A stretch of 64,000 nucleotides of DNA from Arabidopsis thaliana. Taxonomy: Eukaryota; Streptophyta; Magnoliopsida; Brassicales; Brassicaceae. Numbering within the stretch: the first letter of the stretch is position 1; each line of letters starts with the position of its first letter. Positions 1-64,000 of this stretch are shown piece by piece. Where the stretch lies: contig NC_003075.7 in the NCBI RefSeq assembly GCF_000001735.4, positions 1,303,001 through 1,367,000 of the forward strand. The letters are read 5' to 3'. Both the position numbers and the translations under genes were made by a program. The notes under the pieces are model-generated. The model was not told the origin of the DNA. It did not search any database and was given only the letters and a program-made list of their open reading frames with translations.

Positions 1-3000
1 CCATTTTTACTAAATTTTGATGTATTTGTCATTTTGTAACACTTAAAAATGTATGTATTTAGGATTTTTTTGGCGAAAATACGTATTTTATACCAAAGAA
101 TAAACCATAAGAACAACTGTAATCGACTAAACTCAAATATAACGAATAAAACATATGTTAAATCACAATTTTATAGCTTGAAAAAATATAAAATCCACAA
201 ATTTTATAAAAAAGGAAATTTATAAATGTTATCCAAAAATGGCAAATCCATAATTAATTCTATAAATAAAGCTTTGTGAATTTCTAACAGATTGATATGC
301 ATGTCTAAGAATTCAAAGACGTATATAAATTAAAACTGGACAAACCATTAAATAAAATTCGAAGAAAATAAATTTCGTTAAAACAATAATAATAAAAAAA
401 GCTGGTTGGCGCCTTATTTTAAATGACTGAAAATGACAAGATACTATATGTTTTCACAACTTCGAAATGCGATTGTAACACAAAATTATATGCATTTGAG
501 TGTTGGTCTCGTTGTCGCGACAAATGAATCTTTTGCCCATGAGCTTTCACCAATTCGAGTGTTAGCGATCGAGTAACGCCACAAGAAAGGGTGAAAACCC
601 CTATTTTCTCATTTCTCTTCAGTAGCAAGAAATGTTAAAATAGAAAGCATGTTGAGAGAATGGAGTAGCATGCTAGTTTAGACAAATATAAAATGGTGGA
701 AGAGTAAATATTCAATTTTGAGAGGGTAATAATGTAATCAATAACATGCTAGTTTAGACAAATACTCCCAAAAGAATGTCTCAAACTCAAAGAGTTGGTT
801 AGAATTTAAAGTGTCCAAATACACAAATACCCCAAATTTTATACTATTTATGTGGCTAGTGGCTACATACAAATTTATCCAGTGAACTTGTGTGATAATT
901 TACTGTCTTAAAAGTTTATCTGTATCTAGAAATAGAAGATCCGATCAACAAAATACGAGTGAGCATTTCTTCATGGATCATGATCAGAAACTTTCTTATG
1001 AAAAACAATGAGCACCACTTTTATGGGTCACTAAGGGTTCGTGAGTTAACCCCATACCTCTTTTGTGTGTGTGCCATAGGTAGTGGAAAAGGGAATCTAC
1101 TGATGTTAGAGGGTGGTGCTGTTTCGGCGACCCACAAATCTGGACGATGTAGGCCCAAATTTTACCTCACCCCACCATTTTCGTAGACTTTTCATTCCGG
1201 TCCCATAATTTTACATTTCGTTGGTCTAACCCATCATTCATTGATTCTTTACCTTTTTGCCAAGAGGCTACTTAACCTTTTTGCTCTTTATGGATTGGTG
1301 ATAATAATTTAGTCTCACCATAAAATTCAATGTTTTTCTAGTCAACACCATCTAAATTCTAATTCAACATTTTTTTCAACGCTAATTAAAACGAAATTCA
1401 CATATTTTTAGATTTATGACTACTAGATAAACAAGTTTTATCGAAACTTTTTTCAACAAAAATTTCATGCGAAACAACAAACCACGGATCAATACTTACT
1501 AATCACGGATCGGAATCTTCTATTTTTTTTTTTTTCTATTTTGTAACTATCATATTTAATGTTTTCAACTAATCACGTAGAAGGGAGCTTTTTCAACTAT
1601 TAGTGAATTGACTTGTAAACAAAAGGAGAAGTCAAATAAGAACAACGATAATAGTAGAAGAAGCTCTTAGACTAATTAATTAATATCTTAGAGGTACAAA
1701 AACAATTTGATTATTATTACTTTATGCGTCATCTCTTAGATCATCTTCCACGGGCCTCATGGACATGGACATTGACATCATGACTCATGAGTTTGGTTGG
1801 TGTAAAGTTCAAAAATATTAACACATAACACCAAACGATCAATGTCTTATACATATTTCTATGTTTAAAATTCACTAAAATATGTTGCAAACAGAATAAA
1901 AAATATTAGCTGCTTATACCAATTGTAGAAGAATAATATATAGCAACAAAAATAATATAGAATGAGTACAAAATGGAAAATAATCTGGTGTGTATATAAG
2001 TTGATTTTCATAAAATTCTGATAGTAATATTTGACACAAATCATTCATAAATTAAAATTTTCTATTTAATAGCATTTTGAAAAAAAATTATTTAAATTAT
2101 AAATTAACATTTTCTATTTAATAGCATTTTGAAAAAATTATATTATTCATAAATGATGCATTGAAATGTTAGATTTATGGTAAACATCAATCTTTATACA
2201 TTATTAAAACTCGTTGAAAAGTTTAAGTATCAACTAAATTTATAGGCGTTTATTGTTTTAAAAGTTTAGAACCATAAAGTTCAAATCATTCCACCACAAT
2301 TTTGATCAAAGTTAACCACAACAAATGACAAGGATTAGATGTTACTTGGAATCGTTTGATTATAGATAAAGAAAACGATATTAGTACTTTTATAGTTCAG
2401 AATAAATACATAATTGGAAGTCATTTTATGTGATACGGCAAGATAACTCTTTTGTTCAGCGCCGTTCTTTTGTTGTCCCAAGGAACTATTGTGCGTAAAC
2501 ATCAACCCCAAAAATGCATACCATGTCACAACTTTTTGAAAGAACTTAAATTAACTTACCAATTTTACAAGAAGTGAATACAACTAATACAGCTTTTTAA
2601 CCTAGGCTTAATTGCACGCTAATGCTTACAACATATTCCATCAGATTCTGTCTTTTCTTTATAAAAAGTTTTAGAGATTTCTTTCTATTTCAAATTATTT
2701 GGTGTTTTACATCTAAAGTGTAAGAAACCAATTTTCTTTTTTTTCAAAACGCAACTAAAAAAAATCCTTTACATATTATACATTTTATTCTTATTTCATT
2801 AATAATAAAATATAATTTATTTTATAATTTTCTCTATCATGTATTCTTCAATAATATAACATCATATTTTGACCCCACAAAAAAACTTATATAAAGAGTA
2901 CAAGAAAAACAAAACTAATGTTTGATAGCTTTTACATTTTTAAAATCTGAGAAAATTGAAGTTTTAACTCCATCAAATAACATTGCAAAATCACATAAAA

Positions 3001-3657
3001 ATTATGATTTGTGATTTCACGTTTAAATTTTGTTTTGTTAGAAATCTATTTGATAAAGTAGACGTTTATATACCAACATAATCGTCTAGGTAATTAAATT
3101 AGACATCCACATAACAAAATAGCATGTTATATATATTTTTAAAAATCACATATTCGATAATAATTAAATAAAAGTTATTAAAAAATTAAAAATCAATATA
3201 CTATTTAATGGCGATCAAAAACATCATTATTTGTTTTTAAATTTCATCGTCAAATCTTGCCATCTACCTAATTTAACCACACAAAAACATCATCAAATTA
3301 TTCCTGTATAATACCAAATTAAACTCTTTTGTCCAAAACAATTTCAAAAAAGAAAACTCTGTGGAATAAGAAACGGGCAAAGAGGGGCCAGAAGTTTAGC
3401 CACGTCAGCTACAAGAGAGTGCCACATCATCACCATAAGCCTCTCCCACCTGTACGGATCCCTCCCAATATAAATTGGAACCAAACTCTCTCCTCAGAAA
3501 AAACCTTCTCATTACACTTGCATGTGCAACGACCCGACCCTATACCCGACCCGGCCCACATTTTAAACCCATTTTAGCCTTTTCTGTTTCCGCCGCCGAC
3601 TGATCGGAATAATCGATCAAAGAGAGAACAACTGAATCTTCGCCGGATACTACGCCG
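1..3657. other. Gene-poor AT-rich spacer and 5' region of ALKBH10B
   Basis: I see no supportable gene here; open frames are short and unrelated to known domains. Two small direct repeats are visible: a roughly 20-bp motif at about 669 and 745, and a 36-bp motif with 'ctatttaatagcatttt' at about 2059 and 2111. The last 300 bases carry promoter-like and 5' UTR sequence of the downstream gene, including an ACGT-core element near 3400 (CCACGTCAGC). Confidence that no conserved protein gene is present is moderate, because decayed transposon fragments cannot be excluded by eye. Confidence 0.5.
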
Positions 3658-6600
3658 ATGACGATTGCGGCAGCGCCAGCACGCCAGACAGATCGATCAG
3701 CCACTGGTTTCAACCCTGCTTACGTCACGACGGCGAAGGCGGTGAGCGTTCCGGTTCAAGTTCCTCCGGCGACTGTGGTTTCCGAAGGATTAGGTAAAGA
3801 TGCGTTGATCTCATGGTTCAGAGGAGAATTCGCTGCGGCAAACGCGATAATCGACGCGATGTGCTCGCATCTAAGGATAGCTGAAGAAGCGGTATCTGGA
3901 TCGGAGTACGAAGCTGTATTCGCGGCGATCCATCGCCGTCGTCTGAATTGGATCCCTGTTCTTCAGATGCAGAAGTATCATTCCATCGCTGAAGTAGCGA
4001 TCGAGCTTCAGAAAGTGGCGGCTAAGAAAGCGGAGGATCTGAAACAGAAGAAAACAGAGGAGGAGGCGGAGGAAGATCTGAAAGAGGTGGTGGCGACGGA
4101 GGAAGAGGAAGTGAAGAAAGAGTGTTTTAACGGCGAGAAAGTAACGGAGAATGACGTAAACGGAGATGTAGAAGACGTTGAAGATGATTCACCAACTAGT
4201 GATATCACTGATTCAGGTAAGTAAAAAAAAACTTCACAATTCTCAAAAGAAGTATATTTTTTTCTTGGATCCAGAATTTTCTATATAGTTTTACCAGAAA
4301 CAATGATAGGTTTTCTCATATAATTATTGTTCTTTTGTTCATTTGAAAAAGCATATTCTTTGAAAGTTTGGTCATTTGATTCTTCTCTGTTCACTGTGTA
4401 AACTGGCTCTCTGTGGTTGGTGACGATTTTTTTTAAAAAACTTCATTACAATTATGAGAATGAGTTGAAAATAGTTGTTTTTTTTTGTATATATATATAT
4501 ATATATTTCTTGTTAAAGAAGAAAATAACAATATTTTATATTTTAGAATATATTTCTCAGACTAATTCAAGTTTCAAGATTTAAGTACGTGTTTCCCTCT
4601 ACTGGATCCGAGATGTATTCTAAACAATTTTGACTTTTAATTCTTAATTAGTATTACTACTATTTTTATTTAAATTGTTTTCTTTATATATATATCAATC
4701 GTGAGATTTTGTTGCATCATTATGCCAGAGATTCGATTTTTAGAAATAATTTTACCAAATTAACCTGATTCTTTCTAAAAAAAGAAATCTTTATTTTTTA
4801 TGTTCCACACTAATCAAATGACTAACACAGCCTGGTATTTTTAATACCATGTTTGGAAACTTTTTAGTTATATATTTTTGTAATAAAAAAATAATATATA
4901 GTTAAAGACGAATATTTCGCTGAAAACTAAGAAATTAATTTATGTTAGTTACTTTTAACGTGTGTGAAAAGATAATATATTATAAATTTATATGACTAAG
5001 TATAATTTATTAATATATTTTGTTGCCGGCTTTATAGTTGGTTTATAATTTTTTATTTCTTCACTTAACTTTGATCTTTTACACGAAACTAATTTTTTAG
5101 GACAAAATAATTGTAACGTAACTATTAGTGTTACTTTAGTTATGCAAAGTACGTACATATTAAAACAGGGTTCGAATCATAAAATCAGACCTTATTACTA
5201 TATTAAAAGAATAAAAAATTAACACAAACTTTCATGAAAATTCGTACAAAAGTACAAATCTATTGTAGTTGTGTTGAAAAAGCATATAATCTGAAAAAGT
5301 TTCTCTGACTTCTAACAATGTAAAAATGGACCAAAAACGTCATAACGATGTCGTTTGGAATTAAAAGATTACAGTAGTAGGATTCCTATTCTCAATGTGG
5401 TTGTGTGTGTTAGTGGTAGTAGTAGTAGGCAACAATTTTGTTGTCTTGTGCTCTAGTTGATGTAACTGTTAAACGCATCAAAGGTATCAATCTCACATTG
5501 ATTCGCGTGTGATGATTTTATTGCAATTTTTATTCTTTCTTCTTCGAATGGTGAGCTCATAGCAGCCGTTGGATTTAATTAAAACTTGAGTCGTCATCAA
5601 TTATGGTCCCCACGATTCTCCGTGCCGCCCTTTAACTTTTCTCTTCTCGTCCCGAATGTTCGAATCCCTCACGACTCACGCGCACATTTTGGCTTTTTGC
5701 TTTTTGTTCACGGCCATAAAAATAAGTCAGAACTCTATAAAGGTTTTTTTTATTTGGTATAGATCTTTTTACCAGTCTAGTGAGTTTTTCTTCGTGATGT
5801 GTGGTATTTAATTTACTCGTGTTGAAAGTCGCATGTTTAGGTAAAGACACGTGGACGAACACAGTAGACTTTGTAGTCTTGTCTTGATGTCTTCTACATT
5901 GAAAGTCTCTGACTTTCTCTGATACATTTTACAAGGAAACTATTAGTAGTTCTTTAGAATGGTCCATGAGAATCAAATATCACATTTACTGTCATTACTT
6001 TAGTCGATGTGTTTCTCACTAAAGCCAAAGATTCGAAGCTCACATTAATTAATTGATTAAAAACACTAATTCAACTAATTTTTTTTGTAGTTAAGTATGA
6101 ACAAAAACTTGAATAATTTTATGGTTTTTGTTACATAGGTTCTCATCAGGATGTTCACCAAACTGTTGTTGCGGATACTGCACATCAGATTATATGCCAT
6201 AGCCATGAAGATTGTGATGCACGTTCATGTGAGATCAAACCTATCAAAGGTTTCCAAGCTAAAGAACAAGTCAAAGGCCACACTGTGAGTAGTGTGATAA
6301 GTTCGATTTGAGAGACATACATATGCATATGGTTATTGATAAATTAATGTTGTGGTGATATAGGTGAATGTTGTGAAAGGACTAAAGCTGTATGAAGAGT
6401 TACTTAAAGAAGATGAGATATCTAAATTGTTAGACTTTGTGGCAGAACTACGAGAAGCTGGCATAAACGGGAAGCTTGCAGGTGACTGACTTTGTCTTAC
6501 GCTAAACACATTATAGGCTTTAAGAGTTTTCCGGTGCTTATACAAGATGAATGCAGGTGAGAGCTTTATACTGTTCAACAAACAGATTAAAGGGAACAAG

Positions 6601-7699
6601 AGAGAGCTGATTCAGCTTGGTGTCCCCATCTTTGGTCATGTCAAGGCGGATGAAAACTCTAACGACACCAACAACTCTGGTAAGGAATCGCTTGATCCGC
6701 AAGTTTCAGTCTAAATGGTTTGATCCATGTGGATGGCTTTGACCGATTAGAGTTTTTGTTGGTTTGTAGTTAACATCGAGCCAATTCCACCACTTCTTGA
6801 GAGTGTCATTGATCACTTTGTCACATGGAGACTCATCCCAGAATACAAGAGACCTAACGGCTGTGTCATCAACTTCTTTGAAGAGGTATATACATCTCCA
6901 TGGATCACCATTCCTTTATGTTTCCGCTTTTCTTTAACCTTCGAGATTGCCACTCTTTTTCAGGGTGAATACTCACAGCCTTTCCTCAAACCACCTCACT
7001 TAGAACAACCAATCTCCACTCTTGTCCTCTCTGAATCAACAATGGCCTATGGACGCATTCTCTCAAGTGACAACGAAGGCAACTTCAGAGGACCTTTGAC
7101 ACTCTCTCTCAAACAAGGGTAAAAATAATATCAAAAACCTCTTTCTTTAACTCCAAGAAAAAGGTCGGTTTCGCTTCATTAACATTGTTTGACCTGATCT
7201 TTATAGATCTTTGTTGGTGATGAGAGGGAACAGTGCAGACATGGCAAGACATGTAATGTGTCCATCACAAAACAAAAGAGTAAGCATCACATTCTTTCGT
7301 ATTCGACCTGACACATATCATAACCATTCACAACCCAACAGTCCTCGCAACGACGGTGTCATGACAATGTGGCAACCCTACCAAATGACACCAACTCCAT
7401 TCCTCAATGGTTATGATCATTCAATTGACATGATGCCAAAACTTGGAGTCCTACGTCCTCCAATGGTCATGATGGCACCACCACCGGTTCAACCAATGAT
7501 ATTACCAAGTCCCAATGTGATGGGAACCGGTGGTGGTACCGGTGTTTTCTTACCATGGGCCTCTGTTAATAGCTCAAGAAAACATGTGAAGCATTTGCCT
7601 CCACGCGCGCAGAAGAAGCGATTACTTCCGCTTCCTCCTGCTGCTTCTTCTTCTCCAGCTGGAGGATCCACCTCTGAGCCTGTGATCACTGTAGGTTAA
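3658..7699 (+). CDS. ALKBH10B: RNA N6-methyladenosine demethylase ALKBH10B
   Basis: AlkB-family 2-oxoglutarate/Fe(II) dioxygenase that in Arabidopsis removes m6A from mRNA and affects floral transition (family knowledge). Seven coding exons keep frame: 3658–4216, 6139–6284, 6364–6481, 6557–6679, 6770–6885, 6964–7118, 7207–7699. They give 569 residues, the known length. Residues 1–186 hold a helical region and a Glu/Lys-rich acidic stretch. The dioxygenase core spans about 240–470. The iron ligands fall at H366 and E368 (PPHLE), so the family's HxD motif is HxE here; residues from about 435 (MRGNSADMARHVMCPSQ) carry the distal His, and RVSITFFRIRP holds the 2OG-binding Arg. The C-terminus is Pro-rich and low complexity. 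The start is the first ATG after the UTR and precedes the conserved N-terminus. Intron 1 is unusually long (1.9 kb). Confidence 0.95.
4217..6138 (+). other. Long first intron of ALKBH10B
   Basis: A 1,922-bp intron bounded by GTAAGT and ATAG. It is AT-rich with an (AT)n tract near 4489–4506. I see no nested gene or transposon with recognisable ends. Its size compared with the other introns (under 100 bp each) would suit a regulatory intron, but that is inference. Confidence 0.6.
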
Positions 7700-8299
7700 T
7701 CCTATTCGACTTCTTCAGCAAAAAGAAAAAAAAACTTGGAATTGGTCTTTTTCTAAGCAATGCTCTGTTTCTTCTCTGTTCTGTTTCTTTTTTTGTTCTT
7801 TCAAATTCAGTTTAGGTTAACTCAGGTTTTATAGATAGAATTAAGTTTGTTACATCCCCCGAGGCATGTGTTTTCTACTTTGTGTACGATTTTATTATCA
7901 GTATATTCTCAAAATGTTACCTTTCATTGCTAGTTTTCAAACAAAATCAGATTATAGCACAACATCATCTCTTCAAAGCCACATTAAGCTTTTAGTGATT
8001 TCCATGTCGTTGTATTCCTTCACCTTTTACCAAAAAAAAAAAAAAAAAATTTTGTATTTTTGGTTACTTTTTTTCAAGATTGTTGAATTTTTTTATCTTT
8101 CACGTTTGTTGACAAAGAACAATAGATAAAATCTCTTTCAAAAATAGCAAAATTGAGAGAAAGATAAGCAAAATAATAGGTCATTAGTTAACACATTATG
8201 AGGAAACTTTCGTTACAAAAAAAGTCCCAAGTTGACATCACCTTCTCTATTCAGACTCTCTCTTTCTCTATTCACTCTTCATCAGTCTCCATTGATACA

Positions 8300-9154
8300 A
8301 TGATAAGTGTGATCATCGAGAATCAGAGTGGCTCATCGTTCACCATTGATGTTTCTTTCTGGGACACAGTGTTAATGATTAAACGGAAGATCGAGATGAC
8401 TCAAGGGACCCCTGTTTCCAAGCAAATACTTATCTTCAAACGCAAGGTACTTCAAGACCATCTTAATATGTTTGGATGCCAGATACGTCACAACTCTCGT
8501 ATCCTTCTCTCCATCTCTCCTGACGATAACCCTACTCAGAACCAAGTGCCTCAAACCAACCAATCTCCATCAACACCATCAAATCCTATTCATGAGTTCG
8601 TTAACAATCAAGATTCTCCATTATCGCCACAATCAAGTGCTTTGACTATGGAAAAGTTCAGTAAGAATCAACAAGATCGGCCTCCATTAATGAGAGTGGT
8701 GGCGAAGAGAATCGACAATGGATCATCACGACCATCATATTCACTTGATGAGTTACTTGCCCCTCGAGATTCGTCGACTGTGGCGGTTGGGAGCATAAGA
8801 AACAGGGATCAAGAGGTTAAAAACAGAGAATCTTCGCCGTCAGACTCAGTCGAAGAGGTCATTAACTTTACAGACTCGCCTGCGATGAAGATGATAGTAA
8901 TGTTGCAGCCATATGGATATACCAGGATGATTCAAGTAGAGGTTACAGCAGATGATAACGTTGAAGAACTGAGGAAAGAGCTGGTTAAGATGCAAGAGAG
9001 GGGTGAGTTAAATCTGCCTCAAGGAATGTATTACTTAATACACAAGCATAAGCAGGCTGTATTACACGAAGATCAGTCATTCTTGACCAACGGTGTTGCT
9101 TACGGTGATACGATTCAGATTTCCCAAGGATATGTTAAACTCACAAGTGGTTGA
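8300..9154 (+). CDS. Ubiquitin-like protein with two ubiquitin folds, tandem copy 1
   Basis: Single-exon gene of 284 codons from this start. Two ubiquitin-like regions are visible: N-terminal residues 1–75 (motif PVSKQILIF resembling ubiquitin's PDQQRLIF) and C-terminal residues about 195–280 ([14 protein letters not shown]). They are joined by a Ser/Pro-rich linker that contains YSLDELL. Neither ends in a Gly-Gly processing site, so the protein is probably an uncleaved UBL adaptor rather than a conjugated modifier; function is unknown. An in-frame ATG at 8198 would add 34 residues. I chose 8300 because it lines up with the start of the paralogue at 14499. This corresponds, I believe, to At4g02950. 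RE2 sits about 250 bp downstream. Confidence 0.8.
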   Translation: MISVIIENQSGSSFTIDVSFWDTVLMIKRKIEMTQGTPVSKQILIFKRKVLQDHLNMFGCQIRHNSRILLSISPDDNPTQNQVPQTNQSPSTPSNPIHEFVNNQDSPLSPQSSALTMEKFSKNQQDRPPLMRVVAKRIDNGSSRPSYSLDELLAPRDSSTVAVGSIRNRDQEVKNRESSPSDSVEEVINFTDSPAMKMIVMLQPYGYTRMIQVEVTADDNVEELRKELVKMQERGELNLPQGMYYLIHKHKQAVLHEDQSFLTNGVAYGDTIQISQGYVKLTSG

Positions 9155-9400
9155 ACGTTTGATCACTAATCGATCTTAAACTCTTTTTCTTATTGGTTTT
9201 AGTCTTTCTTCAAGTTTTCTTGCTTTTTCCAAAGTTCACAGGTTTCTGAAATATCCTAACACATGTAATACCAATATGAGCTGAAAGAAGAGAAATAAGT
9301 TCTTGTTGAGTTACTATAAGCTCTGTGTACATTCTAATTCACATTTCTTTTACTACTTCAATGTATCACTAGTACAAAGATCAAATGTTGAATCTATAGA

Positions 9401-9557
9401 TGTTTATAGAAGAGATGATTTCATTACATAGTGAGAATCACAATATATATACAAGAGTGAGTAGCTAGGGTACATCAACGTAATGAATGAGAGTATATAC
9501 GACTTTACATATGTGTATCCATGACAGTAGCAATCTAGGATATCAATCATATCCTCA
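9401..9557 (-). repeat. RE2 3' LTR
   Basis: 157 bp, TG…CA termini on the plus strand (TGTTTATAG … ATATCCTCA). It differs from the partner LTR by one base in the 'gaatgagRgtat/atat' stretch near 9490. Confidence 0.95.
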
Positions 9558-12500
9558 ATACGCCCCCACAAGATGGAGGGACTTTGATGACTCCAATCTT
9601 GCGAGAGAAGTTCTGAAAAGCGACGCGGGACAGAGGCTTTGTAAGAGTGTCTGCTAATTGATCATGAGTGGAGACATGGACAACACGAAGTGCACCAGAT
9701 TGAACTTGGTTACGGATGAAGTGATAATCCAACGCGATATGTTTCATCCGAGAATGAAACACCGGATTGGCACATAGATAAGTTGCTCCCACATTGTCAC
9801 AATAGATGACCGGTGGATGTGACAATTGAATACCAAGTTCTGTCAATAAGGAACAAATCCATTGTAGCTCAGATGAAGTGTTTGCCACTGACCTGTATTC
9901 AGCTTCGGTAGATGAGCGCACAACACCTTTCTGCTTTTTAGAGGACCAAGAGATGGGATGATGACCGAGATAAACAATGTAGCCATTAGTGGAGACATAG
10001 TCATCGGTATCGCCGGCCCAATCCGCATCAGAGTATGCGTGTAATGATAATGTGTTGCCTTTCTTAAGAAATATGCCATGATCCGGAGTTCCAGCTAAGT
10101 ATCGCAGAACACGTTTCAGGGCATTCCAATGGTCATCTGTCGGCATATGCATATATTGTGACAGACGGTTGACCGCATAAGAGAGATCAGGACGAGTGAA
10201 TGCTAGATATTGTAAACTGCCCACTATGCCTCTGTATTCTGTCGGGTCAGGCAGTTTGGTACCGGAGTGCAATGTCAACTTTGGTGATGTTGCCATTGGT
10301 GTTGCGACCGGCTTCGCGGTTAGCATATTGGTGCGAGCGAGAAGATCAAGTGTGTACCGACGTTGGCTGAGGTGAAGACCTTGTGGGACTCGTTTTGCTT
10401 CAATACCCAGAAAATAATGTAGATCCTCATGTTCTTTGACAGAAAAACGCTGAGACAATGCATCGAGAGTATGTTTTAACAAGACCGTGTCATTCCCTGT
10501 GATCAATATGTCGTCAACATAGACAAGCATATAGATAATTGATCGACCTCGTTGCAACACAAAAAGTGACGTATCTGAGATGGAATTCACAAAACCCACC
10601 GTTAGTAAATAAGTCCGAAGTTCAACATACCATGCTCTAGGAGCTTGTTTCAGCCCGTAAATAGCTTTCCTGAGGCGGCAGACATAATCAGGACGATCTT
10701 TATCAACAAAACCCGGTGGTTGCGACATGTATACTTCGTCGGTAAGTGTACCCTGTAGAAATGCATTATTGACATCCAATTGACGGATAGGCCAAGATCG
10801 ATCAACAGCCACACCCAAGACGATACGAATGGAAGTTGATTTGATTACAGGACTAAAGGTTTCCGCATAATCAAGACCCGGTCTTTGATTGTAACCTTTG
10901 GCGACAAGCCTTGCCTTATACCGATTTAGTGAGCCATCCGAATTGAATTTCTTAGTGAATATCCAACGACAACCAACGATCGTGACAGATGGTGGTGGAG
11001 GCGGTACAAGATCCCATGTATGATTGCCGATTTGAGCATTTATTTCTGATCCCATTGCTTGTCTCCAACGATCATCTTTCATTGCCTGTATCGCTGTGCG
11101 TGGTTCTGAATTTGCAGCCAGTGACGTGGCGTAAGAGTACTTTTGGTTGGGTTTTCTAATGCCATCCTTTGCCCTTGTAGCCATTGAATGAGTATTGACC
11201 GGAGCTTGAGCGTTGACTTGAATAATTGGTGGAGCAGGTAACACAGGAGGTAACGGAGGCGTAGAGGTTGATGAGGAGGACGGCGAGTTTGGTTCAGAGA
11301 TACTCGTCGAAGGTGTTGGTATGTGGGGTGATGAGATTGGGCTTTGTGGTAATGGGCTATTTTGATTTGGGCTATTTGGACTTGGGCTGTTTGGATTTGG
11401 GTTATTTAAAATTGGGCTATTTGAATTTGAGTTTTGTGTTTGATGTGGCTGGGCCGTGGGTTGCGGCCCATTATGACTTGGAGCAGTGGGCTCAGAGGAA
11501 GAGGGAGAAGAAATCGAAGAGGAAGGTAAGTTAGAAGACGATACCTGAGTGGTGCATAGTGGAGACGGCGACGACGGTGGACGAGGCGACGTATCAAGGT
11601 GAGGACCCAAACACGGGGGAGCCGGCAAAACTAACGGTGTTGTGGGTAGAGTTGTATGAGATGGCCAATTCGGAGCTGAATCAGAACGCTGTTCTTGTGA
11701 CGTGGATACACCAAAATTTGTTGTAGAGAAGGGAAAGCACCGTTCGTCAAACTGCACGTGCCGAGATGTGTAGAGTCTGCCAGTGGGAATGTGAAGACAC
11801 AAGTAAGCACTTTGAGTAAGAGAATAACCCATGAATGCACATTGTTTTGATTTGTCTTCTAGCTTGTGACGATTGTACGGTCTTAACCATGGATAACAGG
11901 CACATCCAAAAACTTTGAGCTTCTCATAATTCGGCGGTTGTCCAAAAAGTTTCTGAAACGGCGATTGAAGCTGAAGTAGCGGTGTGGGAAGCCGATTTAT
12001 AAGGTAAACTGCCACAGAAAAAGCATACGGCCAGTACGTCTTGGGAACAGAGGCATGAGAGAGTAAGGTGAGACCCATCTCAACTATGTGACGATGCTTT
12101 CTTTCTGATAGACCATTGTGTTCTGGAGTATGCGGTGGAGAGGTGAAATGAGAGATCCCGTGTTGCGATAAATAATCCCGTAAGACCACAAATTCGCCCC
12201 CATTATCTGAATAAAGTGTACCAATCCTTGTTTGAAAACGATTTTCCACAAGACTCTTGAAGATAATGAACGTATCTTTCACTTGAGATTTCTGTTTTAA
12301 TGGATATAACCATGTATAACGGGTGAAATGATCAACAAAGATGACATAATAGCGATAATTATCAATAGAAAGAATTGGGGAACTCCACACATCCGAATAA
12401 ATGTATTCCAATGGTTTAGACGAAGTGATTGTTGAATTTGAAAAAGGCACTTTATGACTTTTATTGATAAAACAATCTGAGCAAGAAAGAAGTTTATGAG

Positions 12501-13974
12501 AGGGGTTTAAAACTGGAAGTGAATGATTGGAAATAACTGAATTTAAAATCGCCAATGAAGGATGGCCGAGACGGGAATGCCATGAAGAATGAGTAGCTTT
12601 AGAGCATGGAGACGCAAACATAGATACCGCTTGAGACGATGCAATAGGCCACTCATACAACTCATCTTTAGTTTTGCCTTGGAGTAATGGGACCCCCGTG
12701 TTGAGATCCTTCACCTGAAAGGATGCAGGAAAGAATTCCACAGAGACACGATTAGTGTTGCATAAGCGATACACAGAGATTAAGTTTTTGTGTATATTTG
12801 GAACATATAGAACTTTGTTAAGATCTAGTGAGCGAGAACTAGTAGGTAGAGAGGCAGAACCAGTGTGTGTTATGGGAATTGTGGATCCATCGGCAATCAT
12901 AACATCATCACCACCGGTGTAAGGTTGATGGAAAGACAGATTGTTGAAGTCCGACGTGATATGGTGGGTTGCTCCGCTGTCAAGAAGCCAGTTGTTGGCA
13001 TTGTATGGAGAGTTGACAGCGAGATTGGCGCGGGGCTGCCATGGAGTGAACGGAGAAGTCGATTGCTGTTGATTGGTGGTTGATTGGAATTGATGAAGTT
13101 GAGGGCAGCGTTTGGCACTGTGTCCTTGCACGCTACATATTTGGCATCGGCCCAAGTAGGGTTTGGGCTGGCGATTATCGGATCGAGAGCCAGAAGACGA
13201 TGGCTGCCAAGAGTTTGAGCGATTGTTGTTGTTGTTGTAGTTGCGGTTGTCTCCACGATTGTTCTGATTACGGTTGGTGTTGGTGTTGCGGTGAGTAACG
13301 ACATTGGCAGTGATTGGTACGACCTCTGCCGAGTTCAAAGCAAGAAGTTTGCTCTCTCGATTTATCAGCCTCTCATGGATCTCTGTGAGAGACGGTGGGG
13401 TATCTTTGGCGGCAATTTGATCTATCACTGGTTTGTAATCATCAGGCAGATTTTCCAGCACACGTTCTACTTGCTCGTCATGGTCCATAGGTTTTCCAAG
13501 AAGCGCAAGTTGATCGAATCTAGTGATGAATCCTTGCATATAGTCATCGATGGTTTTGGCACCCTTCGTCCATTGCTTCAGCTACGTACGGAGTTGAGTG
13601 ACATGACCATAGCTTGGATTCGCATAGATCTTGCGAAGTGTCTCCCAGATCTGAGCCGCTGTAGTGGCTCGAGATACCGCAGGTTGTACGGACATAGAGA
13701 TGGCTCCAAGGATTGCACTGTAGATGAGCTTGTCTTGTCTTCTCCAGCGAGTGTAGTCGGGATTGACACGAGGAACCGCATCTGTGCCAATGGTTGCAGG
13801 CGGCATGGGTGTAGAGCCATCGAGAAAACCGGCGAGTTCATAGCCATCGAAGAGCGCATGAACCTGGCGGCTCCACATGAGGTAGTTAGTGCTGGTGAGT
13901 TTGGTAACGTTACTCATGTTCACGTTGAGGATGTTGGTGTTGACGAGAACGATTTCTTCAGCGTGAGTAGCCAT
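9547..13974 (-). pseudogene. RE2: RE2 gag-pol polyprotein frame with one in-frame amber stop
   Basis: A continuous frame of about 1,475 codons from ATG at 13974 to the stop near 9547, interrupted only by TAG at 13582–13584 (codon 131); the same frame continues on both sides. In order: copia-type gag (UBN2-like), a CCHC zinc knuckle (CQICSVQGHSAKRC), aspartic protease DSGA, an integrase HHCC region (HSRLGHPS … CSDC) with DDE core (SDNGGEF), a Ser/Pro-rich spacer, reverse transcriptase with YVDDILITG, and RNase H (SDADWAGD, STEAEY). The intact catalytic motifs and near-identical LTRs show recent activity. The stop would truncate Gag and block Pol unless read through or corrected by sequence error. 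Confidence 0.9.
9558..9574 (-). other. RE2 polypurine tract
   Basis: On the minus strand a G-rich purine run (TTGTGGGGG) ends a few bases before the 3' LTR. This is where plus-strand DNA synthesis is primed in LTR retroelements. Confidence 0.75.
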
Positions 13975-14042
13975 TGAAGGAGAGAGAACGAAGAAAGAGG
14001 AAAAATTTTTTTTTAATTTTTTTTATTTTTTTATGGATCTAA

Positions 14043-14055
14043 GCTCTTGATACCA
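14043..14055 (-). other. RE2 primer-binding site
   Basis: The minus strand reads TGGTATCAAGAGC just inside the 5' LTR. It matches the initiator-tRNA-Met complement TGGTATCAGAGC used by copia elements, with one inserted A. Confidence 0.8.
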
Positions 14056-14061
14056 TATAGA

Positions 14062-14218
14062 TGTTTATAGAAGAGATGATTTCATTACATAGTGAGAATC
14101 ACAATATATATACAAGAGTGAGTAGCTAGGGTACATCAACGTAATGAATGAGAATATATACGACTTTACATATGTGTATCCATGACAGTAGCAATCTAGG
14201 ATATCAATCATATCCTCA
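14062..14218 (-). repeat. RE2 5' LTR
   Basis: 157 bp, identical to the 3' LTR except for one base. It would contain the element's promoter, since transcription runs on the minus strand. It is followed directly by the target duplication ATAGA. Confidence 0.95.
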
Positions 14219-14498
14219 ATAGAATCTTTATTGACAAAACAGAGCAAAAGACAGTAAAGTTTCTTGCTTTATTCAAAAACTAAAACCAAAGAAAAATCAC
14301 ATTACTAATTTGCTTATAAACACTCTGCGACTAATAACCGTTGGATCATATCAGTAAGGAGAGAAATCGACGGTTAGAATTCTTTGACTAGTGATATTTA
14401 AGCCAAATCACGAAATTAGCAAACTCTCGTCACAAATCATCAGTTTCTCTTTCTCTCTTCCTCATTAGTCTCTCTCCACTGATCTTGAAACTACAACG

Positions 14499-15326
14499 AT
14501 GAACGTGTACATCGATACTGAGACTGGCTCATCGTTCTCCATTACTATTGATTTCGGCGAAACAGTGTTAGAGATAAAAGAGAAGATCGAGAAGTCTCAA
14601 GGTATCCCTGTTTCGAAACAAATCCTTTACTTGGATGGCAAGGCTCTTGAAGATGATCTTCATAAGATTGATTACATGATCCTCTTCGAATCTCGTCTCC
14701 TTCTCCGCATCTCTCCTGATGCTGACCCTAATCAGAGCAACGAGCAAACCGAGCAATCAAAACAAATTGATGATAAGAAACAAGAGTTCTGTGGCATTCA
14801 AGATTCATCGGAGAGCAAAAAGATCACGAGGGTGATGGCGAGGAGAGTCCACAATATATATTCATCACTACCGGCTTATTCACTTGATGAGTTACTTGGC
14901 CCTAAATATTCAGCAACTGTGGCGGTTGGAGGCAGAACAAATCAAGTGGTTCAACCCACCGAGCAAGCTTCAACGTCAGGCACAGCCAAAGAGGTCCTTA
15001 GAGATTCAGATTCGCCTGTGGAAAAGAAGATCAAGACCAACCCGATGAAGTTTACAGTACATGTGAAGCCATATCAAGAAGATACCAGGATGATTCATGT
15101 AGAGGTTAACGCAGATGATAACGTCGAAGAACTGAGGAAAGAGCTGGTTAAGATGCAAGAGAGGGGTGAGTTAAATCTGCCTCACGAAGCGTTTCACTTG
15201 GTAAGCAGTGAGTTACCATTGACCGAAACTAAGTCATTCAAGTGGAACCGTGTTGCTGATGGCGATACAATTGAGATTATCCGTAGACTCGTGCCTTTTT
15301 GCAGTCTCCTCTTTTCTCATACCTAG
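14499..15326 (+). CDS. Ubiquitin-like protein with two ubiquitin folds, tandem copy 2
   Basis: Single-exon gene of 275 residues, clearly paralogous to the gene at 8300. The N-terminal ubiquitin-like domain spans residues 1–75 ([22 protein letters not shown]), followed by a linker with [20 protein letters not shown] second ubiquitin-like domain covers about 185–268, sharing with copy 1 a run from [14 protein letters not shown] to GELNLP. There is no terminal Gly-Gly. The 5' flank is also similar to copy 1 (CT-rich leader, then the ATG), which supports this start. The C-terminus differs from copy 1, reading into FCSLLFSHT. Function is not known; a proteasome or ubiquitin-pathway adaptor is a guess from fold only. 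Confidence 0.8.
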
Positions 15327-15660
15327 TTTTTAGTCTTTCTTCAAGTTTTCTTGCTTTGTTCAAAGTTCATAGCTTTCTTCAAATATGCTAAGACATGTAA
15401 GTTCATAGCTTTCTTCTTGAGTTACATCTTTTCGAAATTAGCTCTGTACATTCTCTAGAAAACATTACGATCGGGTGGTCTAGTTCACATTTCTTTTGGT
15501 ATTTTTCAATGTCTAGTTACAGCAACAAGTATGAAGATCAAATGTTGAATCTTTGTTGATAAAACAGGGCAGAAAGACAGTAAAGTCTCTTGCTTTACTC
15601 AAAAACTTAACCAAAAAAACAATCAAAATACTAATTGCGTCAAAACACTCTGCAACTAAT

Positions 15661-15795
15661 GAACGATAACGTGAAAGAACTGAGAAACGAGTTGATGAAG
15701 ATTGAAGAGGAAGGTGAGTAAAAGCTGCCTCAAGAAGGGTATTTTCTTATACACAAAAACAGAGTATTGAAAGAGAATCAGTCATTCTCTTGCTT
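15661..15795 (+). pseudogene. Third, decayed ubiquitin-like gene copy (C-terminal fragment)
   Basis: The translation NDNVKELRNELMKIEEEGE, then a stop, then KLPQEGYFLIHKN, follows the second ubiquitin-like domain of the two upstream genes with an in-frame TAA. The preceding 110 bp (about 15540–15655) also repeat the spacer found at 14224–14335, so this is a remnant of a third tandem unit. Confidence 0.8.
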
Positions 15796-15876
15796 TGTTC
15801 AAAGTTTGCTTTTGTTCCCTCTTAAAATATAAACAAAAAGCGTAGAAAGTTTTGGAAAACAAAAATCAAAAGAGGG

Positions 15877-15883
15877 AAAAAAA
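15877..15883 (-). terminator. Pol III T-run terminator of 7SL RNA
   Basis: Seven T residues on the minus strand directly after the 7SL 3' end, the standard RNA polymerase III stop signal. Confidence 0.85.
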
Positions 15884-16185
15884 TGGTGGTTCATATGAGA
15901 TCGGACCAGCAGGCCATAGTGGTTCTGAGCGACGCTAAACCGTGATCCGTCCACTGCTGTAAGCGGGAAGTAGTCGCTGCTCTGTGAAGCCAGCCTCACG
16001 CATTACCCTCCGACTCTAGAACCTGCATGAGCCAAGCCTTCGCTCAACTCAACACTAATTACTCACAGCTTGGACTGGGCAGCTCAGAAACATGCCCACA
16101 TCAGAACCGATCCGAGGAACCGAACCAGTGTCCCACCATCTTAATGTCCCCACATGGGTTACAAGCTATTGTTACTTAGCTCGAC
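15884..16185 (-). ncRNA. AT7SL-1: 7SL RNA of the signal recognition particle
   Basis: About 302 nt on the minus strand. The 5' end reads GTCGAGCTAAGTAAC and is followed by the conserved Alu-domain segment with TGTAACCC, GTGGGG and GGTGGGAC. The middle contains the S-domain signature GTGAGGCTGGCTT-type helix-8 region (around 15990–16010), and the 3' part pairs back to the start. This is the RNA scaffold of the cytosolic SRP, which docks ribosomes making secreted proteins to the ER. Both promoter elements and the terminator are in place, so the copy looks functional. It lies between ubiquitin-like remnants and ABP1. Confidence 0.93.
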
Positions 16186-16208
16186 GTTGAATACATCGTT
16201 TCGTGTAA

Positions 16209-16251
16209 TATATAAACAAACACAAAACGAGTAGATTGACCGATGTGGGAC
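16209..16251 (-). promoter_or_regulatory. Upstream sequence element and TATA box of the 7SL gene
   Basis: On the minus strand GTCCCACATCG (16241–16251) matches the plant USE consensus RTCCCACATCG. It is followed about 24 bp later by TTTATATA (16216–16209). In plants that shorter USE–TATA spacing specifies RNA polymerase III; Pol II snRNA genes have about ten bases more. Confidence 0.88.
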
Positions 16252-16447
16252 AAAAGACTCTGAAAATTAGTTTTGATTTGTGAATTTATCTTTTATGATG
16301 TGGGCCAAAGCCTTATTTTGAGTCCCATTATAGACTAACCAAAAGCCCAATAGTAATATTGAAGAGACAGATTTGAGATGGAAGAAGAGAGAAAGGGGCA
16401 AAGAAAGCAAATGCAAGAAGAAGAGTTATTATTTGATGAGACTTCGT

Positions 16448-16573
16448 TAGTTTGCATTTAACATCGAGCCAATTCAGCCACTACTAGATTTGTGAGTGTC
16501 ATTGATCACTTTCTCACATGGAGACAAAATAAACGACTGCATCATCAACTTCTTCGAAGAGGTATATATATAT
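16448..16573 (+). pseudogene. Fragment of ALKBH10B exon 5 with intron flanks
   Basis: The segment repeats the end of ALKBH10B intron 4, exon 5 and the start of intron 5 (about 6762–6890): TTAACATCGAGCCAATTC, GTGTCATTGATCACTTT, CATCAACTTCTT and GAAGAGGTATATA all recur. It has small indels and an internal deletion. Because intron edges are included it came from genomic DNA, not from a spliced transcript. It cannot code. Confidence 0.85.
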
Positions 16574-16901
16574 CAAGACAAGACACAAAAAAAGCTATGA
16601 TTCTGATGTCCTCTTGTCTTCGAAGAGCTATGATTTGAATATAGAAGAGGAAAATAAAAGTGAGTGAAACTCTATAAATTTATCGCAAATGCAATCAAGA
16701 TGTGCACACTTACATATTTTCATGACCAATAGGACTCACTTACTTAAGAACATCAAAGATTGAACATTTATTTACTTTCTGGTAACAACAACATTCATGT
16801 AAAATCCTTGCCAATTTACCAGTATCTACGTAGTGTCACAAAACCTCAACTATGATTTTACTATCTAAAGGTTGTGCTTGCTTTTAGCCTCGGACTTTGC
16901 T

Positions 16902-18449
<1,548 letters not shown>

Positions 18450-19157
18450 TTTCTCGATGCTTCGACGAACTAATTTTCCTCTCTTTAGAAGTCTCAGAAC
18501 TGTTAAAAGAGTAAAGATACTTCGAAACAGACCCCAAAGCTTTATATATTTCTGAATTAAACCCGATACTATAAAAAAGAGTCAGAAAATACTATTTTTC
18601 ATTTTCGATAATCCAATGTTGAAGATAAAAGGAGGGAATTAATTAATTTTAGAAATATTAAGAGAAAGTTTTGATGATATATAGTTTTTTTATTAATTTA
18701 TATCACATCCAAAGTAATCATATACGTATTGGTTTAATGTGATAATTTCAGATAGTATAGGGCAATAATGGGAAATATAAGAAATAAGGGGGAGAACGTC
18801 AATAATTCGGATAAATCATTTCAATGGAGAAAGAGAGTGACTTTGTTGTGTGATGAGGAAAAAACCTTACCCGCTCCTCTAAAACCCTCGTCTTCTCCGA
18901 TATCTTTCCTCAGCTCCGGTGAGATTTCAATCACACGCTGGTCCAATTCTCCTTATTCCATAGTTTCTGTGGTTTGCTTCTAGTTAGGTTATGGTTTTTT
19001 GGTTCGTTGATGTTAACATGAACATGAATGATGGTATTTTTTCGGAGTTTTCTGAGCTAATTGTACTGTAAAATTGTCTGGGTTAGTCCGAATTGGTATG
19101 ATTTTCTCGTTGATAATCGTCGATTTTAGTGTTGTTCCGTTTTTGTGCAGGTAAAGA
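18450..19157. other. Divergent promoter region between ABP1 and RUG2
   Basis: About 0.7 kb between two outward-facing genes. It holds the ABP1 5' UTR and promoter and, from about 18830, the RUG2 leader. The leader appears to contain a 5' UTR intron (donor GGTGAGATTT near 18919, acceptor TGCAG at about 19150, a few bases before the ATG). No other gene is supported. Confidence 0.6.
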
Positions 19158-20783
19158 ATGAAGATTAGGTTCTGTAATGGCTTCACAAAGCCTGGGTTTT
19201 TGCTAGTTCACTTTGAGCCACCATCTTTTTTTGCCGTTAGATCTCGTTCACTCTCTGATTCCACTTATGGCAACTTATGCAACCACAAGAAGAGACCTGG
19301 GACTGGAATTGGTCTAACTGTTCAATGCGCTATTGCAAATCGGAGATTTTCTTCACGTTCTTTGGATTCACCGAGAAGAGAAAGGTCTTCTCGTTCTTCT
19401 TCTTCTTCGGGAAGGGATAGGGATAGAGATAAGGATAAGGGAAGAGATTCTAAGTCTTTGTATAGTCGTCCTAGTTTGTTAGATATGAATAAGGAGAAAG
19501 CTGCTAATCGTGCTAAGGTTTATGAGTTCTTGCGTGGGATTGGGATTGTTCCTGATGAGCTTGATGGCCTTGAACTCCCTGTAACAGCTGATGTGATGAA
19601 AGAGCGTGTCGAGTTTCTTCACAAGTTAGGGCTTACCATTGAAGATATCAACAATTACCCTCTTGTTCTTGGTTGTAGCGTGAAGAAGAACATGGTTCCG
19701 GTTCTTGATTATCTCGGGAAACTAGGCGTCAGGAAATCGACTTTCACTGAGTTTCTTAGAAGATACCCGCAGGTTCTTCACTCTAGCGTTGTTATAGATC
19801 TTGCACCGGTGGTTAAGTATCTTCAAGGACTGGATATTAAACCGAGTGATGTACCTCGGGTGCTTGAGAGGTATCCAGAAGTTTTGGGGTTTAAGCTGGA
19901 AGGGACTATGAGCACATCAGTCGCTTATTTGGTTGGTATAGGTGTAGCTAGGAGGGAGATTGGGGGTATTTTAACACGGTACCCTGAGATTTTGGGAATG
20001 CGGGTAGCTCGGATAATTAAGCCTCTCGTGGAGTATCTCGAGGTTCTTGGTATTCCGAGACTGGCTGCAGCTAGGTTGATAGAGAAGCGGCCTCACATAC
20101 TCGGGTTTGAATTGGATGATACGGTGAAACCAAACGTGCAAATCCTGCAAGATTTCAATGTCAGAGAAACATCTCTTCCTTCTATAATTGCGCAGTATCC
20201 TGAAATCATCGGAATCGACCTTAAACCTAAGCTCGACACACAGAGGAAGCTACTTTGTTCAGCCATTCATCTAAATCCAGAGGATCTTGGCTCTTTGATC
20301 GAGAGAATGCCGCAGTTTGTTAGTCTCAGCGAGTCTCCTATGTTAAAGCACATTGATTTCCTTACCAAGTGTGGATTTTCGATAGACCAAACAAGGGAAA
20401 TGGTAATCGGGTGTCCTCAGGTTCTGGCTTTGAACCTCGGAATAATGAAACTCAGCTTTGAGTACTTCCAAAAGGAAATGAAAAGACCTCTTCAAGACCT
20501 TGTGGATTTCCCCGCATTCTTTACGTATGGGCTTGAGTCCACGGTAAAGCCGAGACACAAGAAGATAATCAAGAAGGGAATCAAATGTTCATTGGCTTGG
20601 ATGCTAAACTGTTCAGATGAGAAGTTCGAACAGAGAATGAGCTACGACACAATAGATATAGAAGAGGTAGAAACTGATCCATCTTCTTTTGACATGAATA
20701 CATTGATGCAACCTGAAAGAGAGGAGGAATCTGATTCCGAGTACGAGGAAGAAGAAGATGATGACGACGAGGAGTTTGCATAA
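19158..20783 (+). CDS. RUG2: mTERF-family organelle protein RUGOSA2/BELAYA SMERT
   Basis: Single coding exon of 541 residues. A chloroplast/mitochondrial targeting region covers about 1–60. An Arg/Ser-rich stretch follows (SRSSSSSGRDRDRDKDKGRD, near 80–95), then repeated mTERF motifs from about 120 to 460; each has a Leu-rich helix pair with the signature 'PEVLGFKLEGTM', 'PEILGMRVARII', 'PHILGFELDDTV', 'PEIIGIDLKPKL'. The C-terminus is a highly acidic tail (EYEEEEDDDDEEFA). In Arabidopsis the protein is needed for plastid (and mitochondrial) gene expression and group II intron splicing (literature). The start is the first ATG after the predicted leader intron. Confidence 0.93.
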   Translation: MKIRFCNGFTKPGFLLVHFEPPSFFAVRSRSLSDSTYGNLCNHKKRPGTGIGLTVQCAIANRRFSSRSLDSPRRERSSRSSSSSGRDRDRDKDKGRDSKSLYSRPSLLDMNKEKAANRAKVYEFLRGIGIVPDELDGLELPVTADVMKERVEFLHKLGLTIEDINNYPLVLGCSVKKNMVPVLDYLGKLGVRKSTFTEFLRRYPQVLHSSVVIDLAPVVKYLQGLDIKPSDVPRVLERYPEVLGFKLEGTMSTSVAYLVGIGVARREIGGILTRYPEILGMRVARIIKPLVEYLEVLGIPRLAAARLIEKRPHILGFELDDTVKPNVQILQDFNVRETSLPSIIAQYPEIIGIDLKPKLDTQRKLLCSAIHLNPEDLGSLIERMPQFVSLSESPMLKHIDFLTKCGFSIDQTREMVIGCPQVLALNLGIMKLSFEYFQKEMKRPLQDLVDFPAFFTYGLESTVKPRHKKIIKKGIKCSLAWMLNCSDEKFEQRMSYDTIDIEEVETDPSSFDMNTLMQPEREEESDSEYEEEEDDDDEEFA

Positions 20784-21601
20784 ACCCGGAGTTCAACAAA
20801 GAAAAGGTCCAAATACAGACAATGAATCGAAGAACAAGCTTCATGTCTTGATGTATCATCATCATGAGAGGAGAATGAATGATTTACTTTGAATTTTCGA
20901 ACAGATTCTTTGTTGATCAGATTAGCATTCTCTCTTATCCATCCTTGTCATCGATTCTTTTGTTCATCATGTTGTTGAAATCAGAACAATATGGACCAGA
21001 AATTGTAATGACTAAAATACCCTCAGGGGCAAATCAGTAATTATGATTTTTTTTTTCCTAAGCACCAACCCTCTTTTGTGTTACCCAAAGAAAGAAAATA
21101 AAAGCTCACGATCAATTTTGTTGGGCTCCTTCTTCGTCTTGTAGCCACGCACTTGTTCTCTTTATCACAGTGCCCTCTCGCTCTCTGCAACAACACTCTT
21201 AATATATATATATATATATTCATCAATCCCTATCTCTCATCGAATTCTCTTCCGATCGTCTTTTTTTCTTCCCGCGGTTTCTTGCGTTTCCGGTCAGTTT
21301 GCGGCACCGTGTTTTGTTATTTGGTTGAATGATCAAACGATTTGGTTTTTTATCCTGATTCGATTGCATTCTGATTGAGCTGCTATGTTTGAGAAATCGT
21401 GTGTGGAATTGTGTTGATTTGTTCTGGGAATTTAATTAGTTTCTGGAATTTTGCCGATTGTTTTGGTGTTTTCATGAAAAGTTTGCTACTGGAATTTGGG
21501 ATTATCTCAAAGCTTATTCAATACTTGAATTATTGAATCATTTTTGTTATCTCTGTGTTTATAATTTGGAAACAATCATAATCTCAGGGAATTATTGCTT
21601 A

Positions 21602-24348
21602 ATGGTTGAGAAGCAAGAAGAAATGAATGAGTTTGGTGCTGTCAATGGTGGGAAAGTGGGGACGTCTTCTTCAGTGTCACCACCGCAAGATAAAGGAAGG
21701 AAGAACAAGAGAAAGTTAGCTGATCCTTCTCCACAAAATGCTGCTTCTTTGACTGAGTTCCCTCGATATGAGTTACATTCGTTCAAATCTCAAAGCCCTT
21801 TGTGTGAAAATGACTCCAACGGGCAGCTGAAAGCCGAAGAGTCTGATTCTGTGGGATGGGATGATCCGTTTGCTTGTCACCTTGAAGGACTATTATCGTC
21901 AAATTTGCTCACGCTCTTTCGTAGTGCAATGAATCAGATTATGGATTGTGGGTATAGTGAGGATGTTGTTCTCAAAGCTATTTCAAGCAGTAGGTTCTAC
22001 TGTGGTGGAACTGATCTCGTGTCTAATATTGTTAACGATACCTTGAGTTTTTTGAAGAGTGGCAAAAAAGTTGCTGGTTCCAGAGACTATGTGTTTGAGG
22101 ATTTGCAACAGCTTGTTGCGTATAGTTTGGTAGAGAAGATAAGTCTTGTTAGGGAGGTTAGACCATCGCTTTCAACGGACGAAGCTATGTGGAGGCTGTT
22201 GATTTGTGACTTGAATGTTTTGAAAGCTTTTGAAGTGGACGCAGATGGATTGGAGGGCTCTTCGGTTTCCAATGCTAGTAAATCATCGGAATCTCCAGTT
22301 GCTGAGTGTAATCCTCCAAAATCCAGTGACGCAGATAACCCAAAGGCTCCAGTATCCAATACTCAAAGCAAGCAGAGTGAGCCAGTCAAATTTGGGAACT
22401 TCGCAAATGTAAACAACTCCAAAAATCCTCATGCTAGTGGAGCAACACCTGGAAAAGAGGTATTTTCTGTTTCCACTGCTTCTGGTGAAGGCACTAAAAG
22501 TGCATCCCTGACTTCTGTTTCTGATGAAAAATTAGTATCTTGTCGAAAAGGCCGCACCAAAAAAGAAATGGCCATGCTACGGCAGAAATCATGCGTGGAG
22601 AAGATTAGAACTTATAGCAAAGGCGGTGGCTATAAGACGGCAAAGTTTGGTGGTTTCCTTGTGGAGAAAAGAGGCAAATCAGCTTCTGATTTACTTTCCG
22701 CACAGGCAAGAAATTCTTCATCAAAGATTACAACAGAGGTTATGAAAATTCCTTTAGCTGAGAGTAGCAGCACTCTCTCAAACAGTACTAAGTCAGATTC
22801 GCCTGCATTAGATGTTAAGGAGCATGTTACTGCATTACCTGCTAATAATGCTCCAGCACCAGTAGCTTCAGAAAAGAAGTCCGGTTCTGAGCCTGAAGAA
22901 AAGCCTTCTGTGTCTACGAAACCAGCACCAGATTACTATGCTGCAATCCCATACGATGCAACTCTGGGAATATATATTCCCCGGAATAAAAGAGATGAAT
23001 TGATTTTAAAGCTAGTTCCCCGAATGAAAGATCTGCAGAAAGAATTGCAGGATTGGACTGACTGGGCTAATCAGAAAGTAAAACAGGCTACTGTTAGACT
23101 TCTTAAGGACCAACCAGAGCTTAAGGCACTAAGAAAAGAGAAAGAAGAGGCAGAAGAGTTCAGAAAAGAGAAGCAGTTATTGGAAGAAAACACTATTAAA
23201 AGGAGATCTGAAATGGAGTTGGCCTTGAATAACGCAACCAACCAGCTTGAGAGAACTAACAACACAATTCGCAGGCTCGAGCTGGAACAATCTCTGTTAA
23301 AGAGAGAGAGGGAAGCTGCTAATATAAGAGCTTCCGAGTCCGCTGAGAGCTGTAGAGAAGCAAAGGAGAGAGTGCAAAGATTGTTGAAGAATTCTCAATC
23401 GTGGGAAGGGCAAAAAAATTTACTGCAGGAAGAGCTCAAGAGTCAAAGAGACAAGGTGGCAGGGCTGCAGCAAGAAGTTGCCAAGGCAAAAACCCGCCAA
23501 AACCAAATTGAGGTTAGCTCTTTTGTAGGCAAAATGCCTTTGCACGTTTTAGGTCTTCTCGTCTTCGGAGCTGTAATTTATTGTATGACAACTGATCATA
23601 TCATTTCCTCTACAATTCTTTTTTCAGGTAATCATTTCATTTCTAAGGAATTAGAGAAATTGGAGGGATAATATGTTTACATCTGAGAGTCTACCTTTAT
23701 ACTTCTTGTGCCGTGTTCTTTAAATCAAGAACTAACCATAGTATTGTACTAGTAACTGATTGTAGTCTAAGTGTGGTAGCTATCATCAAGATGACTAATG
23801 AAACTAAGTTGCAGGCTACTTGGAAACAAGAAAAGTCAGCGACGGGGAAACTCACTGCTCAAGCAGCTGCATTAAAGAAAGAGAGAGGGAAACTGGAAGA
23901 ACTCGGAAAAGCAGAAGAAGAGCGGATCAAAACAAAAGCAGAGAACGATGTGAAATACTACATTGAGAACATCAAAAGACTTGACACTGAGATCTCAAAG
24001 CTGAAACTCAAGTCAGACAGCTTGAAGATAGCTGCTTTGAAAAAAGGCATAGACGGAAACAATGACGGTAACAAGAGTGGAATGAATCATACCACCAACA
24101 CAAAGGCAAACTCGATGGCATCAGCAAAAGTATGGGAGAATAATCAGGGGGCAGAGTCGAAAATCAAAAGAGAGAGGGAATGTGTGATGTGTTTGTCTGA
24201 AGAGATGAGTGTGATATTCTTGCCTTGTGCCCATCAGGTTCTTTGCTCTAAATGTAACCAGCTTCATGAGAAGGAAGCCATGGAAGATTGCCCGTCTTGT
24301 CGAGCCAAAATCCAGAGGAGGATTCAGGCTCGTTTTGCTCGCGGGTAA
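21602..24348 (+). CDS. RF298: Putative RING E3 ubiquitin ligase RF298
   Basis: Two coding exons (21602–23512 and 23815–24348), phase 0, give 814 residues. The N-terminal half carries a conserved plant MIP1-like region (GWDDPFACHLEGLL … YSEDVVLKAIS) and a Ser-rich stretch. Residues about 505–735 form a long coiled coil (many E/K/L heptads). A C3HC4-type RING lies at about 760–799 (CVMC … FLPCAHQVLCSKC … CPSC). The RING predicts E2 binding and substrate ubiquitination; substrates are not evident. An upstream in-frame ATG at 21458 lies in the leader. I prefer 21602, which follows a CAGG that could be a leader splice acceptor and begins the family's acidic N-terminus. Confidence 0.9.
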
Positions 24349-26951
24349 AAGCGCTTGGGTTTTGAATCAATATGGCAATGAAGGTTTTGCTTTGGTTTTA
24401 TCTCTTTGGACTGCTCTATTTACATCTAAATTATACACAGCTTGTAAAGAGTGACTTCACAATTTGCTCATTTCTATATATCCCTCAATAATAAATGGAA
24501 GAAGACTTTCCTAAACAACCTACTCAATACATGTTCGTTGAACTTGCATGATTATAATTCTGTAGGACTTGACTTTTAACATTAGATGTGGCCTTTGATC
24601 TACATCTAAAACAAAAGAAAAACCTTTATTCATACTATTCTATGCTTTATTCTATGAGAGTTCCTTTAAAACTCTACTGTGCTCGTTGTGCAGTAGAGTT
24701 TGACTTTTAACATTAGAATTGGTCTTAGAAGTCTAACTCAAAGTTGGTCAAAACAGGACAATAGAAATTATCCATTAATTAATCGTATAATTCATTTATC
24801 TTCATCCATTTTTTTCGATTAACAACCCACATACGTATTTTGGATAATAACATGGTCGCAAAACTTATATAAGTTACTTGATTACAAACATCAATCCAGA
24901 CTTTTTTTTATAATAAAAAAATCGCCGCAAAAAAGAATGAACTAAATTTGTTTCCAAGATTAACTATCTTTCAATATTTTGAGTTTACCGCTCGATATGC
25001 ACTGAATTCTATCAATTCAAGGGTGCTAATGATTATAATATTGTTTGTTTCACATCGGTTAACTCATCTTTTGTTTATACCATTAAACTTACATTGTAGT
25101 AGGTGCACTATCTTGACTCTTGGCCATTAATATATACATTTGTATATGACCATTTATCCATTGATGTTTTAAGATATGAATTTTTGGTTAATGATCAACG
25201 AGGCAAAGACTTGTATACACCATTTTAGAGTTTGATTGTACTCTCGTGAGTTTGGCCGAAAAGAAAAACGCCTTTTTCATGAAGAGATTATGAATACACA
25301 ACCATATGTGCCGCTTTTTATCATCACTGCGTGTGGATGAATCAACCCTTTTAATTAATAATCTTCCTTTATCAAAATACACAAATGGTTGAATTATAAT
25401 GTATATATAGTTCATTAGTCTCCTAGGGATATGATTAACATGTATCTTAGTTTATATATAGGAAATGATTGTTGAAAATAGATATCAGCTCGTCTTTGTG
25501 TGTGGCCATTGAATAAAACGGTCCAACCATGATGAAATATAGGGTTTGATGCGTCCTAATATAGATACACACAACTTAATATATTGTTCTAAGTTGAAAA
25601 TTTGTTATTAGACTACTCCAATCCAAGAAGTATACCGTGTATCTTTGAGATCATATTACTTAACTGCTATATGTCATATAATTGTATATGTCGAATTTGT
25701 AATCATTGTAAAGGTAATTATTAGAAGCCGTAAGTTTTTCGTAATGTGTAGCAAGTGTGGAGCATAAAGAAAAAACAGCAGATGTAGTGAAAATGACTAG
25801 TCATATAGCATCACTAATATTCATCTCATTAGCTCTCTATCACCACCATCATCACCGACATCACCATGATCATCATCATCAAAGATCTCATAGTAGTTTT
25901 TTGTTTTTTGTTTTTTTGATAAAATTTGGTGAGAACATCGGTGCAATGTGATCATGACGACTGAGAAGATACAAACACACATTCCAACAGGTGTGCAAAT
26001 TCTCTCTATCGATGGGACCATAATTTTAGATCTTCTTTGGCTATGATCACTTGGAATGTTCTCTCTTGGCTTCCTTACAAAACTAGAGATCCACTTATAC
26101 TCTAATCCGATGCAATAACATATGATATTAAATTAAAAACAACTATATTGATATACGAATTTTAAGTTTAGCCTAAGAAGAAAACACATTCAGACCAAAA
26201 TTTTGTGTATACCAAAAACACAAACTCTGCTATGAAGAATATTATCGATCATCAGTCATTATACGCACATCCTAAACCTAAGATTTTTGTTATTAGGGTT
26301 AAGTAATTAAACTTGCGTTAAAAAAAAACAGTTAGCTGACGTGTCAACAGACATAAAGCCCAAAGTACACACATGTCACGTGAGTCACGACCCCACCACC
26401 ACGAGTCAACAACCACCCTAGGCTCTCCTTTCTCTCGAAGCTGCTGACCTGTTACTCCGAACCTAAGGCTCGGACAGCCGTTTTCCCTGTTGCATATTCC
26501 CGACATAAAATTACATTTGTTTTTATTTTTCACTGACACAAACGAATCACAAATGTAAAAACTAAAACCCACTTCTCACTACTAGCATTTATGACTCCTT
26601 TTCTTCACAAAGCCACCCTAAGAAAATCTCAGAAACTAAAAGCACAACAAAAGCAAGAGGAAGACGAAGAAAGTGTATTCAGCTCTTGATTTCGCTTCCT
26701 TCTTAAGCCATTTTGATTACCCTTTTTGTCTCTCTCACACAGTCACACTTCTCTTTGAAGAAACCATTTTATCTATCTTCCATTTTCCCTCCCTTTTTAG
26801 TCATTTGACGTCACTAGTATCAAAATCCGCCATTAAAACTCCCACAAGAACCCTTACTTTCTCTTTCTGACCCATTTCTCAACTATAAAGCTTGTCTCTG
26901 TTTTGTGTTTTTTTTTATAAAGTCTCTGTTTTTAAAGCTGTAACGGCTACA
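24349..26951. other. Intergenic region and long leader of the LRR gene
   Basis: About 2.6 kb without a supportable gene. It contains a CAT/CAC-rich microsatellite near 25840–25885. A G-box core CACGTG lies at 26377–26382, about 570 bp before the LRR start codon, and a CT-rich leader runs from about 26660 to 26950. Confidence 0.55.
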
Positions 26952-28139
26952 ATGAGATTTGCTACTCTGTTTTCGGTTTTGCTGCTTCTTCTTCGATTCG
27001 GTTTAATCGTGGAATCGATCATCGTCCCAGTTGATTTCTTGGCTCTGCAAGCGATTCGTAAATCACTCGATGATTTGCCAGGTTCCAATTTCTTCGATTC
27101 ATGGGATTTCACCTCTGATCCTTGTAACTTCGCAGGAGTTTACTGTGACGATGATAAAGTAACCGCGCTTAACCTCGGTGATCCAAGAGCCGGTTCACCC
27201 GGTTTATCTGGTCGGATTGACCCGGCTATTGGAAAACTCTCTGCTTTAACGGAGCTCTCTATCGTCCCGGGTCGGATCATGGGTTCGTTACCGCATACAA
27301 TCTCACAGTCAAAGAATCTTCGATTTCTCGCAATCAGTCGGAATTTCATCTCCGGTGAGATTCCAGCGAGTCTAAGCGAGCTTCGGGGACTCAAAACGCT
27401 TGATTTGAGCTATAATCAGCTAACCGGGTCGATCCCTCCGTCAATCGGATCCTTACCGGAGCTATCCAATCTGATTCTATGTCACAATCACTTGAACGGA
27501 TCAATTCCTCAATTCCTCTCACAATCCTTAACCCGAATCGATCTCAAGCGCAACAATCTCACCGGTATAATTTCTCTGACGTCTCTTCCGCCGTCGTTAC
27601 AATATCTCTCGCTCGCTTGGAACCAGCTAACCGGTCCAGTATACCGGGTTTTACTCAGATTAAACCAGCTCAATTACCTTGATCTCAGCTTAAACCGGTT
27701 CACCGGTGCAATCCCCGGTCAGATCTTCACCTTCCCGATCACCAATCTTCAATTACAACGCAATTTCTTCTACGGCGTGATCCAACCGCCGAATCAGGTA
27801 ACAATACCAACCGTCGATTTAAGCTACAACAGATTCTCCGGCGAGCTTTCTCCGCTTCTCTCCAACGTACAGAACCTATATTTGAACAATAACCGGTTCA
27901 CCGGTCAAGTTCCGGTTAGCTTCGTGGATCGGTTATTGGCATCGAATATTCAAACACTGTACCTCCAACACAACTTCTTGACGGGAATACAAATTAGCCC
28001 GGCGGCAGATATTCCGGTGAGCAGCTCGCTGTGTCTGCAATACAACTGTATGGTGCTACCGGTACAGACGCCGTGTCCGGTTAAAGCCGGTTTGCAGAAA
28101 ACTAGACCCACAACGCAGTGCAGCGAGTGGCGAGGGTAA
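26952..28139 (+). CDS. Secreted leucine-rich-repeat protein (receptor-like protein family)
   Basis: Intronless 395-residue protein. A signal peptide covers about 1–23 (MRFATLFSVLLLLLRFGLIVES). An LRRNT cap follows (SDPCNFAGVYC), then about ten plant-type LRRs of the LxxLxLSxNxLTGxIP form (for example LKTLDLSYNQLTGSIP and LNYLDLSLNRFTGAIP). A Cys pair closes the C-terminus (CLQYNCMVLPVQTPCP). I see no transmembrane helix and no kinase, so it is probably an apoplastic or cell-wall LRR protein that may work with a receptor kinase. This is probably At4g03010. An upstream in-frame ATG at 26892 would put 20 residues before the signal peptide and is less likely to be used. Confidence 0.9.
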   Translation: MRFATLFSVLLLLLRFGLIVESIIVPVDFLALQAIRKSLDDLPGSNFFDSWDFTSDPCNFAGVYCDDDKVTALNLGDPRAGSPGLSGRIDPAIGKLSALTELSIVPGRIMGSLPHTISQSKNLRFLAISRNFISGEIPASLSELRGLKTLDLSYNQLTGSIPPSIGSLPELSNLILCHNHLNGSIPQFLSQSLTRIDLKRNNLTGIISLTSLPPSLQYLSLAWNQLTGPVYRVLLRLNQLNYLDLSLNRFTGAIPGQIFTFPITNLQLQRNFFYGVIQPPNQVTIPTVDLSYNRFSGELSPLLSNVQNLYLNNNRFTGQVPVSFVDRLLASNIQTLYLQHNFLTGIQISPAADIPVSSSLCLQYNCMVLPVQTPCPVKAGLQKTRPTTQCSEWRG

Positions 28140-28703
28140 AGACGTAATTTCAAGAAGTTGTTTGATTTTTCGTGTCTTTCTCCGGTAGATAACAAAAACG
28201 ATTTGTTTATTCGTTGGTGACTTCGTGAATTGGTAAAATGATAATGATGATGTATGTCAACTTTAATTGCATCACATTATACATATGCTTCGAATAAAAT
28301 GTTATGAATGGTATTACTTTTTGTTAGATTTCATTTGATGGTAATGCTGAATAAAAGTGTCATTTCATAAATTTCCTAAATCAAAAGAGAACATGAATAA
28401 AAACATACAATACATTTTCACTCTATAAAGTAATGTCTGAAACCAAACCATGACAAAAGTTTATATGTTACTACTACATCGCATACCATTGGAATATATA
28501 TAACCTTTTAAAAATGGTTTTATCACAACAACAAGACACTTTCCACACAGACACACACCATAGCCTCTCTTTTTTTTTTTTTTTTCTATAACTTAAGCCT
28601 TATTTGATGATTCTCACTTGTGTTGTATTATTCATCATCATCTTCTTCTCTACATTTTACATATATAACTTATAGAGACCATATGTATGTGTAGAGAGAC
28701 GCA

Positions 28704-31472
28704 TCAGTAGTAGAAATGTCTCCTTCGAACCCTCTTCTTACTCATAATCGGCGCCTCACCGCTCCCCGGAAATTCCCACTTCACAAGATCTCCGTCCCAC
28801 GAAGAGCTTATAAGCGTTGGGTAATATGGGTGCCAATTACAGTCTCTTACAGGTGAGCTATGGTGCTTTAGCACTGCCACTTTATCTCCACTTACCTAAG
28901 AACAGGATCACGAATCCAAGATTGGTCAAAACAGAGACAATAATTCAGCACACACCAATTGGTAAGAAACATAAACCATAAAGTGCTACACTTTTTCATT
29001 TGACTGTCTCTTAAATGTGTTTATGAGGATTTATGGTTTACCAAGTCGTATATGTAGACGGAACTGTCGTTCGATCCTGTGTAGATGTACTTTTGGCCAG
29101 TACTGTCAACAGAAAGAACAAAAGAAGCCAACACAAGAATTAGAGATATAAGTAAAGAGAGTTCTCCTTTGTCAGGCTTGGGACATTATGGAACTTAAAA
29201 AGAGACAGACCTATGCGCTGGAGAGAAGTAACAACGGATGAGAGTACGCAAAACTGAGTGACCTTTATATGTCGACACTGACTGATCGAGTGGGTGCTTT
29301 AGATCTCTTGCTTCAGTAGGATAATCCATCCATCTGTAGTCCCATTCATAGTTTCTTAGCACCTCATGCCTGTAATATAGAACAATTAGTTTCATTAACG
29401 AATTCTTTGTGATACACCAACAAACAAATTGCGACCAATACTGCTACTGGCTGAATACAGTTTTATATCGAAAATAGTTACCTTGCAGGTGCGCTTGAGG
29501 ACATTTTTCTGATATCCCACAATTTGATAGTTTGGTCTTTACCATTTGATATGAAATAGCGACCATCTCCACGGCTATCGATAAAGGTAACACCTTCGAG
29601 GTGTCCCACTAAAACACCAGCTGGCTTATCTCTCCCAATGAAACAACGCCTATCCCACACCTATTCGTGTAATGAATTTTTTAACAAGATCCTGTCACAA
29701 CTTTTCTTATAAAGGCCCGAAATTTATTGTACTATTGCAGCAACAAAGACACTCACTTTGCAGAGATTATCATCACTTCCAGATAAAATCAGGTTCCCAC
29801 TTTCATCAGCAAAGCACACAGTATTTACATCAGACTGCAGAAATGGAGAAAATGCTATCAGTGCTAAAACGATAACGTTACCACTAACAACAGGTAGATC
29901 TACACACAGGTACAAATCTTAGGAGAAATTGCCTCAACCGATAAAGGAATTTACCGTGTGTGCAACAGTCCGGAGTGAAACTCGATTTGCTTCAAGGTCA
30001 TAAACATAAATGGAATCATCACTGCTCCCAGCAACAACTTCTCGGCCATCTGTTGAAAATTTCACAGAGAATATTCCAAAAGAGTACCCTCCATCTTCAT
30101 CAGAAGAGAAGTCTAAGCCATCATGGATCTCCTGCAAAAGACATGGACCTAATTAATTCAACCTCATTGATAAGATGTTAAAACAGAAACTAAAACATGT
30201 GAATAAAGAAAAAAATACCAAGCTCTAATAAAAAACTCTATCTTGTTTGATTAAGTCTTGTTTCAGTCTTGCTTTCAAATGTTTGTTGAGTCTTATGGAG
30301 TTTAAGTTGGTTCAAGTAGTTCGCAGCTTTGTAGGGATTCCAGTTTGTAATGGCATTATATAAGCCATCGTTTTCATTGAAATAAAGCAGAGAATTTTCA
30401 GAGTCTAAATTCACAGAGCATTGTTTACTTTCACACTCTTACTAAACACATATTGAGGTTCCATACCGTAACATTTGCATGAGACTCGGTTGAACCGGAT
30501 CCAACATCAACAATGTGAACAATAGGTGACATGCTTGCGTAAACCTGCAATGTAGCAATAATTCATTATTCCTTTCTTTGGAATATAAGCATAGAGTTTT
30601 GATCTAACAAGAGACCATAAAGACTAGACAAAACCACTCACTCTGCATCACTATTAAGATATGATCTGAATCGAGGTCAAGTTTGCATTAAGTATCATAT
30701 GGGAAATTCTAATCAAACATGAGTAAGTAGTAGTAGTTGAAAGATACAAAACTTACCAGATTTCGCTGATCAGGGGATAGAGAAGTATCAGTAACAGTCC
30801 AACGCAAGCTTTTTGCAAGAATATCCTTTTGAACTTTCCAACCCTTCTCTACATTGTAAATCCGAATACGGCTACCCTGAAAAAGAAGGATTTGATTAAT
30901 GCAAGGTATGTAGATTGATTCATCCAGAAAATCCTTCTTTTCTCAGGAGACAGAAAAAAACCCGGGACATGTCTAGAGACATATCATCTGTTTTCTAATC
31001 TGATAAACAACAATTACCACGATGAAGAATTTACCTGAAACCCCGCAATAAAGAGAGAACCATCAGTTGAAAACTGAGAGACATATGCTCGGCTGTCCAT
31101 TTGATCTACAAGCCAAGGACCTTTTGTAGGCAAATATCTGCTTAGCATATGGCAACAATCAGCGGCTGAAAACCTTCCTCTTCCAGAGAAATTACTTTCT
31201 CGACCTGCCAACATCCTCACAGTAGACACAGGTAACTGATGTCTCCCAGGGACTTCACGGCTATACCGTTGATGAGGACTAGATTTCAATTTAGTAACCT
31301 GGCTGATTTCATGGTCTAGATCAGCCAAATGTTCACTTGATCTGTGACTACCACTACTACTACCAACTCCACAAACGTCTTTTCCAGTATCACATAGATC
31401 GGATTCTATCTCAAGTCTACTCATTGCATAACCCATTTCATCAGCATCAAACTCACTTGGTCCAAAAAACAT
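28704..31472 (-). CDS. WD40-repeat protein, LEC14B/DCAF-like
   Basis: Nine coding exons on the minus strand: 31035–31472, 30757–30876, 30467–30544, 29955–30131, 29757–29834, 29482–29660, 29211–29369, 29042–29102 and 28704–28895. All phases agree and the product is 493 residues. After a polar N-terminus, WD40 blades are recognisable (DDSIYVYDLEANRV, SDDNLCKVWDRR, QTIKLWDIRK, NDSSVYIYDL, SSWDGDLVKW). The LWDIRK sequence fits the WDxR box of DDB1-binding substrate receptors, so a CUL4–DDB1 ubiquitin ligase adaptor role is likely but inferred. The C-terminus is basic (KKRVRRRHFYY). An in-frame ATG five codons upstream is possible. This is probably At4g03020. Confidence 0.9.
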
Positions 31473-32941
31473 TATAGCAGATAACAACCATTGATATTCT
31501 CTTACACCACAGTTTCATTCATAGTTCTCTTGAACCATAGCTTGCCTGTAAAAGCCAGTAAAAATGTTCCAACTTTCATCAATAACACATTCCACACTCT
31601 GAAGCTAAAACCTTTATTGTCACTTAAACCAAACTATGAAGAGCTAAAATCAAAGAAAACAATCGACGATTACGACCAAACCTCAGTTTCATCAATCATC
31701 AATTTAAGTTTAACAATCAATGTAAGTCAAAACTATTAAAACCCTCTTGCCATTTAAACCCAATTATGAAGAGCTAAAATCAAAGAAAACAGTCGACGAT
31801 TACGATCATATCAGAGTTTCATCAATCTTCAATTTGACAATCAATCTACTGAGAGATTTAATAAACAAGGAGAGATTAGAAATCACAAAACCCTAAATCC
31901 AAACAAAAAAAATCAAAGCCGTCGTCTTTATCTGCGTAGTGAATAATGACCAGAAACAGTATCAACCCTAATCAGTTCAGCATCGAATTAAAAATAGCAC
32001 AAAAGTTAAAATCACCAGAGACATCGAAAGAAGAACCCAGAAACAGTATGAGTTCAAATTGAGAACTTTAGAAAAGCTATGACTCTAAAATCAGATCGGG
32101 AAATGTGAAGAACCAGAAAAATAAAGGTCAGGTTTTTGAGCTGATTTTACCCGTACGAAGGAGACCAATTCGAAAACTGTACGCAAAAGCTCTTTTTTTC
32201 GCCCTTTTGAATTTTCTCGGAAAAATTCCGACTTTCTCGATGAGCGGATATGGTTTTTTCGTCGACGTGTATGTCAATGAAGCGTGCAAAGCTGTGTTGC
32301 CACGTTTGACTTTCTACAATGAGTAAGTAACTCTGGTCATCACTCCAAGTCATTGCTCTTAAACCAACTACAATACTATTTTTGTGTGTTGTTTGATCAA
32401 AATTCAAAACCTCATCATCAATGTATAATACACTTGAACCAATCTCAATTCTGTGGAGTATGATAGTTGCTAGTATTTCTGGTTGGTAGCACAAACAAAA
32501 CACATCACGCTACAATAATCTAATGGTAAGAGACTGTCTTGTCTTCTTCAGTGACCAACCACTCTTGCTTATGGTAGGAAACTGTCTTCTTTCTTGAGAC
32601 AAAAACCTTTTCCACGAAACTGAATTGTGATAGACAGTCAAAAAGAGATTCAGAAAGTCTTGGATTTGATTAGTGTTATGAAGAAATTAACTTGAAACGA
32701 GAGTAGAAGAAGCAAATGTTGCATTGTTCGCAAGCTAGAGCATTTTTATAGAATACCCTTTAGCAATATAAACAGAATACTCAGTTCTTTTTTGTTTTTG
32801 TTTTTCAACTTGTACAGACAGTGTGGTAACATATGTAAGTGGTATAAGAAACGAACCAATACCTAAACATCATCAGAGCTCACACAACATGAACACCAAA
32901 TTTTATTCTAGATGATGTGTGATGAGAGTTTTTTACACCTA
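31473..32941. other. Spacer between WD40 and F-box genes
   Basis: Leader and promoter of the WD40 gene plus the 3' flank of OR23. A 60-bp segment with AATTATGAAGAGCTAAAATC is repeated in tandem (about 31630–31690 and 31749–31815). No coding region is supported. Confidence 0.5.
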
Positions 32942-34270
32942 CTACAATCGGATGGTGCACATAACCGTGGTCCTGAAATCAAGTTGATGATTGAACGGTG
33001 GCTTTGAGACAACCGATCTCCAAGTCTTCTTCTTTGGATCATACATATGAATCATCAAAGATCCAGCTTTCCTCTGTTGTCTAGTATGCCTTGTATCCAT
33101 CAGATTATAACCATCCAAAAGAATCATAACATGTAATTCCCCATTCAGTGCAACGAAACCAACCGGTTTGTCGTAATGAGCTTTCTTAGGCACGCTTGAC
33201 TCCTTTCTCCAACGATTCAAACCCATCTCATACCTAAGAATCCAATCCTTATCCAACATGAAAAACACAGGCTTCCCACAATCAACAGCAACAATCTTCC
33301 CTAGCTTAGGTCTCTCTTCTTCTCCCCACATATCTCCAACTACCCTCCATTTCTCACCACCATCTACTCTCAAATCCATCACTACCGCGTCTTTATAGTA
33401 CTCATCAACAGGAAGAATCCCCGAAACCGTCCTCGATCCGCCATAGCCACCCATAACCCAAAACTCTCTCCCTTCCTCCTCCTTCTCCTTCTCCTTCTCA
33501 TTCTCCACCAAGAAACCAACACATCCTGCTCTAAACCTAGGCAATTCATTCATTACTCTCCACTCATCTTTCTCAACATCATACATCTCCACAGAACTCA
33601 TTCTACTTCCAGCAGCACCAAACAGAGTGTGCCGTGATCCTCCTCCCGCCACAATAATCCGACCACAAGAACCAGGCATCGCAGCGCAAGCAAAGCTACC
33701 ACGCGGAGACATCATCGGAGATAACCGTTCCCAAACCGATTTCACGAAGCTGTAACGAAACACAGAAGAAGTAGGCAAAGGAACATCAAGAGGATAAGAC
33801 CTAGTATCAAAAGCAGAGCCACCGAGGACATAAACGTAAGGACCAAGAGCTACAGCTACGAAATTGCAGAGACCGTAAACGTGAGGGTTACAAGGCATAA
33901 GAGGAAGCGATCTCCAAGAGAGAGTCACGGGATCGAAGAGAAAAGGAGGCGAAATCGAAGGATCCTGAGGGAAGATACAAAGGAGATGCGAGAGATTGTT
34001 GGTGTTGCTGTTGTCTCTGCTATGGCGGAGTGAAATTAGGGTTTTGGAAGAGAGGAAAGCGTACCATGATTTACAGGTTGATTTGATACGAGAGATGTGA
34101 GGGTAAGGGACGAAGGAGAGAATCAGTCTCCCGACGTCGTTGGATAAGCCTGGAATTAAGGTCAAGCTTGGATCGATTCGAAGCTTAGGCCTAAAAAACG
34201 AAGATCGCGACGACGACGAAGACGATGAAGACGAACACTGTAACCGCGACGGGAATATAGGCAGAGGCAT
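32942..34270 (-). CDS. OR23: F-box/kelch-repeat protein OR23
   Basis: Intronless 442-residue protein. A Ser-rich N-terminus (residues 11–25) is followed by an F-box at about 37–80 (LIPGLSNDVGRLILSFVPYP … KSTCKSWYAFL). Kelch repeats follow (YVYVLGGSAFD, IIVAGGGSRH, EFWVMGGYGG, with the paired Gly-Gly and downstream Tyr/Trp pattern). The F-box would bind SKP1/ASK in an SCF ubiquitin ligase while the kelch propeller selects a target; targets cannot be told from sequence. A run of Glu/Lys (NEKEKEKEEEGRE) sits between two kelch blades. The length and gene position match OR23 (At4g03030). Confidence 0.92.
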   Translation of the reverse strand: MPLPIFPSRLQCSSSSSSSSSRSSFFRPKLRIDPSLTLIPGLSNDVGRLILSFVPYPHISRIKSTCKSWYAFLSSKTLISLRHSRDNSNTNNLSHLLCIFPQDPSISPPFLFDPVTLSWRSLPLMPCNPHVYGLCNFVAVALGPYVYVLGGSAFDTRSYPLDVPLPTSSVFRYSFVKSVWERLSPMMSPRGSFACAAMPGSCGRIIVAGGGSRHTLFGAAGSRMSSVEMYDVEKDEWRVMNELPRFRAGCVGFLVENEKEKEKEEEGREFWVMGGYGGSRTVSGILPVDEYYKDAVVMDLRVDGGEKWRVVGDMWGEEERPKLGKIVAVDCGKPVFFMLDKDWILRYEMGLNRWRKESSVPKKAHYDKPVGFVALNGELHVMILLDGYNLMDTRHTRQQRKAGSLMIHMYDPKKKTWRSVVSKPPFNHQLDFRTTVMCTIRL

Positions 34271-35845
34271 GATTCAGGCCGGCGGGAAGAAACTCCGGCG
34301 AGATTTTGATTGATCGATCAATGAAACGGAATCGTCATGGAGAAGATCAGAGACTGATTCTGAATTCTGAGACAGAACAATCTGGTTTTGAAATTTGAAG
34401 AAACGACAATTTTGTTTTGGCTCTGTAATTAATTTAATCACCCACGTGGTAGTTTATGATTGGCTGAGACATGGATATGGTTAATTACTAATTACTAGGC
34501 TTCGACTAGTCAAAATCCAAATGTATGTTTTGAATTGTGAAACAGATTTAGATGTATAATGTGATATGATCCGAATTTGGAGTATTGGGCTTTCTCTTCT
34601 TATTTGACAGCTGAAGTATTGGGCTTAAGTTAGGCTTTCCCATTATGTTAATGGTTTAAGCCCATTTGGCTGCATATCTTCTTCTTCTTTTTCTCCTTTT
34701 TCTTTGTTTCCTCTTATTTAGATTCGGTGTGGGATACGGGCTTTGCCCTCCATGCCCAATTCGGCCTAAACACAAATAGACCAAGTCAAGAAAGCTCATA
34801 ACAAAGAAGAACGGCCCATCAGAACAACGGCCCATCAGAATGACTACTCGGCCCATCACAGCTCTGCCCATCACGGCTCGGCCCAGCCCGATAAATTCAG
34901 AAGGGCAAAAAGGAGAAATCGCAAGAGAGACTAAGAGAACCCTAGATCAGCTCCTTGCCAATAGGAAGAGATACTACTAAGAAGGGGGATCCAGAACCTA
35001 AGTCACCACTCAGAGAATTTAAGAGAGAATTGCTGCCTATCTCTTTATCTCTTACTTTCTGGTTTTCCGTTCTGTATTTTCAGGTTTTCCGACCATTAAT
35101 ATCAGTTTTTCAACCTGTACTTTCGGTTCTAAGTTTCTGTACTTACGGTTTTCCATTATGTTAATTACTGCCTTTCTGTTCGTCATTAATAAAGAAGCTA
35201 CTCCGTTCTCTCCAAACTCCTTAGTTATTTATTGTTACAACTTCGGTACAAACATTCACTTTTTTTTTTTTTTTGTAATGAGCGATCGTCGATCGATATA
35301 AAACAGTTAGTTGATCACAACGATAGTGATTATGATTTCTCGACAACAAAAATAAAAAAGAAGAAGGAATATTCTATTTGTATTTTTGTGAGACATGCTT
35401 TTTAATCGTATTACCAGCTTTATTAACGATAAAGTGATTATGATTTCTCGACAACCTTAAAAAGAAGGAATATTCTATTTGTATTTTTGCGGGACATGCT
35501 TTTTATCTTCTATGTGTTTTTTTTTTTTGGGTGTCAAAGACATGCTTTTAATCTTAAATTATCTTTGGGTATTAACAACTTTATTAACGATAACGGGATT
35601 ATGATTTCTCGACAAAACCTTAAAAAGAAGGTTAATCACGGCAAGAAACTACATTTCCTTCGCTAGCTGTCGAGAGCCCCGTACGTCTTCCCCTTCGGAC
35701 CACTTTTCAAAGCGGATATGTGTGGTCCATTACCATACATAAAAAGAGAGGTTGTCAAAATTAAGCAACCAAGATATATAGCACGGTACGGTAGTATTTG
35801 GTGAAAAAATTAAATTAAAAATTAAAAAAAAAGAGAGATTGTCAA
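34271..35845. other. Spacer with a probable LTR remnant and local repeats
   Basis: Between about 34650 and 35250 there is a compositionally distinct block: several 'CGGCCCATCA' repeats, a CT-rich part, and an AATAAA followed by a TGTTAC/GGTACA end. This looks like a solo LTR or gypsy-type remnant, but I could not find matching terminal duplications. From 35322 to 35632 a motif containing GATTATGATTTCTCGACAA and AGAAGGAATATTCTATTTG occurs three times in imperfect form. No protein-coding gene is supported. Confidence 0.4.
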
Positions 35846-36250
35846 AATTAGATATGAGAAAGCATTAAGTATAGGTATATAGCTAATCATTAACTGTTTT
35901 TAAGTTGTATGAAAACTCAAATATATAACTTATTTTCTAGGAATTATCTTTCAACTAAAAAAATTTCCAAAAAAAAAGAAAAAAAAGTTAATTCTTTTAT
36001 TGACTTATAGCGTCGTATCGTTGATATAAATTAAATGATTAGTGAAGTATCTTACTCTAAGTTTGTCATACAGCATAAACCTAATAACTGTTTAATGAGT
36101 GTATTTTGTAGTTTAGATTACTTCTAGTCAAAAAATTATTTAAAGAAGTATGTGTTATCCTTCAACGTTTTTATTAGTATAAATTATGAAAAATTGAAAA
36201 ACAAAAAGTTAATTCACTTATAGTTGTGCAGCCGATTTAATTTCGTAAGT
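35846..36250 (+). repeat. Direct repeat, left copy (3' flank of AOP2-type gene)
   Basis: It shares long stretches with 46205–46585 joined to 48656–48700: AGTGAAGTATCTTACTCT, GTCATACAGCATA, CCTAATAACTGTTTAATGAG, TTTAGATTACTT and TTCACTTATAG. In both places the repeat runs into an AOP2-type 3' end on the minus strand, so the block and the gene end were duplicated together. This copy lacks the Helitron and shows the empty site at about 36211. Confidence 0.85.
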
Positions 36251-37104
36251 TCGAATCAGGACCGGTCCGGCATATTTAAATGTGCTACGCAAATAAAAAA
36301 TCTTTTCCTTATAATATTTTTTTTTATAAAATCACAAATAATGTAGTAATATATGATCGGTTATACTAAATTTTATAGAACATATTTTAGTTTCATAAAA
36401 AGTTTGTAAGTAAAAAAACATTCTGTAAATATATTGTTTAGATTTTTGCCTTCAATATCATTTATCAAACTCACGTAATCGAGTTTTTCAACCAGAAATT
36501 ATTTCAATGGATAGCAAAGCTAACACATTTACTTGATTAATTAAAGATTTTTTTTTATAATTTTGCAACTAAAATCACCGTATCTTAGAGCATCACCATC
36601 TATGGTCTCTTGATTTTAGTTTCTCATTTATGTGTGAACACAAATTTTAAGTGTAAACATATTAATAAGTATTTCAGCTTGACTAATTATAAAAAACCAC
36701 ATGTAAGAAACGTTTTTCTCGTAGTCTCTCAAACGAGAGACGACTCTCTCCCACTCTCCTCTTTTTCTATTTTTTCTTTTATTTAATATTGATATATTGT
36801 ACTAGATATCGCTGATGAATATAGTCTTAGGATGTCTTCCATTTTGCAAGCAATTTAAGGTTTAAATTTTTTAAAACCCAATTGTTACCAAATTAGATTC
36901 ATTGACAACAAATATAAGTTTTCATCAAGTTTAAATCCCACGAAACATGAAAAGAAAGCTCAACAAAAATGAATTTATTAAAAAAATGCGTATAATATTT
37001 TTCTTAAAACATAAAAAGCCTTGAAAAATTTATAAAATGTACATTTTCTTTATTTTGATACCCTAAAGTATGGGTTCACTTGATTGCGTGGAACGCCAAC
37101 CTGT
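36251..37104. other. Extra segment within the AOP2-like duplication
   Basis: About 850 bp present here but absent from the paralogous block near 48700. It is AT-rich with no coding capacity. Its origin is unclear (possible transposon insertion); I saw no convincing terminal repeats. Confidence 0.35.
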
Positions 37105-38312
37105 GTAGAATATTCCATAAACACTATTATTATTTGGAGCCATCAACAAATACAAATACAAATACAATAATTTATTACATTATTGTACATGTGCATGTGC
37201 ATGCATGCACACATACTCTATTGATTTTCATACAACACAAAGACTTAGACCTCCAAAAAAATCCATATAAAGACGAATCACACAGAAACAGACATGACTC
37301 AACTAATCAAAAACCCTTTTTTCTTACTACATGGTTTTTGACAAACTTAAAATCACCTAACTCTGTTAAAACTTGGAATCAAGCGCACACATGTAAGCTT
37401 GAAGAGTAGATTGAACTTTACGACCAGCTTCTGAGTGATAGAAGGTAAACAAGTCGCGGTAATCTACGGGTCGTCTGAAGAGACGTGGATGCTTCTCGTC
37501 CACAAGTTCTTTGGTGCCTCTATGATATAGTCCGGTTTTGGATACGTGAAAATCATATCATATTGCTGCTGTGAAAAGTTAATTTTCACGTGTCCAAAAC
37601 CAGATTATCTCATATTGCTGCTGTGTATCTTATCATCTTTTTCCTGCTACTCTTACTCGGCGATACGGAGCACGAGTTCTACCGTTTCCTAAGTGTCTGC
37701 AATATCACCAAGTAAATGATTGATTACTCTTTATTTTCAACAAGAAGATTCTGAAAGAGAATAATAAAAACAGTAGTGTACCAACATTTTTTTTTTTTTT
37801 AAAGAAGAATAAAAAAAGCCATTATTATATTGAAAGTGATGCGAGCAAATAAAATCATAAAAAGCATTACAAAGTGATTGCTAGAGAAATTGGATTGTCT
37901 ATATTATTTATTTAATATTTGAGTTGGATTGTCTATATTATTTATTTAATATTTGAGTTATATTATGCCTCTATTAATCAAAATTAAGTTATAGATCCAC
38001 ATATGTTATTTATAAAGGCCAAATACCCATAGCTCGACTTTTCGAGTCCGTTTGCCATATGACATGACCGGACTAGATTAGCATGAACCTCGAAGAACGA
38101 ATAATGGTTAATATATTTGTGCCAAAGTAAAAAGGAAATGAAAGCTTACACATAGAGAATCTCCAGCGATAATAATGAAAGTATTCGTAGATGATTTCAC
38201 TCTGATCCACTTCTCATCTTTAATTTGGTCATTACCTCCAAATCTTCAATTTCATGTTGAAAAGGTACTGTGAATAGGTTTTTATCAGCATGACACCCAA
38301 CTTCAAATTGAT
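37105..38312 (-). pseudogene. AOP2-like pseudogene (exon 3, intron 2 and end of exon 2)
   Basis: Collinear with the 3' half of AOP2 (about 48706–49790). It has the 3' UTR with the TG/CA-rich motif, the last exon (complement of 'GACGAGAAGCATCCACG'), intron 2 (with a 36-bp tandem duplication at 37891–37962), and the end of exon 2 coding for the KTKDEKWIRVKP region. The match stops near 38312, where AOP2 enters its low-complexity insert, so exon 1 is missing. The last exon is interrupted by an inverted duplication that forms the MIR826 hairpin. There is no open frame. Confidence 0.9.
37520..37615 (+). ncRNA. MIR826: MIR826 precursor hairpin
   Basis: A 32-base arm at about 37522–37554 is complementary to 37582–37613, with a 27-base loop and a few wobbles. 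The 5' arm contains, at 37528–37548, the sequence I recall as mature miR826 (starts TAGTCCGGTTTTGG). The arms derive from AOP2 exon 3: relative to AOP2, a segment was re-inserted in inverted orientation after GTGAAAAT. The mature strand is antisense to AOP2 mRNA. Published work describes miR826, and miR5090 from the opposite transcript, as nitrogen-starvation regulators of AOP2. The promoter is not evident. Confidence 0.9.
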
Positions 38313-39840
38313 TTCAAATTGAGTTTCCACAGGCGATAATATATAAACTCTTCAAGAGCCTTCAATAATATTTATACTTTATCTCATATCGTACTCACAC
38401 TATTATTTTTATTTTTTTGGTTAGATGAGAGATATATCTATTGTTTGTTACCATCTTTATTTTCTCATTTCTGGTGAGAATATGGATTATTGAAAGAAAC
38501 TACTCGATCTTGATCGTGATTCTATTGACCTGATCTTATCTAATATCATATCCACATTCACGATTATTTTTAAAACCATTTCCTCGACTAGTGTTATTAT
38601 CATGGTTCTTTTATTCCCAAAACAAAATGTCACATTCGCTTCAGAGATTTGAACATAATGTGATTTATATTATTGATCATACTCCTTCTTTAATTTTTTT
38701 AAAAAGAATACTGTGATCTTGAACGGTCAAGTACTCGGTGTTAAGACCCTCATGGAAGTGATATACTAGAGATTTCTAAGGGATATTGTAGGTCAAATTT
38801 ACATGAAAGACATTTCAACAATTAATTTAAGGTATCTTGAAGATGATGTAGACAAAAAGGAAAATGAATCAAACGTTGTGAATTTACCACACATATTCCT
38901 CAAACGATTCGTAACCAATGGTGTTAAAGTCAATCTCATCGAACCTGGCCGTATCGTCTGCTCATTTCTTTAGTCTTTCAATCTTTGTTTGAGCAAACCA
39001 TTCAAATTGGTTGATTGGTTGTGTGTGAATTTAAATCATATGCTAGGTTGGATCGCATATACGGTCTTTTAGGTTCAGCGATTACTGATTAGGTTTTGTT
39101 CTTTTATGACTTTTCGTTTCGTAGTCCATATTCTACTTATCACACAGTCTTTTCTAATAATGATGTGTTTTATAGGAATGAGACCATCAAGAGGCACTAT
39201 AAGGAAGTATACGACACGACACTCTCTCCATTAAAGCAAGGTGAGAGATCAAAGTAAGAAATACTCCTATACATATTTAAAGTAAGAAATTTGTTTAAAG
39301 TCCGCATTTTTCAAAAAATTAGTTGAATCTACTTCTACAAACAACTTTTATAAACTTAAAGTTATGATTTATAATAATCTCCGATACACAATAGAATGCA
39401 TGCATGTTAATAAGCTACTGAACAATCCGAGTAAAACTGATTCATGTTCAGAAATTAAGAGTTTAGAAAAAATTATAACTCTTATCTTTAATGTTGAGTA
39501 TGATATTCTAAGAAGAGATTATGGTATCGCTCGAAAAAGAAATATTGTAAGGAAATAAACTACAGTATTACGTTTAGAATAATTCACAATTTTTCTATTT
39601 CAATTGGAACAAATAGAAAATATATAAGAGATAGCCTAGGTCCGAGAAGATTCCAATTTTATAATCACACTAGAACCACATTTTGTTTCATAAGCTTATA
39701 TAATTATTAGTATATGATATTAATAGAATTATATATTGATCTTAGGAATTTTATAAATATTATTTCATCGTATTAGATGGTGTTAGTTTTTATAGTGGAT
39801 TAACTCAAAATCATAAAAGTGTTTATTAATCTTTACTAGT
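38313..39840. other. Spacer with an unidentified decayed coding remnant
   Basis: From about 38705 to 38973 the plus strand reads with few stops (NTVILNGQVLGVKTLMEV, stop, RFLRDIVGQIYMKD … NLIEPGRIVCSFL). Another short piece near 39175–39240 reads NETIKRHYKEVYDTTLSPLKQ. Codon pattern suggests an old gene or transposon fragment, but I do not recognise the family. Confidence 0.35.
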
Positions 39841-39940
39841 GTTTACTAATTTGTTGAGTATTAATTATGGAGGTTTTACTGTATCATTAAATCCACATTG
39901 TTTTTTCTTTCCAAAATACAGTAAGTGAAGGGCACAACAA
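39841..39940 (+). repeat. Duplicated AOP3 upstream segment, left copy
   Basis: About 100 bp (TTTTACTGTATCATTAAATCC, ATACAGTAAGTGAAG, GCACAACAAC) that recur at 40841–40942 directly upstream of AOP3. The edge GGAGGTTTTACTG resembles Emigrant-type MITE termini, but a partner end was not found. Confidence 0.7.
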
Positions 39941-39954
39941 CTTAACTAAATTAG

Positions 39955-40385
39955 ATTATTGGCCACTCAGATAGCAAAGCGGGCATTTGCTTGATTTTGA
40001 CTGACTCACACGGGAAATATATCCTCAAAGGCTGCTCCTCGATCGAGCCAACAAACTCAGCCCTAGAAGCAGAAGCAATAGCCCTCAAGGAGGCATTGCT
40101 CCAAGTGAAGTGCCTACAATACCAGGATGTTATTTTGTGAAGATTCATCAACTCTTTATAGACCTCTTAAAAAAGTACATGGGCATTGGACTTCTTCTGT
40201 AGCTGCGCATTTGGATATCCAAGACATAAAGAAGATATCCTTGCTCTGGCGCCTACCTCCTAACAGCTGCAAGCTTATTTGTAGAAATGCCAATGTCTTC
40301 GCAGATACATTAGCAAAACAAGCTCCTCTCTTGGAATCTTCTTATACTCTCTTGGTTCTCTTAAATGTAACTTCTACATAGAACT
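39955..40385 (+). pseudogene. LINE-type RNase H domain fragment, frameshifted
   Basis: The translation HSDSKAGICLILTDSHGKYILKG … NSALEAEAIALKEALLQV is the RNase H-like (RVT_3) domain of plant non-LTR retrotransposons or derived genes. A stop at about 40138 ends it; the neighbouring frame continues with CEDSSTLYRPLK … RNANVFADTLAKQ, the end of the same domain. It is a dead 3' fragment of a LINE, lying between the two copies of the AOP3 upstream repeat. Confidence 0.85.
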
Positions 40386-40840
40386 GTTGTACTCTTTTAC
40401 TTCCTAATATATAATGGAAATAGGCCGACAAGAAAAACTAGATTATGGGCCTAGTGGGTGCAAGTGGTCATAGTATATCAGCCCTTTTTTTCTGTTCGCC
40501 ACCTTGTTATATACGACAAAAAACTTGCATGAACTCTTTCTTTTGTTGTAATAAGACACAAGAACAAATGTCACCTAATTATTTCATTTCTTCTGGTTTT
40601 CTTGAGTTGGTGGAAAAATAACTAAAATCCAATTTTTATGTAAGCAAATTGAGGACAGGTGGATTGGATATCTAAAAAAATCTAAACCTAAACTAATATG
40701 AAATTTTGGATTGGATTGTACCAGACAAGACGAACTAAATTGTCCTTCACAATTCATAAACCCACAAGTGACATTTTTGTATATCTTGTTTTCTCCGCCA
40801 AGTGACATTATTCATTAACAATTTTTTTTTGTTTACACTA
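40386..40840. other. Spacer between the LINE fragment and AOP3 upstream repeat
   Basis: About 450 bp after the RNase H remnant, AT-rich, with no recognisable coding or RNA feature. A T-run at 40822–40831 lies just before the right-hand copy of the AOP3 upstream repeat. Confidence 0.4.
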
Positions 40841-40942
40841 GTGTTTATAATTGGCTGAGTATTGATTTATAGAGGTTTATTTTACTGTATCATTAAATCC
40901 ACATTGTTTTCTTCCAAAATACAGTAAGTGAAGAGCACAACA
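40841..40942 (+). repeat. AOP3 upstream segment, right copy
   Basis: Partner of 39841–39940. About 35 bp further on there is a TATA box (CTATAAATAG, about 40977) for AOP3. Confidence 0.7.
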
Positions 40943-41181
40943 ACCCACGGCACCTGCTAAAGTGAATAAAAATCTCTATAAATAGGATCGTTCATCATTT
41001 CTTTCTCATCAGCACAGAAGACAAGGAAAACTAAACCATAGTGCAAAGAAAACTAAATTGGTCTTCTTTCAATCAAGAGATATTCGAAAGGTAAATTTCT
41101 TATGAGTTTTGAATTACTTTTTTGCATCTATGTCTAAAGCTAACAACTGCAAAACATTTCGATGGCACAAAGGAAAGAAGA

Positions 41182-43127
41182 ATGGGTTCATGCAGTCCTC
41201 AACTACCACTCATCTGTCTCTCGGACCAAACCCTAAAACCAGGAAGCTCAAAATGGGTTAAAGTGAGGAGTGATGTCCGTAAAGCTTTAGAAGACTACGG
41301 TTGTTTCGAAGCCAAAATTGATCAAGTGTCAATGGAGCTTCAGGGGTCGGTTTTGAAGGCCATGCAAGAGCTTTTTGCGTTACCGACAGAGGCCAAACAA
41401 AGAAATGTGTGCCCGAAACCTTTCACTGGATATTTGTCTCATAATGGTCTCTCCGAGAGTTTTGGGATCAAGGATGCTAATATTTTGGAGAAAGCTCACG
41501 AATTTACTCAACAACTATGGCCTGAGGGTAACAAGAGTATCAGGTATATGTGAAAACTCTACTTTTGAAGTTTACCAAAAAAAATACTCTACTTTTGGAA
41601 AGACATTGCTCCTAAAATCTTATTAGTTGTATATAATTTACTAAAACACATAGTTCTTGAATTCTTGTTAATGAGCATGTTACCTTGGACAAGTGACCCT
41701 TTTTCTACATTTTGTTTTTCTATCACACGTCATGCGTTTTGATTGTTTCCTTACGAGTTTTAATTTTATTTTTTGGTTAAAAACAGTAAGATGATCCAAC
41801 TGTATGCTGAGAAATTAGCAGAACTGGATATGATGGTGAGAAGATTAATACTGGAGAGCTATGGGATAGAATACTTCATTGATGAACATTTGAACTCAAC
41901 GTATTACCGTATGCGATTGATGAAGTATATAGCACGGCCTGATAATGATATAACTGCTGCTGTTGGTGCTAATGTGGATAATGGTGCTAACGATAATGCC
42001 GATGGTGATGCTAATGTCAACGATGATGGTGCTAGTATTGGTGTTAAAGTTAATGTCGATGTTGGTGATGATGTTAATGACAATGATAGTGTTAATATTG
42101 GTGTTGGTGTTGATATTAACGTTGAGACCAATGTTAATGGTGATCTTGATGCTGAAGCTAATGGTGATGCTACTGCTTGGGTCGTTGGTGCTGTTAGTGG
42201 GAATGCTAGCGTTGGTGCCAAAGAAGGTATTAATCTTAATGTTTAATTATACTATTAGATAAAAAAAAATATTTTAAAAAAAAAAAGTTATACTATGAGT
42301 GATGATAATATTGGTGTTAATGTTCATTCTAATTATGTTAATGATATTGTTACTAATACTAATATTATTTTTACTGTAATTGATGCATGGTGTTGAAGCT
42401 AATGTTGATGCGGAGTTGGGCTTACCTAGTCATACTGATAAAAGCCTTACTGGAATAATTTATCAGCATCAAATTGATGGTTTGGAGGTGAAGACCAAAG
42501 AGGGGAAGTGGATCAGAGTTAAACCAGCTCCTAATACCGTCATTGTTATTGCGGGAGATGCTCTATGTGTAAGTTCTAATTTTTCTTTACGTAATTTGGC
42601 AAGTGAAAATATTAACATTCTTTCTTTGTCAAGGTTCAATTCTAGCTAGTATTATATAGCTGAGGGTCTTTGGCTGTTTGTATATGACATATGTTGATCT
42701 ATAACTTATAGTATTTAGATAAGGATTGTCAGATAACTTTAATTTTAGAATACAACATAGTCAAGATTTAATGACCTAAATATTTTACTCTACATGTTTT
42801 TGGTAAAAAAACAAAAGAAGAAGAGTAATTTTCATATTCCTAGTGATGTTGTTGTTGTGGCAGGCACTTATGAATGGTAGAATCCCTTCACCGTATCACC
42901 GAGTAAGGGTAACAGAGAAAAAGAAGACGAGATACGCAGCAGCATTGTTTTCGAATCCAAAAGAAGGTTATATCATAGATTCACCAAAAGAACTTGTGGA
43001 CGAGAAGCATCCACGTGCCTTCAAACCCTTTGATTTTGTCGACCTTTTTAACTTCTATCACACAGAAGCTGGTCGTAGAGCTCCATCTACTCTCCAAGCT
43101 TTTTGTGGCGTCTCTGCTGGGAAATAA
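41182..43127 (+). CDS. AOP3: 2-oxoglutarate-dependent dioxygenase AOP3 (glucosinolate side-chain modification)
   Basis: Member of the GS-AOP family; AOP3 converts 3-methylsulfinylpropyl to 3-hydroxypropyl glucosinolate in accessions that express it. Four exons (41182–41543, 41787–42226, 42399–42568, 42864–43127) join in frame to 411 residues. The N-terminal region (WVKVRSDVRKALEDYGCFEA) is a DIOX_N domain. A low-complexity N/D/V/G-rich insert follows KYIARP. The catalytic part has SHTD (iron ligands), PYHRV (third ligand) and Arg of RYAAALF. Intron 2 lies inside the low-complexity insert, with donor AAG/GTATTAAT and acceptor TTGAAG; without it a stop follows. The frame is open, but Col-type haplotypes are reported not to express AOP3 in leaves. 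Confidence 0.9.
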
Positions 43128-43302
43128 AGGTGTGCGCTTCAAAATGTTTGGACGTGGTTTCAAGTTTCAACTAGTATCAACAACTATCTTACGAAATAAG
43201 GTGTTTATGTTGTGTAATAAACATTTAGGTATATGTTTGAATTTTGTCTTTGTATATAGGTAACAACACTTTGATTACTTCTTTTGTTTCATGACGTTAA
43301 TT

Positions 43303-43825
43303 CAGCCACAAACCGGATAACCTGACCTCAGTGTAAGAGATTGTCTTTTCTTGTTCCTAGAAACATGTGGCCTAAACCAGAAGCGCATATTGATATAGTT
43401 AATAGTTCTGGAACAATAAAAGACATTTTCCTAGCATGTAAAAGTGTAGCATGATGTCTTTGTTTCAGCCACAAACTTAGCAACTAATATAGTTGGTATT
43501 TAATTATGTAATTATATGATACCAATAAATTAAAGTCTCCGATGTTACAAACAGAGATGATATAACAGAGGTGTGATACCACACTGTTGTTATAATAGTT
43601 GTGTCGAACAGAGACGTTGAACATATAGAACACTTTTGCTGAATGATACTTTATTCTCTGATTTTCTATGATTGTCTCTAATAGATTTCTCACATCTGAA
43701 CCTGATTGCATTTCTGGTTTCTGCTTCCAATTAATGAAGTCAACAAACATTGGATTTTGGTAAGCCTTTATACTCTGCTGCACATGTGCATGCATATACC
43801 ACCAGAGAATGAGAATGGTGTATAG
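43303..43825 (-). repeat. Inverted copy of the AOP1–BSL1 3' junction
   Basis: The reverse complement matches about 56760–57310, covering the AOP1 3' flank, BSL1 3' UTR/last exon surroundings and BSL1 last intron: CATTCTC-CTCTCTGGTGGTAT, ACACATGTGC, CAGAAACC-GAATGCAATCAG, GACATTTTCCTAG and CAGCCACAAAC. Only the junction was copied and the coding exon is not open. Its orientation suits it being the displaced tail of the inverted AOP2 unit. Confidence 0.85.
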
Positions 43826-46204
43826 TACTACTTCTAATTTGTTTTTCCGCTCGTTTGCTTTTCTTTTAAAAAGAACTCTTTAATGAGATGAGTTATAAAT
43901 TTTACAAAGTTAATTCAAAGATTTTAAATATTTTGTATAACTTTCTAAATACCTTGTAAAATCGTTTTACAAGGTTTTTATAAAGTTTTAAAGGTATAAT
44001 GTTTCGCAAGCAAGATCTCATGCGAGAATTATTTGGAAGATCCAAAAAAAGTGAGATCACGTTTCGGTTAAAAATTGCGGAATCATGGTTCTACCATAAA
44101 TTATGAGATTACTTTTAAGGAAAATTTTGCACGTTGCGAAAATTGTTTTGGTGCAAATTTGTTTTTTTTTTTTTTGGCAGGAACATTCACATTTTCATTA
44201 TCTACTCTTACTAAAAAAGTAATTTAGTCATTTGTACATAAATGGGGTATTTTTCAAAATAGACAACATTATGGGATATTATTGAAAATAGACATAGAAA
44301 ATGGGCATTTTGTAGTTAGATTTTACTAAACATTTTCAAGTTATCTATATTTTTTTTTTTTTGTGTTTGAAAATAGCTAAAATAATGACAATATCTTTTA
44401 ATTAAAAAACTACAACATAGGTTTATTGCATATAAACATAGGTTTGATTAATACATATCATTTTTTGTCCAGTTTTTTACAAAAAAAAAATGAAGAATTT
44501 TATAGACTTTACTGGTATCTTAACTACTAACAAATATATATTTTTCATATTTCAAATCAGTTCAATTTCGTAGGAGAATGTTTTAAGAAAAAAATCTGGT
44601 GAGAAACCAATACTAGCATTAACTATTACTCCTTCCGTAGAGTTCATGTTTGAAAGGAAATTTTTTGTTCTAAATTATATGAAGTTTCAGTTTTCAATAC
44701 AATTTTTTTTTTTACGCTTTATATTCTGTAAGTTGTTTTATCATTGGTTAATTGTAATTGGATAATTAATAATTGATGTTTTAGTTAAGAAAAAATCAAA
44801 TTAATTAATTTTTAATCTGTATGTACAATTCTAAAATATCAACTATTAAAAACGGAGGAAGTATAATATATAGTCGTCACACATAGGGAGAATATGCAAA
44901 ACCTTTTTAAAAAAACAATTAAGAGGTGTTTAACCCATTTAATTTCCCCATATTTCAAAAGATAGTCATTATAATCTCTCTGATCACTTGCGTGCGAGCA
45001 AGCGTAAGATTAGGCTTAAGAGACATGATAGGATATGATTAGGCTAAACGAGTCAGGATTGAATTTGTGAGTCACTAAATTTGTAGATGAGTTAGGAAAT
45101 ATTTTTTTAGCTTTCGCTAATTTTAATTAAAATAATAATAAAAAGTATTTTTCTGTAACGTCAGTTTAAAATTTGTGAAAATTGTATCAATACTTAACAT
45201 TAATATTTTGTCCAAAAAAAAACTTAACATTAATACAAAAAAAAAGACTGTGTATAATGATGGATGATTGTTTTGTTTTGAGTGTGAATTTCACGTTCTT
45301 GGTTGTCTTGTACGTTGTATATATGGGTGATTGTGATTGGTTTGTTCTTGTGTATCGTGTAATCTGTAATGTGTGAATAGAAGAGACTGTCCTTACTGAA
45401 AAGTTTGTTTATTCATACCTACTACCTATATTCGCAGGCTAGCATTAGAAGATTCCGCTTTGTTTGGTGCCTTTTGTGGAATTTCATGGGCCTAGTAAGG
45501 CGAATCATGACATGCCGGCTCAGCGTGAATGTCAATATGAATGTTACAATATATGTCATAAAATCATGACTATTATAAGGTTTTAAGATTAATACTTAAA
45601 GTTATCTTATACTCATAAGATCGAACTGTTTTCTCTAGGATTTTTATTCCGTGCTGAGAAAGAAATGAAGAAGGGTACTGAGATAATTAACTCCTAGTTT
45701 ATCTAAATATAATTTGGAGTTGCTCAATAGTGTCCCAATTATAGAGAAACTTATCAACATTAAAACAGAGTGGTTATTAGTTTTCTTGCTTTTCAGATTT
45801 TTGTTGGCTCTTTAGATAAAAACACATGTGAATTTAAGAAAAGACAGAGGAAGGGAAGTGGGTGAATCCTTTTATGTCCGTCAAAGCGTCTCAATACATT
45901 TGTGTTATATAAGCTTAACATATAGCTGATCCCTTAACCCAAGTAAAACATTCTAACCATTGCAAAAGATTTGGAAGATTTGTTTTTTGTTAAAGAAAAT
46001 TTGAAAATTTTATGGAATCATGTTTCATTGTTTAAACATAAAGAAATTTCTCTAAGTTCCTCAAAAAGAAAAAAAAAGATTATTTTCTTATCACATAAAA
46101 AATTGGTTTTCTATGCATTTTTACTAAGTACTATACTAATAAATTGTAGACATCAACAAATATTTATTGAGAATATTTGAATTTATAGAATCACTATTGC
46201 TTCA
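43826..46204. other. AT-rich spacer between AOP3 and AOP2 units
   Basis: No gene is supported. A perfect hairpin with 10-bp arms (CCTTGTAAAA/TTTTACAAGG) lies at 43952–43974. The block at about 44480–44590 resembles 53975–54044 plus 54644–54700, in direct orientation. A Stowaway-like MITE is annotated separately. Confidence 0.5.
44629..44861. mobile_element. Stowaway-like (Tc1/mariner) MITE
   Basis: 233 bp with terminal inverted repeats CTCCTTCCGT and ACGGAGGAAG, flanked on both sides by TA, the target duplication of mariner elements. The interior is AT-rich and non-coding. The 'CTCC-TCCG' terminus is typical of Stowaway MITEs. Confidence 0.7.
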
Positions 46205-46585
46205 TTGTTATGAGAAAGAATTTAGTATGAGTAAATGGTGTAGGTATAAATAATCATTAATTGTTTTTTAATTTGTGTGAACTGAAATAAATTGTTTTCT
46301 AGGAAGTATCATGTCAGCTTAGAAATATAATTATGGAAAAATGAAAAACAAAACTTAATTACCTTATACATAGCGTAGTATCGTTAAGAGATAAAATTAA
46401 GTGATTAGTGAAGTATCTTACTCTTATTTTGTTTTTTAAAATTAAATAAAATTTGTCATACAGCATAGAAAACCTAATAACTGTTTAATGAGTGTACTAT
46501 TTTTAGTTTAGATTACTTTTAGTCAAAAAATTCAAAGAAGTATATTATAATTCCTTTCTAATATAAATTATGAAAAATGTGTTAA
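46205..46585 (+). repeat. Direct repeat, right copy, interrupted by a Helitron
   Basis: Partner of 35846–36250. The match breaks at GTTAA (46585) and resumes at TTCACTTATAG (48656), which marks the Helitron insertion. Confidence 0.85.
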
Positions 46586-48655
46586 TCCTACTATATTATT
46601 TGGGAAGTATATTTTAAATGTAACCTTAATTTTTGTAAATAATTACATAGGTATGCCATTAGAAATAAAATTTTAAAAAGTAAATTAATTTATCTCTTTA
46701 ATGATTAAAAAGTCAAATACTAATTTAATTAATTAAATTTAATTAAAAAACGAAATATATTATTAATTTCCAAAAATAATAACCATTCAAAATCAACATA
46801 TAAGATTTGATATCTAAATTTTTATTAATTTAATTTAATTAGAAAAACAAAATACATTATTAATTTCCAAAAAAATAACCAGTTAAAATCAACAAATTAT
46901 GTTTGATATCTAAATTATCATATTAATTTTTTATTAATTATTATAGTTCACTTCTCATCTTTATATGATTCTATTTTTGCTGAAAAATAATATCATCATT
47001 ATAAAAAAATAATTAGAGTTTTTTCGCATATGCCATAATTTGAATTTTTAAAAACAAATATAAACTGTTCAATACATGAAAAAATATTATAACGGTGAAA
47101 AATAGATTTAAGAAAACTTTCTACTGAGTAACGGGTCATAATTTGAAATATTTATATTCAATTTCATACATATTATATTGAAAATTTATAATTTATATAT
47201 ACTACAATAATTAATAACATATTAGATGTGATTCAATTTTTAATACAAGCTGAAAAATCCTAGAATTGACGGGTTTAGATCGATATTAATACAAGATGGT
47301 ATACTACAGGTGAAACTCTTAAATTAACAATCGAACTACAAGTGTATAATCTTAAACACTAAACAATATAGATAATATCAACAAAACATATACAACTCAC
47401 AGTTTACTATACATTTAAAATCAAATAAAATAATATCATATATTTTTTAATCATCTTTACAATAAAAGTTTTTAGTTTAACTAAAATATAAGTCTACCTG
47501 CGGTATATTGTAGGTTAATATATAGATTATAGAGCTCATTCGATCTAAAAACGGGTCATCAAAGATTTCCTAAACTGAAGCAAAATATACTAAATATTCA
47601 AATATCTATATGTTACCAAATTATAAACAAATAAGTCAATTTATTATTTTATATACGAAATCAATTAAATCTTAATCACATAAAAATTAGCACAAAAAAA
47701 AATATTCAACAATTAAAAATTTATCAAATCTCTGTGTTATATAAGTTTTGATACTATATTCCAATAAAGTGTAATATACCTTTTCAATTTGTATTCTTTA
47801 ACTAATTTAAACTAACTAATATATTTGCTAATTTTATATTTATCAAAACCGACTATCGTTTCTTATCTCTATACAATTTTTGCAAGATTTTTTTGGTGGA
47901 TTTGGATAAAAGTGTATTCGGGTCATATGATACATTCCCCTATTAAATAAATATGGTGCACTCCTATGTTATTAGCTAAAATATTTAGATTATAATTCAG
48001 AGTCATATCATTAATAAAATTAATATTAATAAAATAAATAGCCTTTTGGCAAGACGGGTTTGGAGGGACGGGTTTTTGAATCAACATTAATAAAAAAGTA
48101 AAATATAATTAATCCACCGTTTCAATACGGGTTAAATCTTTAATTTATTATTTTTTAAGACCACTAATATTAAACATATCAAATCATCCTAATTTAGAAA
48201 AGATTATATAAAACCAAAAATGTTATGTGGTATGTATAATGTTACTATATATAAAATTAAACTATAAAATATAAATGTATTAGAGAATGATACAATTTGT
48301 AAAACTTTTATATATGAAAAATAATTATTAAATTTTAAAAATTACTACTTTAAAAAAAATCACGGGACGGGTAAAGAAATTACAGAACGTGTTTTATTTT
48401 GGAATTGGTTATATGGTGGATGTATTTGAATCAATATTTATAAAATTTTAAAATATTATTAATATGCTGTTTTAATAGGGGTTAAAAACTTCAGTTTTTT
48501 AACAATTGTCTCATGAATTCGTGGTATAGTGTTACTTAATAACAATTATAAACTGTAAAATATAAATATTTTATAAGAATAAAATTTGCAAGTTTTAATA
48601 TATATTACTTTTAAAAAATAAATCGTCACGCGGTATACCGCGGATTAAAATCTAG
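46586..48655 (+). mobile_element. Non-autonomous Helitron
   Basis: 2,070 bp. The 5' end is TCCTACTATATTATTTGGG and the 3' end is AATCTAG, inserted between A and T without target duplication. A perfect 14-bp palindrome CGCGGTATACCGCG (48629–48642) lies 9 bases before the terminal CTAG, the typical Helitron 3' hairpin. No Rep/helicase frame is present; the interior is AT-rich with 'ACGGGT' motifs seen in ATREP-type elements. Nested older elements inside are possible (a similar GCGGTATA motif near 47500). Confidence 0.85.
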
Positions 48656-48979
48656 TTCACTTATAGTGGTGCAGCCAATTTAATTTCGTAAAGTTGATAT
48701 ATGTCGAATATATTCTATAAACACTATTATTATTTGGCGCCGTCAACGTCAACAAACACAATAATTTATTACATTATTGTACATGTGCATGTGCATGCAT
48801 GCACACATACTTTATTGATTTTCATACAACACAAAGACTTGGACCTCCATAAAACATACTTATCACACAAACAGAATAACATAACTAATCAAAAGCCCTT
48901 ATTTCGTATACCACATGGTTTTTGATAACTTGAAATCACCAAACATTGTCGAAACTCGGAATCAAGCGCACACATTGAA

Positions 48980-50854
48980 TTATGCTTCGGAGACGGCACA
49001 ATAAGCTTGAAGAGTATATTGAATTTTGCGACCAGCTTCTGAGTGATAGAATGTAAACAAGTCGCGGTAATCAAAAGGTCTGAAGAGACGTGGATGCTTC
49101 TCGTCCACAAGTTCTTTTGGTGCCTCTATGACATAGTCCGGTTTTGGACACGTGAAAATTGCTGCTGTGTATCTTGTCCTCTTTTTCTCGGTCACTCTTA
49201 CTCGGTGATACGGAGCCCTGATTCTACCATTCATAAGAGCCTACATCATCACCAAGTAAATGATTATGAACAAGAAGATTATGTACGAGAAAACAATAGT
49301 AGTGCATCGACCAACATTGAAAGTGATAAGAGCAAATAAAATCATAAGAATTGAGATTTGGTATGAAGTTAAAGCATTATAAAGTGATTGCTAGAGAAAT
49401 GGGTTTGTCTATATTATTTATTTAAATTTTGAGTTATATATGCCTCTAATCAAAATAAGTTATAGATCCATGCACATATGTAATTTTTGTAAAAGGCCAA
49501 AGACCCTTAGCTCGACTTTTCGAGACTGTTTGCCACATGACCGAACTAGACTAGTATGAACCTTGAAGAATGAATAAAGGTTAATATTTGTGTGCCATAG
49601 AAAGTAAAAAACGAAATGAAAAAACTTACACATAGGGAATCTCCGGCAATAACAATGAAAGTATTCGGGGATGGTTTCACTCTGATCCACTTCTCATCTT
49701 TGGTCTTTACCTCCAAACCTTCAATTTCATGTTGAAAAAGTACTGTGAAAAGGTTTTTATCAGTATGACAAGGTAAACCCAACTTCTTTTCCTCATTATC
49801 ATCATTAGCCTCAACATCATCACCACCAGTTTTAGCATTCACAGCAACATTAGAATTGACATTAACACCAACACCAAGATCAGTATTAGCATTAACGCCA
49901 CCACCGACGGCAACATTAGCATCAACATTAAGATTATCATTAACACCGGTATCAGCGTTAACATTAGCACCAACACCAGCATTAACACTAGCATTAGCAT
50001 TAACATCATCACTAATATCGGCATTAACTTTAACACCAACATTAGGTTCAACACCAACAATATTAAGCTTAGCAAGAAGATCAGCATTATCGTCAACAGT
50101 AGTATTAGCATCACCCTCAGGTGGTGCAATATACTTCATCAGTCGCATACGCCGTAGACTTTAGATGGTCATCAATGTATTTTTCTATTCCAAAGCTCTC
50201 CATTACCATTCTTCTCACCATCACATCTATTTCCACTAACTTCTCCGCAAACAACTGGATCGTTTTACTGTTTTCAACCAAAAACAAAAGTGTGAGGATT
50301 CATATGAAAACAAGAAAATACAAATTAAATGAATATGCAGAAAATTTGTTTTCAGATAATTTTTTTTTTTTGTCTTCAGTTCATTGGTTTCATACGATTT
50401 GAGAGTGAATTTAACATTTTACTTTTTAGAGAAAAAAGATTAACATGATTTTTACTAAACAATAGTAAAAACATATGAGTTTTCACCTGATATTCTCGTT
50501 ACCGTCACCATGAGGCCATAGTTGTTGAGTAAATTCGTTGATGTTCTCCAAAATATTAGCATTACTTATCCCCAAACTCTCGGAGAGATTATTATGATTC
50601 AAATATCCAACGTAAGGTTTGGGGCACACGTTTCGTTGTTTGGTCTCAACTGGCAATGCGAAAAGCTCTTCCATGGTTTTCATAATTGATTCCTGAAGCT
50701 CCAATGACACTTTATCATATGAAGCTTCGAAACAACCGAAGTCTTCGAGAGCTTTACGGACATCACTCCTCACTTCAGCCCACTTTGAGCTTCCTGGTTC
50801 TAGGGTTTTGTCCGCAAGATTGATGAGTGGAAGCTGAAGACTGCATGAACCCAT
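48980..50854 (-). pseudogene. AOP2: AOP2, 2-oxoglutarate-dependent dioxygenase, null allele (5-bp deletion)
   Basis: AOP2 converts methylsulfinylalkyl to alkenyl glucosinolates. Exons on the minus strand are 50487–50854, 50267–49630 and 49240–48980. Exon 1 (MGSCSLQLPLINLADK) and the start of exon 2 are in frame. After DDHLKST (near 50150) the frame is lost and a stop follows at 50117–50119, leaving about 172 residues. The original frame resumes at MRLMKYIAPP, out of phase by an amount that fits loss of 5 bp. Downstream are a low-complexity V/N/A/D insert, CHTD, PYHRV and RYTAAIF, all intact. The 5-bp deletion is the published cause of the Col-0 AOP2 null. A TATA box is seen near 51050. Confidence 0.93.
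49134..49154 (-). promoter_or_regulatory. miR826 target site in AOP2 exon 3
   Basis: The plus strand here equals the mature miR826 sequence at 37528–37548 except for one base (C instead of T, a G:U pair in the duplex). AOP2 mRNA is therefore almost perfectly complementary. Confidence 0.85.
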
Positions 50855-52666
50855 TCTTCTTTCCCTTTTTGGTGTAATCGAAAAACGTTTGCAGATGTTA
50901 GCAGATAGTAGCAATAATTAATAAGAAAAAAAAACATTCGAAACGCATAAGAAAATTACCTTTGGACTTTCTGTTATATTAATTGTTTTTACTTTGCTAG
51001 CTCTAGAGATTTTTCTCTTCTGTGTGAGTAAGAATAGTGAAGGGTCCCCATTTTATAGAGAAATTATTCACAAGTGATTGTATTAAGTTTTTTTTTTGTC
51101 GCTTTGCTTAATTTAAGCAAACACATGCTTAATAATAATAGACAGAGGAAGGAAAGTTGGTATATACTATTAAAAGTTCACATTTTATATACAAAAAAAG
51201 GAAAGTTGGTGAATCGTTTATTTTCATCATAGAAAATATCAATCCATACGATGTGTGGGCATTATTGTTGTACAAGATGAAGAACAACTCAACGAGTTAT
51301 AACTTAAGTTAACTTTTCTCTTTTGATAAAAAGTTTTCTCTTTTTCTCTTTTTTTTTGAGATAAAATGTGAATTTATATTACTAAACATTTGGAACTTGA
51401 GTTTACAAAAGTTTTTTATTGTAAGTAATTCGTGGCCCAAAACCTTTAGTTGCATATTGTTACTTATACGTGAATAATACTTAGTAAGCATATTGTATAT
51501 GATTTAAATTCCGAGCGAGGCCGATGATTGTACGTTTTGAACCATAGCAATAATGAAGAGAAAAAGGAGAGAGGTCCCATTTTAAAGATAGAATCTTTTT
51601 TTACTTATCTCGGTTGGATCCAACTGTATCATTTGGCCATTACTTTGGATCAGAGCTTTTGTTTTACCTGCTGCATACACGTCGTCTCTGTAATATGATA
51701 ACATTGCAGGTGGAAGATGATTAATCAGTTTAGGTATTGTTAAGTTTTTTTTATCACAATGTATAACAGAAATACGAGACGATCGATCAAGTTTTTGACT
51801 TGTACGTTTGCTATAATATATTCTTGAATAGCCCAAAAAAATGATAAAATGAGACAATTAGAGGAATAAAATGTCTTTTGGCGTTTGGTCTTCAATTCTC
51901 AATTCATGTCGTAGGAAAAAGTGAAGAAGTGCCGACTTAGGAATGTAAGAAACAGTGATCGGCCTTTAAAGCATGATCGCATAAAGGACGTGATCTATAT
52001 ATTAGAACTGACCCAGAACTTTTAATGTTTGCTTTTTAGCCCAAGGCTCATGTCTTCTTTGTTTCTTTTTCTTTTTGTTAACTAAAAGTCTAAAACATAT
52101 TTTTACATAACATACCTGCAGAGAATTGAAGAGGTATCTCAACTAAGAACGAAAGAGAAAATTGAAAATCATTGTTTAAAGTTTAAACAAATTTTGTTCT
52201 ATAGTCAGTCATTATTTAGTTTTTCTTCTTCTTGTATTATGTAATTTAAGAAATTATTCAATTGTTTTATTAAAATTAACATATGCCGTAATACAAGAGA
52301 CATTATCAACATGGGGTTGTAACAGTGGTTAGCTAGGTAAGTAAAAATGTAGACATTTTATTTTAAGATGATCACACGGTTATATATATTTTATCTCTTT
52401 TCCTCAATTCTAAACTTTTTTTTTTTTATCTCTTTAACTCTTTGATATTTTAACTCTTTATTGGATAAAGAGATAAATCTTTATCAAACGCGAATATTGC
52501 ATAATTTATTAAATGTATAAACATCTACGCATAATAGCAACGTACCATCCGTAAACGCATATACTAACTTCTAATTACAGAATTCTTCCATACAAATATT
52601 CTTTTAATTATTTAGGCCAAAATCATAAAGCAAAAAAAAAACCTCAAAATTCTCAGAATCAAAATA
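50855..52666. other. AOP2 promoter and spacer
   Basis: AOP2 leader and promoter (TATAAAAT on the minus strand near 51050), then AT-rich sequence without a gene. The last 130 bp match the AOP1 leader, with the shared motif AATTCTCAGAATCAA just before the pseudogene ATG. Confidence 0.55.
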
Positions 52667-53040
52667 ATGGATTCAGATTCTCTTCTTCCTCGTTCTATAT
52701 CTTTTCAGCTCCCGGACCCGGTTATCGATTTCTCTAACCAAACCCTAAAACCAGGAAGCTTCTAGAGGACTGCGGTTGTTTCGAAGCTTCTTTTGACATA
52801 TATTGTCTGTAAAGCTTAAGAACTCTGTTGTTGAAGCCATGGAAGAGCTTTTCGAGTTGCCGATTCAGACCAAACTGAGAAACGTGTATTCGCAATGCTT
52901 TCATGGATATCTTTGTCATAATCTTCACCAGAGTTTTGGGATCGTTGATCTTAATGTTTTGGAGAAAGTCAGTAACTTTACTCAACTATTATGGCCTGAT
53001 CATGGGAACAAGAGTATTAGGTATATGAAACCAATCATTT
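52667..53040 (+). pseudogene. AOP1-like pseudogene, exon 1 only
   Basis: Starts MDSDSLLPRSISFQLP, as AOP1. It has a stop directly after KPGSF and an internal deletion relative to AOP1, then LKNSVVEAMEELFELPIQTK … NVLEKVSNFTQLLWPDHGNKSIR with the exon 1 splice donor AGGTATATG kept. Exons 2 and 3 are missing. The sequence then jumps to a copy of the BSL1 3' end at about 53610. Confidence 0.92.
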
Positions 53041-53609
53041 AGGACTTATTTATTTTGAATTAAAGAAAACTAATTTTTTCAAACAACTCGCTTTGATGCT
53101 TTCAAACATGTACCCGCTTTCTAAATTTTTTCAAAAACACGCTTCTATGCTTCCAAACGCTTCCGCTTTCGCGTATCTGCTTCCGATTTCATGCAGCTTA
53201 GGTGAAAATCCGATGAGTCATGGTCACGTTATTGTGAGTTATCGTGATATGTTATTCTTTTATTCTATTTTTTTTTTATGCACATCTATTTTAAAGCATT
53301 TCAAAATAATGTATGTTTAATATTTTATGCTTTGTAATAATATTAAGTTGTATGAAATAAAATAATTTTATATATCTTTTTTTCCAGAAAACTTTTTTAA
53401 GAGAGCCTACCATTAGAGTAAGAAAAACAAAAAAAAAAACACCAAAAGCTCTCTTGTAACTTTTTTTTGAAATCTAATCATTAAAATGGAAAAAACCCAT
53501 AAAAACGCTCTAAAAGAATGGAAAAATTCTCTTCGTTTGAGATGTTCTAAAGGAGTTTTTTTTTAGAAGAAAAGAAAGATATGGAAGAAACAAATTAATA
53601 AAAAAAAAG

Positions 53610-53960
53610 TGCTAATAATAGTAACATTCTCATTCTCTGGTTATATTAATTACACATGTGCGGCAGATTATATATGAACATTACAAATTTTGATTCTTTG
53701 AACCATAAATTAATCGTACTATACTTGTATAGAGTTGCACCAAAATCCAATGTTTGTTATAACATCAGGAATTGGAAGCAGAAACCAGAAATGCAATCAG
53801 GTTCAGATATATGCAAGTGAGCTTCTGTCAAAATCTGTTGGAGTTCGCTGTTTCTGAATATTGATCAGCTACCGCAACGGATAAATTGTTCACTTCAGTG
53901 TTTGGTTCGTAGCTAATAACAACGTGTATTATATATAGGCATAACACCTTAAACTCTCCT
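53610..53960. repeat. Copy of the AOP1–BSL1 3' junction after the AOP1-like pseudogene
   Basis: Same orientation as 56750–57075: CATTCTCATTCTCTGG, ACACATGTGCGGCAG, AAACCAGAAATGCAATCAG, GAGCTTCTGTCAAAATCTG and TTGGTTCGTAGC. It contains a degenerate copy of the last BSL1 coding exon (minus strand), with a deletion in the [11 protein letters not shown] region. Confidence 0.88.
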
Positions 53961-54044
53961 GACTCCTAGGACTATCAGTTTTTTTTTTCTATGCAAAAAT
54001 GAAGATTTTTAGAGACTTTATTGGTATCACATTACCAACTATGA

Positions 54045-54643
54045 CTAGGATTTAACCGCGCGGACCTATATGATCTTTTAATAAGTATTTAATTATATGT
54101 TATATTGTAAATTTATAAAAAATATATATATATATATATATATTTTTTTAACTTTTTATAAATAATGATTTAGTGATTAGAATAATGTGTTTTATTGTGT
54201 TTAAATATGTGTATTAATTAGTAAATGTGTATGTAATTTAAATATAAGTAAAGTAGTAACAAAAAAGTAAAATAGTAAAAGTGGTGTAATTTTTTTTTGT
54301 GATTATAAGTGTTTTTTTGAAATATTTTTGTGTGATTATAATTCTCTTTGGGAGGGAATATGCTCATATTTAGATAGCAAAATGAAGTAGAGATACCAAT
54401 TATTGTTGAACGGTTAAGATTGTCTACTTTAGATGCTAAATCCGATTAGGTACTTGAATCCGTGATTAAGACACCATTACTTCTAACCCACCCGAAATTT
54501 AAAATGCGGATCCTATAAACTTTAATAGATTGAGTTGACCAAATTACCCTTAATGCTTGTGTACAAAATCCAAAATTGAAATTGAAATTGAGGCCAAATT
54601 TGTCTATTTTTCAATTTGTACTTCCCTTTTAATAATAAGAGGA
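54045..54643 (-). mobile_element. Small non-autonomous Helitron
   Basis: 599 bp on the minus strand. The 5' end is TCCTCTTATTATTAAAAGGG (complement of 54624–54643) and the 3' end is CTAG (54045–54048), preceded by the GC palindrome CCGCGCGG (54056–54063). It is inserted between A and T. The flanks TTACCAACTATGA and TTATTTTTG are contiguous (with divergence) at about 44535–44550, which acts as an empty site. Confidence 0.8.
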
Positions 54644-54860
54644 TTATTTTTGTTTCCAATAGTTCAAATCAATGAAATCTCGTAGGAGAATGTTTACGGA
54701 TTTTGGGATTTTTTTAAAAAAGACTACTTAGTTTTGCATTAAAAAAGAAAAAAAAATCATCGATTTTAAAACATTTTTTTTTTAAAAACAGCAAGAAAAA
54801 AAATAGATAGAGAAAAAATCTCTATTAGTATATGGAGAACCAGAAATCGATCGAGATCGA

Positions 54861-55149
54861 TGTTCGAGATGAAAAGATCAAGATATAACAAGAAGATATT
54901 ATTCTAGAAAATAAGTGTTAATATTAGAGTTTAAAAAGTTTAACTTTATATCTTAATATATTATTTATATTTATATTTATCCTATATCTATATAAGAGAA
55001 TGTAAGTTGTAATATTATTCTTATAAGAGTATATTATAAATTTGTAAGTTGTAATATTATTTTTATAAGAGTATATTATAAATTTATAATGTTGCTTAAA
55101 CACTTATGTGTTCTTTACGCTCATCGAATTTTATCATGGTATCAGAGCC
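54861..55149 (+). mobile_element. Copia-type LTR with primer-binding site, truncated element
   Basis: TGTTCGAGATG … GAATTTTATCA (54861–55136) has LTR-like ends and is followed at once by TGGTATCAGAGCC (55137–55149), the initiator-Met primer-binding site of copia elements. The interior of the element is missing; AOP1 leader sequence begins about 200 bp later. A 50-bp motif (TTATAAGAGTATATTATAAATTT) is duplicated within the LTR. Confidence 0.7.
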
Positions 55150-55441
55150 ACCGATCCTTGAAAGCCCATGTTAAACCCAAAATCTATCATGGTATGAGAG
55201 CCCAAATTTATCATCATTTTAAAGAAAAAATCTCAGACACACACTGACACACATATACAACCTGTATGCAGCAACGTAACGGTCGTTATTAATGGTTACC
55301 ATAAATGTCAACAAACTCAATTATTACATCATTTATTTGTCTAAACTACTACTTATAGAATTCTTCCAACAAAAATGATTTTTAGTCTTTTAAACCAAAA
55401 TCACAAAGCAAAAAAAGCCTTAAAATTCTCAGAATCAAGAA

Positions 55442-56620
55442 ATGGATTCAGACTTTGTTCCTCCTTCTGTTTCTTTTCAGCTCCCGGTTATCGATTTCTC
55501 TGACCAAAACCTAAAACCAGGAAGCTCAAAGTGGGATGAAGTGACAGCTGATGTCCTTAAAGCTCTAGAAGACTACGGTTGTTTCGAAGCTTCCTTTGAC
55601 AAATTGTCAGTGGAGCTTAATAGATCTGTTTTTGAAGCTATGGAAGACCTTTTCGAGTTGCCTATTCCGACCAAACAGAGAAACGTGTCTTCAAAACCCT
55701 TCCATGGATATCTTTGTCATAATCTTTACGAGAGTTTGGGGATCAATGATGCCAATGTTTTGGAGAAAGTCAACGACTTTACTCAACAGTTATGGCCTGA
55801 TCATGGGAACAAGAGTATTAGGTACGAACATGAAGTCAATCCATTTAGGCCTTTTAATGTGCATTACAAAATTTTTAGTTTTCACTTGATTATACGCATT
55901 ACATGTTGATTATAGAACACAAGAATTTTGTGTTTGAAACATTTTTGCATTTGAAACAGTGAGACGATACACCTGTTTTCGGAGCAATTAGTGGAATTGG
56001 ATTTGATGGTGAGAAGAATGATAATGGAGAGTTTTGGAATAGAAAATTACATTGATGAACATCTGAATTCTACATATTACCTTACGCGATTGATGAAATA
56101 TACATCACCTCCTGATGATGATGATGATGATGATGAGGAAACTAAGTTAGGTTTACGCTCTCATACGGATAAGAACATCATCACGATCCTTCATCAGTAT
56201 CAAGTTGATGGTTTGGAAGTGAAGACTAAAGACGATAAATGGATCAAAGTGAAACCATCTCAAGATTCTGTCCTTGTTATGGTTGGAGATTCTCTTTGTG
56301 TAAGTCCTAGATAACATTTCTTTCACTCTTTTTAAGTAAAGGTTAATCAATCATACTTGTTGATGTTGCAGGCACTTTTGAATGGTCGATTGCATTCTCC
56401 ATATCACCGGGTCATAATGACAGGAAAAAAGACAAGGTATTCAACTGGACTGTTCTCAATTCCAAAAACAGGAGTTATCATTGATTCACCAGAAGAACTT
56501 GTCGACAAAGAACATCCACGAATATTCAAACCCTTTGAATACACAGATTTTCTTCACTTCTTTCAGACAGAAGCTGGACGTATAGCTCAATCAGCTCTCC
56601 ATGCTTTCGCTGCCTTTTGA
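55442..56620 (+). CDS. AOP1: 2-oxoglutarate-dependent dioxygenase AOP1
   Basis: Intact founder-like member of the AOP family. Three exons, 55442–55821, 55960–56299 and 56372–56620, join in frame to 322 residues. A DIOX_N domain (VIDFSDQNLKPGSS … ALEDYGCFEASF) is followed by the 2OG-Fe(II) core with SHTD, PYHRV and RYSTGLF; the last is the RxS motif for 2-oxoglutarate binding, which AOP2 and AOP3 have altered. Where AOP2/AOP3 carry the long insert, AOP1 has only PPDDDDDDDEE. Its biochemical role is not established; it is reported as expressed in all accessions. It converges on BSL1, with stop codons about 315 bp apart. Confidence 0.93.
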
Positions 56621-56934
56621 ATCAGAAGTATGTATGAATGTATAACTTCATGTTGTTGTGTTGTAGTTTTAACATTCCAAAAACCAAATCTATGTTTGAA
56701 GAAATATAAATCATCTCTCACTAAAGAGTTTTTTAGAAGAAAAGCAAAAAAATAGTACTATACCATTCTCACTCTCTGGTGGTATAGTGGATTATATTAC
56801 ACATGTGCGGCAGAGTATATGAACACTGCAAATTTTGAAACATAAAATCTTACTATACTTGTATAAAGTTGTACCAAAATCCAATATTGGTTGACTTCAT
56901 GAGTTGCAGGCAGAAACCGGGAATGCAATCAGAT

Positions 56935-59900
56935 TCAGATGTATGCAAGCGAGCTTCTGTCAAAATCTGGTTGTGGCCTGCCTCGTGTTGGAGTCGGCGG
57001 TCTCTGGATATTCAGCTCCTGCAAAAGATAAATTGTGTACTTTCAGTGTCTCTGGTTCGTAGCCAAAAAAAGATATAGCTACATAAACTCTCCTAGGACT
57101 ATCCATATCACATAACTACCAACTAAGATCAAGTTGCTCAGTTTGTGGCTGAAACAAAGACATTATGTGCTTCACTGGTATATGCTAGGAAAATGTCTTT
57201 TATTGTTCCAAAACTATTATGTGTTTCCGGTTTAGGCCAAATATTTCTAGGAAAAAGACAAAGACAGACTCTTACACTAAGGTCAGGTTACCCGGTTTGT
57301 GGCTGAAACAAGTTTCAAGCTTTTGTTTTGGAGAATGTGTTCTTATGATGTAGTAAAAGAGTTGATGTATGGATTTGAATTAATTTGAAACAGAAGTAGC
57401 AAAGTTGTTGTTACCTGCATCCAAGCGTCGTCTCCAGAATGTTCTGGAGAGTTCTCTGGAGATAAGATGGGAGGTGGAAGAGGATGAATTAACTTGGGAA
57501 CAATCACCAATCCTCTGCCAACCACCAATATAGCTCCTGCATTGTTCGCAGTTCCTGTTTAAGAAAAGTATCACAATGTTTTATTTCTTGATGTTTTTTC
57601 CTATCCAAGAATACAATCATAGATACAAGATGAGGTTTTGACGGGTTTTGTTTCGCCTCACCGCAGTAATTTGTGGCGGAGAAAAGCGTAATCAACTGTC
57701 CCTGTGCAAATCTTTCGAATCCATCCATCACACATTCATGGGCCCTGATAATTAGCTGTAGTTTATTCCTCTTACAGAATTCTGTGACTCTATCAGGCTG
57801 CAGTATCAAGACTACGCCCTCAGTGATTGGCCCCTAAAAACAATATTAATAAAAAACGACAATAAGAGCGAATTAGGGGTGATTTACCCCAAACGTGACA
57901 AGGCCAGGTCCTCTGGCGTTTGGTCTTAAACCCTCGATACTATCGTTCTCTGTAGGATCAGACCTGTACTTTAAAAAAATGTCATTAACTCGGGGATATT
58001 AGAAATAGTGATTGATATGAAAGCAAGACAGCAAAGGATGGATTACCATAATAAATCCATTAGAACAAGGGATCCAGCATCCATTGTTATGGGTCTTTCA
58101 ATCTTTTCAATCTGTTCCACTGTACTGATTGACCTCCCAATTCCACCATGCATACATATAATTTTGTTCTCGATTAGTGCAGCAAGAGGAAGATAATTAA
58201 AAAGTTGATTAAATCTTGTCCACGCCCAGATGCCATCATTCTCTCCCTGGCAAAAGTACAGAGCAGGCTTAGTCTACGCAGAAAAGCTAGCGACAAACAC
58301 GATGAATATTTCTGCAGAGAGGGATTTACCATTCTTTCTATGCATTCAAGACGGAAACCAAATAGTGCATTAATGTCAGCAGCCTCGTGGTTTCCACGAA
58401 TCAAGTGAACATTCTCCGGATATTCAATCTGCAAAGGAATATCTCAGAACCATAAAACCAAAAAGCACATTTTGAATGACACTACTAATATTGGTGATGT
58501 GAAATTAGGCACCGTCTTGCCTTCAATGCAAGCAGCAACGTTATAGTCTCCAGGCTGTGTTGTCCCCGGTCAACGTAATCTCCCAAGAATAAATAGTCAA
58601 TATACCTGAGGCAAACACGTTTAATCGTTCAGTGACTATATTTTTTTAGCAAAACTCCACAAAGTTCAATCGATTTCTTAAACTTACGTGATGTCTCCAG
58701 CTGTTGAGGGAAATCCATATTCATCAAATAAACGCATTAAATCGCCAAATTGCCCATGGAGATCGCCAAATACTTTGATAGGAGCCTTTAGCTGAAGAAC
58801 CGTTTGTTCATGCATAAATATTTGTTCGGCAGCATAACAGAGTTCCCCAACTTCGTAAGAATCCAAGAAAAATTTCCTATTGCCAGGAGGTTTCCAGTTT
58901 CGAGGTCTTAACAAAGCAGCAATGACCTGCAAGCAACAACACATTAGTAGAGATATTAACAGGGACAGTGTCCAGGAGGATGAGAAGATTGCAGAAGAAT
59001 GATACCTTTTTATGCAGGCCTTGCGGAGACTTCTGTCTCGTGAACTTCTTGGTAGGTTGTGGCACATCGCTATTGTTCATGGGAACCATCCGTCGGCTCT
59101 CATTCTGAAACTGATCCAAGCTTAGCTGTCTTACCATGCCGCCCAGACTACCAACCGTCTCTTTTGCTACCACAACCTATCAAATGAGATACTTCGGTAA
59201 TCAAATACGCAAAAGAATAGGTACAACAGTTATTCAAGCATACACTATGTTGGGAAGTATTTCAAACTAAGCAGCCAATATGTCCAACGCATGAGACAAA
59301 GAGATAAATGTATAATATTCTTAGGTATTAACATACAGCTCTCGGATGAAGCCTGACATCTCCTTCATTTGCGGTACCATCAGTAGTAGATTCTACAATT
59401 GGCGAGCTGGCATCAGAGGTAGAGGGTTCTTCATCCAGAGTACCAGCTCCTAGTTGTGCAGCTCGCCAAACAGAACTAGCTACCTCTGCTTCAGCTGCAG
59501 AAGCCTCCGTCAATTTCTCCAACGAATTTTCATCCAAGCTGATATTGTTGAGGAGAAAAGTAAGATAAGTCATGCTCAAACAACTAGACACAGTTAAGCA
59601 CAAACCAAAAGAGGGTAGGAAATGGGATAGACCTCAGTCCCTCAGACATGGAGAAGCTTGGTTCAGAGCCTGAAGGAGGTCGTGCGGCATAAGAAAACCT
59701 GGGAGTAGAACTTTGTTGGGTTCTATCTGATGCTAGCAAAGGAGAACTGATGTCTGACTGGAATGTTGAATTTTCAGCAACTAGAAAATCGTCAAGTAAC
59801 ACATCTGTGCGGAAATAAAATTACGGTAATAGTCATACTCTGAGAATAAGGATAGATAAACTTGAGACATTAATTCAAACTATAAGAGATGTAAGTGTAC

Positions 59901-62166
59901 CACAAAAACTTCCTAAGATTCAACTTGACCTAAATTATGAAACGTGAAACTACAGAACTAAAGTATATGTACTGCAATAAACTAAGGCATCTTGTTGTAC
60001 AAAAGGAATATTATCAGGCCTACCTCCTCTTAGACCACCATGCACATAGATCCGGATACCAACTGATGCCGCGCCATGGCGACAGCGTCGCATAAGTTCA
60101 AAAGACGGATCTTGATCGATTTGTCCCTTACTTCCACGTGCAGAAGTAACTTGCCCATTTCTATCCAACCATACACCGGCAGCAGTATCAAGCACTGCGA
60201 GAAAAAAAGATTCCACAACAATTAGAAAGATCAAAATCAAGAGGAGCAAAACCTGCGAGAATTAGCTCACCATCACCATTACCTGCAACAGATGCTTCAG
60301 CGTCTATTACACGGCCTCCTCTCAGCACACCACCACTGACATGTAATCTTGCACCTACAAAAACCTGATAAGAAAAACAATTAAGGAACTTATGGCAATG
60401 GCTAAAATTAGAGCATGGTTTTGTAAATGAAATCAAATGCCTCATCAATCAAATCATATAGAAGAAAAACAATAGTCAACTCAGTTTCTAAAGCTACAAT
60501 GTGCAGTCCTCTGGAATACTAGTATAAGTCAACGCTTCAGAAGCTATTTTTCCATATGTTTTGAAATTAGAGCAAGATTTGGTTTACCGCTGCATGTTGA
60601 TATCTTGGAGAAGGAGCTACACCTGGAGCCAGAGTCCACTCCCACTGACCATTTCTATGCATCAGTAGCCCATAAGCATCTCCCAACGGCTGCAGACACA
60701 CGAACACATAAGGGAATATGCCAGCATTCATCAAGAAGATTGAAAACATAACATCTTAAAATTCGGATCTCCTTGCAAGATAAGCAAAGCTCTAGAATTC
60801 GAGATTTCTGTATTTTATCTAGCCCTATCCTGGAAAAAAAAAGTCTACTAATTTCTGCACAAGAGATTAATGGAGAAAAAGGTATACCGCCCCCAAGGTG
60901 TCTCTTCCCCCGCAGAGCAAAAACATGCCATCAGAACGAGCACTGCCAGAAGCATACCTATGCAAACAAATCATAATATGAAAATTCAGTTGAAGAACAA
61001 CCGTTCTACAGTAACCATTAAAATCAACTTAATCACTAACATTCTAGCACTTGGTCGGTCACCATCTGGGTTCAATCTCTGCCATACATATGGTTTCTGA
61101 GCTGTATCCAGTGCCCAAGCGTCAGAAAGAGCTCGTTTCCCTGTTCCATACACAGAAAGACACATTTTTGTTAGGATATCTCTATTCTTTAAGAAAAAAA
61201 AACAGAATAGTAAAACAGACATATTCTTACCATCATTTCCGGTGACTGTAACAAGATACCTCTGAGAAACTAAATCCATAACATGGCCATAGCGAGGGCC
61301 TGGACCATCCCCTTGAACCACCACCCTGAACACGCATTAAATGAAATAATTTTGACATCAATAAAACAGATAGCTAAGAGAGACTGAACTGGGAAACTTA
61401 TAAAGAGTCTCTCACCTGTGCCACTTGAACTTATCATTAGTCATGTCAAGAACGTAAAGATCATCAGTAGAATGCCCCGCCGGTCCAATGCCACCCTGTT
61501 ATTTAGAACAAACATAAGTAAATATCATACATGAACAATGACAATTGACCATAAAACTATCACATTTGCGCTTTGCCAGAAACAATAAACAATCTGAATA
61601 ATTGATCAAAAGATAACCTGAAAAACGACCATGGTGCCAACTGCAGCTGCGGCGTGAGCAGCCCTAGGAGACGGAGGCTCACCAGCCGGTTTAAGCCTGC
61701 ACAAATCCGGAAATTCACAATGCAACTCTCCATCAAACCAACGTGGATTTGCAAGAAAACAATAATAAACCAAACAACAAAATCTCAAAAACTAAAAACG
61801 AAGTCTTTATTACCTTGTCCACTTCCTAGTGAGAATATCATAAGAATGCACCGTATTGGTAACACCAGCTAACCCTAAAACCAGAACCAGAACAACTCCA
61901 GATCAAATCAAACCAAACAAACAAAAAAAAAATCAAATTCTGAAATTCAATAAGGGAAACTTACTGATCCCAGGAACGGAAGAACTCCCTCCCTCAATAG
62001 CGGTGGCGCCGCCGAAGAGAATAAGACGAGGACCGTGAGTCTTAGTAGCTGCAACAGCCGTAAGTGTATGAGCGCATCTAGGACCAGGAGCATCGTCTTC
62101 ATCATCCCAAAAGGTTTCTAGGGTTTTATACTGAGGAGCTGGATGTAGCCAAGGCTTCGAGCCCAT
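56935..62166 (-). CDS. BSL1: Kelch-repeat serine/threonine phosphatase BSL1
   Basis: Member of the BSU1 family; these phosphatases act in brassinosteroid signalling on the GSK3-like kinase BIN2. Twenty-one coding exons join without a break to 881 residues. The N-terminal half is a kelch propeller ([49 protein letters not shown]). A linker carries [13 protein letters not shown] sequence. Residues about 560–830 form a PP1-type phosphatase with [24 protein letters not shown] and [13 protein letters not shown], all metal ligands present. The C-terminus is conserved ([11 protein letters not shown] … SSLAYI). One intron appears to use a GC donor (AAG/GCAAG at 58520). Start at [11 protein letters not shown]. 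Confidence 0.95.
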
Positions 62167-62782
62167 TGGAAACCACTTTACGGGTATAAATCGATCCCGC
62201 AACAGCCAAAATACTGAACCAGAAGCAGAGAAATGAGAAGACGAAACCTAGAAAGCGAATCAAAGAAGGAAAGACTACGGCACTGGACGAAAGAACTAGG
62301 TAGAAAGTTCAGATCGAAGGAGTAAGAAGAATTCACGGCGGAGAACGGTGGCGAGTTACGACGGACGGACTCTGTCTTCTCCACAAAGTAAAAACCTTTC
62401 TTTTTTTTTCAGAGACTATTTTTTGTTTTTGAATTAAAAGAGAAGAAAAAATAAAATAAAAATCTTTGCTTCGCCGAGTTTTGGAGGACACAGTTTTCTT
62501 CGGATAGAAAAGGCGTTTTCGCTGAGCTGGACTTTTAGTCTTCTTCTTTAGTCAACGGCTTTATATGTATGTGAATTGTCTAGATTACCCTTTGTTATTT
62601 TTTTTTATATCTGGTAAATACTGTGTGTAGACAATTCTAAGAAAAGCATTTCTATTTCAACACTTTATTATCGAAACTTTGAAATTTGAATTTTCGTTTA
62701 GAGGAACATTCTAATTCTATACACATTTTCAACAAATTTAATAATAATGCATAAGCTGTAGCCTTATTGGTAATTTATCTAA
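62167..62782. other. BSL1 leader and promoter
   Basis: 5' UTR and upstream region of BSL1. A putative leader intron precedes the ATG. No other gene is visible. Confidence 0.5.
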
Positions 62783-63187
62783 GGGGGTGTTATTAGTTAA
62801 TGGATTTTAATAGAATTGAAATCCAACACTAATCCACTGTTATTCAACTAATGATTCTAAATCCAGTTTTAAAATCTAGTGTTATTGGAACTCATCTTTG
62901 TAAATCATGCTTAATAGATTTTAAAGTTTAGTGTTATTCAATTAAGATTTTAAATATTTCATTAAAATCCAGTGTTATTCAAAACTAAAAATCTTGTAAA
63001 ATCCTTGTATATTAATTCATTTGAAATGAAACCTCTTTGGAGTTTCATGAGTAAATCATTAGAATCGAAATCCATGACATATTGCAGAGATTTTGAAATT
63101 CATACAAACATATTTTTAAAAACAATATAGAAAACAAATCTAAAGTTTAAAGAATTGACTTTAACTCCATAATTGAATAACACCACC
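62783..63187. mobile_element. Tourist-like (PIF/Harbinger) MITE
   Basis: 405 bp with terminal inverted repeats: left GGGGGTGTTATTAGTTAATG, right (complement) GGTGGTGTTATTCAATTATG. TAA flanks both ends (62780–62782 and 63188–63190), the 3-bp target duplication of Harbinger elements. The interior repeats degenerate 'AAATCCAGTGTTATT' motifs and has no coding capacity. Confidence 0.78.
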
Positions 63188-63494
63188 TAAATATTCAAAT
63201 ATAATCATTAGCTACTTTATGGAATTGATTTCTTCTTAAATTTACTATAGTTAATCTCCTTAAATCACGAAACAATTAAAATTTGTTTCTTTAAATAGCT
63301 GTAAAGTCAACTAACTGAGATTAAAAAAGTCAAACTATTCCTTCTGTTATTACCTTCCTCTCAAAGTCTCAACCTTTGCCTGTAAATAACCACAGAGAGA
63401 GAGAGACAAAGCTCACAAAACAGAGGAGAATCTCTAAACAGTTAAAAATAAACAAAAATCAAAAACCTACTGGTCAAATTCAATGCAACTGAGT

Positions 63495-63978
63495 CTAATA
63501 CTGAAGCTTATTCACATCCCAAGCCACTCTCATAACTCCAAACCTTGAATTCGCCTCTGTGAAAGTCCTCCCAACATCATCTGATCCATAAGGGATCATC
63601 TTTTTGCTCCCATCATATGACTCACTAAGCTCCATTACATCAACTACACATATCTGTCTTGTCTCCAAGCTTAAACCGTTCCATTCACCGTCTGTTCTCA
63701 ACACTGTTCCCTTCCCGATCTCGTCTCCTCTCTCATCCATAAGCCTCACTTGTTGCCCTTGCTTTATCCCTTCTTCTGATGATGACGATGTTCTCATCAG
63801 ATTCTCTCCTGTTTTCGGGGTTTCTGTTACAGTTTGATCTTTAATTGGTGTTGATGGTTTCTGCTGCCAAGTGTTTTCATCTCCAGGACTCTCCGGTAGA
63901 TCCCCTGAGCTGTTATTATCATGAGCTGGCCCCGTTTGCTTGTTTGCTCGAGCTAGTTTCGCTTTTCGGTTATTCAGC
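63495..63978 (-). CDS. NDX: Nodulin homeobox protein NDX, last exon (partial)
   Basis: The C-terminal exon of a gene that continues beyond the window. It begins [16 protein letters not shown], the end of recognition helix 3 of an atypical homeodomain. It is followed by a Pro/Ser-rich linker and a conserved C-terminal domain ([20 protein letters not shown] … [13 protein letters not shown]), the NDX-B region. In Arabidopsis NDX binds single-stranded DNA at the FLC locus and stabilises an R-loop that limits COOLAIR antisense transcription (literature). The splice acceptor is at about 63979. Bases 63979–64000 are intron. Confidence 0.9.
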
Positions 63979-64000
63979 CTGATAATAAACTTTCAATGTC

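Follow-up and report, generated by a model that had tools for sequence, protein, structure and literature searches.

Fine structure of the fold-back insertion behind the MIR826/MIR5090 hairpins in a decayed AOP2 copy of Arabidopsis thaliana

How does a gene give rise to the microRNA that silences it, and how much of that event can still be read in the DNA? We examined this question at a hairpin (37520-37615) in the AOP cluster of Arabidopsis thaliana, within a contiguous stretch of 64,000 nucleotides of contig NC_003075.7 (C4 1303001-1367000), which is referred to as the window and whose own numbering is used for all other coordinates. The hairpin is the published Arabidopsis MIR826/MIR5090 locus and is therefore already known: a young microRNA gene lying inside a degenerate duplicate of the glucosinolate gene that it silences, AOP2. 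We are very confident that the MIR826 and MIR5090 hairpins come from a fold-back in this decayed copy and that small RNAs from both strands target AOP2. This analysis itself shows the duplication, the insert, the pairing with the target and the predicted fold of each strand, and what it adds to published work is the fine structure of the fold-back insertion only. As the parent gene, its collinear copy and the fold-back all lie within ~14 kb, the birth event is readable base by base and, with resequenced accessions and sister species, potentially datable.

He 2014 reportedly announces in its title two young microRNAs that originated from target duplication. AOP2 was described as related to miR826 in 2006 (Rajagopalan 2006, as cited in PMC2877095), and Liang 2012 (PMC3498362) proposed that miR826 originated by target duplication and gave sequencing, nitrogen-starvation induction and AOP2 cleavage products for it. 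Both miR826 and miR5090 are described as induced by low nitrogen and as targeting AOP2, and their overexpressors as having less glucosinolate and better tolerance (He 2014, via PMC4468412). PMC7758431 agrees on induction, target and phenotype, and PMC4488870, for which a correction exists, again has miR826 raised by low nitrogen. miR826 is not named in the main text of Fahlgren 2007, in PMC12825306 (on DCL1 substrates) or in PMC12611242. The locus studied here is identical to ath-MIR826/ath-MIR5090 in position, mature sequence, target (AOP2), setting in the AOP1-3 cluster and origin from AOP2 duplication; the anatomy of its 62-bp insert is absent from the examined text of the published accounts.

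The sequence that hosts the hairpin is an AOP2-derived pseudogene on the minus strand (37110-38295), which comprises the tail of exon 2, intron 2, exon 3 and 3' flank. When 36001-40500 was compared with the window by BLASTN, the pseudogene aligned with 48710-49770 on the same strand and in collinear order (72.8% over 1,237 aligned columns), and its exon 3, taken without the insert, stands at a JC distance of 0.12 from AOP2, 0.23 from AOP3 and 0.34 from AOP1. A genome search with the pseudogene gave six matches among the best candidates scored, all within C4 1340300-1352770, which is the AOP cluster. Neither tblastx nor blastn (E 1e-3) found a match to exon 1 in 38296-41121, and in the alignment the 62-bp insert, a ~25-bp deletion and smaller indels disrupt the reading frame. 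Homology to AOP2, the missing exon 1 and the broken frame together identify the host as an AOP2-like pseudogene with the hairpin in its last exon, which is where the first-pass annotation had placed it. That annotation had also described the hairpin as born inside a broken copy; the host is indeed broken, but breakage before the insertion was an assumption, as 62 bp by itself shifts the frame and one genome does not reveal whether decay or insertion came first.

The JC distance between the pseudogene and AOP2 is 0.104 in intron 2 (30/308) and 0.111 in the 3' flank (26/251). With 7e-9 substitutions per site and year, this corresponds to a divergence of about 7-8 million years, which is too close to the A. 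thaliana/A. lyrata split for the two to be ordered. The two arms of the hairpin differ at 4 of 33 positions, too few for dating the inversion. According to PMC12611242, an AOP3 duplicate occurs only in A. thaliana and Malcolmia maritima, and A. halleri is without AOP2.

A repeat search located an inverted repeat of 33 nt on the plus strand with arms at 37521-37553 and 37582-37614, 88% complementary and separated by a 28-nt spacer. The 5' arm belongs to the pseudogene's native sequence, collinear with AOP2 (49127-49159), from which it differs at 2 of 33 positions. The 3' arm repeats the 5' arm segment in inverted orientation and differs from AOP2 at 3 of 33; by BLAST it matches AOP2 49160-49127 at 91% over 34 nt (E 8.8e-8). 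Nine inverted-repeat pairs of at least 25 nt within 300 nt were present in the window, none above the 88% of the hairpin, which was equalled by one 26-nt pair at 43936-43990. Folding of 37500-37640 gave -44.0 kcal/mol on the plus strand (z -6.19) and -40.2 on the minus strand (z -6.02), values reached by 0/200 shuffles in either case. Taken alone, 37520-37615 (96 nt) reaches -41.0 kcal/mol on the plus strand, matched by none of 12,738 other windows of that length starting outside 37400-37620; the -36.5 of the minus strand was matched by 13 of them, and by 2 of 4,364 when these were GC-matched. In a 141-nt frame from 37500 the contrast is weaker: of 5,112 windows folded, 57 beyond 37300-37700 are at least as stable as the plus strand (-44.0) and 138 at least as stable as the minus strand (-40.2); the 141-nt window starting at 37476 reaches -52.9, third among all. 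The hairpin claimed from the letters is thus supported by the inverted repeat, by folds on both strands and by the window-wide control, and its arms, given before as 37522–37554 and 37582–37613, were rightly located with coordinates one base off. Strong 141-nt folds near 7.4 kb were considered as similar hairpins and rejected; that region looks coding by eye and has no inverted repeat of at least 25 nt within 300 nt.

Plant microRNA annotation by the Meyers 2008 and Axtell-Meyers criteria asks that the mature strand be almost fully paired in one arm with few mismatches and no large bulge, and also asks for precise 20-24-nt miRNA and miRNA* reads with 2-nt overhangs. Within the predicted stem-loop, 20 of the 21 mature positions are paired and the single mismatch falls at position 6. 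Upstream of the hairpin lies a TATAAA box (37266-37271, plus strand) with no counterpart at the matching place in the AOP2 3' flank; a pattern scan gave two TATAWA boxes in 37000-37530 and one, placed elsewhere, in the AOP2 flank 48640-49140. The box at 37266-37271 is a tentative promoter candidate and, as AT-rich DNA contains many boxes of this kind, only a lead.

The exact 21-mer in the 5' arm (37528-37548, plus strand) is what we take to be mature miR826, as the first-pass annotation did. When the genome (119.66 Mb, 7 contigs) was searched for this 21-mer with up to 3 mismatches, five sites were found: itself, which was the only exact one, AOP2 (1 mismatch), the 3' arm (3) and two sites on contig C3 (3 each). 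The chance expectation is ~2.1 sites at equal base frequencies, and the reversed-pattern control gave none. The site in AOP2 lies in exon 3 at 49134-49154, on the minus strand as the mRNA strand, which bears out the earlier statement that exon 3 carries the same bases in antisense with one change; this mismatch is a G:U pair at miRNA position 16 and the other 20 positions match. At the aligned place in AOP3, chosen by hand and without gaps, miR826 meets 5 mismatches and 3 G:U pairs, and AOP1 has no site at up to 3 mismatches in the genome-wide search. Pairing is therefore near-perfect with AOP2 but not with AOP3.

On the minus strand the 3' arm segment becomes the 5' arm; it is antisense to AOP2 and matches it at 30 of 33 positions, so that the complementary strand (z -6.02) also has a hairpin with an AOP2-antisense arm. 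This second hairpin is probably the reported source of miR5090, judging by its sequence and position. In the account given by PMC4468412, miR5090 arises from the complementary transcript (He 2014). The opposite-strand fold and miR5090 were absent from the first-pass annotation.

Where the pseudogene has the fold-back, AOP2 reads GTGAAAATTGCTGCTGTG straight through, as had been noted before, and the AOP2-anchored comparison together with a multiple alignment delimits the sequence absent from AOP2 as 62 bp at 37554-37615. The first-pass annotation had described a reinserted piece of ~35 bp; with an insert of 62 bp and a duplicated 22-bp junction, such a reinsertion is only part of the event. Read in gene sense, the insert consists first of 33-34 nt copied in inverted orientation from the adjoining part of the exon and then of a short filler; sense pieces of the local flank make up its remainder, together with a short stretch similar to the beginning of the inverted copy, an assignment made partly by eye. 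The insert thereby holds most of a second copy of the 22-bp junction in direct orientation: copy 1 (37552-37573) lies mostly in the loop and copy 2 (37604-37625), 91% identical to it, runs from the 3' arm into native flank, both on the plus strand. The longest exact match between the loop and the 3' side is 16 nt, a length reached by 0/5,000 shuffled loops (maximum 11). With a direct repeat in the loop, a single simple inversion is insufficient to explain the insert.

The inverted-duplication origin of young Arabidopsis MIRNAs such as MIR163 is said to go back to Allen 2004, and homology of both arms to the target beyond the miRNA is its mark. Here such homology extends over 34 nt in both arms; the 5' arm and its flanks continue collinear with AOP2 over ~1.2 kb, whereas the homology of the 3' arm ends at 34 nt. 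As one arm is native, the gene copy was already in place and gained no more than a short fold-back. The inverted duplication of the target invoked earlier consequently stands as regards origin from the target, both arms being AOP2-homologous, but not in its details, as the 5' arm is native and just 33-34 nt are inverted. MIR163 and other young inverted-duplication MIRNAs (Fahlgren 2007) resemble MIR826 in having arms homologous to the target beyond the miRNA and in being young and non-conserved; MIR826 appears to differ from loci of this type in inverting only ~33 nt within an otherwise collinear gene copy.

Template switching at the locus, or fold-back repair of a break, may have given rise to the fold-back, and in this one genome the anatomy of the insert appears to fit a serial template-switch/fold-back event better than one clean inverted duplication. 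We give about even chances to the fuller proposition that MIR826/MIR5090 is not a classical inverted duplication, but that serial template-switch/fold-back repair of ~62 bp, as one mutation inside an AOP2 copy, created a two-strand palindrome targeting AOP2; a second switch would have left the 22-bp direct repeat as its scar in the loop. Template switching makes hairpins at mammalian microRNA loci through local reverse-complement insertions (PMC8794818), and fold-back break repair in yeast leaves inverted insertions mostly of ~5-34 bp (PMC11724301). The former, as described there, share with MIR826 a long stem made by a reverse-complement insertion beside its template, but they are mammalian and the MIR826 insert additionally carries a direct copy of the junction; the words 'plant' and 'Arabidopsis' are absent from the main text of PMC8794818. 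In the literature searched, with most subscription journals outside it, we found neither a template-switch/fold-back reading for any plant MIRNA nor a passage on A. lyrata that deals with miR826.

The sequence of events that we propose begins with the copy of the 3' half of AOP2 that lies ~11 kb from AOP2 and has decayed, be it before or after the next step. A short exon 3 stretch of the pseudogene would have been copied back inverted beside itself, leaving a near-palindrome. A plus-strand transcript would then serve as the miR826 precursor with the miRNA in its 5' arm, and a minus-strand transcript would form the second hairpin and yield miR5090. As the 5' arm of each hairpin is antisense to AOP2, each small RNA could guide cutting of AOP2 mRNA in exon 3, presumably with AGO1 as the effector, and this cutting would lower glucosinolate side-chain modification under nitrogen starvation.

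One step of this scheme can be contested from within the arms themselves, as the inverted piece could, in keeping with the classical model, have come from AOP2 and been inserted into the pseudogene instead of being copied from the pseudogene's own arm. The 3' arm has a 21-nt exact run with AOP2 and is closer to AOP2 (30/33) than to its 5' neighbour (29/33), and at 37543 (arm position 23) it shares C with AOP2 while the 5' arm shares T with AOP3. This, however, is a single site and could easily reflect a change that the 5' arm acquired once the copy had been made; with just one informative site, a pseudogene template followed by later mutation and an AOP2 template are not separable by it. The inverted copy moreover directly adjoins its template and the loop recopies local flank, which points to a local event, and we consider an AOP2 template unlikely, at perhaps one chance in five.

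Two further alternatives concern what the hairpin does and not how it arose. That it mainly makes siRNAs, including 24-nt DCL3 products, which act on the chromatin of the AOP cluster and not as a miRNA on AOP2 mRNA, is improbable in our judgement, although the replacement of 24-nt miR826 by a 22-nt form in dcl3 mutants (review PMC4211545) and AGO4-bound small RNAs from AOP3 (PMC2877095) are described. Against it, AOP3 pairs poorly with miR826, and other papers report AOP2 cleavage products matched to miR826 (PMC3498362) and target-site changes that relieve repression (PMC4468412). A chance palindrome or inert pseudogene repeat from which no small RNA is made deserves hardly any credence: raw sequence proves no transcription and the TATA-like box is a weak lead, but the plus-strand fold was matched by 0/12,738 other windows, the arm holds an exact match to a known miRNA, and miR826 induction and AOP2 cleavage products are published (PMC3498362).

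The target gene itself (AOP2, approximately 48980-50854, minus strand) comprises three exons according to the ORF list and translations. Its exon 2 loses frame near 50150 (50110-50160), just before a repetitive Asn/Val/Asp-rich stretch, and this loss is consistent with the 5-bp deletion of Col-0; PMC3498362 describes AOP2 as null in Col through such a deletion, and PMC8205490 repeats this. Here AOP2 is frame-shifted and apparently non-functional, which leaves silencing by miR826 no functional product to suppress in this accession. The low-complexity part of exon 2 (49839-50164) has overlapping ORFs of ~100 aa on both strands and a strong minus-strand fold (-37.6 kcal/mol per 96 nt at 49931).

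The window holds other traces of rearrangement. Between AOP2 and AOP1, an AOP1-like exon 1 fragment on the plus strand (52667-53062; 76% DNA identity over 438 columns with 7 gap openings) is apparently another decayed AOP copy of the cluster. The duplicated block includes the downstream flank of AOP2 (36007-36248 against 46329-46578 and 48647-48691), which on the AOP2 side is split by ~2 kb of additional DNA (46579-48646) that perhaps inserted once the duplication had occurred. A direct repeat of ~110 bp (87%; 39835-39941 and 40837-40944), its copies ~0.9 kb apart, lies between the pseudogene and AOP3. Scanned against Rfam at gathering thresholds, the window gave no miRNA family at the hairpin, the sole match being a full-length plant signal recognition particle RNA on the minus strand (15879-16185; Plant_SRP, 249.8 bits).

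The locus is thereby confirmed as a textbook-like example of a young microRNA that adjoins the gene which is both its source and its target, and what it still has to offer is mechanistic: a worked example of the birth of such a hairpin. If the serial template-switch/fold-back reading is true, one local error of replication can be enough to make a decaying paralogue regulate the gene from which it came, and a similar reinterpretation could apply to other young MIRNAs of plants.
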